Part shown: positions 1 through 64,000 of the stretch, piece after piece
Position numbering within the stretch: the stretch's first letter is position 1
How the letters are laid out: each line of letters starts with the position of its first letter
Assembly: GCF_004959935.1 (NCBI RefSeq)
Contig: NZ_SMYN01000003.1
Location: 62,001-126,000, forward strand
Origin: Falsirhodobacter xinxiangensis
GTDB lineage: Bacteria > Pseudomonadota > Alphaproteobacteria > Rhodobacterales > Rhodobacteraceae
Direction: 5' to 3'
Length of the DNA stretch: 64,000 nt
The notes under the pieces: model-generated
Databases searched by the model: none
The model's input: the letters and a program-made list of their open reading frames with translations, nothing else
What the model was told of the DNA's origin: nothing
Translations under genes and position numbers: made by a program

Positions 1-140
1 GCGAGGCGCAGATCGGCATCGCGCGCCTGACCGATGGGCGGGCGGTGCAGTGCCGCATGACGCCCCTGCCCGGCGGCGCGACGCTGATCGGCTTTCATAT
101 CGTCACGGCCGATGCCGAACCCGCCCGCATCGCTGTCTGA
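1..140 (+). CDS. C-terminal end of an upstream protein (5' truncated by window edge)
   Basis: An open frame enters at the left edge (first full codon at base 3) and stops at TGA 138-140, giving 45 residues. The peptide contains PLPGGATLIGFHIV, a pattern reminiscent of the PAS-type core that ends some Rhodobacterales sensory proteins, but the fragment is too short to assign. It is followed after 41 bases by the tsaE start on the same strand, so the two may be co-transcribed. The frame choice is supported by typical high-GC codon use and a clean stop before the next gene. Confidence 0.5.
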   Translation, partial: EAQIGIARLTDGRAVQCRMTPLPGGATLIGFHIVTADAEPARIAV

Positions 141-181
141 ACACCCTTGCACCTGCGGGCGGCTGCGGCCATGTTCCGGGC

Positions 182-1561
182 ATGTTCCTGACCGCCCTGA
201 CCCTGCCGCTTGCCACCGATGACGACACCGCCGAACTGGGCGCGGACCTTGCGCGGGTTCTGCACCCGGGCGATGCGGTGCTTCTGGAAGGCGGCATCGG
301 CGCGGGCAAGACGCATCTGTGCCGCGCCCTGATCCGCGCCGCGCTGGGCAGATACGAGGATGTCCCCTCGCCCACCTTCACGCTGGTCCAGACCTATGAC
401 GCGCCAGATTTCGAGGTCTGGCATGCGGACCTTTATCGCCTGTCCCACCCGGACGAGGCGATGGAACTGGGGCTGGACAGCGCGATGGAAGATGCCGTCT
501 GCCTGATCGAATGGCCGGATCGGCTGGGCGATCTGACGCCCGATCACGCGCTGCACCTGCGGTTGGAGATTGACGGCGAAGGCCGCATCGCGACGCTGCG
601 CTGCACGCGCCCCGGCCTGCTGGACGATCTGCGCCGCGTGCAGGGCGAAAGGATCGCGCCGGGGGATGCTGTGCCGCTGGCAGGCGACGCCTCGGCCCGG
701 CGATATTCGCGCGTGGGCGGCCATGTGCTGATGGACGCACCGCCCGGAACCGGCGACGATCCCGCCGATTTCGTGCGCATCACGGATCATCTGGCGGGGC
801 TTGGCCTGTCGCCGCCCGCGATCGTCGCGCAGGATCTGCCGCGCGGGTTCCTGCTGCTGGAGGATCTGGGCGACGACGTCTTCGCCCGTCTGCTGGACCG
901 CGACCCGGCCCGAGAGGCGGAGCTTTACGCCCCCGCGACCGACGTGCTGCGGCATCTGCAATCCGCGCCTGCGCCCGCCCTGCCCGATCTTTCGGCGCGC
1001 GATTGGGCCACGGCGATCCTGCCCGCCTATGACTGGTATCGCCGCCTTGCCACCGGCGATCGCGGCGATCCCGAACCGACGATAGCTGCGCTGGAAGATG
1101 CCATCCGCGCCCATGCCGATGGTCCCCGCGTGATGATCCTGCGCGATTACCATGCCGAAAACCTGCTCTGGCTGCCCGCGCGCAAGGGGTTGGCCCGGGT
1201 CGGGCTGCTGGACTTCCAACTCGCGCAGATGGGGCAACCGGCTTACGATCTCGTCTCGCTTCTGCAGGATGCGCGGCGTGATGTGTCGCCGGAAACCGAA
1301 GCGGCGATGATCGAAAGGTTCGACCCGTCCGAGGCGTTTCGCGCCAGCTATGCCGTGTTCGGCGCACAGCGCGGACTTCGCATCCTTGGCATCTTTGCGC
1401 GGCTGTCGGCGCAAGGCAAACCGGGCTATCTGCGGCTGATCCCGCGCGTCTGGGCGCAGGTGCAAAGGAACCTCGCCCATCCGGCGCTGGCGAGGGTCGC
1501 CCCGGACCTGCCCGAACCCACCCCCGAGGTTCTGGAAAGGATCGCCGCATGTTGCCCCTGA
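182..1561 (+). CDS. TsaE / AmgK-type sugar kinase fusion protein
   Basis: A 459-residue two-domain protein. Residues 1-155 are TsaE, the ATPase of the tRNA N6-threonylcarbamoyladenosine (t6A37) complex, with Walker A GGIGAGKT at 37-44, SPTFTLV at 63-69 and HADLYRL at 81-87. Residues about 165-459 are an aminoglycoside-phosphotransferase-fold kinase like AmgK (anomeric N-acetylmuramate/N-acetylglucosamine kinase), with the Brenner-type loop RDYHAENL at 321-328 and metal-binding Asp344 in LLDFQ. There is no stop or start between the domains. The ATG at 182 is chosen because it gives the normal TsaE N terminus; upstream in-frame codons have no TsaE similarity. The next gene is the matching uridylyltransferase MurU, overlapping by 13 bases, which fits an AmgK-MurU cell-wall recycling step. 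TsaD of the t6A complex lies 47 kb away in this window. Confidence 0.9.
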   Translation: MFLTALTLPLATDDDTAELGADLARVLHPGDAVLLEGGIGAGKTHLCRALIRAALGRYEDVPSPTFTLVQTYDAPDFEVWHADLYRLSHPDEAMELGLDSAMEDAVCLIEWPDRLGDLTPDHALHLRLEIDGEGRIATLRCTRPGLLDDLRRVQGERIAPGDAVPLAGDASARRYSRVGGHVLMDAPPGTGDDPADFVRITDHLAGLGLSPPAIVAQDLPRGFLLLEDLGDDVFARLLDRDPAREAELYAPATDVLRHLQSAPAPALPDLSARDWATAILPAYDWYRRLATGDRGDPEPTIAALEDAIRAHADGPRVMILRDYHAENLLWLPARKGLARVGLLDFQLAQMGQPAYDLVSLLQDARRDVSPETEAAMIERFDPSEAFRASYAVFGAQRGLRILGIFARLSAQGKPGYLRLIPRVWAQVQRNLAHPALARVAPDLPEPTPEVLERIAACCP

Positions 1562-2208
1562 TGCTGTTCGCCGCCGGTCTTGGCACCCGCATGGGCGCGC
1601 TGACCGCGAACCGTCCGAAGCCGATGATCCCGGTGGCGGGCAAGCCGCTGATCGACCACGCGCTGGACATCGCGCGGGGCGCGGGCATCACCAGGATCGT
1701 CGCCAACACGCATTACCTGCCGGACCAGATCGCCGCGCATGTCGATATCCCGCTGTCCTATGAGCCGGAGTTGCTGGAAACCGGGGGCGGTCTGCGCGCG
1801 GCGCTGCCGCTTCTGGGCGACGGGCCTGTGATGACGTTGAACACCGATGCCGTCTGGACCGGGGCGAACCCGCTGACGCAACTTCTGGCGGCATGGAATC
1901 CGGCGCGGATGGACGGACTGCTCTTGCTGCTGCCTGCCGACCGCGCGACGGGGCATCGCGGCACCGGGGACTTCATCGGCGATCCACTGGTGCGGGCGAA
2001 CGGCGCGCCGGGGCTTGTCTATCTTGGCGCGCAGATCCTGAAGCCGGAGGGGCTGGCGGGAATTGCGGAGCGGAAGTTCTCGCTGAACCTGCTGTGGGAC
2101 CGGATGATCGCGCAGGGCCGTCTGCACGGCATCACCCATGACGGCGGCTGGTGCGACGTGGGCCGCCCCGAAAGCATCCCTCTGGCGGAGGCGCTTTTGC
2201 ATGGGTGA
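1549..2208 (+). CDS. murU: N-acetylmuramate-1-phosphate uridylyltransferase-like nucleotidyltransferase (MurU)
   Basis: A 219-residue nucleotidyltransferase. The signature LFAAGLGTRMGALT near residues 6-19, followed by NRPKPMIPVAGKPLIDH, is the NTP-binding loop of sugar-1-phosphate nucleotidyltransferases. MurU makes UDP-MurNAc from MurNAc-1-phosphate and UTP, bypassing de novo UDP-MurNAc synthesis and MurA. The substrate is inferred from the AmgK-like kinase fused to TsaE immediately upstream; other nucleotide-sugar substrates are possible. The start at 1549 overlaps the upstream stop; an ATG at 1561 is also possible (TGATG overlap). The 3' end overlaps addB by 8 bases, so this is a tightly packed operon. 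Confidence 0.8.
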   Translation: MLPLMLFAAGLGTRMGALTANRPKPMIPVAGKPLIDHALDIARGAGITRIVANTHYLPDQIAAHVDIPLSYEPELLETGGGLRAALPLLGDGPVMTLNTDAVWTGANPLTQLLAAWNPARMDGLLLLLPADRATGHRGTGDFIGDPLVRANGAPGLVYLGAQILKPEGLAGIAERKFSLNLLWDRMIAQGRLHGITHDGGWCDVGRPESIPLAEALLHG

Positions 2209-5116
2209 GGTTTCCGGACTTCCGCCCGGCGTCGATTTCCCCGCCGCGCTGGTTGCCGGACTGCGCGCGCGGATGGCAGGCCAGCCGCCCGAGGCGATGG
2301 CGGCGGTGCAGCTTTTCGTCAACACCGCGCGGATGCGTCGCCGGGTGGTGGACCTGCTGACGGCGGATGGGGCGTCATTCCTGCCGCGTGTGCGGCTTCT
2401 GGGCGATGTGCCGTCCTTGGTGCCCGGCCTGCCGGACGCGACCCCGCCCTTGCGGCGACGGCTGGAGTTGACGCGGCTGATCTCGGCCCTGCTGGATGCG
2501 CAGCCGGACCTCGCACCCCGCGCGGCGATCTTCGATCTGGCCGACAGCCTGGCAGACCTGATGTCGGAAATGCAGGCAGAAGGCGTGCCGCCCGAGGCGA
2601 TCGCGACCCTCGACGTGTCGCACCATTCGGCGCATTGGGCGCGCACGCAGGCTTTCGTGAACATCGTCGCCCCCTTGGCGCAGGACAGGGATGCCCCCGA
2701 CCCCGAGGTGCGCCAGCGCATGGCGGTGGACCGGCTGGTCGCGCTGTGGCAGTTGGCCCCGCCCACCGCGCCGGTCATCATCGCAGGCTCCACCGGGTCG
2801 CGCGGCACGACGGCGCTGCTGATGCAGGCTGTGGCACGGCTGGATCATGGCGTGCTGGTGCTGCCGGGCTTTGATTTCGACATGCCGGATGCGGTCTGGG
2901 ACGGGCTTGCCGATGCGCTGACGGCCGAGGATCATCCGCAATACCGTTTCCACCACCTGCTGCGGGCGCTGGACCTGACGCCGGGCGACGTGACGCGCTG
3001 GACGGGTGACGCGCCGCCGTCGCAGGACCGCAATCGGCTGATTTCACTGTCGCTTCGCCCTGCCCCGGTCACCGATCAGTGGCTGGAGGAAGGCCGTCAT
3101 TTGCCGGACCTGTCGGCCGCGATGCAGGACGTGACCCTGATCGAGGCCCCCCGCCCGCGAGCCGAGGCGCTGGCCGTCGCGCTGATCCTGCGCAAAGCGG
3201 CCGAGGATGGTCGGCGGGCGGCGCTGATCTCTCCCGACCGTGGGCTGACGCGGATGGTCGCCGCGGCGCTGGACCGCTGGGGCATCATCCCCGACGATTC
3301 CGCCGGCGAGCCGCTGAGCCAGACCGCACAGGGCCGCCTTTTGCGAATGGTGGGCCGCCTGATGGGCCAACGCCTGACGCCCGAGGTGCTGCTGACGCTG
3401 CTGAAACACCCGGTCACGGCCTCGGGGTCGGACCGGGGAAACCACCTGCGCTGGACCCGCGATCTGGAACTGCGCCTGCGCCGTCACGGACCGCCCTTTC
3501 CGACGCTGGACGATCTGCGCATATGGGCGGACACGCGGCCAGACGATGGCATCCGCGACTGGGCCGACTGGGTGGGCCGCACGCTGACGGGTCTGGAAAC
3601 GATTTCCGCGCGCCTGCTCGCCGATCATCTGGAGCATCATCTGGCCATCGCGAATGCGCTGGCCTGCGGCCCGGCGGGCCAGCCGGGGCGTCTCTGGACC
3701 AGTCCGGCGGGCGAATCCGCCCATGATTGCATGACCATGCTGCGGGCCGAGGCGGTTCATGGCGGCGTCCTCTCCCCCGCCGATTACAACGACATGTTCG
3801 ACGCTGTCCTGTCGCGCGGCGAGGTGCGCGACACCGTCATCGCCGATCCGCGCGTGATGATCTGGGGCACGCTGGAGGCGCGGGTTCAGGGCGCGGATCT
3901 GGTCATCCTTGGCGGGCTGAACGATGGCATCTGGCCCGCGCTGCCGCCGCCCGACCCGTGGCTGAACCGGCAGATGCGGCTTCAGGCCGGGCTGCTTTTG
4001 CCCGAACGGCGCATCGGTCTTGCAGCACATGATTACCAACAGGCCATCGCCGCGCCCGAGGTGGTGCTGACCCGCAGCATCCGCGACGCCGAGGCGGAAA
4101 CCGTGCCCTCGCGCTGGCTGAACCGGCTGCAGAACCTGATGGACGGGCTGCCCGCCAAGGGGGGCAAGGATGCGCTGGCTGCGATGCGCGCACGCGGGCG
4201 GGCGTGGCTGACGATGGCCGAACGGCTGGAAACGCCGGATGCCCCGGTGCCGCCCGCGCCACGCCCCGCACCCCGCCCGCCCTTGGCTGCGCGTCCGACG
4301 AAACTGGCGGTGACGGGCGTGCGCGATCTGATCCGCGACCCCTATGCCATCTATGCCAAGCATGTCCTGCGTCTGCGCGCGCTGGACCCGCTGCGCCACG
4401 CGCCCGATGCACGCCTGCGCGGGTCGATCCTGCATTCGATCCTCGAGGAATTCGTGCGCGACCGCCCGGAGGAGACACCGGACGAAGCCCGCATCCGTCT
4501 GCGCGCCATCGCGTCCCGCGTGCTGGAGGCGGATGTGCCATGGCCCGCCGCCCGCGCGCTGTGGCAGGCCCGCATGGACCGCGCCGCCGATTTCTTCCTG
4601 AAGACCGAGGCCGCGATGGGCGGCACCCCCGTCTGGCTGGAGGAACCGGGAAGCGTGCCGCTGACCCCGCTGAATTTCACGCTGATCGCCAAGCCCGACC
4701 GGATCGACCAACTGGAGGACGGACGGTTGCACATCATCGACTACAAGACCGGGTCGCCCCCCAGCCAGAAACAGCAGAAGGCGTTCGAAAAGCAGCTTCT
4801 GCTGGAGGCGGCGATGGCCGCGCGTGGTGCATTCGCGGCGCTTGGGCCGTCGGACGTGGCCAGGATCAGCTATATAGGCCTTGGCGCCTCGGCCAAGGTC
4901 GAAGAAACCGTGATGACGCCCGAGATCATGGGCAAGGCATGGGAATCGCTGCATGAACTGGTCGGGCAATATCTGACCCGCGAACAAGGATACCCGTCCC
5001 GCCGCGCGATGTTCGGCGAACGTTTCCCCGGCGATTACGACCATCTGGCCCGTTTCGGCGAATGGGAAATGCAGGACCCGTCGATGCCGGAGGATGTGGG
5101 CGATGAAAATGGATGA
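2201..5116 (+). CDS. addB: AddB, double-strand break repair helicase-nuclease subunit
   Basis: A 971-residue alphaproteobacterial AddB. With AddA it resects double-strand DNA ends for RecA loading, replacing RecBCD. The N terminus GLPPGVDFPAALVAGL and LFVNTARMRRR are typical of the family. A Cas4/RecB-type PD-(D/E)xK nuclease sits at the C terminus with the LHIIDYKTGS motif (DYK at about 847-849). The N-terminal half is a degenerate helicase domain without a clear Walker A. The ATG at 2201 overlaps the murU stop; an in-frame extension to 2138 would lie wholly inside murU and is unlikely. The 3' end overlaps addA, implying translational coupling. Confidence 0.93.
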   Translation: MGEVSGLPPGVDFPAALVAGLRARMAGQPPEAMAAVQLFVNTARMRRRVVDLLTADGASFLPRVRLLGDVPSLVPGLPDATPPLRRRLELTRLISALLDAQPDLAPRAAIFDLADSLADLMSEMQAEGVPPEAIATLDVSHHSAHWARTQAFVNIVAPLAQDRDAPDPEVRQRMAVDRLVALWQLAPPTAPVIIAGSTGSRGTTALLMQAVARLDHGVLVLPGFDFDMPDAVWDGLADALTAEDHPQYRFHHLLRALDLTPGDVTRWTGDAPPSQDRNRLISLSLRPAPVTDQWLEEGRHLPDLSAAMQDVTLIEAPRPRAEALAVALILRKAAEDGRRAALISPDRGLTRMVAAALDRWGIIPDDSAGEPLSQTAQGRLLRMVGRLMGQRLTPEVLLTLLKHPVTASGSDRGNHLRWTRDLELRLRRHGPPFPTLDDLRIWADTRPDDGIRDWADWVGRTLTGLETISARLLADHLEHHLAIANALACGPAGQPGRLWTSPAGESAHDCMTMLRAEAVHGGVLSPADYNDMFDAVLSRGEVRDTVIADPRVMIWGTLEARVQGADLVILGGLNDGIWPALPPPDPWLNRQMRLQAGLLLPERRIGLAAHDYQQAIAAPEVVLTRSIRDAEAETVPSRWLNRLQNLMDGLPAKGGKDALAAMRARGRAWLTMAERLETPDAPVPPAPRPAPRPPLAARPTKLAVTGVRDLIRDPYAIYAKHVLRLRALDPLRHAPDARLRGSILHSILEEFVRDRPEETPDEARIRLRAIASRVLEADVPWPAARALWQARMDRAADFFLKTEAAMGGTPVWLEEPGSVPLTPLNFTLIAKPDRIDQLEDGRLHIIDYKTGSPPSQKQQKAFEKQLLLEAAMAARGAFAALGPSDVARISYIGLGASAKVEETVMTPEIMGKAWESLHELVGQYLTREQGYPSRRAMFGERFPGDYDHLARFGEWEMQDPSMPEDVGDENG

Positions 5117-8100
5117 CGCGACGCTTCGGCAGGTGACGGCGGCGCGGCCCGATGCGTCCACATGGCTGTCGGCCAATGCGGGATCGGGCAAGACCCGCGT
5201 GCTGACGGACCGGGTGGCGCGGCTGCTCTTGGCCGATGTCGCGCCGCAGCGCATCCTGTGCCTGACCTATACCAAGGCCGCGGCGTCCGAAATGCAGAAC
5301 CGCCTGTTCCGCCGCCTTGGCGAATGGGCGATGCTGGAGGATGCGGCGCTGTCCTCCGCCCTGTCCACGCTGGGCATCGGTGCGATGGGGCCGGACGTGC
5401 TGGCCAAGGCCCGCCGCCTGTTCGCCCGCGCGATCGAAACGCCGGGCGGCTTGCGTATCCAGACGATCCACTCCTTCTGCGCGACCCTTCTGCGGCGGTT
5501 CCCGCTGGAGGCAGGCGTGTCGCCGCAATTCACCGAGCTGGACGACCGCGCGGCAAGCCTTCTGCGCGAGGAGATCGTGGAGGAGATGGCCGACCGCATC
5601 GCACCCGATGCCGTCGCCGCCCTTGCCCGTGCCTATACCGGCGAGGATTTCGGCGCGCTGTCGATGCAGGTCGCCGGAAAACGCGACGGCTTCGCGCGGC
5701 CGATGTCGCCCGCGGACTGCCGCGATGCCTTTGGCGTGCCTGCGGGGTTTGATGCGGACGGGCTTCTGGCGCAGGTCTTCATCGGCGGCGAGGAAGATTG
5801 GTTGGCCGAGGTGGCAGAGGTTCTGGCCGGCGGCAAGACGACCGATCTTGCGGCGGCGCAGACGCTGCTGAAGCTGCGCTTTCCGGCGGATCTGTCCACA
5901 CTTCTGGCGCTGGAAAAGCTGCTGCTGTTCGGCGGCACGGCGGCCTCGCCCTTCGGGGCCAAGATCGGCAAGTTCCCGACCAAGGCGATGCAGGCCGCGC
6001 TTGGCCCTTTGCTGAACCGGCTGGAGGACCTGATGCGCCGCGTGGAGGCTGCGCGGGCGTCGCGCATCGCCCTGGCGGCTGCCGAACGCAGCGCGGTGCT
6101 GCACCGCTTCGCCAGCGTTTTCCTGCCGGAATACGAACGGCGCAAGGCGATGCGCGGCTGGCTGGATTTCGACGACCTGATCACGCGCGCCGTCGGGTTG
6201 CTGACCGATCCTTCGGTCGCGCAATGGGTGCTGTTCCGGCTGGATGGCGGGATCGACCATATTCTGGTGGACGAGGCGCAGGACACATCGCCCCAGCAAT
6301 GGCGGGTGATCGAACTTCTGGCGCAGGAATTCGCCGCCGGGGAAGGCGCGCGGGATGTCGAGCGCACGATCTTCGTGGTGGGCGACAAGAAGCAGTCGAT
6401 CTACTCGTTCCAAGGCGCGGATGTCGCCGCCTTCGACCGTATGAAGCACCATTTTGCCGAACGGCTGATGGGTTTGCAGGACCTGTCGCTGGAACATTCC
6501 TTCCGATCCTCGGCGGCGGTGCTGCGGCTGGTGGACATGACCTTCCCCGAGGCGCGGCTGGCGGCGCTGGGCGGCGAATTGCGCCATATCGCCTTTCGCG
6601 ACATGCCGGGGCGGGTCGAACTCTGGCCCCCGTTCGAGCCGTCCAAGCTCCCCGAGGATGAGGAATGGTGGAGCCCGGTCGATCTGATCTCGGACGAGCA
6701 TCACCATGCGCGGCTGGCCGAACGCATCGCGGCCAAGATCGGCCAGATGATTGCGGATGGGGTGCAGATTCCGGATGGAAAGGGTTTCCGTCCCGTTCAC
6801 GCCGGGGATTTCCTGATCCTCGTGCGCGGACGGTCGGGGGTGTTCGGCCCGCTGATCCGCGCCTGCAAGAAGGCGGGCCTGCCGATCGCCGGGGCCGACC
6901 GGCTGAAGCTGGCCGCGGAACTGGCGGTGCGCGATCTGGGCGCGCTGCTGGCGTTCCTGTCCACGCCCGAGGATGACCTGTCGCTGGCCGCTGCCCTGCG
7001 CTCGCCTGTGTTCGGCTGGACCGAGGATCAGCTTTATCGCCTCGCCCAGCCGCGCGAAGGGTATCTCTGGGCCAGCCTGCGCCATCAGGACAGCGACACC
7101 GTCCGCATTCTTCAGGACCTGCGCGATCAGGCGGACTTCCTGCGCCCGTATGATTTGATCGAACGGATGCTGACCCGCCATGACGGTCGCCGCAAACTTC
7201 TGGCGCGCCTTGGGTCCGAGGCGGAGGATGGCATCGACGAATTGCTGTCGCAGGCGCTGGCCTATGAGCGCAGCGACGTGCCCAGCCTGACCGGGTTCCT
7301 GTCATGGCTGACCACCGACGATGTGGTGGTGAAACGCCGGATGGATTCGGCGGGGCACATGATCCGGGTGATGACGGTGCATGGGTCGAAAGGGTTGGAG
7401 GCGCCCATCGTCATCCTGCCCGACACTGCCGATCACAAGGCGCGCGACCGGGACGATCTGGTGATGCTCGACGATGGCCGCGCCGTCTGGCGTATGTCCG
7501 GCGACGAGGCACCCCCGGCGATGGCCGCCGCGCTGGAGGCCCGCAAGGCGGCACGCGAAGCGGAATCCATGCGGCTGCTATATGTCGCGCTGACGCGGGC
7601 GCAGTGCTGGCTGATCGCGGCGGCGGCGGGGGATCTTGCCTCGGGCGAGGCGTGGTATGACCTGATCCGGCAGGGCATGGAAAGCGCGGGGGCGAAGCCG
7701 CATCAGGGCGGGCTGCTGCTGGAGGAGGGCGATTGGCCCGCGCCGATGCCAGCCGCCACTGCTGAAGTGCAGCCGCTGGCCGCATTGCCCGACTGGGCGC
7801 GCCGTCACGCCGCCGATCCTGTGCTGCCGGTGCGTCCGCTGTCGCCCTCGAACCTTGGCGGGGCGAAGGCGCTGCCGGGCGAGGGGCTGGAGGAGGAGGC
7901 CGCCAAGCTGCGCGGCACGCATCTGCACCTGCTGCTGGAACATCTGCCGGGGGTGGAGCCGGCATTGCGCCCGGATTTGGCCGCGCGGCTGCTGGCGGGG
8001 TTCGATCACGCCCCGATGCTGGCCGAGGTCGAGGCGGTGTTGACCGCGCATCCGCAGCTTTTCGGCGCGGCGGCACTGACCGAGGTTCCGGTGACGGGCA

Positions 8101-8375
8101 GCATCGGCGGCAAGCGCGTGCTGGGCACCATCGACCGGCTGATCGTGGAGCCGGGCAGGGTGTTGGCCATCGACTTCAAATCGAACGCGGTGGTGCCGGG
8201 ATCGGCAGCGCAGGTGCCAGAAGGGCTGCTGCGACAGATGGGCGCCTATTCCGAGGTTTTGCGCCAGATCTATCCGGGCCGCGCGGTGGAAACCGCGATC
8301 CTGTGGACGCGCAGCGGCACGCTGATGCCGCTGCCCTCCGATCTGACCGCTGCCTCGTTACAGAAGATCCTGTAG
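5094..8375 (+). CDS. addA: AddA, double-strand break repair helicase/nuclease subunit
   Basis: A 1093-residue UvrD/Rep-family (SF1A) helicase with a C-terminal RecB-like nuclease. Walker A ANAGSGKT is at 27-34, the DEAQDTS helicase motif lies in the first half (around residue 395), and [10 protein letters not shown] is motif VI. The nuclease motif AIDFKSN (DFK about 1027-1029) closes the protein. It pairs with AddB just upstream, overlapping it by 23 bases. Start candidates in frame are 5094, 5103 and 5109; the true one cannot be fixed. The 3' end overlaps the convergent rfbA stop by 18 bases, with no room for a terminator between them. Confidence 0.95.
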
Positions 8376-9227
8376 CGCGCGGCCGTAATCGTTCTTCTTG
8401 AACAGGTTGGCGCGGATTTGAAGCTCCTCGGCGGTGATCCAGCCCTGGGTGAAGGCGATCTCGTCCAGGCTGCCGGTCTGCATGCCCTGACGCAGTTCCA
8501 GCGTCCGCACGAAGTTGCCCGCGTCAAGCAGGCTGCCATGCGTGCCGGTGTCCAGCCACGCGTAACCGCGGCCCATACGCTTCACCTCCAGCGCGCCGTC
8601 ATGAAGATACATCTCCAAAAGCGTGGTGATCTCCAACTCTCCGCGTGCGGAGGGCTGGACCTGCTTCGCCCGCTCCGGCGCGGTGCCGTCGAGGAAATAG
8701 AGACCCGTGACCGCATAGTTCGAGGGCGGAACCTCGGGCTTTTCGATGATGGTGCGGACGCGGCCCGTCTCGTCGAAATCGACCACGCCGTAGCGTTCGG
8801 GATCGGCGACGTGATAGCCGAAGACGGTCCCACCGCTGGCTTGCGCATCCGCTTCTTGCAGCAGATCCGGCAGGCCGTGGCCGAAGAAGATGTTGTCGCC
8901 CAGCACCATGGCCGAAGGCGCACCGGCAAGGAAATCCTCGGCCAGAAGATAGGCCTGCGCCAGACCGTCCGGCGATGCCTGCACGATATAGGTCAACGAC
9001 ACGCCCCACTGGCTGCCATCGCCCAGAAGGCGCTGGAACTGCGACTGATCCTCGGGGGTGGTGATCACCGCAATCTCGCGGATGCCGGTCAGCATCAGCA
9101 CCGAAAGCGGATAGTAGATCATCGGCTTGTTGTAGACCGGCAGAAGCTGTTTCGACACGCCCATCGTGATCGGATAAAGCCGCGTGCCCGATCCGCCCGC
9201 CAGAATGATGCCCTTGCGATTGGTCAT
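8358..9227 (-). CDS. rfbA: Glucose-1-phosphate thymidylyltransferase
   Basis: A 289-residue RmlA/RfbA that makes dTDP-glucose from glucose-1-phosphate and dTTP, the first step of dTDP-L-rhamnose synthesis for cell-surface polysaccharide. The nucleotide-binding GGSGTRLYP lies at 11-19, followed by [25 protein letters not shown] and [15 protein letters not shown] are family hallmarks. It is last in a minus-strand operon transcribed rfbC-rfbB-rfbD-rfbA; its ATG at 9225-9227 overlaps the rfbD stop by 4 bases (ATGA). An in-frame extension to 9635 lies inside rfbD and is rejected. Confidence 0.95.
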
Positions 9228-10063
9228 TTCAAATCCTGCAAAACCTGTGCCAAACCTGCACGCCAGTCGGGGCGGGCGATACCGTAATCCTGTTCGAGGC
9301 TGGAGCAATCCATCCGCGAATTGCCGGGGCGTTTCGCGGGCGTCGGATAATCCGAGGTGGGAATGCCCGTGACCGCAACCTTCCGCCCGGCCTGTGCGAA
9401 GATTTCCCGCGCGAAGTCGGCCCAGGAAACGTCCGGCGCGCCCGCGAAGTGATAGATGCCGCTGGTGCCGCGCCCTTCGTGGAACTGCCGCGCAATGGAC
9501 AGCAGCGCCGCCGCGATGTCGGCTGCCGGGGTGGGGCCGCCGATCTGATCGTCCACCACGGTCAGCGCATCGCGGGTTTCCGACAGGCGCAGCATCGTCT
9601 TCACGAAATTCGCGCCATGGGCCGAAAACACCCACGAGGTCCGCAGGATCGCGTGGGGACCGGCAGCATCGCGCACGCCATCCTCGCCCACCAGTTTGCT
9701 GCGGCCATAAGCGCCCAAGGGGCCGACCGGATCGGTGGGCAGACGCGCGCTGTCACCCGAGCCGTCGAAGACGTAATCGGTGGACACATGCAGAAACGGG
9801 ATGTCCGCCGCCGCACAGGCCCGCGCGATGGCGGCGGGGGTGTGACCGTTGACGGTGGTCGCGGCGTCCTCCTCGGCCTCGGCCTTGTCCACGGCGGTCC
9901 ATGCGGCGACGTTGATGACCACATCGGCATCCCGGACCTGCGCGGCGCAGGCGTCCGGGTCCATGAAATCGGCGTCCTGGCGCGACAGGAACCGCGCCTC
10001 GGGGGCGAGGCGGCGAAGCTCCTGCGCGACCTGCCCCGTCGATCCGAAGACCAGCACCCTCAT
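9224..10063 (-). CDS. rfbD: dTDP-4-dehydrorhamnose reductase
   Basis: A 279-residue extended short-chain dehydrogenase that performs the last step of dTDP-L-rhamnose synthesis, reducing dTDP-4-dehydro-L-rhamnose with NAD(P)H. The dinucleotide-binding loop GSTGQVA is at 7-13, STDYVFDG carries the catalytic Thr/Asp region, and YGRSKLVGE supplies the YxxxK pair. The start at 10061-10063 overlaps the rfbB stop by 4 bases (ATGA). A longer reading to 10114 adds 17 residues that overlap rfbB and do not resemble the family. Confidence 0.94.
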
Positions 10064-11094
10064 GCCTTGGTTCCCAGACGCCCGCCCGCGCGGTCCTGAA
10101 GCGGGCGCCACCATGCGTCATTGTCCAGATACCATTGCACCGTCTTTTCCAGACCTTGCTCCAGCGTCACGGACGGGCGCCAGCCAAGTTCGGTGCGGAT
10201 GCGTTCGGGGTCGATGGCATAGCGCAGATCGTGGCCCGGACGGTCGGCGACAAAGGTGATCTGTTCGGCATAGGGGTGGTTCTTGGGCCGCTTTTCATCA
10301 AGGATCGTGCAGATGGTCGTCACGATGTCGATGTTGCGCGCCTCGTTCTCGCCGCCGATGTTGTAGCTGCGGCCAAGCTCGCCCTTCGCCACCACGGTCA
10401 GCAGCGCGTCGGCGTGATCTTCCACGTAAAGCCAGTCGCGCACGTTCAGCCCTTGGCCGTAGACGGGGATCGGCTCGCCCGCCAGTGCCTTCAGGATGAC
10501 CACGGGGATCAGCTTTTCGGGGAAGTGATACGGCCCGTAATTGTTCGAGCAGTTGGTCATCACCACCGGCAGGCCATAGGTTTCGTGCCACGCGCGCACC
10601 AGATGGTCCGAAGCCGCCTTGGACGCCGAATAGGGGCTGTTCGGGGCATAGGGGGTGTCTTCGGTGAACTGGCCGGTTTCGCCCAGCGTCCCGAACACCT
10701 CGTCGGTAGAGATGTGGTGGAAGCGGAAGGTGTCCGGCTTGCCTTGCGCGGTCCAATAGGCGCGGGCGGCTTCAAGCATGTTGAAGGTGCCGTTGACGTT
10801 GGTTTCGATGAAATCCTTGGGACCATCGATGGAACGGTCCACATGGGATTCCGCCGCAAGGTGCATCACTGCGTCCGGCTTGTGCGCGGCAAAGATGCGG
10901 TCCAGCGCGGCGCGGTCGCGGATGTCGGCCTGTTCGAACGCATAATTCGGGGATTTCGCGGCATCCGCCACGTTGTCCAGACAGGCGGCATAGGTCAGCG
11001 CATCGACGTTCACGACCGAATGGCCGTCACGGATGGCCTGGCGCACGACTGCGGAGCCGATGAAGCCTGCGCCCCCGGTGATCAGAAGTTTCAT
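10060..11094 (-). CDS. rfbB: dTDP-glucose 4,6-dehydratase
   Basis: A 344-residue NAD-dependent SDR enzyme converting dTDP-glucose to dTDP-4-dehydro-6-deoxyglucose. The Rossmann motif GGAGFIGSA is at 7-15. The catalytic region STDEVFG and the YSASKAASD (YxxxK) motif are present, as are the substrate-binding stretches [17 protein letters not shown] and [13 protein letters not shown]. It is the second gene of the rhamnose operon; its start overlaps the rfbC stop by 4 bases. The length matches the family. Confidence 0.95.
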
Positions 11095-11648
11095 GCGGTC
11101 TCCACGGCGAAGGGGCTTTTGAAATCGGCAAGGGCGGGGGCGGCAGTGTCCTTGGCGGACAGGATCGGATCGCCGGTCAGGTTCCAGTCGATCCCGACAG
11201 AGTCCCACCGCACCGCGCCGTCACATTCGGGCGCATAATAGTCGGAGCATTTGTAGCAGATTTCGGTATCCGGCTCGCGCGTTGCGAAACCGTGCAGGAA
11301 ACCGGCGGGGATCAGAAGCTGCTTGCCGTTCTCGAACGACAGCTCCTCGCCGATCCATTGGCCGTAGGTGGGACTGCCTTCGCGAATGTCCACTGCCACG
11401 TCGAACAGACGGCCCTTGCCGCAACGCACCAGTTTCGCCTGCGCATGGGGGGGCGACTGGAAATGCAGCCCGCGCACCGTATTCACCGCCGAGGAGACCG
11501 AGTGGTTGTCCTGCACGAAGTCTATGTCGATGCCGTGCGATGCCAGCAGCTTCCGGCTCCAGCTTTCCGAGAAGAAGCCGCGATCATCGCCGAAGCGGCG
11601 CGGCGTGATGACGAGGACACCGTCGAGCTTGGTCTTTTCTATCTGCAT
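11091..11648 (-). CDS. rfbC: dTDP-4-dehydrorhamnose 3,5-epimerase
   Basis: A 185-residue cupin-fold epimerase (RmlC). [37 protein letters not shown] (with the catalytic His) and IPAGFLHGF are family signatures. It is the first gene of the dTDP-L-rhamnose operon, so the operon promoter should lie between 11649 and about 11760, divergent from trxA. The ATG at 11646-11648 is preceded on the minus strand by a purine-rich GGATGAG element, which supports this start over an upstream in-frame ATG at 11729. Confidence 0.94.
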
Positions 11649-11761
11649 CCCACTCTCATCCTTTATTCCGAACAAAGGCGTAGCAATCCCCGCAGCGGCT
11701 GTCACCTTTGTTTTGCCGCGCCGCGGCAAGGATCGGAGGAATCCGGCGCAAACTGCGCTTC

Positions 11762-11790
11762 TTGACGGTGGGAGGGCCGCTCCTTACCTG
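11762..11790 (+). promoter_or_regulatory. Candidate sigma70-type promoter for trxA
   Basis: TTGACG at 11762-11767, a 17-base spacer and TACCTG at 11785-11790, about 28 bases upstream of the trxA start. The -35 is one base from consensus and the -10 is weak, as is common in GC-rich alphaproteobacteria. Confidence 0.45.
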
Positions 11791-11817
11791 TTGTGCAACC
11801 AGTTCAGGAGTGTTCCC

Positions 11818-12138
11818 ATGGCCACCGTTCCCGTTACCGACGCCACCTTCGATTCCGAGGTCCGCCAGTCCGACATCCCCGTCGTCGTGGATTTCTGGGC
11901 CGAATGGTGTGGCCCCTGCCGCCAGATCGGCCCGGCGCTGGAGGAACTCGCGACCGAATATGCGGGCCGCGTGAAGATCGTGAAGGTCAATGTCGACGAA
12001 AACCCCGGCTCGCCGGCCGAGCTGGGCGTGCGCGGCATTCCGGCGCTGTTCCTGTTCAAGGATGGCGAGGTGGTGTCGAACAAGATCGGTGCCGCGCCCA
12101 AGGCCGCGCTGGCCAACTGGATCAACGGCGCAATCTAA
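11818..12138 (+). CDS. trxA: Thioredoxin
   Basis: A 106-residue thioredoxin with the active-site WCGPC at 30-34, the cis-proline loop [11 protein letters not shown] and the expected length. It reduces protein disulfides in the cytoplasm using electrons from thioredoxin reductase. The ATG at 11818 has CAGGAG about 7 bases upstream. Its 3' end overlaps the convergent PP-loop gene by 17 bases. In many Rhodobacteraceae trxA follows addA; here the rhamnose operon lies between them, which may be an insertion. Confidence 0.95.
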
Positions 12139-13267
12139 GACCTTGGGGGGCGCTTTGCGGCGCCCCTTCCGCCTCGCGCGTCTTGCGGATGGCGGTGCCC
12201 AGATGCTTGACCCAAGAATCCGTCACGCCGCGGCGTTTCGCCGTCAGGTAAAGATCGCGCGCGAAGATCATCCGCGGCACTGTGTCGAAGATCATCGCAG
12301 AGATGTCCTCGTTGCGGATCGGGAGACGGAAATTCTCGGGCGGCGTCTTTCCCACCACGCGGAAGTTCAGCACCGTGCGGATGCATTTCTCGCATGTGCA
12401 GCACGGCTCGCCGGCCGGTCCCTTGTGACAGACGCTCAGGTTCTTCATCGCGGTGGGATAGTCGCTCAGCCATTCCGCCTTTTGCGTGCGGCTGTATTCG
12501 GCGCCATCATAGGTCATCCGAAGCCGCTCGCTTGACAGCAGGTGGTTGATGACCGGCGATGAACCCCAAGCCGGGGGATAGTCGCTGTATTTGAAATCGC
12601 CGCCGATCAGCCCGACACCATGCGTCGCCGCAAAGAAATGTGCGCATGCGGCAAGGCCGGTGCCATGCGCATGGCTCCAGTTCGGGACCAGCCGGGCGTC
12701 GCGCAGGTTGGTGCGGATCGTATAGAGCGCCACCGGATCGTCGCCGATCAGCCCGGTCACGCTTTTGCGCATGAATTCGAAATCCTCGACATGGCTGACG
12801 CGGGAATCGAAACCGTGCACAAGGAAGGCCGCCGTCACATCCAGCGGGCGGGCCAGATCGCGGCCGTGGCGGTGGCGAAGATAACTGAACGCGCCATCCA
12901 TGCCGCCCGAAAGCGCGACGACGGCGCGGTTCGACAGGGCCGGGTCGGGCGCAACCGTGACCTCATTCCGGGCGGTTATGTCCACCTGCTTCCAGCTTCG
13001 CGGCATCCATGCGCGATAGACCGCCTGAAACTCGTCGAGGTTCTGGAGCAGCCGGCGCGAGACGTCACCTTCGATCTGCAAAGGCTCGCCCGACCGCATG
13101 CAGATCATCAGCAGCGCGCAGGCGAAGGGGTCGGCAAGCTGCAATTCGGGCACGGGATGATCGGATTCGATGTCAAACCACAGTGCGGTCGATCTTGCCG
13201 AACCCTCGATCCGCGCGACATGCCGGACGCCCCGCGCGATCTGTTTGTTTTCTATCCAGATCCGCAT
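12122..13267 (-). CDS. PP-loop ATPase-like protein with QueC-like cysteine cluster, function unknown
   Basis: A 381-residue protein. The centre carries SGGMDGAFS at 120-128, the PP-loop (SGGxDS-type) motif of adenylating alpha-hydrolases, with the usual final Ser/Thr position altered. A later cysteine set, Cys280, Cys289, Cys290, Cys292 and Cys295 (ending CTCEKCIRT), resembles the zinc site of QueC-type enzymes. The N-terminal 100 residues have no recognised motif. These features suggest ATP-dependent activation of a carboxyl or amide group, but neither substrate nor pathway can be named. The ATG at 13265-13267 is preferred; an upstream in-frame start at 13309 is possible. It is a monocistronic minus gene between trxA and hslV. 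It is not QueC itself: it is much longer and lacks the rest of that family's pattern. Confidence 0.75.
12147..12168 (+). terminator. Hairpin after trxA
   Basis: A 7-bp stem GGGGCGC / GCGCCCC (12147-12153 with 12160-12166) followed by only two T residues, starting 8 bases after the trxA stop. It is GC-strong but T-poor, so termination efficiency is uncertain. It lies inside the 3' end of the opposite-strand gene. Confidence 0.4.
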
Positions 13268-13339
13268 TTTGCCTGCCCATTTCTTCCCGCATCGGGATAC
13301 GCACCCCACCTTGCTCCGTCAATCCGTCTGCGCGGAAGG

Positions 13340-13368
13340 CTTGAGGCGCAAGTGTCGCACCGCCATAT
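13340..13368 (+). promoter_or_regulatory. RpoH (sigma32)-type heat-shock promoter for hslV
   Basis: CTTGAGG at 13340-13346, a 14-base spacer and CGCCATAT at 13361-13368 match the sigma32 consensus CTTGAAA / CCCCATnT at 5 of 7 and 7 of 8 positions. The -10 ends 23 bases before the hslV start and the Shine-Dalgarno AAGGAGG at 13381-13387. Heat induction of hslVU is well known in proteobacteria, so position and gene function agree. Confidence 0.6.
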
Positions 13369-13391
13369 AGAGCGCAAGCAAAGGAGGCCCT

Positions 13392-13952
13392 ATGGCGGAC
13401 GAGAAATTTCCCGGCTGGCACGGAACGACGATCATCGGCGTGCGGCGGGGCGGCGAGGTTGTGATTGCAGGCGACGGGCAGGTCAGCCTTGGCCAGACGG
13501 TCATCAAGGGCACGGCCCGCAAGGTGCGCCGCCTGAACCCCGGCGGGCGCGAGGTGGTCGCGGGCTTCGCCGGATCGACCGCAGACGCCTTCACCCTGCT
13601 GGAGCGGTTGGAGAAGAAGCTGGAGGCGCTGCCGGGACAGCTTGCCCGCGCAAGCGTCGAACTGGCGAAGGATTGGCGCATGGACAAATACCTGCGCAAT
13701 CTGGAGGCGATGCTGATCGTGACGGACGGGACCGACCTGTTCATCATCACCGGCGCCGGCGATGTGCTGGAGCCGGAGCATGACATTGCCGCCATCGGTT
13801 CTGGCGGCAACTATGCCCTGGCGGCGGCGCGGGGGCTGATTCAATCGGACCTCGGGGCCGAGGACGTCGCCCGCCGCGCCATGCAGATCGCCGCCGATAT
13901 CTGCGTCTATACCAACGGCAACCTGACGGTGGAGCGCATTGCAGCGTCCTGA
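13392..13952 (+). CDS. hslV: ATP-dependent protease subunit HslV
   Basis: A 186-residue peptidase of the HslUV (ClpQY) proteasome-like protease. An 11-residue propeptide ending in WHG precedes the catalytic Thr12 ([10 protein letters not shown]), a common alphaproteobacterial arrangement; [10 protein letters not shown] and the C-terminal helix pattern fit. A strong Shine-Dalgarno (AAGGAGG, 13381-13387) sits 4 bases upstream. A heat-shock-type promoter lies just before it. The partner hslU is not adjacent: a minus-strand gene of 486 bases lies between the two. Confidence 0.96.
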
Positions 13953-13953
13953 T

Positions 13954-14439
13954 TTACCGCAGCGGGACTTCGGCGACCTTGTCCTTGTAATCGGATTTGG
14001 GATCGGCGCCGAACAGCGACTTGATGCCCGCGACGATCGAGGAGGCGTCTTCCCAGATCTCGGCACCTTCGAGATCGAAGCGCAGCAGCGCGAGCTTGGG
14101 ATCGGTCTTGCCGCCCTCGTACCACGCGGCGACGTGGCTGTTCCACAGACGGTCCACGACGGCGGGATCGGTATCGACCGCAAGCGATCCGTGGATGGTG
14201 GCGTAAAGGTCGTGGCCCTTGGAGACGAAGGCCGCGCTGGCGCGTCCGCCGCCCAGCTTGACGATCTCGTTGTCGGTGCTGGTGAAGAACCAGATCGGGC
14301 CGTGATCGGCGTCGGCGTCGATGATCGCCGTCATCGGGCGGGTATGGCCGTCCTCGCGCCCTGCAAGGCCCAGCATCAGCGTCATGTCGCTGCGCAGATG
14401 TTTCCAGAATTTACGTTCCAGTTCGGCAGGTGTCGGCAT
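13954..14439 (-). CDS. Pyridoxamine 5'-phosphate oxidase-fold (general-stress-type) protein
   Basis: A 161-residue split-barrel flavin-binding protein. The sequence starts ELERKFWKHLRSDMTLMLGL and contains TRPMTAIID, IWFFTSTDNEIVKLGG and VDRLWNSHVAAWYEGGK, the pattern of the PNPOx-like family that includes general stress proteins such as YdaG. These bind FMN, F420 or haem-related cofactors; the substrate is not predictable here. The ATG at 14437-14439 has GGAAAGGAAA upstream on the minus strand, a good ribosome site. It converges on hslV with a single base between the stops and is divergent from hslU, splitting the usual hslVU pair. Confidence 0.85.
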   Translation of the reverse strand: MPTPAELERKFWKHLRSDMTLMLGLAGREDGHTRPMTAIIDADADHGPIWFFTSTDNEIVKLGGGRASAAFVSKGHDLYATIHGSLAVDTDPAVVDRLWNSHVAAWYEGGKTDPKLALLRFDLEGAEIWEDASSIVAGIKSLFGADPKSDYKDKVAEVPLR

Positions 14440-14502
14440 GATGTTTCCTTTCCTTTGGAAGGTAAACCAGCCGCCTTGCCGCAAAGTTCCTGAGAGGTTT
14501 TC

Positions 14503-15780
<1,278 letters not shown>

Positions 15781-15798
<18 letters not shown>

Positions 15799-16248
15799 CA
15801 GCCCGCCGATCCAGAGGCCGATGCCGAAGACGACATGCGCCGCCAGTTGCAGCCCCCGAACCTTCCACGGGTTCGGGGCGCGGCTGGCGGCGATGCCATT
15901 CCCCATGCCGGGCGACATGACGAACCAGCCTGCCGCAACGGTGACGATACCGACGATCAGCGCGGGGGCGAGGGTGGGCGCATCCAGCCAGCCGGGGCTG
16001 ATGGCCGGCAGGATCGCGGCATAGAGGACGCCGATGGCGTAATGCAGGCTCCAACCGATGGCGGCCTCGGACCGGACGGGTGGGACGGCGGCGATGTCGT
16101 CGTGAAAGACGCGGCCCTTGGCGATCTGTGCGAACCAGCGCCCCGGAAGGCCCCATGCCGGGCCGGGCGTGCCCATGATGCGCGAGATCACCAGCCCCCA
16201 CAGATCGAAGATCAGCGTCGCGACGATGCCGGTGATGATGATGCCCAT
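15781..16248 (-). CDS. DUF2938-like membrane protein
   Basis: A 155-residue protein with four hydrophobic segments (about residues 2-22, 63-85, 93-113 and 132-152), consistent with an inner-membrane protein. The start [20 protein letters not shown] and [10 protein letters not shown] with [16 protein letters not shown] match the DUF2938 family, whose function is unknown. The gene stands alone on the minus strand between hslU and the Smr-MltA group, 30 bases downstream of the smr stop. Confidence 0.75.
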
Positions 16249-16278
16249 GACGTCCCCCTTTTCGGGCGACGTTAGCAG

Positions 16279-16848
16279 TTATTTTCGCCGCAGATAGACG
16301 TAATAGGCGCCCGATCCGCCATGTTTCAGATGCGCCTCGGCCACCTGTTGCACCACGGGGCCGAGGGGGGGCAGACGCAGCCACTGCGGCACCTGATGGC
16401 GCAGAACGCCCATGCGCTGCGGGATGGGGCCGTGATCGTCCTTCAGCTTGCCCTTGCCGGTGATGACCAGCACCAGCCGCAGACCCATGCTGAACGCGCC
16501 GAGGATGAAGGCGACGAGTTCGGGATGCGCCTCGGACAGGGTCATGCCGTGCAGGTCGATCCGCGCCTCGGGGGCGAGGCGGCCCTTGGTCATGCGCCCG
16601 AATTGCTTGGCATCCATGCGCAGGGGCTGGGTGGCAAGCTGGTCGCGGATCGTGGGGGCAAGGTCATGCCCGCGCGGGGCCGGGGTGGCCAAGGTGAAGG
16701 CCGCAAGCGGAGCCTTGGGTTTCGGGATCGGCGCGGTCGGTGTTTCCGGCAGAGCAACGGGGCGCTTGGGGTGCATCGGGGCTGCCGTGCGGGCGACGGC
16801 GTTCCAAAGCTCCTCCTCGTCCGGGCGCAGGGTGCGGCGGCGGGGCAT
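16279..16848 (-). CDS. Smr (MutS2 C-terminal-type) domain protein
   Basis: A 189-residue protein. The first 90 residues are proline-rich and charged. The rest is an Smr domain with IDLHGMTLSEAH at 97-108 and VLVITGKGK plus a GVLRHQVPQWL segment. Smr domains are nucleases or RNA/DNA-binding modules; stand-alone forms are like E. coli SmrA/SmrB, where SmrB cleaves mRNA at collided ribosomes. Which role applies here is not determined. The start overlaps the mltA stop by one base (TGATG), indicating one operon with mltA and the Tim44-like gene. Confidence 0.85.
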   Translation of the reverse strand: MPRRRTLRPDEEELWNAVARTAAPMHPKRPVALPETPTAPIPKPKAPLAAFTLATPAPRGHDLAPTIRDQLATQPLRMDAKQFGRMTKGRLAPEARIDLHGMTLSEAHPELVAFILGAFSMGLRLVLVITGKGKLKDDHGPIPQRMGVLRHQVPQWLRLPPLGPVVQQVAEAHLKHGGSGAYYVYLRRK

Positions 16849-17780
16849 CAGCGCGGCGCCAGAACGATCATGCGGCCGCCATCGGCGACCGGGCTGGCGG
16901 CAGCGCCTGCCTCGGGGCCGCTGCCCATGAAGATATCGGCCCGCTGCGGCCCCTTGATCGCGCTGCCGGTGTCATGGGCGACGAACAGACCGGGAGCAGC
17001 CCCGTCGCGTTCGACCCAGACCGGCAGGCCCAGCGGGACATGTTCCGGATCGACCGCGATGCTGCGCATCGGAATGACGGGGCGACCCATCGTGCCGATG
17101 GGGCCGGTATCGGGCGGCAGATCGAGGCTGCGGAAGAAGATGAAGGACGGGTTGTGGTTCATCAGCGCCGTGCCCTCTGCGGGATTGGCGCGTATCCAGC
17201 CCTTCACCGCCTCGGCGGTCGCTTGCGGCACGGTGAAGACGCCGCGCCGGACCAGTTCCCGCCCGATGGAGCGATATTCGAGGCCATTCTTTCCGGCATA
17301 GCCGAGACGGATCACCTTGCCGTCCGGCAAGCGGACGCGGCCAGACCCCTGGACCTGAAGGAAGAACACCTCGGCGGGATCGTCCAGCCACGCGATCTCC
17401 AACCCCCGTCCCTCCAGTGCGGCGGGCATATCCGCGCGCGGGATGGGGGGCGGGCCTTCGGGCGGCATTGCATAGACGGGATGGGCGAAACGGTCGGTGC
17501 GGGTGGGCGATCCGGCCAGCTCCGGTTCGTAATAGGCGGTGAAGAGCGCGGGTGGGGTGCCGATCAGGACGGGGCGGAAGTTGTCTTCGAAAAAGGCGCG
17601 GGGGTCGGGCGCGGGCAGGGTGCAAAGGTGGGCGATGTCGGGGACCAGATCGCAGGTGGCGCGGAATGCGGAAAGGGCCGCGCCGTGGTTTTCCCCGGCC
17701 CAGCCCTTCAGATCGTGAAACGAGATTTCCGCGCTGGCGCTGCCGGTCGTCAGCATCAGCGCGGCGATCAGCCCGCGCAC
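16848..17780 (-). CDS. mltA: Membrane-bound lytic murein transglycosylase A (MltA)
   Basis: A 310-residue periplasmic enzyme that cleaves peptidoglycan to 1,6-anhydro-MurNAc products. A signal peptide covers residues 1-17 (cut after SASA, no lipobox). The MltA barrel contains LFTAYYEPELAGS, and the C-terminal 3D domain ends VAHDTGSAIKGPQRADIFMG, holding the family's three aspartates. The start codon is GTG (17778-17780), directly abutting the TAA of the upstream Tim44-like gene. The anhydro-sugars it releases are the kind of wall fragment recycled through AmgK-MurU-type enzymes encoded at the left end of the window. Confidence 0.9.
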   Translation of the reverse strand: MRGLIAALMLTTGSASAEISFHDLKGWAGENHGAALSAFRATCDLVPDIAHLCTLPAPDPRAFFEDNFRPVLIGTPPALFTAYYEPELAGSPTRTDRFAHPVYAMPPEGPPPIPRADMPAALEGRGLEIAWLDDPAEVFFLQVQGSGRVRLPDGKVIRLGYAGKNGLEYRSIGRELVRRGVFTVPQATAEAVKGWIRANPAEGTALMNHNPSFIFFRSLDLPPDTGPIGTMGRPVIPMRSIAVDPEHVPLGLPVWVERDGAAPGLFVAHDTGSAIKGPQRADIFMGSGPEAGAAASPVADGGRMIVLAPR

Positions 17781-18440
17781 TTATTCGCCCGTCGCGACCA
17801 GACGCCAGTTGGGATCGTTCGCGCCCATGATGCGTTGGAAGGTCCAGACGTCGCGCTGACGCTTCACCTCGGTCGCGTTGCCTTCGACGATCTGGCCCGT
17901 GGCATCCTTGACCACCGATGTCAGCTCGCCCAGGAAACGCACGGCGATCTCCGCCTCGCGCGTGGTGGTATCGAAGGTCGCCTCGTTCAGCGCCAGTTCG
18001 CGCAGGCCGACGAAATTCGCCTCGACCGTCAGGCCCTGTTCCTTGCGGGCTTCGACGGCGCCGTGGAACACCTCATAGACCTCGTCCGAGACGAAGGGGC
18101 GGATCGGTTCGATCTCTCCCTTCTCGAACGCCATAAGGATCATTTCATACGCGCCGCGCGCGCCGCCAAGGAATTCGTTCACCGAGAAGGAAGGCTCGGC
18201 CTGTTTCATCGCGGCAAGGGCTGCGGCGCTGTCAGACCCTTCGGGAACGTGATCGGTGATGTCGCGGTCCGGGCCACCCTCGATCACCTCGAACCCGCGG
18301 CGGGGCAGCGGATCGACCGTATCGGCTTGCACCGGCGGTTTCTCGAACCCCTCGCGCGTGCCAAGGACGGAGCGCAGTTTCAGGATCAGGAACACCGCGA
18401 TCGCCGCAAGGACGAGCAGTTGGATCATGGTGGAACTCAT
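17781..18440 (-). CDS. Tim44/TimA-family membrane adaptor
   Basis: A 219-residue protein with one N-terminal membrane segment (about residues 5-21) and a C-terminal Tim44-like domain (FLGGARGAYEMILMAFEKGEIEPIRPFVSDEVYEVF, about 90-125, through DVWTFQR). Alphaproteobacterial TimA is the bacterial relative of mitochondrial Tim44; its job in bacteria is linked to the cell envelope but not settled. First gene of the minus-strand trio with mltA and smr, and divergent from fxsA/secB, a gene order common in this group. Confidence 0.85.
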   Translation of the reverse strand: MSSTMIQLLVLAAIAVFLILKLRSVLGTREGFEKPPVQADTVDPLPRRGFEVIEGGPDRDITDHVPEGSDSAAALAAMKQAEPSFSVNEFLGGARGAYEMILMAFEKGEIEPIRPFVSDEVYEVFHGAVEARKEQGLTVEANFVGLRELALNEATFDTTTREAEIAVRFLGELTSVVKDATGQIVEGNATEVKRQRDVWTFQRIMGANDPNWRLVATGE

Positions 18441-18550
18441 GCAGTATAAACCTCGGGATCGACGAACGGGGGTTGGTATCGGCCCCGGTTCGTTCCTATG
18501 TAGGGGCTGGGGGCGGCCAAGTCTACCGCCGCCCCTGCAAAGACAGGAGT

Positions 18551-18997
18551 ATGCGCATGTGGCTTTTTGCCATACTGATCGGCCTTCCGCTGATCGAGAT
18601 ATCGCTTTTCGTCACCATCGGGGCGGCGATCGGGCTTTGGTGGACGCTGGCCGTGGTGCTGGGCACCGCGATGGCGGGCATGTCGATCATCCGCGCCCAA
18701 GGCGGCGCGCAGCACATGCGCAAGCTGCAAAGCGATCCGATGACGCCGCTGGCCAACAAGGCGATGCTGGTCTTTGCCGGGATGATGCTGATCCTGCCGG
18801 GGTTCCTGACCGACACGCTGGGGCTTTTGCTTCTGCTGCCACCCGTGCGGTCCTTCGTGCTGGCGCGGCTGCGGGCAAAGGTCCGCGTTCGGACTGCGGC
18901 GCCGGCGCGGGATGTGCCGATCGACGGGGAGTATATCGACCTGGACGCGCAGAAGACGCCGACGCATCAACCGCCTTCGGCATGGACCCGGCATTGA
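18551..18997 (+). CDS. FxsA-family membrane protein
   Basis: A 148-residue protein with at least three hydrophobic segments (about residues 3-20, 24-44 and 76-96). FAILIGLPLIEISLFV and the region around MLILPGFLTDTLGLLLLLPP are FxsA hallmarks; in E. coli FxsA modulates exclusion of phage T7 by the F plasmid when overproduced. The ATG at 18551 has AGGAG at 18545-18549. A longer in-frame reading to 18473 lacks a ribosome site. Divergent from the Tim44-like gene and 42 bases upstream of secB. Confidence 0.88.
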   Translation: MRMWLFAILIGLPLIEISLFVTIGAAIGLWWTLAVVLGTAMAGMSIIRAQGGAQHMRKLQSDPMTPLANKAMLVFAGMMLILPGFLTDTLGLLLLLPPVRSFVLARLRAKVRVRTAAPARDVPIDGEYIDLDAQKTPTHQPPSAWTRH

Positions 18998-19039
18998 GGT
19001 TCCTGCTAGAACCTTTGCGACGGCTTTGAGGAGATACCG

Positions 19040-19549
19040 ATGACCGATACGAACGGCACCAGCGCACCCGAGACCCCCGCAGCCCCGCCGCAGGTCAGGA
19101 TGCAGGCGCTGGCGCAATATGTGCGCGACCTGTCCTTCGAAAACATGGTGGCGCAGAAGGGGATCGGCGGCACGGACGTGCAGCCGGACATTCAGGTTCA
19201 GGTCAGCCTTGACGGCCGCAAACGCCAGCAGCCGAGCCAGTATGAGGTGATCGTCAAGTTCAAGGTCACGTCCAAGAACAAGAACGGCGGCGAGACGCTG
19301 TTCCTGCTGGAGCTTGAATATGGCGGGCTGTTCCTGATCGAAGGCGTGGCCGAGGATCAGATCCACCCATTCCTGCTGATCGAATGCCCGCGCCTGCTGT
19401 TCCCGTTCATCCGCCGCATCATCTCGGACGTGACGCGCGATGGCGGTTTCCCCGCGCTGAACGTGGACAACGTGGACTTCCTTGCGCTGTATCGCGCCGA
19501 GCTTCAGCGCCGCGCCGAGGCTCAGAAGGCTCAGACGCTGGTTTCCTGA
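19040..19549 (+). CDS. secB: Protein-export chaperone SecB
   Basis: A 169-residue SecB, the cytosolic tetrameric chaperone that delivers unfolded precursors to SecA. FLLELEYGGLFLIEG and CPRLLFPFIRRIISDVTRDGGFPAL are strong family matches. GAGG lies about 8 bases before the ATG. The 3' end overlaps the convergent dnaQ stop by 19 bases. Confidence 0.95.
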   Translation: MTDTNGTSAPETPAAPPQVRMQALAQYVRDLSFENMVAQKGIGGTDVQPDIQVQVSLDGRKRQQPSQYEVIVKFKVTSKNKNGGETLFLLELEYGGLFLIEGVAEDQIHPFLLIECPRLLFPFIRRIISDVTRDGGFPALNVDNVDFLALYRAELQRRAEAQKAQTLVS

Positions 19550-20232
19550 CGTTTCAGCCAGATCGCGCCGTCGCCCAGCTTTGCCACGAAGGCGGCATGG
19601 GCGGCGGCCTCGCTTTCCGTGATACGCGAGGCGAGCGGGACCGGGCGCGGGCGGGGACGCCATTCGTCCTGCGTTCCCGATTGCTGGCGCGGACCCGTCG
19701 CCAGCACCAGATCAGGTTGCCGCCCGCCGATCAGTTCCAGATAGACCTCGGCCAGAATCTCGCTGTCCAGCAACGCGCCGTGTTTCGTGCGGGCGGAGTT
19801 GTCGATGCCGAAACGGCGGCAGAGCGCGTCCAGCGAGGCAGGCGAGCCGGGGAATTTCTTGCGCGCCATCTGCACGGTGTCGGTCGCGCGGTGCATCGGG
19901 ATGGTCGGAAGGCCCACCTTCTCCAGTTCGACATTCAGGAATTTCATGTCGAACGGCGCGTTGTGGATGATGAGCTGCGAGTCGTCGCCCACGAAGTCGA
20001 GGAAAGCCTGCCCCACCGCGCGGAAGACCGGCTTGTCGCGCAGGAAGTCGTCGCCAAGGCCGTGAACCTCGAACGCCTCTTTCGGCATCATGCGTTCGGG
20101 GTTGATGTATTGGTGATAGGTGCGGCCCGTCGGCATGTGGTTCAGCAGCTCCACCCCGCCGATCTCGACGATGCGGTCGCCGGTCAGGGGGTCGAGGCCG
20201 GTGGTCTCGGTATCGAGGACGATCTCACGCAT
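19531..20232 (-). CDS. dnaQ: DNA polymerase III epsilon (proofreading) subunit
   Basis: A 233-residue 3'-5' exonuclease. ExoI motif DTETTGLD is at 7-14, ExoII is in IHNAPFDMKFL, and ExoIII is in TKHGALLDSEIL. It proofreads for the replicative polymerase alpha subunit. Last gene of the minus-strand maf-aroE-coaE-dnaQ operon running away from the proposed origin; its start overlaps coaE by 8 bases. Confidence 0.95.
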   Translation of the reverse strand: MREIVLDTETTGLDPLTGDRIVEIGGVELLNHMPTGRTYHQYINPERMMPKEAFEVHGLGDDFLRDKPVFRAVGQAFLDFVGDDSQLIIHNAPFDMKFLNVELEKVGLPTIPMHRATDTVQMARKKFPGSPASLDALCRRFGIDNSARTKHGALLDSEILAEVYLELIGGRQPDLVLATGPRQQSGTQDEWRPRPRPVPLASRITESEAAAHAAFVAKLGDGAIWLKRQETSV

Positions 20233-20803
20233 GGCGGCTCCGGATGTGGTCGATCAGGGCGTGGACCTGCGCGCGGGTCGCGTCAAGGGCCAGCGTTTCG
20301 ATGATGTGGGTGGCGCGGGCGCGTTTGTCGCGGTCGGGCATCTGGCGGGCAAGGATCGCATCCAGCGCCTGGTCGGTCATACCGGGGCGGGCGAGGACGC
20401 GCTGACGCTGGATTTCGGGCGGGGCGGTGACGAGGAGGGTCGCGTCCATCTCGGCCTCGTAGCCCTTTTCGAACAGGAGCGGGATGTCGAGAAGGATCAG
20501 ATCGGCCTTGGTATCCGCGATGAAGGTGCGGCGATCCTCGGCCACCAGAGGGTGGACGATGGATTCGATGCGCGTGAGGGCGGCGGGGTCTGCGGCGATG
20601 ATGCGTTTCAGCGCGTCGCGGTCGACATGATCCGTCACGGCCGAGGGGAAGGCGGCGCGCATCGGCGCGACGGCGGCGCCGCGATACAGGCGGTGGACGG
20701 CGGCATCGGCGTCCCAGACCGGGATGCCGGCTTCGGCGAAGAAGCGGGCGGTCGTGGTCTTGCCCATGCCGATCGATCCGGTCAGGCCGAGGCGGAAGCT
20801 CAT
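20225..20803 (-). CDS. coaE: Dephospho-CoA kinase
   Basis: A 192-residue P-loop kinase for the final step of CoA synthesis. GLTGSIGMGKTT (P-loop 9-16) is diagnostic; VWDADAAVHRLY and PLVAEDRR follow in family order. The start at 20801-20803 overlaps the aroE stop by 4 bases. The longer in-frame reading to 20860 lies in aroE and is rejected. Confidence 0.94.
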   Translation of the reverse strand: MSFRLGLTGSIGMGKTTTARFFAEAGIPVWDADAAVHRLYRGAAVAPMRAAFPSAVTDHVDRDALKRIIAADPAALTRIESIVHPLVAEDRRTFIADTKADLILLDIPLLFEKGYEAEMDATLLVTAPPEIQRQRVLARPGMTDQALDAILARQMPDRDKRARATHIIETLALDATRAQVHALIDHIRSRHA

Positions 20804-21636
20804 TGGTTCAGCACGAAGCTGCGCGTGGCGTCGTCGATCTCGGGGCGCTGGCCGAACCAACGCTCGAACCCCGGCGCGGCTTGGTGCAGCAGCATTCCAA
20901 GGCCGTCCACCACCGTGCAGCCCGCGGCCCGTGCCTCGCGCAACAAGGTCGTCTCCAGCGGGTTATAGACGAGGTCGGTCACCAGCGCCTTGGGCGAAAG
21001 GCCGTCCAGCGGGATACGCAGGTCAGGCTTGCCGACCATCCCCAGCGAGGAAGTGTTCACCACGGTCGTCGCATCGTCCAGCATGTTGCCCGCCTGAAGC
21101 CAGTCATGCACGACGACCTTGGCGCCGAAATCCTGACGCAACGCCTCGGCGCGGGCACGGGTGCGGTTGGTGATGCGGATTTCGGTGACGCCTGCGTCCG
21201 AAAGGGCGGCGATGACTGCGCGCGCCGCACCGCCTGCGCCGATCAGCGCGGCGGGGCCGGATTTCGGGTCCCAGTCCGGCGCGCGCTGGCGCAGGTTCTC
21301 CATGAAGCCGAAGCCGTCGGTATTGTCGGCATGGATCTTGCCGTCGGGCAGGAAGATCAGCGTGTTCACAGCGCCGATCAGCGCGGCGCGGTCGGTGACG
21401 ATATCGGCAAGACGCAGCGCGGCTTCTTTGTGGGGGACCGTCACGTTGACGCCGCGGAAACCTAATTTCGGCAGGGTGCGCAGGGTTTCGGCCAGATCGT
21501 CCGGCGCGATGTCCATCGGGATGTAGTGACCTTTGATCCCATAACGGCTCAGCCAATATCCGTGCAGCCGGGGCGAAAGGCTGTGCGCGATGGGCGATCC
21601 GATGACACCGGCGAGGGGGATTTTCGGCAGGCTCAT
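20800..21636 (-). CDS. aroE: Shikimate dehydrogenase
   Basis: A 278-residue NADP enzyme of the shikimate pathway. The catalytic Lys70 is in NVTVPHK and Asp107 in ADNTDGFGF; the NADP loop is GAGGAARAV. Substrate-binding SLSPRLHG is at 19-26. It overlaps both neighbours by 4 bases (ATGA type). Confidence 0.95.
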
Positions 21637-22226
21637 GCGGGGATGAACCCCCGGTTGCCCATCCAGGCCAAGAGCGGAAGAAGCGGAAGGCCGAGGATCG
21701 TGAAATGATCGCCGCGAATGTCGATGAACAGGCGCACTCCCTCCTCCTCCAGTTTATAGCCGCCGACGGAATGGCGGATGCTGTCCCAGTTGCGGGCGAT
21801 ATAGTCGTCGAGAAAGTCGTCCGAGAAACGGCCCATCGTCAGCCGCGCCTCGGACACATGGCGCCAGACCGGCTCGGCTTTTTCATAGGCGACGACGGCG
21901 GAAATCAGGGTGTGGGTCTGCCCGCGCAGCGCGCGCAGGTGATCGCGCGCCTGATCGGGGGTTTCGGGCTTGCCCCAAACCTTTCCTTCGAAGGCCAGAA
22001 CCTGATCGCAGCCCAGGACCAACGCGTCGGGGTGCTTTTCAGCCAGCTTGCGCGCCTTCATCTCGGCCAGCGTATCGGCGATGTCGCGGGGTTTGGCGGC
22101 TTCGGCCTCAAGCGAGAGGCGGATGGCTTCTTCGTCGATGCGCGCGGGAAGCGCCTCGGCCCTGACGCCAGCCGCTTGCAGCAGCTTCAGCCGGGTTTCG
22201 GAGGCGGAGGCGAGGATCAGGCGCAT
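21633..22226 (-). CDS. maf: Maf-family nucleotide pyrophosphatase
   Basis: A 197-residue Maf protein. [13 protein letters not shown] near the N terminus, [24 protein letters not shown] and [12 protein letters not shown] match the YceF-like branch (7-methyl-GTP pyrophosphatase) better than the dTTP/UTP branch, although this is an inference from motif wording. First gene of the minus operon; its start codon (22224-22226) borders the proposed replication origin. Confidence 0.92.
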
Positions 22227-22235
22227 GGAGGACTC

Positions 22236-22244
22236 TGTGGATAA
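22236..22244 (-). promoter_or_regulatory. Perfect DnaA box
   Basis: TGTGGATAA on the plus strand, i.e. TTATCCACA on minus, 10 bases from the maf start codon. It could serve both origin firing and DnaA control of the maf operon. Confidence 0.8.
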
Positions 22245-22509
22245 ACCGGGTGTGTTCCTGCGAAAGGACGGGTGATGGATTGGCCCATGCCCGAGGGATG
22301 GGTTTCGCCACGGGAAAAGTCAAGCTTGGCAGGGCCGGTTATCCCCCTGTGGACCCGGCGGCAGCGCAGGGATGGAAAACCTCTTTCTCACCAGCTTGCC
22401 AGCAGATTCTCCCTCCGGTTCTCCACATACGGCCCATGACGCTGGCTGGCCTTGTTTTGTTGGCGATTTTTGTGCTTGCACCCTGATTAACGAAGGTTAA
22501 CCCCAAGAG

Positions 22510-22518
22510 TTATCCACA
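22510..22518 (+). promoter_or_regulatory. Perfect DnaA box
   Basis: TTATCCACA, matching the 9-base consensus exactly, about 70 bases before the pyrimidine-rich stretch and directly beside the TTAA-N6-TTAAC element. Confidence 0.8.
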
Positions 22519-22587
22519 GGTCGCAGGCGGTGGGAAAACCTGCGGGAAGATTCAGAGTCTTCCGATTTCCACAGGCCCTACTTCACC

Positions 22588-22620
22588 ATCTATCTTCTCT
22601 TTAATCTTTTCTTTTCTTAT
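22588..22620. other. Candidate DNA unwinding element
   Basis: A GC-poor, strongly pyrimidine-biased run (TCTATCTTCTC, then TTTAATCTTTTC) just before hemJ, the most AT-rich stretch in the intergenic region and within 110 bases of several DnaA boxes. It is assigned by composition and position only. Confidence 0.5.
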
Positions 22621-22631
22621 GAAGACTGCCC

Positions 22632-23069
22632 ATGACAGACCTTCTGATAAGCCTTTACCCTTGGACGAAAGCGTTTCACGTGATTGCCGTCATCGCGTGG
22701 ATGGCGGGGCTGTTCTATTTGCCCCGGCTGTTCGTCTATCACGCCGAAGCAAGCCCGCCGGAGGAGCTTTTCCGCACGATGGAGCGTCGTTTGCTGCGTG
22801 CGATCATGAATCCGGCGATGATCGCGACGTGGATCTTTGGGCTTTGTCTGGTTTTCACACCCGGGATCGTCGATTGGTCGCAGGTTTGGCCATGGACGAA
22901 GGCTGTGGCGGTGCTGGCGATGACTTGGTTCCATCATTGGCTGGGAAAACGCCGCAAAGACTTCGAAAAAGGCACGAATTCCGTGACGGGTCGGCAGTTT
23001 CGGATGATGAACGAGCTGCCGACGCTGCTCATGATCGTCATCGTGATTTCGGTGATCGTCCGGTTCTGA
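22632..23069 (+). CDS. hemJ: Protoporphyrinogen IX oxidase HemJ
   Basis: A 145-residue four-helix membrane protein with the HemJ pattern: YPWTKAFHVIAVIAWMAGLFYLPRLFVYH (conserved His and the PRLFVYH stretch), NPAMIATWIFGL, and RRKDFEKGTNS with RMMNELPTLLM near the end. It oxidises protoporphyrinogen IX to protoporphyrin IX in haem synthesis. First gene to the right of the proposed origin and co-directional with rho. Confidence 0.92.
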   Translation: MTDLLISLYPWTKAFHVIAVIAWMAGLFYLPRLFVYHAEASPPEELFRTMERRLLRAIMNPAMIATWIFGLCLVFTPGIVDWSQVWPWTKAVAVLAMTWFHHWLGKRRKDFEKGTNSVTGRQFRMMNELPTLLMIVIVISVIVRF

Positions 23070-23070
23070 G

Positions 23071-23098
23071 TTGACTCTGGGGGATTCGGTGCTTATTT
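23071..23098 (+). promoter_or_regulatory. Candidate promoter for rho
   Basis: TTGACT at 23071-23076 and TTATTT at 23093-23098 with a 16-base spacer, about 100 bases before the rho start. The long leader that would result fits the attenuated leaders often seen in front of rho genes, but no specific structure was identified. Confidence 0.35.
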
Positions 23099-23197
23099 GC
23101 CGCCAAAGCAGGGCCATCCGGTCTGACGCGCCCCCCGTTTCCAAGTGACCGCAGCGAGCCCCGCGTGAGGGCGTCGCGCCTCAGGACAAGCATTTTC

Positions 23198-24475
23198 ATG
23201 ACCGAAACCATCGAAAGCATCAAACTTTCCGACCTGAAAGCCAAGACGCCGGCAGATCTGCTTGCGATGGCCGAAGAGTGGGAAGTTGAGAACGCCCCGT
23301 CTATGCGCAAGGGCGAGATGATGTTCTCGCTTTTGAAGGAACATGCCGAAGAAGGCTGGGAAATCGGCGGCGATGGCGTTCTGGAGGTTCTTCAGGACGG
23401 TTTCGGCTTCCTGCGCTCGCCCGAGGCGAACTATCTGTCGGGTCCGGACGATATCTACGTCTCGCCCGACATGATCCGCCAGTTTTCGCTGCGCACGGGC
23501 GACACGATCGAGGGCGTCATCAAGGCACCCAGCGAGAATGAGCGTTATTTCTGCCTGACCAAGGTCACGAAGATCAACTTCGACGATCCGGAGCGGGCGC
23601 GCCACAAGGTCCATTTCGACAACCTGACGCCGCTTTATCCGGACGAGCGGCTGAAGATGGAGGTCGAGGATCCGACGATCAAGGATCGTTCGGCGCGGAT
23701 CATCGACCTCGTCTCGCCCATCGGCAAGGGACAGCGTGCGCTGATTGTGGCGCCGCCGCGGACGGGCAAGACGGTTCTGTTGCAGAACATCGCCCATTCG
23801 ATCGAGGTGAACCACCCGGAGTGCTATCTGATCGTTCTGCTGATCGACGAGCGGCCCGAGGAAGTCACCGACATGCAGCGCTCGGTTAAGGGCGAGGTGG
23901 TTTCCTCCACTTTCGACGAGCCCGCGACGCGTCACGTCGCCGTGGCCGAGATGGTGATCGAAAAGGCCAAGCGTCTGGTCGAGCACAAGCGCGACGTCGT
24001 CATCCTGCTGGACAGCATCACGCGCCTTGGTCGGGCCTTCAACACGGTCGTCCCGTCCTCTGGCAAGGTTCTGACGGGCGGTGTGGACGCGAATGCGCTG
24101 CAACGGCCGAAACGCTTCTTCGGCGCGGCCCGGAACATCGAGGAGGGCGGATCGCTGACCATCATCGCGACCGCGCTGATCGATACCGGCAGCCGGATGG
24201 ACGAGGTGATCTTCGAAGAATTCAAGGGCACGGGTAACTCGGAAATCGTGCTGGACCGCAAGGTGGCCGACAAACGCGTCTTCCCGGCGATGGACATCCT
24301 CAAATCCGGCACGCGTAAAGAGGATCTGCTGGTCGAGAAGACCGATCTGCAGAAAACCTATGTGCTGCGCCGCATCCTGAATCCGATGGGCACGACCGAT
24401 GCGATCGAGTTCCTGATTGGAAAGCTGAAGCAGACCAAGTCGAATTCGGACTTCTTCGATTCGATGAATAGCTGA
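23198..24475 (+). CDS. rho: Transcription termination factor Rho
   Basis: A 425-residue hexameric RNA helicase. The N-terminal RNA-binding (CSD-like) domain contains [14 protein letters not shown] (about 67-80). The ATPase has APPRTGKT at 185-192, [13 protein letters not shown], and the primary-site [20 protein letters not shown] region. ATG 23198 is chosen over 23165 because AGGA lies about 11 bases upstream and the protein then starts at the family's usual place. Confidence 0.96.
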
Positions 24476-24496
24476 TAAAATTCAATGGGTTGAACC

Positions 24497-25768
24497 ATGG
24501 AAACGATATATGCCCTGGCCAGCGCCCGAGGGCGCGCTGGGGTATCCGTGGTGCGCCTTTCGGGATCATTTTCCTATGACGCGGTCGCCGCGCTTGGCGT
24601 GAAACTGCCGCCCATGCGGCAGGCGGCGCTTCGGCGGCTTCATCATGATGGCGTCCTGTTGGACGAGGCGCTGGTCATCCTTTTCGACCACGGTGCGAGT
24701 TTCACCGGCGAGCGGGTGGCGGAGCTTCACCTTCACGGCAGCATCGCGACGGTATCCGCCGTCATGCGCGCGCTTTCTTCGCAGCCGGAGTTGCGCTTGG
24801 CCGAGCCGGGGGAGTTCACCCGCCGTGCTTTGGAGAATGGTTGCCTCGATCTGGCGCAGGTCGAGGGGCTGGCCGATCTGATCGATGCGGAGACCGAGGC
24901 GCAGCGTCGTCAGGCGCTTCGCGTGCTGTCGGGCGCTATCGGGCGCAAGGCCGAAGGGTGGCGGCGTGATCTGATCCGGGCCGCCGCGCTTCTGGAAGCG
25001 ACGATCGATTTTGCGGATGAGGACGTTCCGGTCGATGTGACGCCGGAAGTTCTGGAGCTTCTTGACCGCGTCTTGTTGGACCTGCGGGCCGAAGTTGCGG
25101 GATCGCGGATCGCAGAACGTATTCGGGACGGGTTCGAGGTTGCGATCATCGGCGCGCCAAACGTCGGAAAGTCCACACTTCTCAATGCCTTGGCGGGTCG
25201 TGATGCTGCCATTACCTCGGAAATCGCGGGCACGACCCGGGATGTGATCGAGGTGCGGATGGAACTCGCCGGTTTGCCGGTCAGCCTGCTGGACACCGCC
25301 GGGCTGCGTGAAACCGACGACGTCGTTGAAGGGATCGGAATCGACCGGGCGATGACGCGGGCGCGTGGAGCAGATTTGCGAGTGTTCCTCGATGGCGGGG
25401 AGGTATTGCCGCTTGCGCCACTGGCGGGTGACATCGTCGTTCGCGCAAAGGCCGATCTTCACGGGGTCGGTGTATCCGGTTTGACCGGGCAAGGGATTGA
25501 TGACCTGGTTGCGCAGATCACTGCGCGGCTAAGCGCCGCCGGCGCCGGTGCCGCAACCGTGACCAGAGAGCGTCATCGGCTTGCCATCGAAGGCGCGATT
25601 GCCTCTATGGAATCAGCGCGATTTGAGGTATCGAGTGAGGTAAGTAGGGCGGAGCTTGCGGCAGAGGATCTGCGGCTGGCAATCCGGCAACTCGACAGCT
25701 TGGTCGGTCGGGTGGATATCGAAGAACTGCTTGGCGAAATCTTCTCAAGTTTTTGCATCGGCAAATGA
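24497..25768 (+). CDS. mnmE: tRNA modification GTPase MnmE
   Basis: A 423-residue GTPase that works with MnmG to make cmnm5U34 in tRNA. The N-terminal folate-binding domain contains [12 protein letters not shown] and [10 protein letters not shown]1 is GAPNVGKS at 219-226 and G3 is DTAG at 266-269. The G4 position reads AKAD rather than the usual NKxD, a change worth noting. The C terminus is CIGK, the family's signature. The stop is followed by two bases and then a parS site. Confidence 0.95.
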
Positions 25769-25770
25769 GG

Positions 25771-25786
25771 TGTTTCACGTGAAACA
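25771..25786. promoter_or_regulatory. parS centromere site 1
   Basis: TGTTTCACGTGAAACA, a perfect 16-base palindrome identical to the canonical bacterial parS. It sits between the mnmE stop and the mnmG start and includes the mnmG GTG start codon. ParB should load here; parA and parB are 2.4-3.3 kb downstream and the proposed origin is 3.1 kb upstream. Confidence 0.93.
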
Positions 25787-27644
25787 TTTTGATGTGATCG
25801 TAATTGGCGGTGGGCATGCGGGCACCGAGGCGGCTTCCGCAGCGGCACGGATGGGCTGCGCGGTTGCGCTGATTTCCTTGTCCAAGGCCGGAATCGGCGT
25901 GATGTCCTGCAACCCGGCGATTGGGGGGCTGGGCAAAGGCCACCTGGTCCGCGAAGTTGACGCATTCGACGGGATCATGGGTGCTGCTGGCGATGAGGCC
26001 GGTATTCAGTATCGGCTGCTCAACCGGCGCAAAGGACCAGCCGTTCGCGGGCCCCGTATTCAGGCGGACCGCTCGCTTTATCGCGCCGCGGTTCAGCGGC
26101 GGCTTGCCGTACTGCCGGGACTGGAGATCATCGAAGGCGAAGCCGTCGCCTTGTTGAGCGATTCTGGCAGGGCTTCGGGCGTAAAGCTCGCTGACGATAC
26201 GGAAATTTCAGGCAGGGCGATCGTTCTCACCTCGGGAACTTTCCTCAATGGTCGGATACATATTGGCGACGTCAATCATTCCGGTGGAAGGATGGGGGAC
26301 CGCCCGTCGATACGTTTGGCCGAACAACTCGCCGACATGGGGTTGCGTCGGGGGCGTCTGAAAACAGGGACGCCGCCGCGCCTTGACGGGCGGACGATCG
26401 ATTGGACCCGGTTGGAACGGCAGGATGGGGATGAAGATCCTGTCATGCTTTCTTTCATGAACCGCGCGCCTCTGGTTCGACAAATTTCTTGTGGTATCAC
26501 GCATACCAACGAGAGAACGCACGAGGTTATTCGTGACAACCTCCACCTTTCCGCGATGTATGGCGGTCACATTGAGGGGGTAGGTCCTCGATACTGTCCT
26601 TCCATTGAGGATAAGGTGGTTCGATTCAGCGATAAGAACTCGCATCAGATTTTCCTCGAACCTGAGGGCTTGGAGGATCATACGGTCTATCCCAACGGTA
26701 TCTCGACGTCGTTGCCCGTCGCTGTTCAGGAGGCCTACGTGCGTAGCATCGTTGGTTTGGAGGAAGTGAAGATCCTCCAACCCGGCTACGCGATCGAGTA
26801 TGATCATTTCGATCCGCGCGAGTTGAAGGAGACGTTGGAGCTCAAGGAAGTGCCGGGTCTCTATTTGGCCGGCCAGATCAACGGCACAACCGGCTATGAA
26901 GAGGCGGCCGCGCAGGGACTTGCTGCGGGCTTGAATGCTGCGCGGGCAACGAGGGGAGAGGGCGAGGTCATCTTCAGTCGCACATCGAGCTATATTGGTG
27001 TGATGATAAGTGATCTGGTGGCGCGTGGCGTGACCGAACCGTATAGGATGTTCACGTCGCGCGCAGAATTCCGTCTCACGCTTCGCGCAGATAATGCGGA
27101 CCAGCGCCTAACGCCCATGGCAGTCGAATTGGGTGTGGTTGGTGATGCACGGAAGGGGGCATTCGAGACGAAGCTGAACGATTTGACTGAAGCGAAAAAT
27201 CTGCTTTCGAAACAATCGTTCACGAGCAATCACCTGGCCTCCGTCGGTGTTTCAGTCAGCCGGGATGGCGCACGCCGCACTGGGCTGTCGGTGCTCGCGT
27301 TGTCGGATGTTGACGAAAGCGTTGTTTTGCAACTTGTCCCCGAATTCGGAGAATTTGGCTCCGATATTCGTGAGCAGGTGGCGACCGATGCGCTTTACGA
27401 CCAGTATTCGGAACGCCAACAGCGACAAGCCGATGCGATCACTCGGGATGAAGCTGTGTTGCTGCCCGATGCGATGGATTACGACGGCATCTCGGGATTG
27501 TCGTTTGAGTTGACTGCAAAGTTGAAACGACTGCGCCCTGTGAATTTGGCTCAGGCGATGAAGATCGAAGGGATGACGCCTGCCGCGGTGACGCTGATCC
27601 TGTCGAAAGTTCGAAGACTCAAGCAAGAGGCCAAGGCATTGTGA
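25779..27644 (+). CDS. mnmG: tRNA uridine-5-carboxymethylaminomethyl modification enzyme MnmG (GidA)
   Basis: A 621-residue FAD protein, partner of Mnm[11 protein letters not shown] at 10-19 binds [23 protein letters not shown] and the [15 protein letters not shown] region are family signatures. The start is GTG at 25779 ([15 protein letters not shown]), inside the parS palindrome; earlier in-frame codons lie within mnmE. Wobble positions are noticeably richer in A/T than in neighbouring operons (two sampled 60-base lines are 53 and 55 percent GC). The stop overlaps rsmG by 4 bases (GTGA). Confidence 0.95.
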
Positions 27645-28231
27645 ATGTTTCACGTGAAACATCGCACCGCTTGGCTGAATTTTCCGCCTTGGCGATCAAA
27701 TGGAATCCGGCGATCAATCTGATCGCCAGGTCAACCGTTTCGGACATTGAACAGCGGCACATTCAGGACTCCGCTCAACTTTACACATTGGCCGGTGATT
27801 TCGATCACTGGGTTGATCTGGGTAGTGGGGGAGGTTTTCCCGGCATCGTGGTTGCAATCATTGCGAAAGAGCGCAATCCGGCGGCTCGTATCACGCTGGT
27901 GGAAAGCGACGCCCGGAAATGCGAATTTCTGCGCCATTCCAGCCGGATTTTGGGCCTGAACACGCAGATACTGAATGCTCGTATCGAAGCTGTTGACCCC
28001 CTGAACGCCGATGTGGTTTCCGCGCGCGCTTTGGCATCCCTTGATCAGCTTTGTGGTTTTTTTGTGCGCCATCGAGCGGCACGAGGGAAGGGGCTATTTC
28101 CTAAGGGAGCCACTGCTTCGCACGAACTGGAAGCAGCGCAGAAGACGTGGAATCTGGACTATCGAAGCCATGAGAGTATAACCGACCCGTCCGCCGTCAT
28201 TCTTGAAGTGAAAGATCTGTCCCGTGTCTGA
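27641..28231 (+). CDS. rsmG: 16S rRNA (guanine527-N7)-methyltransferase RsmG (GidB)
   Basis: A 196-residue SAM methyltransferase with [10 protein letters not shown] at 59-68 as the SAM site, and PFAM-typical ARALASL and LFPKG segments. It methylates G527 of 16S rRNA; loss gives low-level streptomycin resistance in many bacteria. The start is GTG at 27641, overlapping the mnmG stop. Codons 3-7 (residues V-S-R-E-T) are written by a perfect parS site. The 3' end overlaps parA by 8 bases. Confidence 0.94.
27646..27661. promoter_or_regulatory. parS centromere site 2
   Basis: A second perfect TGTTTCACGTGAAACA, 1,875 bases from the first and 563 bases before parA. It lies wholly within the rsmG coding sequence, encoding residues 3-7, so it is under both coding and ParB-binding constraint. 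Confidence 0.93.
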
Positions 28232-29042
28232 ACCGCTTCCCAAATCCGCGCCAAGGATCATCGCGATTGCAAACCAGAAGGGCGGGGTAGGGAAGACCAC
28301 GACCGCAATAAACCTCGCCGCCGCACTGTGCGAGAAGGGCTACGGAACGCTTGTCGTCGATCTCGATCCGCAAGGAAACGCATCGACGGGCCTTGGAATC
28401 GAGGCTGCGCAGCGAAATCTGACTACATTCGATCTGTTGCTCGAGGGTGCAACGTTGGATCAGGTGATCCGCCCCACCAAGATCGAAGGCCTATTTGTCT
28501 GCCCTGCCAACGCCGACCTGTCCTCGGCGGATATGGAGCTGATCGCGAATGAAAAACGCAGCTTTCTGCTCCGCGATGCGTTGCGGGACAAGGATGTCAC
28601 GCTCCCTCCGCTGGATTTCATTCTGATCGACTGCCCGCCTTCGCTGAGCCTTCTGACGATCAACGCTCTCGTCGCGGCGGATGCGGTTCTTGTCCCGCTT
28701 CAAAGCGAATTCTTCGCGCTGGAAGGGTTGTCTCAGCTGATGCTCACCGTGCGCGAGGTGCGTCAGAGTGCCAATACCGACCTGCGGATCGAAGGCATTG
28801 TGCTGACAATGTATGACAAGCGCAACAACCTGTCGCAGCTTGTTGAAAATGACGCGCGCCAGACCTTGGGCGAGCTTGTTTTTGCGACGATCATCCCGCG
28901 CAATGTTCGGGTCAGCGAGGCGCCTTCGTTCTCTATGCCGGTCCTGTCCTATGACAGCACATCCAAGGGCAGCGAAGCTTACCGCGCCCTTGCGCAAGAA
29001 ATAACCGCGCGCAGACGCGTAAAGGAACAGGAAAGAGCGTGA
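28224..29042 (+). CDS. parA: Chromosome-partitioning ATPase ParA
   Basis: A 272-residue deviant-Walker ATPase. KGGVGKT at 19-25, VDLDPQGNAS and DFILIDCPPSL are hallmarks. It drives segregation of ParB-parS complexes after origin duplication. The start codon is GTG (28224-28226), overlapping rsmG; translation coupling to rsmG is likely. It has no N-terminal helix-turn-helix, as expected for chromosomal (type Ib-size) ParA. Confidence 0.95.
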   Translation: MSEPLPKSAPRIIAIANQKGGVGKTTTAINLAAALCEKGYGTLVVDLDPQGNASTGLGIEAAQRNLTTFDLLLEGATLDQVIRPTKIEGLFVCPANADLSSADMELIANEKRSFLLRDALRDKDVTLPPLDFILIDCPPSLSLLTINALVAADAVLVPLQSEFFALEGLSQLMLTVREVRQSANTDLRIEGIVLTMYDKRNNLSQLVENDARQTLGELVFATIIPRNVRVSEAPSFSMPVLSYDSTSKGSEAYRALAQEITARRRVKEQERA

Positions 29043-29926
29043 TGGACCGCAAGGAACGCAAAGGATTGGGCCGCGGGCTGTCGGCTTTGATGGCAGATAT
29101 CAACGTCAGCGCTCCGACGGAAAGCGGCCGCCGCGCCGACATGACGGTTCCGATCGAAAAGATCGTGCCGAATCCCGACCAGCCGCGCCGCGAGTTCGCG
29201 CCAGAGGCATTGAACGACCTTGCTGCGTCCATCCGGCAGAAGGGCGTGATCCAGCCGCTGATCGTGCGTCCGATCCCGCACAGCGACCGATACGAGATCG
29301 TCGCGGGCGAGCGGCGCTGGCGGGCCTCGCAACTGGCGCAACTTCATGATCTCCCGGTCGTAATTCGTGATTTCGACGATACCGAAGTTCTGGAAGTCGC
29401 GATCATCGAAAACATCCAGCGCGCCGATCTGAACCCGGTCGAGGAGGCCATGGGTTTCCGCCAGTTGATGGAACGCTTCGGCCATACACAGGAAAAGCTT
29501 GCGGAGGCGCTTTCCAAAAGCCGCTCTCACATAGCTAACCTATTGAGATTGCTGAATCTTCCCGACGATGTGCAGGCGATGCTGCGCGAAGGAAAGCTTT
29601 CCGCCGGCCACGCGCGCGCGCTGATCACATCGGAAAACGCATCCGAGCTTGCGCGAAAGGTCGTCGAAAAGGGCCTCTCCGTCCGCGAGACCGAGAAGCT
29701 TGCGAAAGGTGCCGCCCCGTCCAAAGCGCGGGGTGCGCGGGCTGAAAAAGACGCCGACACACGCGCGCTGGAGGGCGATCTTTCCGCAAATCTGGGCATG
29801 GAGGTTCAGATCGAACACCTTGCCGGCGGAGAGAGCGGTGTGCTGTCCATCCGCTACAAGACGCTGGAAGATCTGGACAACCTCTGTCGGGTGCTGACCC
29901 AGATCAATCAGGGCGCGTCCAGATAA
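29042..29926 (+). CDS. parB: Chromosome-partitioning protein ParB
   Basis: A 294-residue CTP-dependent DNA clamp that loads at parS. The start GLGRGLSALM is the ParA-interaction end; GERRWRASQLA and ENIQRADLNPVEEA are the CTP-binding ParB/Srx motifs; a helix-turn-helix follows (QEKLAEALSKSRSHIANLLRLL). The ATG at 29042 overlaps the parA stop by one base; a GTG at 29039 is also in frame. The perfect parS pair upstream is its expected target. The 3' end overlaps the convergent YbaN-like gene by 23 bases. Confidence 0.95.
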   Translation: MDRKERKGLGRGLSALMADINVSAPTESGRRADMTVPIEKIVPNPDQPRREFAPEALNDLAASIRQKGVIQPLIVRPIPHSDRYEIVAGERRWRASQLAQLHDLPVVIRDFDDTEVLEVAIIENIQRADLNPVEEAMGFRQLMERFGHTQEKLAEALSKSRSHIANLLRLLNLPDDVQAMLREGKLSAGHARALITSENASELARKVVEKGLSVRETEKLAKGAAPSKARGARAEKDADTRALEGDLSANLGMEVQIEHLAGGESGVLSIRYKTLEDLDNLCRVLTQINQGASR

Positions 29927-30254
29927 ACACCGCGACGCAGCCCAGCGTCGCGGCCTGAATCGCGATCACCGGGCCGGGCAGCTTCAGCCCTACCGAGACC
30001 AACCACACAGCCAACATCGACACGCTGGCCGCGATCTTCGCCTTGCGCGAGATCGCACCCCTTGCGCGCCAATCGCGGATCGGCGGCCCCAGCCGGGGAT
30101 GCCGCATCAGCCACGAATGCAGCCGTTCCGATGATCGGGCAAAGCACCAGGCGGCCAAAAGCAGAAACGGCACCGTCGGCAGCAGGGGCAGGACGACGCC
30201 CACAATCCCAAGACCGAGGGCAAGGAAGCCCAGAGCGGCCCATACAGGCCGCAT
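29904..30254 (-). CDS. YbaN/DUF454-family inner-membrane protein
   Basis: A 116-residue protein with three hydrophobic segments (about residues 4-24, 26-40 and 76-112). GFLALGLGIVGVVLPLLPTVPFLLLAAWCFARSSERLHSWL is the DUF454 signature. Function is unknown. The ATG at 30252-30254 overlaps the hemW stop by one base; an in-frame GTG at 30257 is an alternative. Last gene of the hemW-ridA-rdgB-rph minus-strand run. Confidence 0.88.
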   Translation of the reverse strand: MRPVWAALGFLALGLGIVGVVLPLLPTVPFLLLAAWCFARSSERLHSWLMRHPRLGPPIRDWRARGAISRKAKIAASVSMLAVWLVSVGLKLPGPVIAIQAATLGCVAVFIWTRPD

Positions 30255-31402
30255 CACGCCGCCAGCGCGGCGATGACCGAGTTCAACACGATCCGGCCCT
30301 CTGCGGTCGCCCTGAGGCGCCCTTGGGTCATTTCGACCATCCCCATCCGCGCCAGATCGTCGATCTTCGCCGGGGAGGGGGCCGCGTTCATTCCGGCCAG
30401 CCGGGCGATTTCCAACCCTTCCGACAGGCGCAGACCCATGATGAGGTATTCGTCAGCCTGTTCGCCAGAACTCATCGCCTCGCGCGGCAACTCGCCCGAT
30501 CCCGCCTCGGCGCGCGCAAGCCACGCATCCGGCATCCGCTCGGCAACAGTCGCCCAGCGGACGCCGTCCAGGGTCAGCCGTCCATGCGCACCGGGACCGA
30601 TCCCGGCATAATCGCCGCCCTCCCAATAGATCCGGTTATGGCACGACTCGGCCCCCGGACGCGCATGGTTCGAAACCTCGTATGCGGGCATCCCGGCCGC
30701 CTCGCACAGATCCTGCGTCAGCGCATACATATCGGCCCCCAGATCGTCGCTGGGCAGCCCCTTCAGCCCCCCGCGGGCCAGACGGTCGCCGAATGCGGTC
30801 CCGTCCTCCACGGTCAGCTGGTAAAGCGACAGGTGATCAACCGCCATAGAAAGCGCCTCGCCCAGTTCCGCGCGCCAGTCGTCCAGCGTCTGGTCCTGCC
30901 GGGCATAGATCAGATCGAAGCTGACACGATCAAAGACCGACCGCGCGATGTCGAAGGCCCGCTTCGCATCCGCGACCGAATGCAGCCGACCCAGCCGCCG
31001 CAAATGCTCGTCCCGCAGCGACTGCACGCCCATCGAGACACGGTTCACCCCCGCCTCGGAAAATCCGCGAAACCGACCCGCCTCGACCGAGCCGGGATTG
31101 GCCTCCAGCGTCACTTCCAGATCGTTTGCCATGATCCACGTGGAACGCACCCGTTCAAGGATCGCCGCCACAAGGTCCGGGTTCATGAGCGACGGCGTGC
31201 CGCCCCCGAAGAAGACCGTGTTCAGCACGCGGCCCTGCGTCTCGGCCCCGATCCGGTCGATCTCGGCCAGAAAGGCCGTCTCCCACCGTTTCTGGTCCAC
31301 CGAGGCGGCCACATGGCTGTTGAAATCGCAATAAGGGCATTTCGACTGGCAGAACGGCCAGTGCAGGTAGAGCCCGAACCCTCCGTTCCGCCAATCTTCC
31401 AT
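30254..31402 (-). CDS. hemW: HemW-type radical SAM haem chaperone
   Basis: A 382-residue radical SAM protein. The cluster motif C18-x3-C22-x2-C25 (CQSKCPYC) is followed by DFNSH; FFGGGTPSLM and LEANPGS also fit. It was long annotated as oxygen-independent coproporphyrinogen oxidase, but the short HemN-like group with this motif is regarded as a haem-transfer protein (HemW). Starts 3 bases after the ridA stop. Confidence 0.92.
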   Translation of the reverse strand: MEDWRNGGFGLYLHWPFCQSKCPYCDFNSHVAASVDQKRWETAFLAEIDRIGAETQGRVLNTVFFGGGTPSLMNPDLVAAILERVRSTWIMANDLEVTLEANPGSVEAGRFRGFSEAGVNRVSMGVQSLRDEHLRRLGRLHSVADAKRAFDIARSVFDRVSFDLIYARQDQTLDDWRAELGEALSMAVDHLSLYQLTVEDGTAFGDRLARGGLKGLPSDDLGADMYALTQDLCEAAGMPAYEVSNHARPGAESCHNRIYWEGGDYAGIGPGAHGRLTLDGVRWATVAERMPDAWLARAEAGSGELPREAMSSGEQADEYLIMGLRLSEGLEIARLAGMNAAPSPAKIDDLARMGMVEMTQGRLRATAEGRIVLNSVIAALAA

Positions 31403-31405
31403 GAC

Positions 31406-31783
31406 TTACCCCTTGAAGGCCGTGACGTCGATCTCGACCAGCATTTCCGGTTTGATCAGGCCAGCCACGACCATCGTTGCGGCGGGGCGAACGTCCGCGA
31501 AAACCTCGCCCAACGCAGGGACCAGATCATCGACCAGCGCCGCATCGGTCACGGTGTATTGCACCCGCACCACGTCGGCGAAGGAGAACCCACCCTCGGC
31601 CAGCGCGCGCCCGATGGTCGCAAAGCAGCCCCGCGCCTGATCGGCAATGCCTTCGGGCATGACGCCATCGACATAGCCGGTGGTGCCCGAAACGAAGCAC
31701 CAGTCGCCTTTAACGACCGCACGGGAATATCCCATTTTCGCCTCGAAGGGCGATCCAGAGGAGATGAGTTTCACGCGAAACAT
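31406..31783 (-). CDS. RidA-family enamine/imine deaminase
   Basis: A 125-residue RidA/YjgF-family protein, starting [24 protein letters not shown] with VSGTTGY and a C-terminal ATMVVAGLIKPEMLVEIDVTA. Canonical RidA hydrolyses the 2-aminoacrylate released by threonine/serine dehydratases; IlvA lies elsewhere in this window. The catalytic Arg (as in VRVQYTV / VFADVRPA) is visible, so deaminase activity is plausible. The start region overlaps rdgB by 13 bases and also forms a 14/16 match to parS. Confidence 0.88.
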   Translation of the reverse strand: MFRVKLISSGSPFEAKMGYSRAVVKGDWCFVSGTTGYVDGVMPEGIADQARGCFATIGRALAEGGFSFADVVRVQYTVTDAALVDDLVPALGEVFADVRPAATMVVAGLIKPEMLVEIDVTAFKG

Positions 31784-32379
31784 CCTTCGACAAGTTTGCG
31801 GAACGCATCCGCACGGTGGGAGATCTCGTTCTTCTTTTCGGTCGGCAATTCGCCCAATGTGGTGTCGAACCCGTCCGGTTGGAAGATGGGGTCGTATCCG
31901 TGGCCCTGCGCGCCGCGCATCGGCCAGACGACCTGCCCTGGCAGACGACCCACGAACACCTCGTCATGCCCGTCGGGCCAGGCCAGAACCAATGTGGCGT
32001 TGAACTGGGCGGTGCGCGGGAAGGGCGCATCCGCTGCCTCCAGCTTCTCCCATGTCTTGGTCATCGCCATGACGAAATCGCGCCCGTTCGGCGTTTCAGC
32101 CCAATCGGCGGTATAGACACCCGGCGCGCCGTCCAGCGCGTCGATGGTGATCCCGCTGTCATCGGCCAGCGCCGGCAGCCCCGAGGCCTTGGCCGCCGAA
32201 TGGGCCTTGATCCGCGCATTGCCGACGAAGGTGTTTTCCGTCTCGACAGGCTCGGGCAGGCCCAGTTCCGCCGCCGACACCACCGAAATGCCAAAGGGTG
32301 CCAGCAGCGCCGTCATCTCGGCCAGCTTGCCCTTGTTGTGGGTGGCGACCAGCAGGCGGTCCCCTTCGAACTTCCTCAT
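31771..32379 (-). CDS. rdgB: RdgB/HAM1 non-canonical purine NTP pyrophosphatase
   Basis: A 202-residue house-cleaning enzyme hydrolysing d[18 protein letters not shown] near residues 11-22, [18 protein letters not shown] and [10 protein letters not shown] at the end are diagnostic. The ATG at 32377-32379 overlaps the rph stop by 4 bases; the adjacency of rdgB and rph is a widely conserved pairing. Confidence 0.94.
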
Positions 32380-33089
32380 GCGATGGCCGCCTTCTGCGCA
32401 GCGACCAGCGCGGCATTCCCCGCCTCGGCCAGATCCAGAAGCTGCATCATCTCCTCGCGCGAGAAGGTCGCGCCCTCGGCCGACATCTGCACCTCGATCA
32501 GACGCCCGCGTCCGGTCAGGATGAAGTTCCCGTCCGTGCCTGCGGTGCTGTCCTCGGCATAGTCCAGATCCAGCACCGGCTGCCCGGCATAGATGCCGCA
32601 GGACACGGCGGCGACGTGATCGACCAGCGGGTCCGACACGATCGCCCCGGTCTTCAAGAGCTTGTTCATCGCCAGACGCAGCGCGACCCAGCCACCGGTG
32701 ATCGACGCGCAGCGCGTGCCGCCATCGGCCTGAAGCACGTCGCAGTCGATCACGATCTGCCGCTCGCCCAGCGCCGAGCGGTCCACGCCCGCCCGCAGCG
32801 CCCGCCCGATCAGACGCTGGATTTCCTGCGTGCGGCCCGATTGCTTGCCCGCCGCGGCCTCGCGCCGGTTGCGGCTGTTGGTGGCGCGGGGCAGCATCCC
32901 GTATTCCGCCGTCACCCAGCCAAGGCCGGTATTCTTCAGGAACGAAGGCGCCTTGTCCTCGATGGTGGCGGAACACAGCACATGCGTCTCGCCCATCTTG
33001 ATCAGGCACGACCCTTCGGCATGTTTCATCACGTTCGGCTCGATCGAGACGTCGCGCAGCTGGTTCAGGTGACGGCCGGAGGGACGCAT
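32376..33089 (-). CDS. rph: Ribonuclease PH
   Basis: A 237-residue phosphorolytic 3' exonuclease that trims tRNA precursors. [20 protein letters not shown] at the start, [19 protein letters not shown] and [12 protein letters not shown] are family signatures. The ATG at 33087-33089 has AAAAAGGAG upstream on minus, so this start is secure and the in-frame extension to 33233 is rejected. First gene of the rph-rdgB-ridA-hemW-ybaN operon. Confidence 0.95.
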
Positions 33090-33114
33090 GGAAAACTCCT
33101 TTTTTGCTTGGCCC

Positions 33115-33144
33115 CAGATACTGCCCGAAGCCCTGCGGATGCAA
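33115..33144 (-). promoter_or_regulatory. Candidate promoter for the rph operon
   Basis: On the minus strand TTGCAT (33144-33139), an 18-base spacer and TATCTG (33120-33115), about 25 bases before the rph start. Confidence 0.35.
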
Positions 33145-33147
33145 GCA

Positions 33148-33177
33148 TTGACGCGGGGGGCACGCCGCCCGTAATCT
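33148..33177 (+). promoter_or_regulatory. Candidate promoter for hrcA-grpE
   Basis: TTGACG at 33148-33153, an 18-base spacer and TAATCT at 33172-33177, shortly before the hrcA start. No CIRCE inverted repeat and no convincing sigma32 element was seen here, so autoregulation by HrcA at this promoter is not supported by the sequence. Confidence 0.4.
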
Positions 33178-33201
33178 CGGCTACCCGCCAAAGTGATGCC
33201 G

Positions 33202-34260
33202 ATGACCGAAGTTCCGAAACTGCTGGCCGACATGAACGACCGCTCGCGCGAGGTTTTCCGCCGCGTGGTCGAAGGCTACCTTTCCAGCGGAGAGCCTGTC
33301 GGCTCGCGCACCCTGACCCGTTCGATGAACGAAAAGGTCAGCGCGGCCACGATCCGCAACGTGATGCAGGATCTGGAGTTTCTGGGCCTTCTGGACAGCC
33401 CGCACATCTCGGCGGGGCGAGTGCCGACCCAGCTTGGACTGCGGATGTTCGTGGACGGGCTTCTGGAGGTCGGGCAGGTGTCCGAAGCCGACCGCGAACG
33501 CATCGACGCCAGCGGCAGCGACGCGGATGTCGCGACCATCCTCGACCGCGTCAGCAACACGTTGTCGGGCATCACGCGCGGCGCCAGCCTTGTGCTCGCC
33601 CCGAAGCACGAGGCCGCGATCCGCCATATCGAATTCGTCAGCCTCGGCCCCGACCGCGCGCTGGTGGTGCTGGTCTTTGCCGACGGGCAGGTGGAAAACC
33701 GCGTCTTCGCCCCGCCGCCCGGCCAGACGGCGTCGTCCATGCGCGAAGCGGCGAATTTCCTGAACGCGCTGGCGGGCGGCAAGACCCTGACCGAGCTGCG
33801 TCAGACCATCGTGCAGGACATGGCCAAACGGCGGCAGGAAATCGACAGCCTTGCGCAAGCCCTTGTCGATGCCGGCCTCGCCTTGTGGGAAAACCCCGGC
33901 GAGCAGTCCGAGCGTCTGATCGTGCGCGGTCAGGCCAATCTTCTGGACGCCGACGCGCGCGACGTGGAGCGCATCCGCAGCCTGTTCGACGATCTGGAAC
34001 GCAAGCGCGACATCGCCGAATACCTGCATCTGACCGAAACCGGCGACGGGGTGCGCATTTTTATCGGCTCCGAGAACAAGCTTTTCTCACTTTCGGGTTC
34101 CTCTTTGGTTGTCTCTCCTTATATGAACGCCGATCGGAAGATCATCGGCGCCGTGGGCGTGATCGGGCCGACGCGGCTGAACTATGGCCGCATCGTGCCG
34201 ATCGTGGATTACACGGCGCAACTGGTCGGACGCCTCGTGTCGGAACGGGGCAAGGGATAG
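33202..34260 (+). CDS. hrcA: Heat-shock repressor HrcA
   Basis: A 352-residue repressor that normally binds CIRCE upstream of groESL or dnaK. The N-terminal winged helix includes [27 protein letters not shown] and [13 protein letters not shown], followed by [18 protein letters not shown]. The C-terminal end [28 protein letters not shown] is typical. Starts at 33193 (GTG), 33196 and 33202 are all in frame; 33202 is closest to family length. Followed by grpE after 4 bases. Confidence 0.92.
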
Positions 34261-34264
34261 GAAT

Positions 34265-34786
34265 ATGACGGAAGAGAACAAGGACGACATGACCGACATG
34301 CCCGAAATGCTGGACGACACGTCCGAGCTGGAAGCCCTGCGCGCCGAACGGGACGAACTGCGCGACCGCTTCATGCGCGCGCTGGCCGATGCCGAAAACG
34401 CCCGCAAACGTGCTGACCGCGACCGGCGCGAGGCCGAGCAATATGGCGGCACCCGCCTTGCCCGCGACCTGCTGCCCGTGCACGACAACCTGCGCCGCGC
34501 GCTGGATGCCGCGACGGAGGAACAGCGCGAACAGGCCGCCGCCCTGATCGAAGGCGTCGAGCTGACCATGCGCGAACTCCTCAACGTGATGACCAAGCAT
34601 GGCGTTACGCCCATCGCACCCGCCATCGGCGACCAGTTTGACCCGCAGCATCATCAGGCGATGTTCGAAGCACCGGTTCCCGGCACCAAGGCGGGCCAGA
34701 TCATTCAGGTGATGACCGAAGGCTTCATGATCCATGACCGCCTTCTGCGTCCGGCGCAGGTCGGCGTGTCTTCGACCCCGGCATGA
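34265..34786 (+). CDS. grpE: Nucleotide exchange factor GrpE
   Basis: A 173-residue DnaK co-chaperone. A long coiled coil (about residues 18-80, ALRAERDELRDRFMRALADAENARKRADRDR) precedes the beta domain with FDPQHHQAMFE and GFMIHDRLLRPAQV. An in-frame reading from 34184 lies within hrcA and is rejected. Forms an operon with hrcA; dnaK/dnaJ are not in the window. Confidence 0.94.
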   Translation: MTEENKDDMTDMPEMLDDTSELEALRAERDELRDRFMRALADAENARKRADRDRREAEQYGGTRLARDLLPVHDNLRRALDAATEEQREQAAALIEGVELTMRELLNVMTKHGVTPIAPAIGDQFDPQHHQAMFEAPVPGTKAGQIIQVMTEGFMIHDRLLRPAQVGVSSTPA

Positions 34787-34789
34787 GTG

Positions 34790-34812
34790 GGCGCCCCTCG
34801 GGGCGCCTTTTT
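34790..34812 (+). terminator. Rho-independent terminator of hrcA-grpE
   Basis: An 8-bp stem GGCGCCCC / GGGGCGCC (34790-34797 and 34800-34807) with a two-base gap and a run of five T (34808-34812), 3 bases after the grpE stop and abutting the convergent mutS stop. Confidence 0.8.
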
Positions 34813-37379
34813 CACAGCATCCCGCGCAATTCATAGACCAGCTTCAACGCCTCCATCGGCGTCATCTGGTCAGGGCTCGCCTCTCGCAGCTTCGCCTCCA
34901 CCGCCGAGGCTTTGACGGGCGCGGGGGCAGGCGTGCGGAACAGCGGCAGATCGTCGATCACCGCCTGACGCCGCCCGCCCTCGCGGTCGCCCGCCTCCAG
35001 CGCCTCCAGCACGGCCTTCGCACGCTCGATCACCGCGCCCGGCAAACCCGCCAGCCGCGCCACCTGCACGCCGTAGGATCGGTCCGCCGCGCCCTTTCGA
35101 ACCGAGTGCAGGAAGATCACGTCCCCCTCATGCTCGGTCACCGCGACGGTCGCATTCTCGATCCCGGAAAGCTTTTTCGAAAGCGCGGTCATCTCGTGGT
35201 AATGCGTGGCGAACAGCGCGCGGCAGCGGTTCGCATCGTGCAGATGCTCCATCGTGGCCCAGGCGATCGACAGCCCGTCATAGGTGGCAGTGCCGCGCCC
35301 GATCTCGTCCAGAATGACCAGCGCACGATCATCGGCTTGATTGAGGATCGCCGCCGTCTCGACCATCTCCACCATGAAGGTGGACCGCCCGCGTGCCAGA
35401 TCGTCCGCCGCACCCACCCGGCTGAAAAGCTGGCTGACCAGCCCGACATGCGCCGTCTTGGCCGGAACGAAACTGCCCGCCTGCGCTAGAAGCGCGATCA
35501 GCGCGTTCTGACGAAGGAAGGTCGATTTCCCCGCCATGTTCGGACCCGTCAGCAGCCAGATCGGCGCGGTCGTCAGATCGCAGTCGTTGGCAACGAACGC
35601 ATCGCCCTTCTTCCGCAGCGCGCGTTCCACCACCGGATGCCGCCCCTGTTCCACATGAAACGCACGGCTGTCATCGACCTTCGGCGCGCACCAATCCTCG
35701 GCCACGGCCAGATCGGCCAGCGCCGCCAGCACGTCCAGCTGCGCCAGCGCCCGCGCGGCGGTGCCGATGGCGGCGGCGTTCTCCATGATGGCAGCACAAA
35801 GCGCCGCGAAATGCCGCTTCTCGATCTCCATGGCGTGGTTGCCCGCGTTGAGGATGCGCGTTTCCAGTTCCGACAGTTCCAGCGTGGTGAAGCGCAGCTG
35901 GTTGGCGGTGGTTTGGCGGTGGATGAAGCCCGCCTCGCGCATCACCGTCTCATGCGTGGTGGTGACCTCGATGAAATAGCCCAGCACGTTGTTGTGCTTG
36001 ATCTTCAGACTTTGCACGCCGGTCTGCGCGACATACTCGGCCTGCATCTTCGCGATGACGCCGCGCCCCTCGTCGCGCAGGCGGCGGGTGTCGTCCAGTT
36101 CCGCGTCGAACCCTTCGGCGATGAAGCCGCCGTCGCGCGCCAGCAGCGGCGGCTCGGCGATCAGCGCCTGATCCAGCAGGTCGCACAGCCCCTCGTGCCC
36201 GCGCAACGCCGACAGCGCATCCGTCATCAACTCCGGCACGTCCGACATGCGCCCGATCGCCTCGGCCTGCGTAAGCCCGGCACGGATGGCGGCCAGATCA
36301 CGCGGCCCCGCGCGGTCCAGCGCGACGCGGGACAGGGCGCGGTCCATATCCGGCACGCGGCGCAGATCCTCGCGCAGATCGGCGCGCGCCCGCGCATGGT
36401 CCACAAGGAACGCGACCGCCTCATGCCGCGCCGCGATCACCTTCAGATCGCAGGAGGGCGATGCCAGCCGCCGTTCCAGCAGCCGCGCGCCGGGGGCGGT
36501 CACGGTCCGGTCGATGGAGGATAGCAGCGAGCCGTCGCGGCCGCCCGCCATGCTCTCCGTCACCTCTAGATTGCGGCGGGTGGCGGCGTCGATCTGCATC
36601 GCGGCCCCCGGCATCTCGCGCACGGGGGCGCGCAGCAGCGGCATCCGACCGCGCTGCGTCAGGTCCAGATACTCGACCAGCGCGCCCAGTGCCGACACCT
36701 CGGCCCGTGCAAAGCCGCCGAAGCCCTCCAGCGATCCGACCTTCCACAACTCCCGCAGACGTTTCTCGGCCGAGGCGCTGTCGAAGGCCGACCGGGCCAG
36801 CGGGGTGATGGCCATGCCTTCGGGCGCGACCTCGGACCCTTCGGCCACCAGAAGTTCGCGCGGCGACAGGCGTCCCAGTTCCGGCAGCAGACGCGGGCGC
36901 GGGCAGCTCATCACCCGCAGCTCGCCCGTGGAAATGTCGGTCCATGCCAGCGCGGCCTCGTCCCGCACCTCGGCAAAGGCGGCCAGATAGTTGTGCCGCC
37001 GCGCCTCCAGCAGCGCATCCTCGGTCAGCGTGCCGGGGGTGACGACGCGCACCACCTCGCGCCGGACAACCGCCTTGTATCCGCGCTTCTTCGCCTCGGC
37101 GGGGTCCTCCATCTGTTCGGCGATGGCGACGCGGAACCCCTTGCGGATCAGGCCCAGCAGATACCCGTCCGACGAATGATGCGGCACTCCGCACATGGCG
37201 ATATCCTCGCCCAGATGCTTGCCGCGTTTCGTCAGCGCGATGTCCAGCGCCTCGGAAGCCAGAATGGCGTCGTGGAAGAACATCTCATAGAAGTCACCCA
37301 TCCGGTAGAACAGGATCGCATCCCGATGCTGCGCCTTGATCTCCAGATATTGTGCCATCATGGGCGTGGGCTCGGTCAT
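34812..37379 (-). CDS. mutS: DNA mismatch repair protein MutS
   Basis: An 855-residue mismatch sensor. The mismatch-reading F-Y-E at 30-32 (MGDFYEMF), the connector/lever domains, the ABC-type ATPase with GPNMAGKSTFLRQ, the signature region ARGRSTFMVEM, Walker B LVILDEIGRGTATYDG and the ATHYHEM switch are all present in order. Length matches the family. Single minus-strand gene between grpE and maeB. Confidence 0.96.
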   Translation of the reverse strand: MTEPTPMMAQYLEIKAQHRDAILFYRMGDFYEMFFHDAILASEALDIALTKRGKHLGEDIAMCGVPHHSSDGYLLGLIRKGFRVAIAEQMEDPAEAKKRGYKAVVRREVVRVVTPGTLTEDALLEARRHNYLAAFAEVRDEAALAWTDISTGELRVMSCPRPRLLPELGRLSPRELLVAEGSEVAPEGMAITPLARSAFDSASAEKRLRELWKVGSLEGFGGFARAEVSALGALVEYLDLTQRGRMPLLRAPVREMPGAAMQIDAATRRNLEVTESMAGGRDGSLLSSIDRTVTAPGARLLERRLASPSCDLKVIAARHEAVAFLVDHARARADLREDLRRVPDMDRALSRVALDRAGPRDLAAIRAGLTQAEAIGRMSDVPELMTDALSALRGHEGLCDLLDQALIAEPPLLARDGGFIAEGFDAELDDTRRLRDEGRGVIAKMQAEYVAQTGVQSLKIKHNNVLGYFIEVTTTHETVMREAGFIHRQTTANQLRFTTLELSELETRILNAGNHAMEIEKRHFAALCAAIMENAAAIGTAARALAQLDVLAALADLAVAEDWCAPKVDDSRAFHVEQGRHPVVERALRKKGDAFVANDCDLTTAPIWLLTGPNMAGKSTFLRQNALIALLAQAGSFVPAKTAHVGLVSQLFSRVGAADDLARGRSTFMVEMVETAAILNQADDRALVILDEIGRGTATYDGLSIAWATMEHLHDANRCRALFATHYHEMTALSKKLSGIENATVAVTEHEGDVIFLHSVRKGAADRSYGVQVARLAGLPGAVIERAKAVLEALEAGDREGGRRQAVIDDLPLFRTPAPAPVKASAVEAKLREASPDQMTPMEALKLVYELRGML

Positions 37380-37488
37380 GTGGTCCTCCGGTCGCTCGAC
37401 CGCCTTTCTAACGTCCCCGCCAATGCTGCGCCAGCACGGTTGCCGCCCAGATTTTCAGCGGCTAAGACGGCAAAAAAGGGGAAAAGCC

Positions 37489-39741
37489 ATGTCCAGAACC
37501 AAGATCACCGACGAAGAAGCGCTTGCCTACCATCTGGAGCCGCGCCCCGGTAAATTCGACATCGTCCCGTCCACGCCCATGGCGACGCAGCGCGATCTTT
37601 CGCTGGCCTATTCCCCCGGTGTCGCGGTCCCGGTGCAGGCGATTGCGGACAATCCCGGCGCGGCCTATGATTACACCACCAAGGGCAATATGGTCGCCGT
37701 GATCTCCAATGGCACGGCGATCCTTGGCATGGGCAATCTGGGCGCGCTGGCGTCCAAGCCGGTGATGGAAGGCAAGGCGGTCCTGTTCAAACGCTTCGCC
37801 GACGTGAACGCCATCGACATCGAACTGGACACCGAGGACGCCGAGGAGATCATCAAGGCCGTCAGCCTGATGGGCCCCACCTTCGGCGGCATCAACCTCG
37901 AAGACATCAAGGCGCCCGAGTGTTTCATCATCGAGCAGCGCCTGAAAGAGATCATGGACATCCCCGTGTTCCATGACGACCAGCATGGCACGGCAGTGAT
38001 CTGCGCCGCGGGCCTGATCAACGCGCTGGAGCTGTCGGGCAAGAAGATCGAAGACGTCCGCATCGTCCTGAACGGCGCGGGCGCTGCCGGTATCGCCTGT
38101 CTGGAGCTGCTCAAATCGATGGGCGCGCAGCATGACAACTGCATCATGTGCGACACCAAGGGCGTCATCTTCGCCGGCCGGACCGAAGGCATGAACCAGT
38201 GGAAGTCGGCCCATGCCGCCAACACCGATCTGCGCACGCTGGAGGAGGCGATGAAGGGCGCGGACGTGTTCCTTGGCGTGTCGGCCAAAGGCGCGGTGAC
38301 GCAGGACATGGTCAAATCCATGGCCGACAACCCGGTCATCTTCGCGATGGCCAACCCCGATCCGGAAATCACGCCCGAAGATGCCCACGCCGTCCGCCCG
38401 GATGCGATCGTGGCGACGGGCCGTTCGGACTACCCGAACCAGGTGAACAACGTCCTCGGCTTCCCCTATCTGTTCCGCGGCGCGCTGGACATCCATGCCC
38501 GCGCGATCAACGACGAGATGAAGATCGCCTGCGCCGAGGCTCTGGCGAAACTCGCGCGCGAGGATGTGCCGGATGAGGTCGCCGTCGCCTATGGGCGCGA
38601 GCTGAGCTTCGGGCGCGACTACATCATCCCGACGCCGTTCGACCCGCGCCTGATCCACGCGCTTCCGCCCGCCGTCGCCAAGGCCGGGATCGAAACCGGC
38701 GTGGCCCGGCGCGAGATCGACCTTGCTGCCTATGAAGCGCAGCTGAAATCGCGCATGGACCCGACCGCCTCGATCCTGCAGGGCATCCATGCCCGCGCGA
38801 AATCGGCGCAGGCGCGGATGATCTTTGCCGAAGGGGACGATCCGCGCGTGCTGCGCGCCGCCGTCGCCTATCAGCGGGCAGGTCTGGGCCGCGCGCTGGT
38901 CGTGGGCCGCGAGGGCGACGTGAAGGAGAAGCTGGAGACGGCGGGCCTTGGCGATGCCGTGCGCGAGCTGGAGGTGGTGAACGCCGCCAACACCCCGCAT
39001 CTGGAAGCCTACAAGGAGTTCCTCTATTCCCGCCTTGGCCGCAGCGGCTTCGACACGCATGACATCCGCCGTCTGGTGGGGCGCGACCGTCACGTCTTCT
39101 CGGCGCTGATGTTGGAGCATGGGCATGGCGACGGGCTGGTGACCGGGGCCACGCGCAAATCGGCGCATGTGCTGTCGGCCATCAACCACGTCTTCGATGC
39201 CACCCCCGGTTCGGGCGCGGCGGGGGTGACGGCGCTGCTGCACAAGGGCCGCATCGTGCTGATTTCGGACACGCTTGTCCATGAATGGCCCGAGGCCGAG
39301 GATCTGGCCGATATCGCGGAACGCGCGGCGGGGGTGGCCCGCAACCTCGGCCTCGATCCGCGGGTGGCCTTCGTGTCGTTCTCGACTTTCGGCTCGCCCA
39401 AATCGGAACGGGCGGTCAAGCTGGGACAGGCGCCGAAAGTTCTGGACGCGCGCGGCGTCGATTTCGAGTATGATGGCGAGATGACCGTGGACGTGGCGCT
39501 GAACGCCGCGCAGATGGCGAACTATCCCTTCTGCCGCCTGACGGGGCCTGCCAACGTGCTGGTCGTCCCGGCGCGGCACTCGGCCTCGATCTCGGTCAAG
39601 CTGATGCAGGAGATGGCGGGCGCGACGGTGATCGGCCCGATCCTGACCGGGGTGCCGAAACCGATCCAGATCTGCTCGACCAGTGCGACGGTGAACGATA
39701 TCGTCAACATGGCGGTCATGGCGGCCTGCAAGGTGGGATGA
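37489..39741 (+). CDS. maeB: NADP-dependent malic enzyme with phosphotransacetylase-like C domain (MaeB)
   Basis: A 750-residue MaeB. Residues 1 to about 430 are the malic enzyme (SLAYSPGVAVP, the NAD(P) loop GAGAAGIACLELL, FGGINLEDIKAPECF); the rest is a PTA-like domain (AQARMIFAEGDDPRV, GLVTGATRK) that in this family is catalytically inactive but sets acetyl-CoA sensitivity and oligomerisation. It decarboxylates malate to pyruvate with NADPH production. ATG 37489 has AAGGGGA upstream. The ribokinase-like gene starts on the next base after the stop. Confidence 0.93.
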   Translation: MSRTKITDEEALAYHLEPRPGKFDIVPSTPMATQRDLSLAYSPGVAVPVQAIADNPGAAYDYTTKGNMVAVISNGTAILGMGNLGALASKPVMEGKAVLFKRFADVNAIDIELDTEDAEEIIKAVSLMGPTFGGINLEDIKAPECFIIEQRLKEIMDIPVFHDDQHGTAVICAAGLINALELSGKKIEDVRIVLNGAGAAGIACLELLKSMGAQHDNCIMCDTKGVIFAGRTEGMNQWKSAHAANTDLRTLEEAMKGADVFLGVSAKGAVTQDMVKSMADNPVIFAMANPDPEITPEDAHAVRPDAIVATGRSDYPNQVNNVLGFPYLFRGALDIHARAINDEMKIACAEALAKLAREDVPDEVAVAYGRELSFGRDYIIPTPFDPRLIHALPPAVAKAGIETGVARREIDLAAYEAQLKSRMDPTASILQGIHARAKSAQARMIFAEGDDPRVLRAAVAYQRAGLGRALVVGREGDVKEKLETAGLGDAVRELEVVNAANTPHLEAYKEFLYSRLGRSGFDTHDIRRLVGRDRHVFSALMLEHGHGDGLVTGATRKSAHVLSAINHVFDATPGSGAAGVTALLHKGRIVLISDTLVHEWPEAEDLADIAERAAGVARNLGLDPRVAFVSFSTFGSPKSERAVKLGQAPKVLDARGVDFEYDGEMTVDVALNAAQMANYPFCRLTGPANVLVVPARHSASISVKLMQEMAGATVIGPILTGVPKPIQICSTSATVNDIVNMAVMAACKVG

Positions 39742-40590
39742 ATGGCGATCTGGAACTTCGGCTCGATAAACCTCGATCACGTCTATCGCGTTCCGCATCT
39801 GGTCAATCCGGGCGAGACGCTTCAGGCCAGCGATTACAAGGTCGGGCTGGGGGGAAAGGGCGCGAACCAGTCCGTCGCCGCGGCGCGGGCCGGGGCGCGC
39901 TGCCTGCATCTGGGCGCCGTCGGCCATGACGGCGCCTGGGCGCGCGAGGTTCTGGCCGCCGCCGGAGTGGACGTGCGCCACATCGCCGTGACCGACACGC
40001 CCACGGGCCATGCGATCATCAACGTCGATCCGGGGGCGGAGAATTCCATCGTGATCTTCCCCGGCGCGAACCGGGTGCTGGCCGCGCCGGACCTTGCCGG
40101 AGCCGCGGCGGGCGATCTTCTGCTTTTGCAGAACGAAACCTCGGCACAGGCAGAGGCCGCCGCCGCCGGGGCTGCGCGGGGGATGCGCGTGATCTATTCT
40201 GCCGCGCCCTTCGATCCCGAGGCGGTGCGCGCGGTGCTGCCGCATGTCTCGCTTCTGGTGATGAACGCGGTCGAGGCGCGATCCCTGCGCGCCGCGATGG
40301 GCGAGGTCCCCCCGGTCGAGATGATCGTGACCAGCGGGGCCGAAGGCGCGGAATGGATCGGACAGCACCCGCTGCACGTCCCGGCCTTCGGCGTCGATCC
40401 CGTGGACACGACGGGCGCGGGTGACTGTTTCGCAGGCACGCTTGCCGCCGCGCTGGACATGGGCGAAGGGGCCGAAGGCGCGATGCTGCGCGCCTCTGCC
40501 GCCGCTGCGCTTCAGGTCACACGACACGGCGCTGCCGACGCCATGCCCACCGCAGCCGAGGTCGAGACATTCCTGGCCCAGATGACTTGA
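39742..40590 (+). CDS. PfkB-family carbohydrate kinase (ribokinase-like)
   Basis: A 282-residue PfkB kinase. NFGSINLDHVYRVPHLVNPGET is the N-terminal lid pattern, GLGGKGANQSVAAARAGA is PfkB motif 1 and DTTGAGDCFAGTL (catalytic Asp) is motif 2. Motif wording resembles ribokinase, but no ribose transporter or regulator is nearby, so the substrate is uncertain. The ATG directly abuts the maeB stop, suggesting co-transcription with an unrelated metabolic gene. Followed by 232 non-coding bases before argG, in which only the argG terminator was recognised. Confidence 0.82.
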   Translation: MAIWNFGSINLDHVYRVPHLVNPGETLQASDYKVGLGGKGANQSVAAARAGARCLHLGAVGHDGAWAREVLAAAGVDVRHIAVTDTPTGHAIINVDPGAENSIVIFPGANRVLAAPDLAGAAAGDLLLLQNETSAQAEAAAAGAARGMRVIYSAAPFDPEAVRAVLPHVSLLVMNAVEARSLRAAMGEVPPVEMIVTSGAEGAEWIGQHPLHVPAFGVDPVDTTGAGDCFAGTLAAALDMGEGAEGAMLRASAAAALQVTRHGAADAMPTAAEVETFLAQMT

Positions 40591-40780
40591 CCTTTCGGAC
40601 ATGTCCTATACGTCAGTCGGACACGCAAAGGTTGTAAGTGGCGGATTTTACCTGACATTCCCGTGATGATACGAGACTTTTGCAGACCTCGGCATAACTG
40701 GTCACCCGGCCCGGCCAGTGCATTAACGAGTTGTTAAAGTCGTCCAGAGTTCTTGATTTCGAGTGACCATTGCAATCATG

Positions 40781-40806
40781 AAAAGGGGCGCCCGAGGGCG
40801 CCCCTT
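40781..40806 (-). terminator. Rho-independent terminator of argG
   Basis: A 10-bp perfect stem AAGGGGCGCC / GGCGCCCCTT (40783-40792 and 40797-40806) with a 4-base loop. Read on the minus strand it ends in a TTTT run and lies 16 bases past the argG stop. Confidence 0.78.
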
Positions 40807-40822
40807 GTTTCGTTCAAGCCGG

Positions 40823-42046
40823 TCACTTGACCCGCGCGTTCCGCGTGGCCAGCAGCTTCAGCCGCAGCGCGTTCAGCCGGATGAAGCCTGCCGCATCCTT
40901 CTGGTCGTAAGCGCCGGCGTCTTCCTCGAAGGTCACATGCGCCTCGGAATACAGCGAATGGTCCGACCAGCGGCCAACGGTCGTCGCCAGCCCCTTGTAG
41001 AGTTTCAGGCGAACGGTCCCCGTCACATGCTCCTGGCTCTTGTCGATCAGCGCCTGAAGCATCTCGCGCTCGGGCGAGAACCAGAAGCCATTATAGATCA
41101 GCTCCGCGTAACGCGGCATGATCGAATCCTTGAGATGGCCCGCGCCGCTGTCCAGCGTGATCTGCTCGATCCCGCGGTGGGCTTCCAGCAGAACGGTGCC
41201 GCCGGGGGTTTCATAGATGCCGCGCGACTTCATGCCGACGAAACGGTTCTCCACGAAGTCCAGACGGCCGATGCCATGACGGCCCCCAAGCTCGTTCAGC
41301 TTGGTCAGGATCGTGGCGGGCGACATCGCCTCGCCGTTGATCGCGACGGCGTCGCCCTTCTCGAAGGTGATCTCGATGAATTCGGGCGTGTCCGGCGCGT
41401 CTTCCGGCGACACGGTGCGCTGATAGACGTATTCGGGCGCGGCCTCGGCGGGGTTCTCCAGCGCCTTGCCTTCGGACGAGGTGTGCAGCAGGTTCGCGTC
41501 CACGCTGAACGGCGCTTCGCCGCGCTTGTCCTTGGCGATCGGGATCTGGTTCGCCTCGGCAAACTCGATCAGCTTGGTGCGGCTGGTCAGGTCCCACAGA
41601 CGCCACGGCGCGATGACCTTGATCTCGGGGTTCAGCGCATAGGCAGACAGTTCGAACCGGACCTGATCGTTGCCCTTGCCGGTCGCGCCATGCGCCACGG
41701 CATCGGCACCGACCTCGCGCGCGATCTCCACCAACCGTTTGGAGATCAGCGGCCGCGCGATGGACGTGCCCAGCAGATACAGCCCCTCGTACAGCGCGTT
41801 GGCGCGGAACATCGGGAAAACGAAATCGCGCACGAATTCCTCGCGCACGTCTTCGATATAGATGTTCTCGGGCGCGATCCCCAGCAGTTCCGCCTTGGCG
41901 CGCGCCGGTTCCAGTTCCTCGCCCTGGCCCAGATCGGCGGTGAAGGTCACCACCTCGCAGCCATATTCGGTCTGAAGCCATTTGAGGATGATAGAGGTGT
42001 CCAGACCACCGGAATAGGCAAGGACGACTTTCTTGGGCGCGGACAT
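40823..42046 (-). CDS. argG: Argininosuccinate synthase
   Basis: A 407-residue ATP-dependent ligase joining citrulline and aspartate. The PP-loop SGGLDTS is at 12-18, with [24 protein letters not shown] and [29 protein letters not shown] following in family order. The ATG at 42044-42046 has GGAG 6 bases upstream; a longer in-frame start at 42106 is not needed. Monocistronic with a clear terminator. Confidence 0.95.
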
Positions 42047-42137
42047 CGGCGGCTCCATGAACGGGGACATTCGGGTCGCGATAGCCAGTTTCCACCTGCG
42101 TTTCAAGCGGGGCTTGCCTTTTCGTCATCCCGTTGTC

Positions 42138-43394
42138 ATGCCTTCGCGCATGGAAAACTTCGCATCAGACGCCCGCGCCGCCACCCTTGCCCTGCGTGAT
42201 CTGTTCGATCAGACGCCGCTGCAACGGAACGACTTCCTGTCCGCCCGGTTCGGCGCCGAGATTTGGCTGAAGCGCGAAGATCTGACGCCGGTCCGCAGCT
42301 ACAAGCTGCGGGGGGCGTTCAACGCGATGCGCAAGATGCGGGTAAGCGATCCGGACCAGCAGCTTTTCGTCTGCGCCAGCGCCGGAAACCACGCGCAGGG
42401 CATGGCCTTCTGCTGCCGCCATTTCGGGGTGAAGGGCGCGATCTTCATGCCCATCACCACGCCGCAGCAGAAGATCGACAAGACCCGCGCCTTCGGGGGC
42501 GAGTTCGTCGAAATCGTGCTGACGGGCGACTATTTCGACCAGACGCTTGCGGCCGCCAAGGCATGGTGCGCCGACCGGGGCGCGCATTTCCTTGCCCCCT
42601 TCGACGATGACGACGTGATCGAAGGCCAGGCCTCGGTCGCGGTCGAGATGATGGAGCAGCTTGGCCGTGCGCCCGACATGGTCGTGCTGCCGGTGGGCGG
42701 CGGCGGTCTTGCCTCGGGCGTCACGAAATACCTGCACACTCTGGGCGAGCAGACCGAGTTCCGCTTCGTCGAACCCGTGGGCGGGGCCAGCCTGACGGCG
42801 GCGCTGAAGGCGGGCCATCCGGTGCAGCTCAACAAGGTGGACAGTTTCGTCGATGGTGCCTCTGTCGCGCGGTTGGGCGAGCGGACGTATGAGGCGCTGA
42901 AATGGGCGTCGCCCGATCAGGTCCTGCTGGCCCCCGAAGACCGCATCTGCGTGACCATGCTGGAAATGCTGAACGTCGAGGGCGTGGTGCTGGAACCTGC
43001 CGGGGCCATGTCGGTGAACGTGCTGGCCGAATTGGGCGACATTTCGGGTCGCACCGTCGTTTGCGTCACATCTGGCGGGAATTTCGATTTCGAACGTCTG
43101 CCCGAGGTCAAGGAGCGCGCCCAGCGTTACACCGGGCTGAAGAAATACTTCATCCTGCGTCTGCCGCAGCGCCCCGGCGCGCTTCGCGATTTCCTTGATA
43201 TGCTGGGGCCGGACGACGACGTGGCGCGGTTCGAATACCTCAAGAAATCGGCGCGCAACTTCGGCTCGATCCTGATCGGGATCGAAACGAAACAGGCCGA
43301 GAACTTCCCGCGCCTGTTCGGCAAGCTGGACGAGCATGGCTTCGCTTACCGCGACATCACCGGCGACGACGTTCTGGCCGAATACCTGATCTGA
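42138..43394 (+). CDS. ilvA: Threonine ammonia-lyase (biosynthetic threonine dehydratase)
   Basis: A 418-residue PLP enzyme making 2-oxobutyrate for isoleucine. The PLP-lysine motif RSYKLRGAF has Lys56; CASAGNHAQG and VGGGGLASG bind the phosphate. The C terminus (about residues 330-418, FILRLPQRPGALRDFLDMLG) is an ACT-like regulatory domain, so feedback control is likely. Starts at 42138 and 42150 are in frame and no Shine-Dalgarno decides between them. Divergent from argG. Confidence 0.92.
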   Translation: MPSRMENFASDARAATLALRDLFDQTPLQRNDFLSARFGAEIWLKREDLTPVRSYKLRGAFNAMRKMRVSDPDQQLFVCASAGNHAQGMAFCCRHFGVKGAIFMPITTPQQKIDKTRAFGGEFVEIVLTGDYFDQTLAAAKAWCADRGAHFLAPFDDDDVIEGQASVAVEMMEQLGRAPDMVVLPVGGGGLASGVTKYLHTLGEQTEFRFVEPVGGASLTAALKAGHPVQLNKVDSFVDGASVARLGERTYEALKWASPDQVLLAPEDRICVTMLEMLNVEGVVLEPAGAMSVNVLAELGDISGRTVVCVTSGGNFDFERLPEVKERAQRYTGLKKYFILRLPQRPGALRDFLDMLGPDDDVARFEYLKKSARNFGSILIGIETKQAENFPRLFGKLDEHGFAYRDITGDDVLAEYLI

Positions 43395-43548
43395 CGGCAC
43401 CCTTCGGGATGTCGTGGATATGGAGCATTCCGTTTCCTGATCCTTGATGCGTTGCAGCGCGTCAAGAAATCGTCGCAAAACTTTCACGTTCCTGTTTCGG
43501 AACCCCGGCACAGGTGCGGCAGACAACCGCATCTTCGGGGACAGATCC

Positions 43549-45711
43549 GTGCAGAAATTCGCGCTCCTGACCTCGGCCATCGCGCTGGCGACCGCCATGC
43601 CCGCAATGGCCGAGACAACCTTCAACCGCATCGCCTCCTTCGCGACGCCGGACAATATGGCGGAGGGCGAGGATCGCGCCCTTCCGACCTCGGCCGAAAT
43701 CATCTCGGTTTCCGAAGACGGCAACACCATCGTCTATTCCGACAGCCCGCTGGGCGTTCTGGGCTTTCTGGACATCACCGATGGCAAAAATCCCAAACCG
43801 CTGGGCAATGTCGCGATGGAGGGCGAGCCGACCACGGCGGTCATCATCGGCAACCGCGTCTTCGTCGGCGTGGACACGTCGGAATCCTTCACCGATCCCT
43901 CGGGCCAGCTTCGCGTGCTGGATCTGGAAACGGAAGAAGTGCTTGAATCCTGCGATCTGGGCGGCCAGCCGGATTCCGTCGCCAAGGCGAAGGATGGCAG
44001 CTTTCTGGCCATCGCAATCGAAAACCAGCGCGACGAGGATGTGAACGACGGCGCGCTGCCGCAGCTTCCTGCCGGTTATGTCGTCAAGCTGCCGGTCGCC
44101 AATGGCGAGCTGGACTGCGAAGGGATGCAGAAGATCGACCTGACCGGCCTTGCTGCCGTCGGCAGCGACGATCCCGAGCCGGAATATGTCGACATCAACG
44201 AGAACGGCGAAATCGTCGTCACGATGCAGGAAAACAACCACATCGCCGTCATCGGCGCCGATGGCACGGTCACCTCGCATTTCAGCGCCGGGACCGTGAC
44301 GCTGGAGGGCGTGGACGCCAAGGACAATGGCGAGCTGTCCTTCACCGAGACGCTGGCCGATGTTCCGCGCGAACCCGATGGCGTCAAATGGATCGACGAC
44401 GCCCATTTCGCCACGGCGAACGAGGGCGATTACGAAGGCGGATCGCGCGGCTGGACGATCTTCAACCGCGACGGAACGGTGGTTTACGAATCCGGCGCGT
44501 CCTTTGAACGTGCGGTGGCCGAGATCGGCCACTATCCCGAAAAGCGTTCCGACGCCAAAGGGGTCGAGCTGGAGTCGATCGAGGTCGCGACCTTCAACGG
44601 CACGCCCTATGTCTTCGTCGTGTCGGAACGCGCTTCGGTCATCGGCGTCTATGACGTGACGGACCCGTCGCAGCCGGGGCTGACGCAGATCCTGCCCTCG
44701 GGTGTCAGCCCGGAAGGTCTGGTCGCGATCCCGTCCCGCAACCTGCTGGTGTCGGCCAACGAGGCCGACCTTGGCGAAGACGGCGGCGCGCGTGCCCATG
44801 TCATGCTGTTCGAGGCCGGGGAAGGCCCTGCGGCCTATCCGATGATCACCTCGGCCGGGTCCGAGGAGCTGATCGGCTGGGGCGCGCTTTCGGGTCTGGC
44901 GGCAGGCGAAGCAGCCGGCCAGCTTTTCGCCGTGTCCGACAGCGTCTATGGCAACCAACCTGCGATCTTCACCATCGACGCGACCCAGACGCCCGCGCGC
45001 ATCACGAACAAGCTGATCGTGACCCGCAACGGCCACCCGGCACAGAAGCTGGACATCGAAGGCATCGCGACCGACGGCAAGGGCGGCTTCTGGCTCGCCT
45101 CCGAGGGGCGCGACGACCGTCTGATCCCCCACGCGATCTACAACGTGAACGCCAAGGGCGAGATCAAGACCGAGGTCGCGCTTCCGGCCGAGGCTCTGGA
45201 AGGTCAGACCCGCTATGGTTTCGAAGGCATCGCGGTGCAGGGCGATCTGGTCTGGGTCGTCGTGCAGCGTGAATGGAACGATGCAGACGGTCAGGTCAAG
45301 CTGATGGCCTATGACACGGATGCCAAGGAATGGGTCGGCGCCGTCGCCTATCCGCTGGAAGCGGCAGAGACCGGATGGATGGGCCTGTCGGAGCTGACCA
45401 TCGACGGCGACTGGGCCTATGTGATCGAGCGCGACAACCTGATCGGCGCGGCGGCGGTCACGAAAAAGCTTTTCCGCTTCCCAGTCTCCGAACTGACCGC
45501 AACCGCCTTCGGCGAAACGCTACCGGTCGTGACCAAGGAAGAAGTTCACGACTTCATTCCCGACTTGAAGAAGCTGAACGGATACGTCCTCGACAAGGTC
45601 GAAGGCTTCGCCATCGACGCGGACGGTATCGGCTGGGTGGTCACCGACAATGACGGCGTGGACGACTCCTCGGGCGAGACGCTGTTCTGGTCCATCGGAC
45701 AGATGAACTGA
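43549..45711 (+). CDS. Secreted phytase-like / esterase-like beta-propeller protein
   Basis: A 720-residue exported protein. A signal peptide covers residues 1 to about 21 (cut after AMA, followed by ETTFNR). The first half has repeated LVIVD-type beta-propeller blades (VLGFLDITDGKNP, VIGVYDVTDPSQPG); the second half has the phytase-like domain (LDIEGIATDGKGGFWLASEGRDD, RYGFEGIAVQGDLVWVVVQREW, DKVEGFAIDADGIGWVVTDNDG). Proteins of this type are annotated as esterase-like activity of phytase family; substrate is unknown, possibly a phosphate or sugar ester. The GTG start at 43549 is chosen because it begins the signal peptide and has GGGGA 7 bases upstream. The protein is acidic, as expected for the periplasm or outside the cell. 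Confidence 0.82.
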   Translation: MQKFALLTSAIALATAMPAMAETTFNRIASFATPDNMAEGEDRALPTSAEIISVSEDGNTIVYSDSPLGVLGFLDITDGKNPKPLGNVAMEGEPTTAVIIGNRVFVGVDTSESFTDPSGQLRVLDLETEEVLESCDLGGQPDSVAKAKDGSFLAIAIENQRDEDVNDGALPQLPAGYVVKLPVANGELDCEGMQKIDLTGLAAVGSDDPEPEYVDINENGEIVVTMQENNHIAVIGADGTVTSHFSAGTVTLEGVDAKDNGELSFTETLADVPREPDGVKWIDDAHFATANEGDYEGGSRGWTIFNRDGTVVYESGASFERAVAEIGHYPEKRSDAKGVELESIEVATFNGTPYVFVVSERASVIGVYDVTDPSQPGLTQILPSGVSPEGLVAIPSRNLLVSANEADLGEDGGARAHVMLFEAGEGPAAYPMITSAGSEELIGWGALSGLAAGEAAGQLFAVSDSVYGNQPAIFTIDATQTPARITNKLIVTRNGHPAQKLDIEGIATDGKGGFWLASEGRDDRLIPHAIYNVNAKGEIKTEVALPAEALEGQTRYGFEGIAVQGDLVWVVVQREWNDADGQVKLMAYDTDAKEWVGAVAYPLEAAETGWMGLSELTIDGDWAYVIERDNLIGAAAVTKKLFRFPVSELTATAFGETLPVVTKEEVHDFIPDLKKLNGYVLDKVEGFAIDADGIGWVVTDNDGVDDSSGETLFWSIGQMN

Positions 45712-45731
45712 TCCGGGCTGAGTTTCCGATG

Positions 45732-45763
45732 AAGCCTCGCGGGCGCCCTCCCGCGAGGCTTTT
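45732..45763 (+). terminator. Rho-independent terminator of the phytase-like gene
   Basis: A 12-bp stem AAGCCTCGCGGG / CCCGCGAGGCTT (45732-45743 and 45750-45761) with a 6-base loop, followed by TT and a further T-rich stretch, 21 bases after the stop. Confidence 0.82.
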
Positions 45764-45843
45764 GCTTTGTGCCAGGTCGGAGCGGTCTTTCCAATCTGAC
45801 GTAATCCGGGCGAAGATCATGCCGATCACTCCGGTAGAGAGCC

Positions 45844-46464
45844 ATGTCACTGCCATACGCACGCCTCGCGGACCCCATGTCCTGTCTGCTGCCGCAGATT
45901 GTGCAGACACCGCGGCTTCAACTTCGTCCTGCCGTCATGGATGACGCCACAGCGGTCGCACAGGCAAGGCGCGAAAGCTATGCGGAGCTTTCGCCGTGGT
46001 TTCACCAGTCGATGGGTAAGGTGGATCAGGAGGGCGATGCGCAGTGGCAGTCGGAGCGTCTGGCACAAGACGTGGAAGCCGCCAATCGACGCGAACGACT
46101 GTCATATCTTGCGTGGGCTTCAGGTCGTTGCGTTGGAGCCGTCGATCTCATGCCGATCTGGCGACGAGGCCAATTCCGTCTGTCCTACTGGGTGCGATCC
46201 TCTGCCTCCGGACAAGGATATGGGGCAGAGGCGGTCAATGCAATGATACGGGCCGCGTTCGAGCTTTGGGATGCCCGCTTAGCGACAACGGGTCACGCGG
46301 CCCCTAATGCAGCGAGCGCTCGCTTGGCGCAGAAGCTGGGCTTCCGGCAGATAGCCCGCCAACCGCTGGGTTGTGAAATGCCCAATGGCCTTCTGGTTGA
46401 CGGCATTGCCTACGCCATTGAGGACGTAGCTGTATTGCCACCGCTGAAAGCTTCATGGAGCTGA
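45844..46464 (+). CDS. GNAT-family N-acetyltransferase
   Basis: A 206-residue acetyltransferase of the RimJ/RimL type: QTPRLQLRPAVMDDATAVAQARRESYAELSPW at 21-52, LSYWVRSSASGQGYGAEAV as the acetyl-CoA (motif A) region, and NAASARLAQKLGFRQIARQ as motif B. The protein substrate cannot be named. A sampled line (46081-46140) is 58 percent GC and wobble use is looser than in neighbours, compatible with recent acquisition. A shorter start at 45877 is possible. Confidence 0.85.
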   Translation: MSLPYARLADPMSCLLPQIVQTPRLQLRPAVMDDATAVAQARRESYAELSPWFHQSMGKVDQEGDAQWQSERLAQDVEAANRRERLSYLAWASGRCVGAVDLMPIWRRGQFRLSYWVRSSASGQGYGAEAVNAMIRAAFELWDARLATTGHAAPNAASARLAQKLGFRQIARQPLGCEMPNGLLVDGIAYAIEDVAVLPPLKASWS

Positions 46465-46516
46465 ATGGCAGTTCTGTCCTAAAACCACCGGCAGTCGAAC
46501 GCTCGGAACCGATGCG

Positions 46517-46930
46517 CTACAGCCCAGCCATCTTGCGGATCGTCTTCCATTCGTCCGCGGTCACCGGCTGCACCGACAGCCGCGAGTTGTTGACCAGCAC
46601 CATGTCCTTCAGCGCGGGCGTGGTTTTGCAATCTTCCAGCGTCACCGGGACCTTTACAGGCTCTACTGCGCGGATCATCACGCAGTCCCAGCGAGGGTCT
46701 TCGGTCGTGCTGTCAGGCTCGCTCTCGCGGCAGACTTCGACGATGCCGACAACTTCCTTGCCGATGTTGGAGTGATAGAAGAACCCGAGGTCCCCCACCT
46801 TCATCGCCCGCATGAAATTGCGCGCCTGATAGTTGCGCACGCCGCCCCATTCTTCACCCTCGGCGCCTTTGGCGACCTGCTGGTCCCAGCTCCAGGTGTC
46901 CGGCTCGGACTTGAAAAGCCAGTAGTTCAT
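46517..46930 (-). CDS. EVE domain protein
   Basis: A 137-residue EVE-fold (PUA-like) protein beginning [18 protein letters not shown] with GVRNYQARNFMRAMKVGDLGFFYHSN, the canonical EVE pattern. EVE domains read modified bases in DNA or RNA; this short stand-alone form is common in proteobacteria and its ligand is unknown. The start at 46928-46930 overlaps the YciI-like gene by 4 bases. Confidence 0.93.
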   Translation of the reverse strand: MNYWLFKSEPDTWSWDQQVAKGAEGEEWGGVRNYQARNFMRAMKVGDLGFFYHSNIGKEVVGIVEVCRESEPDSTTEDPRWDCVMIRAVEPVKVPVTLEDCKTTPALKDMVLVNNSRLSVQPVTADEWKTIRKMAGL

Positions 46931-47202
46931 CCGATGACCTTCTTCCATTCGATGATCTGCACATCCTCGAACAGACCGGCCTTGGCATAGGGGTCGTTCG
47001 CGGCCCAGTCCTTGGCCACGTCCAGATCCTCCACCAGCAGGATGACCAGTGATCCGGCCATCTCGCCCTTGTCGTTCAGAAGCGGGCCGGCGCTTTCAAC
47101 CACGCCCGAGGCTTCGATATGCGCCAGATGCGCGGCACGGTTGTCCATCCGGGTTTGCAGATGGCCGGATTTGTCACGGCAGATCAGGGCGACGCGCATC
47201 AT
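46927..47202 (-). CDS. YciI-family protein
   Basis: A 91-residue YciI-like alpha/beta protein (ferredoxin-like fold): [63 protein letters not shown]. The conserved His-Asp pair region (RxxHLxHI and [10 protein letters not shown]) is present. Enzymatic role is unclear in the family. Overlaps gpsA and the EVE gene by 4 bases each, forming a tsaD-gpsA-yciI-EVE operon. Confidence 0.9.
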
Positions 47203-48128
47203 TCACTCCTCAAAGGGCGGGTCATCAGGGTCTTCGCGGCCTCGGCGACGGATATGCGACCATCGACGAGGGCGGCCACCATCTGCGCGATCGGCATGTC
47301 CACGCCGCGATCATGCGCCAGCTTAGCGACGGCAAGCGCGGTCGCAACCCCTTCGACCGTCTGGCCGGGAGGGAAGTCCGCGCCGCTGCCCAGCGCACGG
47401 CCATAGCGGAAATTGCGCGACTGGTCAGAGGTGCAGGTCAGCACCAGATCGCCCAGCCCCGAAAGCCCCGCCAGCGTTTCCGCCCGCGCGCCAAGATCAT
47501 GGGCCAGCCGCAGCATTTCGGCATGGCCCCGGGTCATCAGCGCCGCGCGGGCGGAATCGCCCATGCCCGCCCCGATCGCGACTCCCGCCGCAATGGCGAC
47601 CACGTTCTTCAGCGCGCCGCCCAGTTCGGCCCCCGTCACATCGGTCGTGCGGTAAAGGCGCAGCGCGGGGCCGGACAGCTCGCGCTGGATCAATTCGCCC
47701 ACGGCCTCATCCTCGCAGGCAAGGGTCAGCGCGGTCGGCAGACCCCGCGCGATGTCGGCGGCGAAACTGGGTCCGGTCAGGATGGCGGGGATGGAGTTGG
47801 GGCAGGCGCGGGCGATCACCTCTGCCGGGCCAAGCCCCGAGGCAAGGTCGATTCCCTTGCAGCAGGCGACAACACGGCGGCGGTCCAGCAACTTCGCATG
47901 GTCCCGCACGAACCCAGCGAGCGCCTGCATCGGCACCGCCAGCAACACGGTCTTTTCGGTGATGGCGCCCAGATCCGGCGCGATGCGGACGCTGTCCGGC
48001 AGCGTGACGCCGGGCAGGCGCGCAGCCTCGCGGCCCACAAGTCCGCGCCCCCAAAGCGTAACCGGCCCCTCGATTGCAATGGCAAGGGCGGTGCCGAAGG
48101 CCCCTGCGCCAAGGATCGCGACGCTCAT
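47199..48128 (-). CDS. gpsA: NAD(P)-dependent glycerol-3-phosphate dehydrogenase
   Basis: A 309-residue enzyme producing sn-glycerol-3-phosphate for phospholipids. The dinucleotide loop [10 protein letters not shown] is at 7-16, the catalytic Lys is in [12 protein letters not shown], and [19 protein letters not shown] is diagnostic. It overlaps tsaD by 4 bases. A much longer in-frame reading to 48905 runs through tsaD and is rejected. Confidence 0.95.
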
Positions 48129-49189
48129 GCCTTTGCTCCCTTCTTGCCGGACCCGATCAGCGGGGCGGCGGTGGTGTCCAGCGGCCAGCGCGGGCGGGCG
48201 GCAAGGTCCATCCCGTCGCGTGCGCCCATGCGGAACCGCTCCATCCCGGCCCATGCGATCATGGCCGCATTGTCGGTGCAAAGGCGCAGCGGGGGCGCGA
48301 CGTAATCCGCGCCCGCCTCGGCCGCGACGCGTTGAAGGCCGGCCCGGATCAGCGTGTTGGCGGCCACGCCCCCCGCCACCGCCAGCACCTTTGCGCCCGA
48401 CACCTTCAGCGCGCGGCGGGTCTTTTCGACCAGCACATCGGCCACGGCCTGCTGGAACCCCGCGCAGATGTCGGCGCGGTCGGCGCGGGTCAGCCCGCCC
48501 TGCGCCGCGACCAGCGCATCCCGTTGGCGCAGCAGCGCGGTCTTCAGCCCGGAAAAGCTCATGTCGCAACCGGGGCGGTCCAGCAGCGGACGCGGGAAGG
48601 CGAAACGTTTCGGATCGCCCTTTGCCGCCTCGCGCTCCACTTCCGGCCCGCCGGGCTGGGGCAGGCCCAGCAACTTCGCGGTCTTGTCGAACGCTTCGCC
48701 AGGGGCGTCGTCGATGGAGCCGCCGATACGGCTGAAATCCTCGGGGCCGCGCACGGTCAGGAACTGGCAATGCCCGCCCGAGATCAGCAGCATCAGATAG
48801 GGGTAGTCCACCCCATCGGTCAGACGCGGCGTCAGCGCATGACCCGCAAGGTGGTTCACGCCCACCAGCGGCAGGCCCGTCGCCGCCGCCAGCCCCTTGG
48901 CGCACATCACGCCCGACAGCACGCCCCCGATCAGCCCTGGCCCGGCGGTCACCGCGATCCCGTCCAGATCGGCCAGCGAAACGCCCGCCTGATCAAGCGC
49001 GGCTTCGATGCAGATGTCCAGCCGTTCGGCATGGGCGCGGGCGGCGATCTCGGGCACGACGCCGCCGAAGGCCGCATGCAGCGCCGTCTGACCTTCGACC
49101 ACCGACGACAGGATCGCAGACCCGCGCAGCACGGCGGCGGCCGTGTCGTCGCAGCTGCTTTCGATACCAAGGAAGGTGAGCGTGTCCAT
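48125..49189 (-). CDS. tsaD: tRNA N6-adenosine threonylcarbamoyltransferase TsaD
   Basis: A 354-residue ASKHA-fold enzyme that transfers threonylcarbamoyl to A37 of ANN-decoding tRNAs. The metal-binding His113 and His117 are in [18 protein letters not shown] at the start and [10 protein letters not shown] are hallmarks. It works with TsaB and TsaE; TsaE is the N-terminal domain of the fusion protein at the left end of the window. First gene of a minus-strand operon and divergent from hemD with only 46 bases between starts. Confidence 0.95.
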
Positions 49190-49235
49190 GATGCGCCGGT
49201 TGTCTGGGGTCTGACCCGCATGTAACCTTCGTGCC

Positions 49236-49910
49236 ATGCCCGGGCAATCCCACATCCCTATCCTGCTGACGCGCCCTGCGGCGCAGACTGCGCGGTTCGC
49301 GGCGCGGCTGGTCGGGCGCATCGTGCAATCCCCGCTGGCCGAGGTGCGGTTCCTGCACCCGGACCTGCCGCTGGCGGATTGCGCGATCTTCACCTCGGAA
49401 AACGCCGTGCATGCGCTGGGGGGGCGGCTGCCTGCACCGCGCGCGTGGTGCGTGGGGGACCGCACCGCCGAGGTCGCGCGGCAGGCGGGATTTCAGGCGT
49501 GGTCGGCCTCGGGCGATGCCGATGCGCTGGTGGCGGCGATCCTGAATGCGCCGCCGGGGCGCTGTCTGCACCTGCGCGGGCGCGAGACGCGGGGCGATGT
49601 GGCCGCCCGGCTGATTGGCGCGGGCATCCCCTGCGCCGAAGCCGTGGTCTATGACATCGTCCCCCTTCCTCCGACGCCCGAGGCGCTTGCCCTGCTGGAA
49701 GGCGCCGCCCCGGTGATCGTTCCGCTGTTTTCGCCCGCCAGCGCGCGGCGGTTCGCGCGGATCGCAGCGCGCGCACCGCTTCGCCTCGCCTGCCTCAGCC
49801 CTGCGGTGGCGGCCGCCGCCCCACCCGCCGTCGAAGTGCGGATCGCCGCCGAACCGACCGCCGCCGCGATGATTGACCTTATCGCCGCGATGCAGAGTCT
49901 TGAGACATGA
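49236..49910 (+). CDS. hemD: Uroporphyrinogen-III synthase
   Basis: A 224-residue HemD-type protein. The family is weakly conserved; [17 protein letters not shown] at 9-25, [26 protein letters not shown] and the [12 protein letters not shown] segment fit the two-domain pattern. It closes hydroxymethylbilane to uroporphyrinogen III. The first gene of the hemD, mitofilin-like, hemY set; hemC is not next to it. Confidence 0.85.
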
Positions 49911-49964
49911 GAGCGGCAAAGCTAGGTTCTTGGCGTATCGCAGTTTCCCGTATGAGGCACCGGC

Positions 49965-50984
49965 ATGGCAGACGAAGACACCCGCCCCGAAAACAAGCCC
50001 GAGAACAAGGCTGAGGCGGAGGTTGCCATCGGACCGAAGCCAGAGCCGGAACCGAAGCCGGTTCCCGACCTGTCGGTTCCGGCGGAACCCCATGCCGCGC
50101 CGCCGCAACGGTCGGTATTTCTGCCCTTGCTGCTGGGCGGCATCGTCGCCGCCGGTCTGGGCTTCGGCGCCGCGCAATTCGTGCCCGACGGTTGGCCTAT
50201 TCGCGACACATCCGCGCTGGAGGCCGAGATCACGCGTCAGGCACAGGAGATCACCGCCCTGCGCGACCGCGTCGCATCGGCCGCCGCGCCGGACCTGTCG
50301 GGGGTCGAGGGGCGCATCGCGGCGCTTGAAAACGCCCCTTCGCCGGTGGACGAGCTGCGCGCACAGATCGACCAGCTTCGCGGCCAGATGACCTCGGGCG
50401 CGCTGGCCCCGGACATGCAGGCCATCGTCGATCAGACGCGCGAACAGCTGGATCAGGCCCGGACCGAGGCGCAGTCCATCCAGCAGCAGGCCGAAGCGAC
50501 GGCCCGCGCGGCGACGGTTTCCGCCTCGCTGACGCGGATCGCGGCGGCGCTGGACAGCGGCACCCCCTTCACCACCGCGCTGGACAGTCTGCGCGAAGCG
50601 GGGGTCGAGGTTCCACCGATCCTTGCCGACAATGCCGAAGGGCTGCCCTCGATCCTGAAACTGCAACAGGACTTCCCCGAAGCGGCACGCGCGGGGCTGG
50701 AGGCATCTCTTGCCGCGGATATGGGCGCGACCTGGGCCGACCGGGTCGGATCGTTCCTGCGCAGCCAGACCGGCGCCCGGTCCCTGACCCCGCGCGAGGG
50801 CAACGACCCGGACGCGATCCTGTCGCGGGCCGAGGCGGCGCTGGCAAATGCCGATGTCGCGGGCGCGCTGGACCAGCTTCGCGCGCTGCCGCTGGAAGGT
50901 CAGGGCGCGATGACGGATTGGCGCAGCGAGGCCGAACGCCGGGTCGAGGCCGAATCCGCCCTTTCGTCGCTGGAGGCGCGTTGA
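49965..50984 (+). CDS. Mitofilin-like inner-membrane protein (COG4223 type)
   Basis: A 339-residue protein: acidic, proline-rich N terminus (1-45), one membrane segment (about 51-71, FLPLLLGGIVAAGLGFGAAQF), a coiled-coil region (about 82-185) and a C-terminal mitofilin-like domain (MTDWRSEAERRVEAE near the end). The alphaproteobacterial homologue of mitochondrial Mic60 sits between hemD and hemY in this group and is linked to shaping of the inner membrane. Stop overlaps hemY by one base (TGATG). Confidence 0.85.
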   Translation: MADEDTRPENKPENKAEAEVAIGPKPEPEPKPVPDLSVPAEPHAAPPQRSVFLPLLLGGIVAAGLGFGAAQFVPDGWPIRDTSALEAEITRQAQEITALRDRVASAAAPDLSGVEGRIAALENAPSPVDELRAQIDQLRGQMTSGALAPDMQAIVDQTREQLDQARTEAQSIQQQAEATARAATVSASLTRIAAALDSGTPFTTALDSLREAGVEVPPILADNAEGLPSILKLQQDFPEAARAGLEASLAADMGATWADRVGSFLRSQTGARSLTPREGNDPDAILSRAEAALANADVAGALDQLRALPLEGQGAMTDWRSEAERRVEAESALSSLEAR

Positions 50985-52396
50985 TGCTCTGGTCGCTTGC
51001 AAAGGTTCTGATCTTCGTCGCCGTCATCGCGGCGGCAAGCCTGACCGCCAGCTGGCTGCTGGATTCGGGCGGCGGCATCCGCGTCGCCGTGTCGGGGTGG
51101 GAGCTGACGCTGGGCCCGATCCAGACGCTGATCGCGGCGCTGCTGATCGTCGCCGCGCTGTGGCTGCTGATGAAGCTGGTGACGCTGATCGTCGCTTTCC
51201 TGCGGTTCCTGAACGGGGACGAGACTGCGTTGACGCGCTATTTCGACCGCTCGCGCGATCGCAAGGGCCGCGAGGCGCTGTCGGAGGCGATGTTCGCGCT
51301 GGCCTCGGGCGAGCCGCGTCTGGCGCTGACGAAAGCAACGCGGGCAGAGCGGTATCTGGACCAGCCCGAACTGACGACGCTGCTGATCGCGCAGGCGGCG
51401 GAAAAGGCCGGTGACCGTGCGAGGGCCGAGGATGCCTGGAAGAAACTGCTGGCCGACGACAAGACCCGCTTCACCGGGATTCGCGGCCTCTTGCGGCAGA
51501 AGCTGGACGAGGGTGACAACGAGACGGCGTTGAAACTGGCCGAGCGCGCCTTCGCCCTGCGCCCCAAACACTCCGAAACGCAGGACATCCTGTTGAAGCT
51601 GCAGGCCGACAGCGCCGACTGGAAGGGCGCCCGCGCCACGCTGGATGCGAAACGCAAATCGGGCGAGTTGCCCAAAGCCGTCTATCAGCGCCGCGACGCG
51701 GTTCTGGCGTTGCAACAGGCGCGGACGGTCATGGACGACAACGCCTCGATCGAAGCGCGCGAGGCGGCGATCGAAGCGAACAAGCGCTCGCCCGACCTGA
51801 TCCCGGCGGCGGTGATGGCGGCCCGCAGCTATATCGCCCAAGGCAATGCCAAGAACGCATCGCGAGTGCTGCGCAAGGCATGGGAGGCGCAGCCGCATCC
51901 CGACCTCGCCTCTGCCTTTGCCGAGATCGCACCGGACGAGACCCCGCGCGAGCGCCTGCGCCGGTTCGAGGTTCTGACGGGCCTTCATGCCGATCATTCC
52001 GAAACGCGCCTTCTGGCCGCCGAACTTGCCATCGCCGCCGAGGATTTCCCGGGTGCCCGCCGCGCGCTGGGCAAGCTGGCGACCGACGCGCCCACCGTGC
52101 GGTCCCTGACCATCATGGCCGCCATCGAACGCGGCGAGGGGGCGGACGATGCGGTGGTGCGCGGCTGGCTGACCCGCGCGCTGACCGCGCCGCGTGGCCC
52201 GCAATGGTGCTGCGACAAATGTCAGGCGGTCCATTCGCAATGGACACCGATCTGCGACAACTGCGGCGGCTTCGATACCCTGTCCTGGCGCGAGCCGGTG
52301 GAAGGCGCGGGACCAAGCGCGACCGGAACCGAACTGCTGCCCCTGATCGTGGGGATGCCCCCGCGCGACGACACGATGGAGAAACCCGCAGATTAG
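50984..52396 (+). CDS. hemY: HemY-like membrane TPR protein with C-terminal zinc ribbon
   Basis: A 470-residue protein. Two N-terminal membrane segments (about 4-27 and 45-66) with the HemY_N pattern are followed by TPR-like helices (about 95-390). The end has a four-cysteine ribbon, CDKCQAVHSQWTPICDNC, typical of the Rhodobacterales version. HemY of this type is a TPR scaffold co-located with haem genes, distinct from the oxygen-dependent oxidase of Gram-positives. An in-frame extension to 50918 lies in the upstream gene. Confidence 0.88.
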   Translation: MLWSLAKVLIFVAVIAAASLTASWLLDSGGGIRVAVSGWELTLGPIQTLIAALLIVAALWLLMKLVTLIVAFLRFLNGDETALTRYFDRSRDRKGREALSEAMFALASGEPRLALTKATRAERYLDQPELTTLLIAQAAEKAGDRARAEDAWKKLLADDKTRFTGIRGLLRQKLDEGDNETALKLAERAFALRPKHSETQDILLKLQADSADWKGARATLDAKRKSGELPKAVYQRRDAVLALQQARTVMDDNASIEAREAAIEANKRSPDLIPAAVMAARSYIAQGNAKNASRVLRKAWEAQPHPDLASAFAEIAPDETPRERLRRFEVLTGLHADHSETRLLAAELAIAAEDFPGARRALGKLATDAPTVRSLTIMAAIERGEGADDAVVRGWLTRALTAPRGPQWCCDKCQAVHSQWTPICDNCGGFDTLSWREPVEGAGPSATGTELLPLIVGMPPRDDTMEKPAD

Positions 52397-52407
52397 GGCT
52401 TCACCCC

Positions 52408-52436
52408 GTGGCGGGAGAATGCTAATAGCCCGCCAC
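52408..52436 (+). other. Hairpin between hemY and tRNA-Thr
   Basis: An 8-bp perfect stem GTGGCGGG / CCCGCCAC (52408-52415 and 52429-52436) with a 13-base AT-rich loop, 3 bases before the tRNA. There is no T-run; it could pause transcription or be a 5' processing landmark of the tRNA transcript. Confidence 0.4.
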
Positions 52437-52439
52437 CAG

Positions 52440-52515
52440 GCCGCTGTAGCTCAGCTGGTAGAGCACGTCATTCGTAATGATGGGGTCGGGGGTTCGAGTC
52501 CCTTCAGCGGCACCA
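52440..52515 (+). tRNA. tRNA-Thr (anticodon CGT)
   Basis: A 76-base cloverleaf: acceptor GCCGCTG / CAGCGGC, D arm GCTC-AGCTGGTA-GAGC, anticodon stem CGTCA / TGATG with loop TTCGTAA (anticodon CGT, codon ACG), T loop TTCGAGT, and encoded CCA. Its 3' end marks the change from core chromosome to the type I restriction-modification island, making it a likely integration site; no integrase is seen in the window. Confidence 0.93.
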
Positions 52516-52524
52516 GAAATAACA

Positions 52525-52562
52525 AAAAAGCCTCGTAGTGTCAGTCACTTGCGAGGCTTTTT
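52525..52562 (+). terminator. Terminator after tRNA-Thr
   Basis: An 11-bp stem AAAAAGCCTCG / CGAGGCTTTTT (52525-52535 and 52552-52562) with an inner AGTG / CACT stem in the loop. The flanking A and T runs make it usable in both directions. Confidence 0.8.
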
Positions 52563-52952
52563 CTTTCTCCAGTCCCCCTTTCCGTCCCCCCTATGGCTTT
52601 CGCTTTATCAGGCTGACGGCTCGAAGACGTTAGAGTGTAGCATCCGCAGCGGCCGCCGTTCCAAAGTCTCGAACCATTCGATGTGAATGTAATCACGCCC
52701 GTCTCTTCATCCCGTTTATCGCTGGAACTTCTGACGGCCATCCCGATGCGTGATGCAGTCAAAGACTTTTTCGATGTTTAGAAATGTTAAGTCTGTTGCC
52801 TGAGGAACGGTCGATCCTAAGGCTCGAAAATCCTCTCTCGACTCGGCTGACACAATTTCAGTTTGAAAAGCTGATCAATCGTCTGCTTTAAGGTTGTGTT
52901 GTCAAGACGCGCTTTGCTGCCATACAGAGGCTTGACTTACAGGAGCCTCGCC
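52563..52952. other. Gene-free junction after tRNA-Thr
   Basis: 390 bases with no convincing gene. A minus-strand frame at 52608-52706 (IHIEWFETLERRPL near its middle, ending NVFEPSA) has a faint look of the C-terminal end of an IS3-type transposase, but it is only 32 codons and interrupted upstream by stops, so it is at best a remnant. TTGAAA at 52863-52868 and CTTTAA at 52886-52891 (17-base spacer) could be the hsdM promoter. The stretch is clearly lower in GC than the core genes. Confidence 0.5.
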
Positions 52953-54788
52953 GTGAACCAGCAATCATTGTCCGCCTTCCTCTGGAGCGTCGCCGACCTT
53001 CTCCGTGGCGATTACCGGCAATCGGACTACGGCAAGGTCATTTTGCCCTTCACGGTCCTTCGTCGGATCGACTGTGTCCTTTCGCCATCCAAGGAAGCTG
53101 TGCTGGAGGAGCTCAAACTGCGCAAGGCGCAGGGGCTTCCGGTGGAGCAGTTCCTGCGGCGCAAGGCGGGGCAGTCCTTCTTCAACGCCTCGCCCTTTGA
53201 CCTGAAGAAGCTCATCGGCGATCAGGACAACATCGCCGCGAACCTGCGGGCCTACATCCTCGGCTTCTCGCCCGAGGTGCGCGATATCTTCGACAAGTTC
53301 GAGTTCGACACCCAGATCGACCGGCTTGCCAAGGCGGGGCTGCTCTATCAGGTGGTCGAGAAGTTCACCCAGATCGACATGCACCCCGACCGGGTCACCA
53401 ACCATCAGATGGGTCTGGTCTTCGAGGAACTGATCCGCCGCTTCGCCGAACTTTCGAATGAGACCGCAGGGGAACACTTTACCCCGCGCGAGGTCATTCG
53501 CCTGATGGTCAACCTCATCTTTGTCGAAGATGATGCGGCTCTTTCCAAACCCGGCGTCGTCCGCACGATATACGATCCAACGGCGGGAACCGGGGGTATG
53601 CTGTCGGTGGCCGAGGAATATCTGGTCAACATGAACCCCGGTGCTTCGGTCTCGCTTTATGGGCAGGAGTTGAACCCGGAATCCTATGCCATCTGCAAGG
53701 CGGACATGCTGATCAAGGGTCAGGATGTCGGCAACATCACCTTCGGCAACACCCTGTCGGACGATGGCCACATGGGCGAGCAGTTCGACTACATGCTGTC
53801 GAACCCGCCCTTCGGCGTCGAGTGGAAGAAGGTCGAGAAGGCCGTCCGTGCCGAGCATGACCAGAAAGGCCACGGCGGCCGCTTCGGTCCCGGCCTGCCG
53901 CGCGTTTCGGATGGCTCGCTGCTGTTCCTCATGCACCTGTTGTCGAAGATGCGCCCCGCCAAGCAGGGTGGTTCGCGCTTCGGCATCGTCCTGAACGGCT
54001 CACCCCTGTTCACCGGCGGCGCGGGGTCGGGTGAATCCGAGATCCGCCGCTACGTGCTGGAATCCGATCTGGTTGAGGCGATCGTCGCCCTGCCGACCGA
54101 CATGTTCTACAACACCGGCATTGCCACCTATGTCTGGATCCTGACCAACCGCAAACCGGCGGCACGCAAGGGCAAGGTGCAACTCATCGACGGCTCGGGC
54201 TTCTGGCAAAAGATGCGCAAATCCCTCGGCTCCAAACGCAGGGAGATGGGCGAGGGCGACATCGAGACCATCACCAAGCTGTTCGGCGCGTTCACCGAGG
54301 CCGAGCTTGCCCGTATCATCGACGACAGCGGCAAGGAGATCGGGACCGAGGTCGTAATGCCCGGCCAGACGCCCCCCGTCGCGCCGGAGGGCGGCAAGGT
54401 CAAGCTCGCGCCCCTGTCGCGCATCCTGCCGAACGCGGCCTTCGGCTATAGCAGCATCACCGTAGAACGTCCTCTCAAGGATGAGGACGGCAATGTCGTC
54501 CTTGGCCAGCGCGGCAAGGCCAAGGGCAAGCCGCAGCCCGACAGCAGCCTGCGCGATACCGAGAACGTGCCGCTGGCCGAAGACATTGATGCATACTTTG
54601 CGCGCGAGGTTCTGCCCCATGCCGCGGATGCTTGGATCGACCCCGACAAGACCAAGGTCGGATACGAGATCCCCTTCAACCGGCATTTCTACGTCTTCGA
54701 GCCGCCGCGCCCGCTGGCCGAGATTGATGCCGATCTGGCTGGTTTCACCGCGCGGATTCAGGAGATGCTGAAGGGGCTGACGGCATGA
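52953..54788 (+). CDS. hsdM: Type I restriction-modification system methyltransferase HsdM
   Basis: A 611-residue N6-adenine methyltransferase. An N-terminal HsdM_N helical domain (1 to about 140) precedes the catalytic domain with the SAM motif DPTAGTGGM at 208-216 and the catalytic NPPF at 284-287 (SNPPFGVEW). The start is GTG at 52953, with AGGAG at 52941-52945, 7 bases upstream. The 3' end overlaps hsdS by 4 bases. It is above-average length for HsdM (about 500-530), with extra sequence between about 480 and 540. First gene of the hsdM-hsdS-hsdR operon. Confidence 0.95.
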
Positions 54789-56653
54789 AGCGCTATCCGG
54801 CCTATAAGGACAGCGGTGTTAGAACGCTGGGGAAAGTGCCTGAAACTTGGGAGGTCTTGCCGCTGAAGCGCATTACTTTCTTAGCCTACGGTGACGCGCT
54901 TGCCGCAGACGTCCGAGATATCGATGGGAATGTTGTGGTCTTTGGATCTAACGGACCTGTGGGATGGCATAGCAGCAATAATGCTATAGGGCCTGCTATT
55001 TTGGTGGGGCGAAAAGGAAGCTATGGCGCACTGAATTGGAGTGACGACAACTGCTTCGCTATCGATACTGTCTACTTCATCGATAAACGGGCAGCATTAT
55101 GCGATATCCGGTGGCTATACTGGACATTGCATATCGGGGATTTTGGCGCAGTTTCCCAAGATACTGGTGTTCCAGGATTATCTCGATCCGATGCGCACGA
55201 AACCCGGTTTCCTGTTCCATCAAACGACGAACAACGCGCCATTGCGGATTTCCTCGACCGCGAGACGGCGAAGATCGATGCCTTGGTGGAGGAGCAGCGC
55301 CGCCTGATCGCGCTTCTGGCCGAGAAGCGTCAGGCCGTCATCAGCCACGCCGTCACCAAAGGCCTGAACCCCACCGCCCCCCTCAAGCCCTCGGGCATCG
55401 ATTGGCTCGGGGATATTCCGGAGGGGTGGGGTCGAGTGGCATTAGGAAGACTTTGCCAAAGCATTTCTGATGGCCCGCATTTTTCTCCATCTTACGTTGA
55501 TGAAGGCATTCCGTTTCTGTCGGCAAGAAATGTAGCCATTGATCAATGGCATTTAGATGACGTCAAATTTATCTCGGAATCAGACTTCAAAGAGTTTTCG
55601 AAACGAATAGTGCCTGAGCGTGGCGATATCCTTTATACAAAGGGAGGAACGACAGGTGTTGCTCGTGTTGTGGATTTGGATTTTGATTTTCAGGTTTGGG
55701 TGCATATCGCCGTCCTAAAACTCATCCCGAACGTTGATCCGTTCTTTGTAGCTCATGCATTGAACAGCACAGGATGCTACGAGCAATCTCAGCTTCATAC
55801 TCGGGGAGCTACAAACCAAGATCTTGGTTTAACTCGAATGACTAAAATTTGGATGGCGCTGCCTCCTTTGAGTGAACAGCAAGAAATTCGGCGGTATCTG
55901 GACGAGCAAACGGCTCGCCTTGATGCCCTTTCCGAGACTGTTACCTCCGCTATCGCACTTTTGCAGGAACGCCGCGCTGCCCTGATCTCGGCTGCCGTTA
56001 CTGGCAAGATCGACGTTCGCGAGGCGGTGGTGCCGGTCGCTGTACCTCAGCAGCTCCTGAACGTCTCGGCCATGGTCGCGGGTATCGTAATCGCCAGACA
56101 TGGGCGGCAATCGGACCATGGGCGGGTCTGGTTGCAAAAGATGCTCTTCATGGCTCAGACCCATGCGAACATCGACGGGATCGGCGGGACCTATCTTCGC
56201 GCGGCCAATGGCCCGCTGGACATCGGGCTCCGCGACCAAGTTGAAGCCGAACTGTCTGCTGCCAATGCCGTCCGTGTGACACGGGAGCCGGGAGATCAAG
56301 GCGCCTATCGCTATGACTTCATCGGTGATGCCTCGCAATTGCGCGCCGACCTCGCGGCAAAGATTGGCGACCGGATGGACGGGTTTCTGCGCCTGATGGA
56401 TCTCTTGGGCGACATGGGGACCAGGCAGATAGAGGCGGTCGCGACCCTCTATGCCGCGTGGAACGACTTTCTCAACGATGGCAAGGCCCCGAGCGACGCC
56501 GACCTTATCCACGAGGTGCGGGAGAACTGGCATCCCGCGAAGAAGGAAAGGTTGTCCGCGCAATACCTTGCTGATCAATTGGGTTGGATGCGCCGACAAG
56601 ACATCGTGCCCAACGGGACTGGGCGGAAGACGTATACGGATAGGTTGATTTGA
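54785..56653 (+). CDS. hsdS: Type I restriction-modification specificity subunit HsdS with C-terminal extension
   Basis: A 622-residue specificity subunit. Target-recognition domain 1 spans about residues 15-145, central conserved helices 146-215 ([20 protein letters not shown]), domain 2 216-360, distal helices 361-415 ([21 protein letters not shown]). Normal HsdS ends about there; this one continues for about 200 residues (416-622) as a separate helical domain containing [16 protein letters not shown] and [10 protein letters not shown]. The two recognition domains are AT-rich (50 of 120 bases G/C at 55501-55620) while the conserved helices are GC-rich (41 of 60 at 55321-55380), a sign of domain exchange. 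Start and stop overlap hsdM and hsdR. Confidence 0.92.
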
Positions 56654-59600
56654 TGGCGACGCATAAGGAAATCGGCTTCGAAGAGGTGATCTGCGACCAC
56701 CTTTCGAGCCAAGGCTGGCTCTATGCGTCGGGCGATGCCGCAAACTATGACCGCGCCCGCGCCCTGTTCCCGGCGGACATTGCAGCTTGGGCAGAGGTGA
56801 CGCAGCCGAAAGCCTGGGCAGACGCCAAGGCTCGCCATGGGGAGGCGGTCATCCTCGACCGTCTGCGCAAGCAGCTAGATGAACGTGGAACACTGGAGGT
56901 GCTGCGCCGGGGAATCGAGATCCTTGGCCTGAAGGCTCCGTTGACCCTCGCGCAGTTCCGTCCCGCCATGGGCATTAACCCCGACATCACCGAAAGGTAT
57001 CAGGCCAACCGCCTGCGAGTCGTGCGCCAGCTGCGCTATTCGGTGTCGAACGAAAAGTGCATCGACCTCGTGCTATTCTTGAATGGCATCCCGGTAGCGA
57101 CGGCGGAGTTGAAGACCGACTTCACGCAAAACATTCAGGACGCGGTCGACCAGTATCGCTTCGACCGCAGGCCCGTCGAGAAGGGGCAGAAGCCCGAGCC
57201 ACTGCTGTCCTTCCCCGGCGGCGCGCTGGTCCATTTCGCGGTGAGTGACCGCGAAGTGATGATGGCGACCCGGCTGCAAGGCCCAGACACCCGTTTCCTG
57301 CCTTTCAACAAAGGCGATGACGGCGCGGCAGGCAATCCGGTGAACCCGAATGGTCACCGCACAGCCTATCTGTGGGAGGAGATCTGGGCACGGGACAGTT
57401 GGCTGGACATTCTGGGCCGTTTCATGGTCGGCGTGCAGAACCCGAAAAAGCAATTGTCCGGTATGATCTTCCCGCGGTTCCACCAACTGGACGCAACGCG
57501 AAAGCTGCGGGCAACTGTGCTGGATGAGGGGCCGGGTGGCAAATACCTGATCCAGCATTCGGCAGGATCGGGCAAGACGAACTCCATCGCCTGGACCGCA
57601 CATCTGCTCGCCGACCTGCATGATGAGAAGGACGAGAAGATCTTCTCATCGATCGTGGTCGTGTCGGACCGAACGGTGATCGACACGCAGTTGCAGGAGG
57701 CGATCTTTGCCTTCCAGCGGACCGCGGGTGTGGTCGAGACGATCACCGGTGAGACGGGGTCGAAAAGCGAAAAGCTTGCCGAGGCATTGGCGGGTGGCAA
57801 GAAGATCGTCGTCTGTACGATCCAGACCTTCCCCTTCGCGCTAGCCGCCGTACAGGAGCTGGCCGCCACGACAGGCAGGCGCTTCGCGGTGATCGCTGAT
57901 GAGGCACACTCCAGCCAGACCGGCGAGGCGGCATCGAAGCTGAAGCAGGTGCTGTCAGCCGATGAGTTCGCGGCCTTGCAGGATGGCGGCGAGGTCGGTG
58001 CCGAGGACATTCTCGCCGCACAGATGGCAGCCAAGGCCTCGCCGTCGGGGATCACCTTCGTAGCCTTCACCGCGACCCCCAAGGCAAAGACCATGGAACT
58101 GTTTGGTCGACGCCCCGATCCGGAAAGCCCCGCCGGTCCCGGCAACTTGCCCGCGCCGTTCCACGTCTATTCCATGCGCCAGGCGATCGAAGAGGGCTTC
58201 ATCCTCGATGTGCTGAAGAACTACACGCCCTATTCGCTGGCGTTCAAGCTGGCGAGCGACGGCAAAGAGATGGACGACAAGGAAGTCGATCGCGGTGCGG
58301 CGCAGAAATCGCTGATGCAATGGGTCAAGCTGCACCCCTACAACATCAGCCAGAAAGTTGCGGTCGTTGTGGAGCATTACCGCTCGATGGTCATGCCACT
58401 GCTGGGCGGTCGGGCCAAGGCTATGGTGGTGGTCGAAAGCCGCAAAGAGGCTGTGCGCTGGCAGCTGGCCATCCAAAAGTACATTGCCGACAAGGGCTAT
58501 GGCCTTGGCACGTTGGTCGCGTTCTCTGGCGAGGTGACTGACCCTGAAAGCGGTCCCGACCCGTTCACGGAGACAAGCAAGCTGCTGAACCCCGGCCTTA
58601 AGGGAGACATGCGCGAGACGTTCAAAGGGCCGAACTTCCACGTCCTCATCGTCGCGAACAAATTCCAGACAGGCTTTGACCAGCCGCTTCTGTGCGGCAT
58701 GTATATCGACCGCCGACTTGCAGGCATTCAAGCCGTGCAGACGCTATCGCGCCTCAACCGGGCATGGCAGGACGGCGATCAGGTTAAGAATACGACCTAC
58801 ATCCTTGATTTCGCCAACAGCGCCGACGACATCCTCGCAGCCTTTAAGACCTATTATGCGACGGCAGAACTGGAGGCGGTGACCGATCCGAACCAGGTGC
58901 TCGACCTGCGGGCGAAGCTGGACGGCTTGGGATATTACGATGACTTCGAGGTTGATCGCGTCGTTCGCGCCGAGCTAGATCTGAAATCCAGTCATGCGGC
59001 GCTGTCCGCTGCGATTGAGCCTGTGGCGGACAGGCTTCTGAAAGCCTTCAAGGCGGCTCGTTCATCCGAGGCGACGGCACTAGCAGAAGGTGACACAAGC
59101 TCGGCGGCGGCAGCTAAGCAAGAGCAGGAGGCTCTGATCGTCTTCCGTTCCAACATGGGTGGGTTCCTTAGACTTTATGCGTTTCTGTCGCAGATCTTCG
59201 ACTACGGCTCGACTGCGATTGAAGCACGGAGCATCTTTTACCGTCGTCTCATCCCGCTCCTCGATTTTGGCCGAGAGCGTGAGGGGGTCGACCTAAGCAA
59301 AGTGGCGCTGACCCATCATAAGTTGTCGACTGCTGGCGCGAAACATCTGACGCTGGGCACAGACGGCGAGAAGTTGAAGCCTATCACTGAGTCAGGCTCT
59401 GGAAGCGTGCAGGACAAAGAGAAGGCGCTGCTGTCGCAGATCGTCGATAAGTTAAACGATCTGTTCACCGGCGATCTGACCGATAACGATAAGCTGTCCT
59501 ACATGCTGACCGTAAAGAACAAGCTTCTGGAGAACCGCACGCTTGCCCAGCAAGCAAGCGGCAACTTGAAAGAACAGTTCGCGAACTCGCCTGCTCTTAA

Positions 59601-59760
59601 GAAGGCGATGGTCGATGCGTTCATCGACGCGCTCGACGCTCATTCGGAGATGAGTCGCCAAGCGCTCGGATCTGAGGTCGTCCAGCAAGGGCTTAAGGAT
59701 GCGCTGATGGGGCCAGGACGGCTATACGAGGCTTTGCATGAACAAGCCTCTCTAAGTTGA
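56653..59760 (+). CDS. hsdR: Type I restriction endonuclease subunit HsdR
   Basis: A 1035-residue restriction and translocation subunit. An N-terminal PD-(D/E)xK nuclease has IDLVLFLNGIPVATAELK (Asp138, Glu152, Lys154). The SF2 motor has Walker A HSAGSGKT at 302-309 and DEAH at 416-419, with VAFTATPK as motif III. The C-terminal part carries the helical domain that contacts HsdM. The ATG at 56653 overlaps the hsdS stop by one base; a TTG at 56650 is in frame. All catalytic residues looked for are present, so the restriction activity appears intact. Confidence 0.95.
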   Translation: MATHKEIGFEEVICDHLSSQGWLYASGDAANYDRARALFPADIAAWAEVTQPKAWADAKARHGEAVILDRLRKQLDERGTLEVLRRGIEILGLKAPLTLAQFRPAMGINPDITERYQANRLRVVRQLRYSVSNEKCIDLVLFLNGIPVATAELKTDFTQNIQDAVDQYRFDRRPVEKGQKPEPLLSFPGGALVHFAVSDREVMMATRLQGPDTRFLPFNKGDDGAAGNPVNPNGHRTAYLWEEIWARDSWLDILGRFMVGVQNPKKQLSGMIFPRFHQLDATRKLRATVLDEGPGGKYLIQHSAGSGKTNSIAWTAHLLADLHDEKDEKIFSSIVVVSDRTVIDTQLQEAIFAFQRTAGVVETITGETGSKSEKLAEALAGGKKIVVCTIQTFPFALAAVQELAATTGRRFAVIADEAHSSQTGEAASKLKQVLSADEFAALQDGGEVGAEDILAAQMAAKASPSGITFVAFTATPKAKTMELFGRRPDPESPAGPGNLPAPFHVYSMRQAIEEGFILDVLKNYTPYSLAFKLASDGKEMDDKEVDRGAAQKSLMQWVKLHPYNISQKVAVVVEHYRSMVMPLLGGRAKAMVVVESRKEAVRWQLAIQKYIADKGYGLGTLVAFSGEVTDPESGPDPFTETSKLLNPGLKGDMRETFKGPNFHVLIVANKFQTGFDQPLLCGMYIDRRLAGIQAVQTLSRLNRAWQDGDQVKNTTYILDFANSADDILAAFKTYYATAELEAVTDPNQVLDLRAKLDGLGYYDDFEVDRVVRAELDLKSSHAALSAAIEPVADRLLKAFKAARSSEATALAEGDTSSAAAAKQEQEALIVFRSNMGGFLRLYAFLSQIFDYGSTAIEARSIFYRRLIPLLDFGREREGVDLSKVALTHHKLSTAGAKHLTLGTDGEKLKPITESGSGSVQDKEKALLSQIVDKLNDLFTGDLTDNDKLSYMLTVKNKLLENRTLAQQASGNLKEQFANSPALKKAMVDAFIDALDAHSEMSRQALGSEVVQQGLKDALMGPGRLYEALHEQASLS

Positions 59761-59808
59761 TAGCAGGACCTGCTTCGAAACACCTTGGAGCAGATCAATT
59801 ATCAACGA

Positions 59809-59839
59809 ATGGCGCGATACACATGCGTTATCGCGCCAT
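59809..59839. terminator. Hairpin between convergent hsdR and PLD-like gene
   Basis: An 11-bp perfect stem ATGGCGCGATA / TATCGCGCCAT (59809-59819 and 59829-59839) with a 9-base loop, lying in the only gap between the two convergent genes. It lacks a T-run, so its terminator role is inferred from position. Confidence 0.5.
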
Positions 59840-59860
59840 CATCTTCATGCACTCAAGAAA

Positions 59861-60898
59861 TCAAGAACTTTGCTTTTCCAGATGATTGATGGCATCGACC
59901 AACTCAAAGCCATTACGGAAAACGCGACTTTCGCCGCCATGCAGGAGTTTCGCCAACTTCAGATCCGCGTTTGCCACTGAGCTTTGCGAAGGGAGCCGTA
60001 CGTCCCGGGAACTCAATCGCTTCACCATAGCGTCCCAGCGCTTTGCTCCTAGGACATGCCCCTCATCATCGTCCAGAACAGTTTTGATTGTCTCGTAAGC
60101 ATATACTCGCGGAGTGCCTTTGAGCCAGAACTCAAAGAAATGCGCGGGCCACGATGCGACTTCGTCTTTACCCCAGTTCAAAAACGAAGAATGGAGCGCC
60201 CACCCCGGGCCGTTCTGACCACCCTCCTGAGCCTCCTTTGCGATGAGGTCCTCCAAAACCTCACGATCGTTGACTTCATCCACGAAAACAAACCCAATGT
60301 CAGAGAAGGCATTCGGCTGGGCGCACACTAGGCTAAACAAAGAACCCGGAACCGCGGCTTGGCCTCGGCCGGGAGTTCGTGGTGGCATCCAAGTCCGACT
60401 CGCGATGGCGATAGCCTTTTCGTCAACGACCGGCGACGAGGCGAACGCAAGATTGAACCAATCTAGCGCGTCGCGCCATGGTCCGGTATTCGCTTCATAA
60501 AAACTGCCTGCTTCAACCAATGCAGCTTTGGCACCTGTCAGGCCGATACCGTTGTCAGACGCATTTGCGGAACCGACTACCAGTCCCTTGTCGGAAATGT
60601 ACACCTTCGCATGGAGATTTACGTGATGGCGAAGTTGATCTCCGTGTATCGAGCTCAATTTCTGCAGCGTTGAAGGATTAGTGCCCCCCAAAGTGACGTT
60701 GCAGATCACTCGAGGCGCTTGGCCTTGTGCGGACGGTAGAAGTTCCTCTGCACCCCGCCCCCAAAACGCTACAGCGCACGCGACGTCGTTGCCGCCCATC
60801 ACTTCCTTTACTTTTTTACTCAGTTCAGCTTCCGCTAAAAACATTCGATCACACCACTGGTTCAAAAGATTAGCTATAATTTTCGAGCGCTTCTGCAC
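59861..60898 (-). CDS. Phospholipase D-fold (single HKD) protein, possible nuclease
   Basis: A 345-residue protein with one complete HKD motif: His96, Lys98 and Asp103 in LHAKVYISD, followed by GSANASDNG at 109-117. The fold is shared by phospholipase D, the Nuc nuclease and restriction enzymes such as BfiI, and a single motif implies a dimer making one active site. The C-terminal 200 residues are unrecognised and may be a substrate-recognition part. It sits beside the type I system and is AT-richer than the core. The longest frame starts at a GTG (60898); an ATG at 60844 would remove 18 residues but keep the motif. Defence nuclease is the favoured reading; lipase is not excluded. Confidence 0.8.
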   Translation of the reverse strand: MQKRSKIIANLLNQWCDRMFLAEAELSKKVKEVMGGNDVACAVAFWGRGAEELLPSAQGQAPRVICNVTLGGTNPSTLQKLSSIHGDQLRHHVNLHAKVYISDKGLVVGSANASDNGIGLTGAKAALVEAGSFYEANTGPWRDALDWFNLAFASSPVVDEKAIAIASRTWMPPRTPGRGQAAVPGSLFSLVCAQPNAFSDIGFVFVDEVNDREVLEDLIAKEAQEGGQNGPGWALHSSFLNWGKDEVASWPAHFFEFWLKGTPRVYAYETIKTVLDDDEGHVLGAKRWDAMVKRLSSRDVRLPSQSSVANADLKLAKLLHGGESRVFRNGFELVDAINHLEKQSS

Positions 60899-61168
60899 TT
60901 AGCAATCGCGAAGTTTGCACCGTGCGCAAGCGCTGTTTGCCTGTAATCACAGGTTACGTGCAGATTTGCTACCCCTACCCAGATGGGTGCGCCGGGTTTG
61001 TTTCGATTAGCATGGCAGGAAGTAAGGTGCTTCCTGCGACTACGTGGGTGGCGTCGAATTTCCGCAAGCGCATTCCGAGGGCCATCCGCTCCGCAGGAAG
61101 CTGCTGATAAATTGCACGATGCCTGAGGAAGTCAAGGTTGACGCTTGGGTTACGGGTAGGGAGCGGCT
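60899..61168. other. Gene-free spacer in the island
   Basis: 270 bases between two minus-strand genes. It should carry the promoter of the PLD-like gene. A short imperfect hairpin CAGGAAG / CTTCCTG lies at about 61016-61038. A minus-strand frame of about 65 codons (roughly 60984-61176) runs on from the end of the neighbouring gene in another phase but has no recognisable content. Confidence 0.4.
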
Positions 61169-63541
61169 CTAAAACGGCTTTCCAACACGCGCTCTAAGAG
61201 CTGTACCTAGCTTCGCATGAAGCTCTTTCGCTGCGTCAGTGGTGGAGGGCTTTGCGGCGAGGCATCTGGCAAGCCTGTGACGGGCGCGTAAAACGTCCGG
61301 CGCAATCATGTCTGCCGTCGAGGCTTTCACGAGCAGCTCCATCGCGGCGCGCATGGTCGAAGGTGATGGTAGCCGTTCCCGCGCCTCAAAGGCGGCGATC
61401 AGATCGTCCACCATGCGCGCCTCAAGCCAGACGAAGAGATCCTGGGGCAGATGGCTTCCGTGCTTCCGAAACCGCTCCAGACGGATCGTCAGGGCACCAA
61501 TCTGACGGTTCGCCCCACTTAGCAAGCCCCTGTGCAGGTCGCGCGCTTCGTTCAGAACCTCTGCCCGCCATTCGTTTCTGATCCCACGGTCCAGCAGGTC
61601 ATGAGCGCGTCCAACACCCAGCAGAGCCGCCGCCCCTGCGATAGGGCCGAGAATCAGCGCGCCGGCCGGCCCCAGGACAACAAGGCCGAGGATAGCCCCT
61701 CCGGTTTGCCCCGCGCCAGCCAGACCGCTGCGGATGGTCAGATCGATGACCAACCATGCCGGCAGGTCCTCGATCGGGATCTGTCCCGTCCATGCCTTGT
61801 GGGCCGCACGCGCTCCGCCAATGACGGCTGCATAGAACGGGACAGAGACCTCTCCCAATCCCAAGGCAGCCGACAGGGATTGATCGACCAAGCTCTGCAC
61901 ATGTTCGAGATCGAAGCCACTGGTGGTCGCCACCATCGGCGCCCAAGCTTCGTCCAGCGATTGGGCCTGCAAGGCCAAGGCGTTATCGGCGATGACCGGA
62001 ACGTCAGGATACTTTTTAAAATGGTCATGCAGCAAGGAGATGTTGGTGCCGCATTTGACTTGGATCGGGCTTCCATCGACGATGAGGTCGTAACCCGGCG
62101 TCGTCGAGCCTTCGGCAAGCATCACATCGTGCCCGTCCTCGATCAGCTGTGCCATGACGAACTGTTCAGCGCTGTAACCCCTCAGCCCGATCTGGCCGCC
62201 TGGGGATGCGAAACCCGCAACATGAACTGCAAGGTCGAGCGGGGTGGCAATATCCGCCACGCGCGAAAAGTCGGCGGCGGCCAAGACGAGCGGGTCGACC
62301 GCTGCGGCGTGATAGAGCATATCGGCCGCCGTCAGACCTGCAACGAGAGCCGTGTCTGGGCGGTCAGTCGCCTGGCCTTCTGCAATCCGCTCGCCCCAAA
62401 GACCGGGCGCCGCAAGGGACGCTGGCGGAATCCCGGTTGAAACGGCGGTAGTGATTGCGCCGGCGTGCTGTCGGATAGAGTGGAGTTGATTGTCGTCCAG
62501 GTGGAGGAGATCCGTGTCGGCCATCCGATGAAGGGCGCGGAATGCGTCTAGGAGCGCTGCCATCCCGGATCCCGAACCTTGACCATGCAGGGTCAGGAGA
62601 ATAGCGATCCTTGCCGCTGCAAGTTCACGGGCGGCGCTGGCCTGACCGTTGATTGCCCAATAGCCGAGGGCAGCACTTCCGGCGAGGACGGTCACGGGGT
62701 TTATCATGACAAACAGGAGCGATGTCAGCGTCGGCCCCGACACGAAGGGGATCACGGCCGACAACTTTGCTGCCGCGATGTAGGGCGCGAAGCCCGCGGA
62801 TCCGATCGCCCCGGCTAGTGTCGCCCATCCGCCTCCGGCAATGGCCGCCGTAGAGATTGCCTGCTGGCCCTTGCGAATGGCAGCGGCAACCTCTGGGTCT
62901 AGATCGCGCGTGCTTTCGGCTTGCGTGAGGCCTTCCATGAGCCCCGCAAGTTCATGCGCGACGACGTCCGGAAAGGTGACGGCCGCGCTTGCCCGCCTGC
63001 GGGCTCCCGGCGCGGCGCGCATGAGCTTGCTGCTGGTTCGCCCAAGGATCGACCGATCGGCATCTGCCTTCTGTTCCCGCGCCTCAAAAATGGCGGGGGC
63101 GAGGATTTCGGAAGCGCGCACTGAAATGGCGGAGGCCTCCTCATCCAGCCCACGCGTCGAGAGCGGGTAGAGGCCCGGCAGGCCCAGGTCCTGCTTCATG
63201 CTGAGCCAGAGCCTTGCCCGCAGCGCATCAGTTGGAAGAGGCCCATCCATCAGATCATTGGCGAAGGCGGTCACGCGATCAGTGGCAGGCTTGTTGTCGG
63301 AGGCCAGCTTTCGCCACGCGGCCTCGCCCATGGCGCCTGCGATCCTCTTGAGCTGTGCGGCGTCGAGCAGGGCGAGCAGGCCGCAAATCTCTTGGCGGGA
63401 GGCATCGCCGAGACCGGCCGCCACATGGCGGGGAGATGGGGCGGTGTGCTGCTGGATCATGTCTGCCATCCTGAGAGTGTAGGACTTGGCAGCACTTATC
63501 GGAAGAAGGATTGCGATCAGGTCGCGCAAGACTCTGAACAT
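61169..63541 (-). CDS. Large membrane protein with PD-(D/E)xK-like nuclease motif, function unknown
   Basis: A 790-residue protein in its longest form. Residues 229-299 are a glycine/alanine-rich hydrophobic region (two or three membrane helices), and 603-645 is a second such region. Between them, 453-496 reads as a restriction-endonuclease-like core: a helix with Glu459 (YSAEQFVMAQLIEDG), Asp485 in PGYDLIVDG, and Gln494-Val-Lys496 in PIQVKCG, the E / D / QxK order of Mrr-like members of the PD-(D/E)xK superfamily. The remainder is alpha-helical and unrecognised. Starts at 63541, 63469 and 63460 are possible; 63460 has AGGA at a usable distance. No relative of known function is recognised. 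Adjacent to HsdR and the PLD-like gene, it looks like a membrane-anchored defence or anti-invasion effector, but that is inference. Confidence 0.72.
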   Translation of the reverse strand: MFRVLRDLIAILLPISAAKSYTLRMADMIQQHTAPSPRHVAAGLGDASRQEICGLLALLDAAQLKRIAGAMGEAAWRKLASDNKPATDRVTAFANDLMDGPLPTDALRARLWLSMKQDLGLPGLYPLSTRGLDEEASAISVRASEILAPAIFEAREQKADADRSILGRTSSKLMRAAPGARRRASAAVTFPDVVAHELAGLMEGLTQAESTRDLDPEVAAAIRKGQQAISTAAIAGGGWATLAGAIGSAGFAPYIAAAKLSAVIPFVSGPTLTSLLFVMINPVTVLAGSAALGYWAINGQASAARELAAARIAILLTLHGQGSGSGMAALLDAFRALHRMADTDLLHLDDNQLHSIRQHAGAITTAVSTGIPPASLAAPGLWGERIAEGQATDRPDTALVAGLTAADMLYHAAAVDPLVLAAADFSRVADIATPLDLAVHVAGFASPGGQIGLRGYSAEQFVMAQLIEDGHDVMLAEGSTTPGYDLIVDGSPIQVKCGTNISLLHDHFKKYPDVPVIADNALALQAQSLDEAWAPMVATTSGFDLEHVQSLVDQSLSAALGLGEVSVPFYAAVIGGARAAHKAWTGQIPIEDLPAWLVIDLTIRSGLAGAGQTGGAILGLVVLGPAGALILGPIAGAAALLGVGRAHDLLDRGIRNEWRAEVLNEARDLHRGLLSGANRQIGALTIRLERFRKHGSHLPQDLFVWLEARMVDDLIAAFEARERLPSPSTMRAAMELLVKASTADMIAPDVLRARHRLARCLAAKPSTTDAAKELHAKLGTALRARVGKPF

Positions 63542-63547
63542 GTGTCG

Positions 63548-63667
63548 CTAGGGCTTCAGAACACCGACGTGCCGACTTATTCTCAACCGTGCTGTCTGCA
63601 CACTCCGGGAAAGGCCGGTGCGGCAATGCAAAGCGGCGGATTCACAGGCTGTCAATATGCTGGTCAT
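63548..63667 (-). CDS. Possible small protein, unknown
   Basis: A 39-codon frame starting at ATG 63665-63667 with a strong purine-rich ribosome site upstream on minus (GGAGGAAGAAGG), ending 6 bases before the longest start of the 790-residue gene. The peptide begins MTSILTACESAALH and contains two cysteines; no family is recognised. It lies between the element-type ATPase tail and the membrane nuclease-like gene on the same strand. The ribosome site is the only real support. Confidence 0.3.
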   Translation of the reverse strand: MTSILTACESAALHCRTGLSRSVQTARLRISRHVGVLKP

Positions 63668-63718
63668 GCCACGCCTTCTTCCTCCGATGAATGCCGTAGG
63701 GCGATGAGCCAGACGGGG

Positions 63719-63824
63719 CGGGACACGGGACATGCCTTTAGGCATTTGTCCCGCTTGTCCCGCTGTATTCCACTTCTGCTTCGGGACAGTCCGGGACTTG
63801 TCCCGCCTTGTCCCGTTTGTCCCG
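63719..63824. repeat. CGGGACA heptamer array (iteron-like)
   Basis: Eight exact copies of CGGGACA or its complement TGTCCCG in 106 bases: plus-strand CGGGACA at 63719, 63726 and 63782; TGTCCCG at 63747, 63756, 63799, 63809 and 63818; plus one CGGGACT at 63792. The TGTCCCG copies are spaced 9-10 bases apart in runs. Within the overlapping minus-strand gene the copies fall in different codon phases (RDKRDK in one place, GTSGT in another) and they continue beyond its stop, so the repeat is kept at DNA level rather than protein level. Confidence 0.85.
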
Positions 63825-64000
63825 GCGAGGCTCCCCAGCGGTGAAGATTGCCGTTTGTATCTCGCTAATCCTCACGAGATAGACGTCATCCTGAACTGCC
63901 ATCAGGCCTGCGCTTACCAGATCGGACCGTACCCGCTGAAACGCCTTCCTTTTGGTATCGATACTGTCGCCCGTGTGCTTGGGATAAAAGGCCCCGCGCC
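63738..64000 (-). CDS. C-terminal end of an element-type replication/primase ATPase (5' truncated by window edge)
   Basis: An open minus-strand frame enters at the right edge (first full codon ends at 63998) and stops at TAA 63740-63738, giving 86 residues. It begins RGAFYPKHTGDS and continues IDTKRKAFQRVRSDLVSAGL with VYLVRI, a winged-helix-like tail such as ends RepA-type or primase-helicase ATPases of integrated elements and plasmids; the low-complexity end (RRDKRDKAGQVPDC) is typical of those proteins in alphaproteobacteria. The body of the gene lies outside the window, so the ATPase itself is inferred. Confidence 0.6.
   Translation of the reverse strand, partial: RGAFYPKHTGDSIDTKRKAFQRVRSDLVSAGLMAVQDDVYLVRISEIQTAIFTAGEPRRDKRDKAGQVPDCPEAEVEYSGTSGTNA

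Follow-up and report, generated by a model that had tools for sequence, protein, structure and literature searches.

Is the 405-base gap bounded by the starts of maf and hemJ the chromosomal origin of replication (oriC) of this genome and, if so, why does hemJ stand where the Caulobacter origin has hemE? Both points had been raised by a reading made from the letters of the sequence only. We examined them in the window, i.e., the whole 64,000-nucleotide stretch of DNA analyzed here (G000:C23:62001-126000), which belongs to a genome of 3.97 Mb in 80 contigs; judged by HemJ among the best 80 of 580 relatives, its nearest named relative is Falsirhodobacter flavus (Paracoccaceae; listed as 'Cereibacter flavus', L054), at 97% identity. 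The neighbors originally named, maf-aroE-coaE-dnaQ on one side and hemJ-rho-mnmEG-parAB on the other, are borne out: Pfam supports ten of the flanking genes (maf, aroE, coaE, an RNase_T exonuclease, hemJ, rho, mnmE, rsmG, parA and parB), with dnaQ placed as the RNase_T exonuclease and no finer, and mnmG identified from its open reading frame. As had been said of the close neighbors, all named flanking genes are directed away from the gap.

The two perfect DnaA boxes, the 8/9 box and the weaker boxes reported for the gap are all present at the positions claimed (Table 1), with 7/9 matches at 22339, 22497 and 22565. The number of boxes in the window is unexceptional: six with at most one mismatch occur in 64 kb versus 3.55 expected, and 17 of 100 shuffles reach six. 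Genome-wide, there are 14 perfect boxes and 227 with at most one mismatch, versus 18 and 309, respectively, for a reversed-motif control. Their clustering in the gap is unusual, though not unique in the genome; given 14 perfect sites in 3.97 Mb, only about 0.013 perfect pairs would be expected within 275 bp. Because box number alone is uninformative and clustering is not unique, we turned to conservation among relatives: The boxes of one genome would not prove an origin, since other box groups exist in the same genome, but their conservation does.

Loci containing HemJ were drawn from whole genomes (61 searched, 52 with a match, the best 30 of these 52 used) and from named contigs (the best 80 of 580 relatives). 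Divergent maf and hemJ genes surround a gap in 106 of these 110 loci (L033, L038, L043 and L062 are without a maf match), and 102 of the 106 gaps are 380-520 bp long (the lengths of L036, L040, L044 and L110 led to their exclusion). The 102 gaps, which include the window's own copy (L015) as well as L016 and L054, a pair of identical gaps, together comprise 42,807 bases and hold 302 boxes with at most one mismatch, compared to a mean of 9.1 and a maximum of 15 in 20 dinucleotide shuffles; for perfect boxes, the count is 54 against a mean of 0.3 and a maximum of 2, all from loci that are related to one another and therefore are not independent trials. Three or more boxes with at most one mismatch are present in 66 of the 102 gaps, and only one gap has none. 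Within the 88 loci that were already oriented, 37,593 gap bases contain 253 boxes with at most one mismatch, 46 of them perfect, versus 127 and 0 in 780,414 bases of flanks, which are mostly coding.

From the alignment of the gaps we chose eight recurring box positions, A to H. The window keeps boxes A, D, E and H; box B is weak, and C, F and G are degenerate. The mean frequency of the top letter is 0.68 in the box columns and 0.67 in the unwinding region (22574-22621), as against 0.42 in the rest of the gap. When the window is compared with its closest relative, 65 of 72 positions are identical in the boxes and 45 of 48 in the unwinding region, versus 227 of 285 elsewhere.

Table 1. Features of the gap and its surroundings, in window positions; fractions out of 102 refer to aligned rows of homologous gaps
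Feature	Position	Strand	Basis or conservation
maf, left flank	21633..22226	-	Pfam PF02545
Probable oriC, intergenic between divergent maf and hemJ	22227..22631		Homologous maf-gap-hemJ arrangement and DnaA-box enrichment
DnaA box A, perfect TTATCCACA, just upstream of maf	22236..22244	-	≤1 mismatch in 43/102, ≤2 mismatches in 54/102
DnaA box B, weak, GGGTCCACA, 3 mismatches	22348..22356	-	CCCCTGTGGA block conserved in alignment; ≤2 mismatches in 31/102
DnaA box C position, degenerate in window (best match 3 mismatches)	22371..22379	-	≤2 mismatches in 37/102
DnaA box D, TTCTCCACA, 8/9	22419..22427	+	≤2 mismatches in 64/102
IHF-like TAAnnnnTTGATA block position, lost in window	22445..22457		Alignment consensus
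DnaA box E, perfect TTATCCACA	22510..22518	+	≤2 mismatches in 56/102
DnaA box F position, degenerate in window (best match 3 mismatches)	22529..22537	-	≤2 mismatches in 65/102
DnaA box G position, lost in window (best match 5 mismatches)	22555..22563	+	≤2 mismatches in 61/102
DnaA box H, ATTTCCACA, 7/9; proposed anchor of unwinding module	22565..22573	+	≤2 mismatches in 54/102
C-led triplet ladder CTA CTT CAC CAT CTA	22578..22592	+	Five successive C[AT]N triplets, separated from box H by 4 nt
DNA unwinding element, putative; least stable 40 bp of window	22588..22627		0/63,961 segments of this length less stable
hemJ (UPF0093), right flank	22632..23069	+	Pfam PF03653
parS, perfect, by mnmG start (overlaps or abuts)	25771..25786		Match to TGTTTCACGTGAAACA
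parS, perfect, in rsmG start (overlaps or abuts)	27646..27661		Match to TGTTTCACGTGAAACA
parA	28224..29042	+	Pfam
parB	29039..29926	+	Pfam

The AT- and pyrimidine-rich stretch that had been remarked on beside the boxes contains the least stable 40 bp of the window, in the right end of the gap, and the least stable 50 bp begins at 22578. Here the window has a ladder of C-led triplets that we regard as candidate deviant DnaA-trios on the opposite strand. The published trio rule calls for three or more NAN trios within 16 bp of a DnaA box (in those sections of PMC8287927 that set it out). As re-implemented here, with a single box of at most two mismatches, the rule finds no match on either strand of the window, and the ladder itself fails the demand for a central A (i.e.,.T. 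on the plus strand). Among the 102 gaps, the rule is satisfied in 58 on the same strand and in 34 on the other, compared to 9 of 345 flank pieces (one strand of the flanks), and many relatives may therefore use ordinary trios.

The C[AT]N pattern was picked after the sequences were seen, and the pyrimidine-rich tract itself favors such runs, for which shuffles control only in part; with these qualifications, 44 of the 102 gaps have a run of four or more C[AT]N triplets within their final 110 nt, as against a shuffle mean of 2.8 (maximum 6), and two other segments of 110 nt within the gap give 1 and 2 of 102. On the opposite strand the count is 9 of 102, which is also above its shuffles (mean 0.8, maximum 3). 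When a run of at least four triplets must be placed within 16 bp of a box, 33 of the 102 gaps qualify; the other strand yields 0, and the flanks yield 1 in 345 pieces. Among outgroup gaps there are C[AT]N triplet runs in the last 150 nt of 6 of 15, versus 0.3 in shuffles. The ladder is often broken: Of the 58 gaps with a CTAC start near hemJ, 33 stay in register over no more than two triplets (one or two), whereas the register extends over four to six in 18.

The basal unwinding system (Pelliciari et al. 2021, PMC8287927), as those sections describe it, resembles the gap in its succession of DnaA box, short GC-rich spacer, period-3 tract and AT-rich DNA. It keeps a central A, whereas the window's triplets keep a leading C (3'-G), and its authors suspect that deviant trios without the middle adenine exist (same source). 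We tentatively propose that alphaproteobacterial origins open via a deviant DnaA-trio, i.e., C-led triplets situated directly behind a DnaA box and ahead of the AT-rich element, an idea that we consider possible though we would sooner bet against it than for it. Under this proposal, C[AT]N would be read as 3'-G-T/A-N on the strand held by DnaA, the protein would use these triplets, and the outer G, not the central A, would be the fixed letter. If the ladder were indeed the opening signal, the trio model would be extended to alphaproteobacteria with a changed letter rule. As a separate observation, (CAA)n triplet runs directly precede an AT-rich stretch on the hemE side of the outgroup origins L180 and L187.

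The flanking genes tie the gap to a known origin. According to the relevant part of PMC1914354, the origins of Caulobacter crescentus and Rickettsia prowazekii sit between hemE and COG1806, the latter termed PPSR here. The order maf-PPSR, gap, hemE-hemJ is present in six genomes of other families and in one of the same family. Either neighbor can be missing singly, hemE alone being lost from the flank in G007, G021 and G040, and PPSR alone being absent in G023, G044, G056, G058 and G060, and the order maf, gap, hemJ is found in 25 of 37 family genomes, the window's included. These 37 contain eight that are unplaced, with hemJ absent or weak in six (G008, G015, G017, G026, G031 and G034) and the genes on different contigs in two (G014 and G029); the 24 genomes of other families divide into 11 with both sides, 5 partial and 8 unplaced. 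In the 16 gaps that have PPSR and/or hemE as neighbors, there are 46 boxes with at most one mismatch, nine of them perfect, in 8,122 bases, which include some coding bases since the edges were set by family matches; G060 has no box.

A search of the window's genome for PPSR gave no match, and its hemE is on contig C34, adjoining hemC. As such, the gap is best viewed as the same ancestral origin without its two old neighbors, and, because the outgroup gene order matches the hemE-COG1806 arrangement, as the Caulobacter/Rickettsia origin. This accounts for the difference in anchor that the sequence-only reading had pointed out, namely hemJ and not hemE on the right flank. The hemE locus was itself considered as an anchor and rejected: It lies beside hemC, with a single 8/9 box in 4 kb. 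By gene order, and as far as the cited source describes them, Cori of C. crescentus and the R. prowazekii origin share with the gap the same place between divergent conserved blocks (here the maf side and the hemJ side) and the presence of DnaA boxes; they differ in having hemE and COG1806 as flanks, neither of which is an immediate neighbor of the window gap, and the gap also has no consensus CtrA or IHF match. The position of the origin is stable, whereas hemE and PPSR vary as its neighbors; for origin annotation in this group, hemE is therefore an unreliable landmark.

Sites for IHF and CtrA recur among the relatives. The strict IHF pattern, which we take to be WATCAANNNNTTR, occurs in 15 of the 102 gaps (mononucleotide-shuffle mean, 1.6) and in 3 of 345 flank pieces, and the CtrA consensus TTAA-N7-TTAA in 15 of 102 (shuffle mean, 0.8) and in 0 of 345; when sought in the window's own gap, neither pattern had a match. 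The sequence TTAA-N6-TTAA at 22487 lacks one base relative to the consensus, and this form is seen in 4 of 102 gaps versus a shuffle mean of 0.8; we therefore claim no CtrA site there. CcrM sites (GANTC) are not enriched, with 71 of the 102 gaps containing one and shuffles averaging 80.

With the parS consensus presumed to be TGTTTCACGTGAAACA, exactly two sites with at most one mismatch are found in the 3.97 Mb, at distances of 3.1 and 5.0 kb from the gap; a third parS-like site, with two mismatches, is at 31767. The parAB genes lie near the origin in nearly all of 179 alphaproteobacterial genomes (as given in the pertinent section of PMC8116508), and the origins of 101 Rhodobacteraceae chromosomes have been predicted by Ori-Finder, which chose them by DnaA boxes, the minimum of GC disparity and proximity to parAB (Kopejtka et al. 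2019, PMC6699656, in the portions that treat the predictions). An origin at this gap is therefore expected and ordinary. That survey concerns the same bacterial group as ours, but the words 'maf' and 'hemE' are absent from its main text, and the comparison made here is one of description, not of positions. In the literature retrieved on DnaA-trios in alphaproteobacteria and on the Rhodobacter origin, hemJ and maf, a set with few subscription journals, no listed title or abstract opening describes the gap or the triplet pattern, and hemJ is absent from those listed for the Rhodobacter origin. What is new here is the explanation by gene order, the box-by-box anatomy and the triplet pattern.

The reversal of GC skew that had been anticipated at the gap holds as a change of sign at or near it, both in relatives and on contig C23, but for the cumulative minimum it holds only to within about 20 kb in this genus. 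The change from minus to plus appears in chromosome samples of G003, G061 and G009, in finer scans of these three and, at a regional scale, in G006 and on C23. In G003 (same genus, a 2.577-Mb contig), nine samples from 0 to 1.22 Mb are positive and nine from 1.35 to 2.52 Mb negative, and the two samples nearest to the gap, at 2.5588 Mb, read +0.003 and -0.021. Skew in G061 (Pseudooceanicola spongiae, NZ_CP045201) is -0.066 at 3.10 Mb and has turned to +0.071 by 3.22 Mb, the gap being situated near 3.214 Mb; every one of the 10 samples of its plus arm is positive, and 3 of 10 in its minus arm break the pattern. For G009, which is of another genus, the sign changes between 3.40 and 3.48 Mb, the gap being at 3.4777 Mb, with 10 of 10 samples negative on the minus arm and 3 of 10 slightly negative on the plus arm. 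At a fine scale, the sign in G061 changes at the gap, and the minimum lies 79 kb away in the direction of maf, beyond a segment of opposite skew. The cumulative minimum is also on the maf side of the gap in G000 (20.7 kb, at C23:63,758, about window position 1,758), G003 (16.0 kb) and G006 (18.6 kb); in these three genomes, skew has the wrong sign over 16-21 kb toward maf and is mostly negative from 5 to 25 kb toward hemJ. Such similar offsets could mean that the true origin of this genus is 16-21 kb to the maf side, leaving the gap as a relic or a secondary site, but we regard this as very unlikely: No box with at most one mismatch occurs from C23:46,570 to C23:81,962, the boxes and unwinding region of the gap are better kept in the nearest relative than the remainder (see above), and the minimum in G009 is only 1.7 kb from the gap.

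Two further explanations were weighed. If DnaA acted here as a transcription factor, the boxes would form a regulated promoter region for maf and/or hemJ and not an origin, as their place between divergent genes and the occurrence of other boxes upstream of nrdR, rpoD and dnaB might suggest; yet several box positions are conserved along with the unwinding region, the skew changes and parS is close by, and boxes persist in the 16 gaps with PPSR and/or hemE neighbors (G060 apart), all of which renders a promoter function in place of an origin highly improbable. That the contig could be a secondary chromosome or plasmid, with the gap as its origin, is worth considering in Rhodobacterales, which often carry large plasmids, but it scarcely merits belief for a locus whose housekeeping flanks stand in an order seen across the class. 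Moreover, 72,556 plasmid records yielded just three partial matches, each to 15% of the query or less, two of them under hemJ; the third, from a Methylobacterium record of 2.8 Mb, coincides with no annotated feature.

With a probability of about 95%, we therefore consider the gap to be a DnaA-dependent chromosomal oriC, the ortholog of the Caulobacter Cori, from whose flanks PPSR and hemE have gone. The chromosomal origin originally proposed is upheld by the sequence anatomy and conservation of the gap (enrichment of boxes, a conserved box cluster, and an unstable, conserved unwinding region beside it), by the gene order of the outgroups, by the reversal of skew, and by parAB and the parS sites 3-5 kb away. 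We infer the following sequence of events at this locus: DnaA would bind the scattered boxes A to E and assemble rightward to box H, from which its filament would reach and open the conserved triplet/pyrimidine tract at 22578-22627; helicases would then load, and two forks would depart, one to each side, each running with the transcription of the operons that flank the gap. ParB, bound to the two parS sites on the right and acting with ParA, would separate the new origins. An exact origin gives gene dosage, replichores and a minichromosome or vector origin for this genus.

Other groups of DnaA boxes were drawn from the perfect boxes and, for 8/9 boxes, from about 100 of the 227 places listed (into C12), plus C23, and none was retained as an origin candidate. 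Two perfect boxes, 380 bp apart and in opposite orientation (C1:39854/40234; L001:9855/10235), lie in and at the start of a two-domain cold-shock gene, where they might serve DnaA regulation or titration. A perfect pair 2.9 kb apart (C80:124633/127574; L002:7634/10575) is upstream of nrdR and rpoD, and one perfect and two 8/9 boxes within 498 bp on the minus strand (C3:94800-95297; L230:4800-5297) are in and just upstream of dnaB, possibly reflecting control of the helicase by DnaA. Close to the end of a contig, one perfect and one 8/9 box (C1:946/1169) have neighboring genes that, by eye, resemble mobile ones; C7, C10 and C12 carry pairs of 8/9 boxes, which were examined for box content and stability. 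In six other box stretches (a set exclusive of the C80, C23:126843 and C1:39854 groups), the 40-bp segment of lowest stability has -46.3 to -52.4 kcal/mol, versus -43.4 kcal/mol in the gap. Three 8/9 boxes at C23:126843-127838 lie no more than 2 kb from a gene judged by eye to be integrase-like (L007:2774-3736), which marks a probable genomic island just past the right end of the window.
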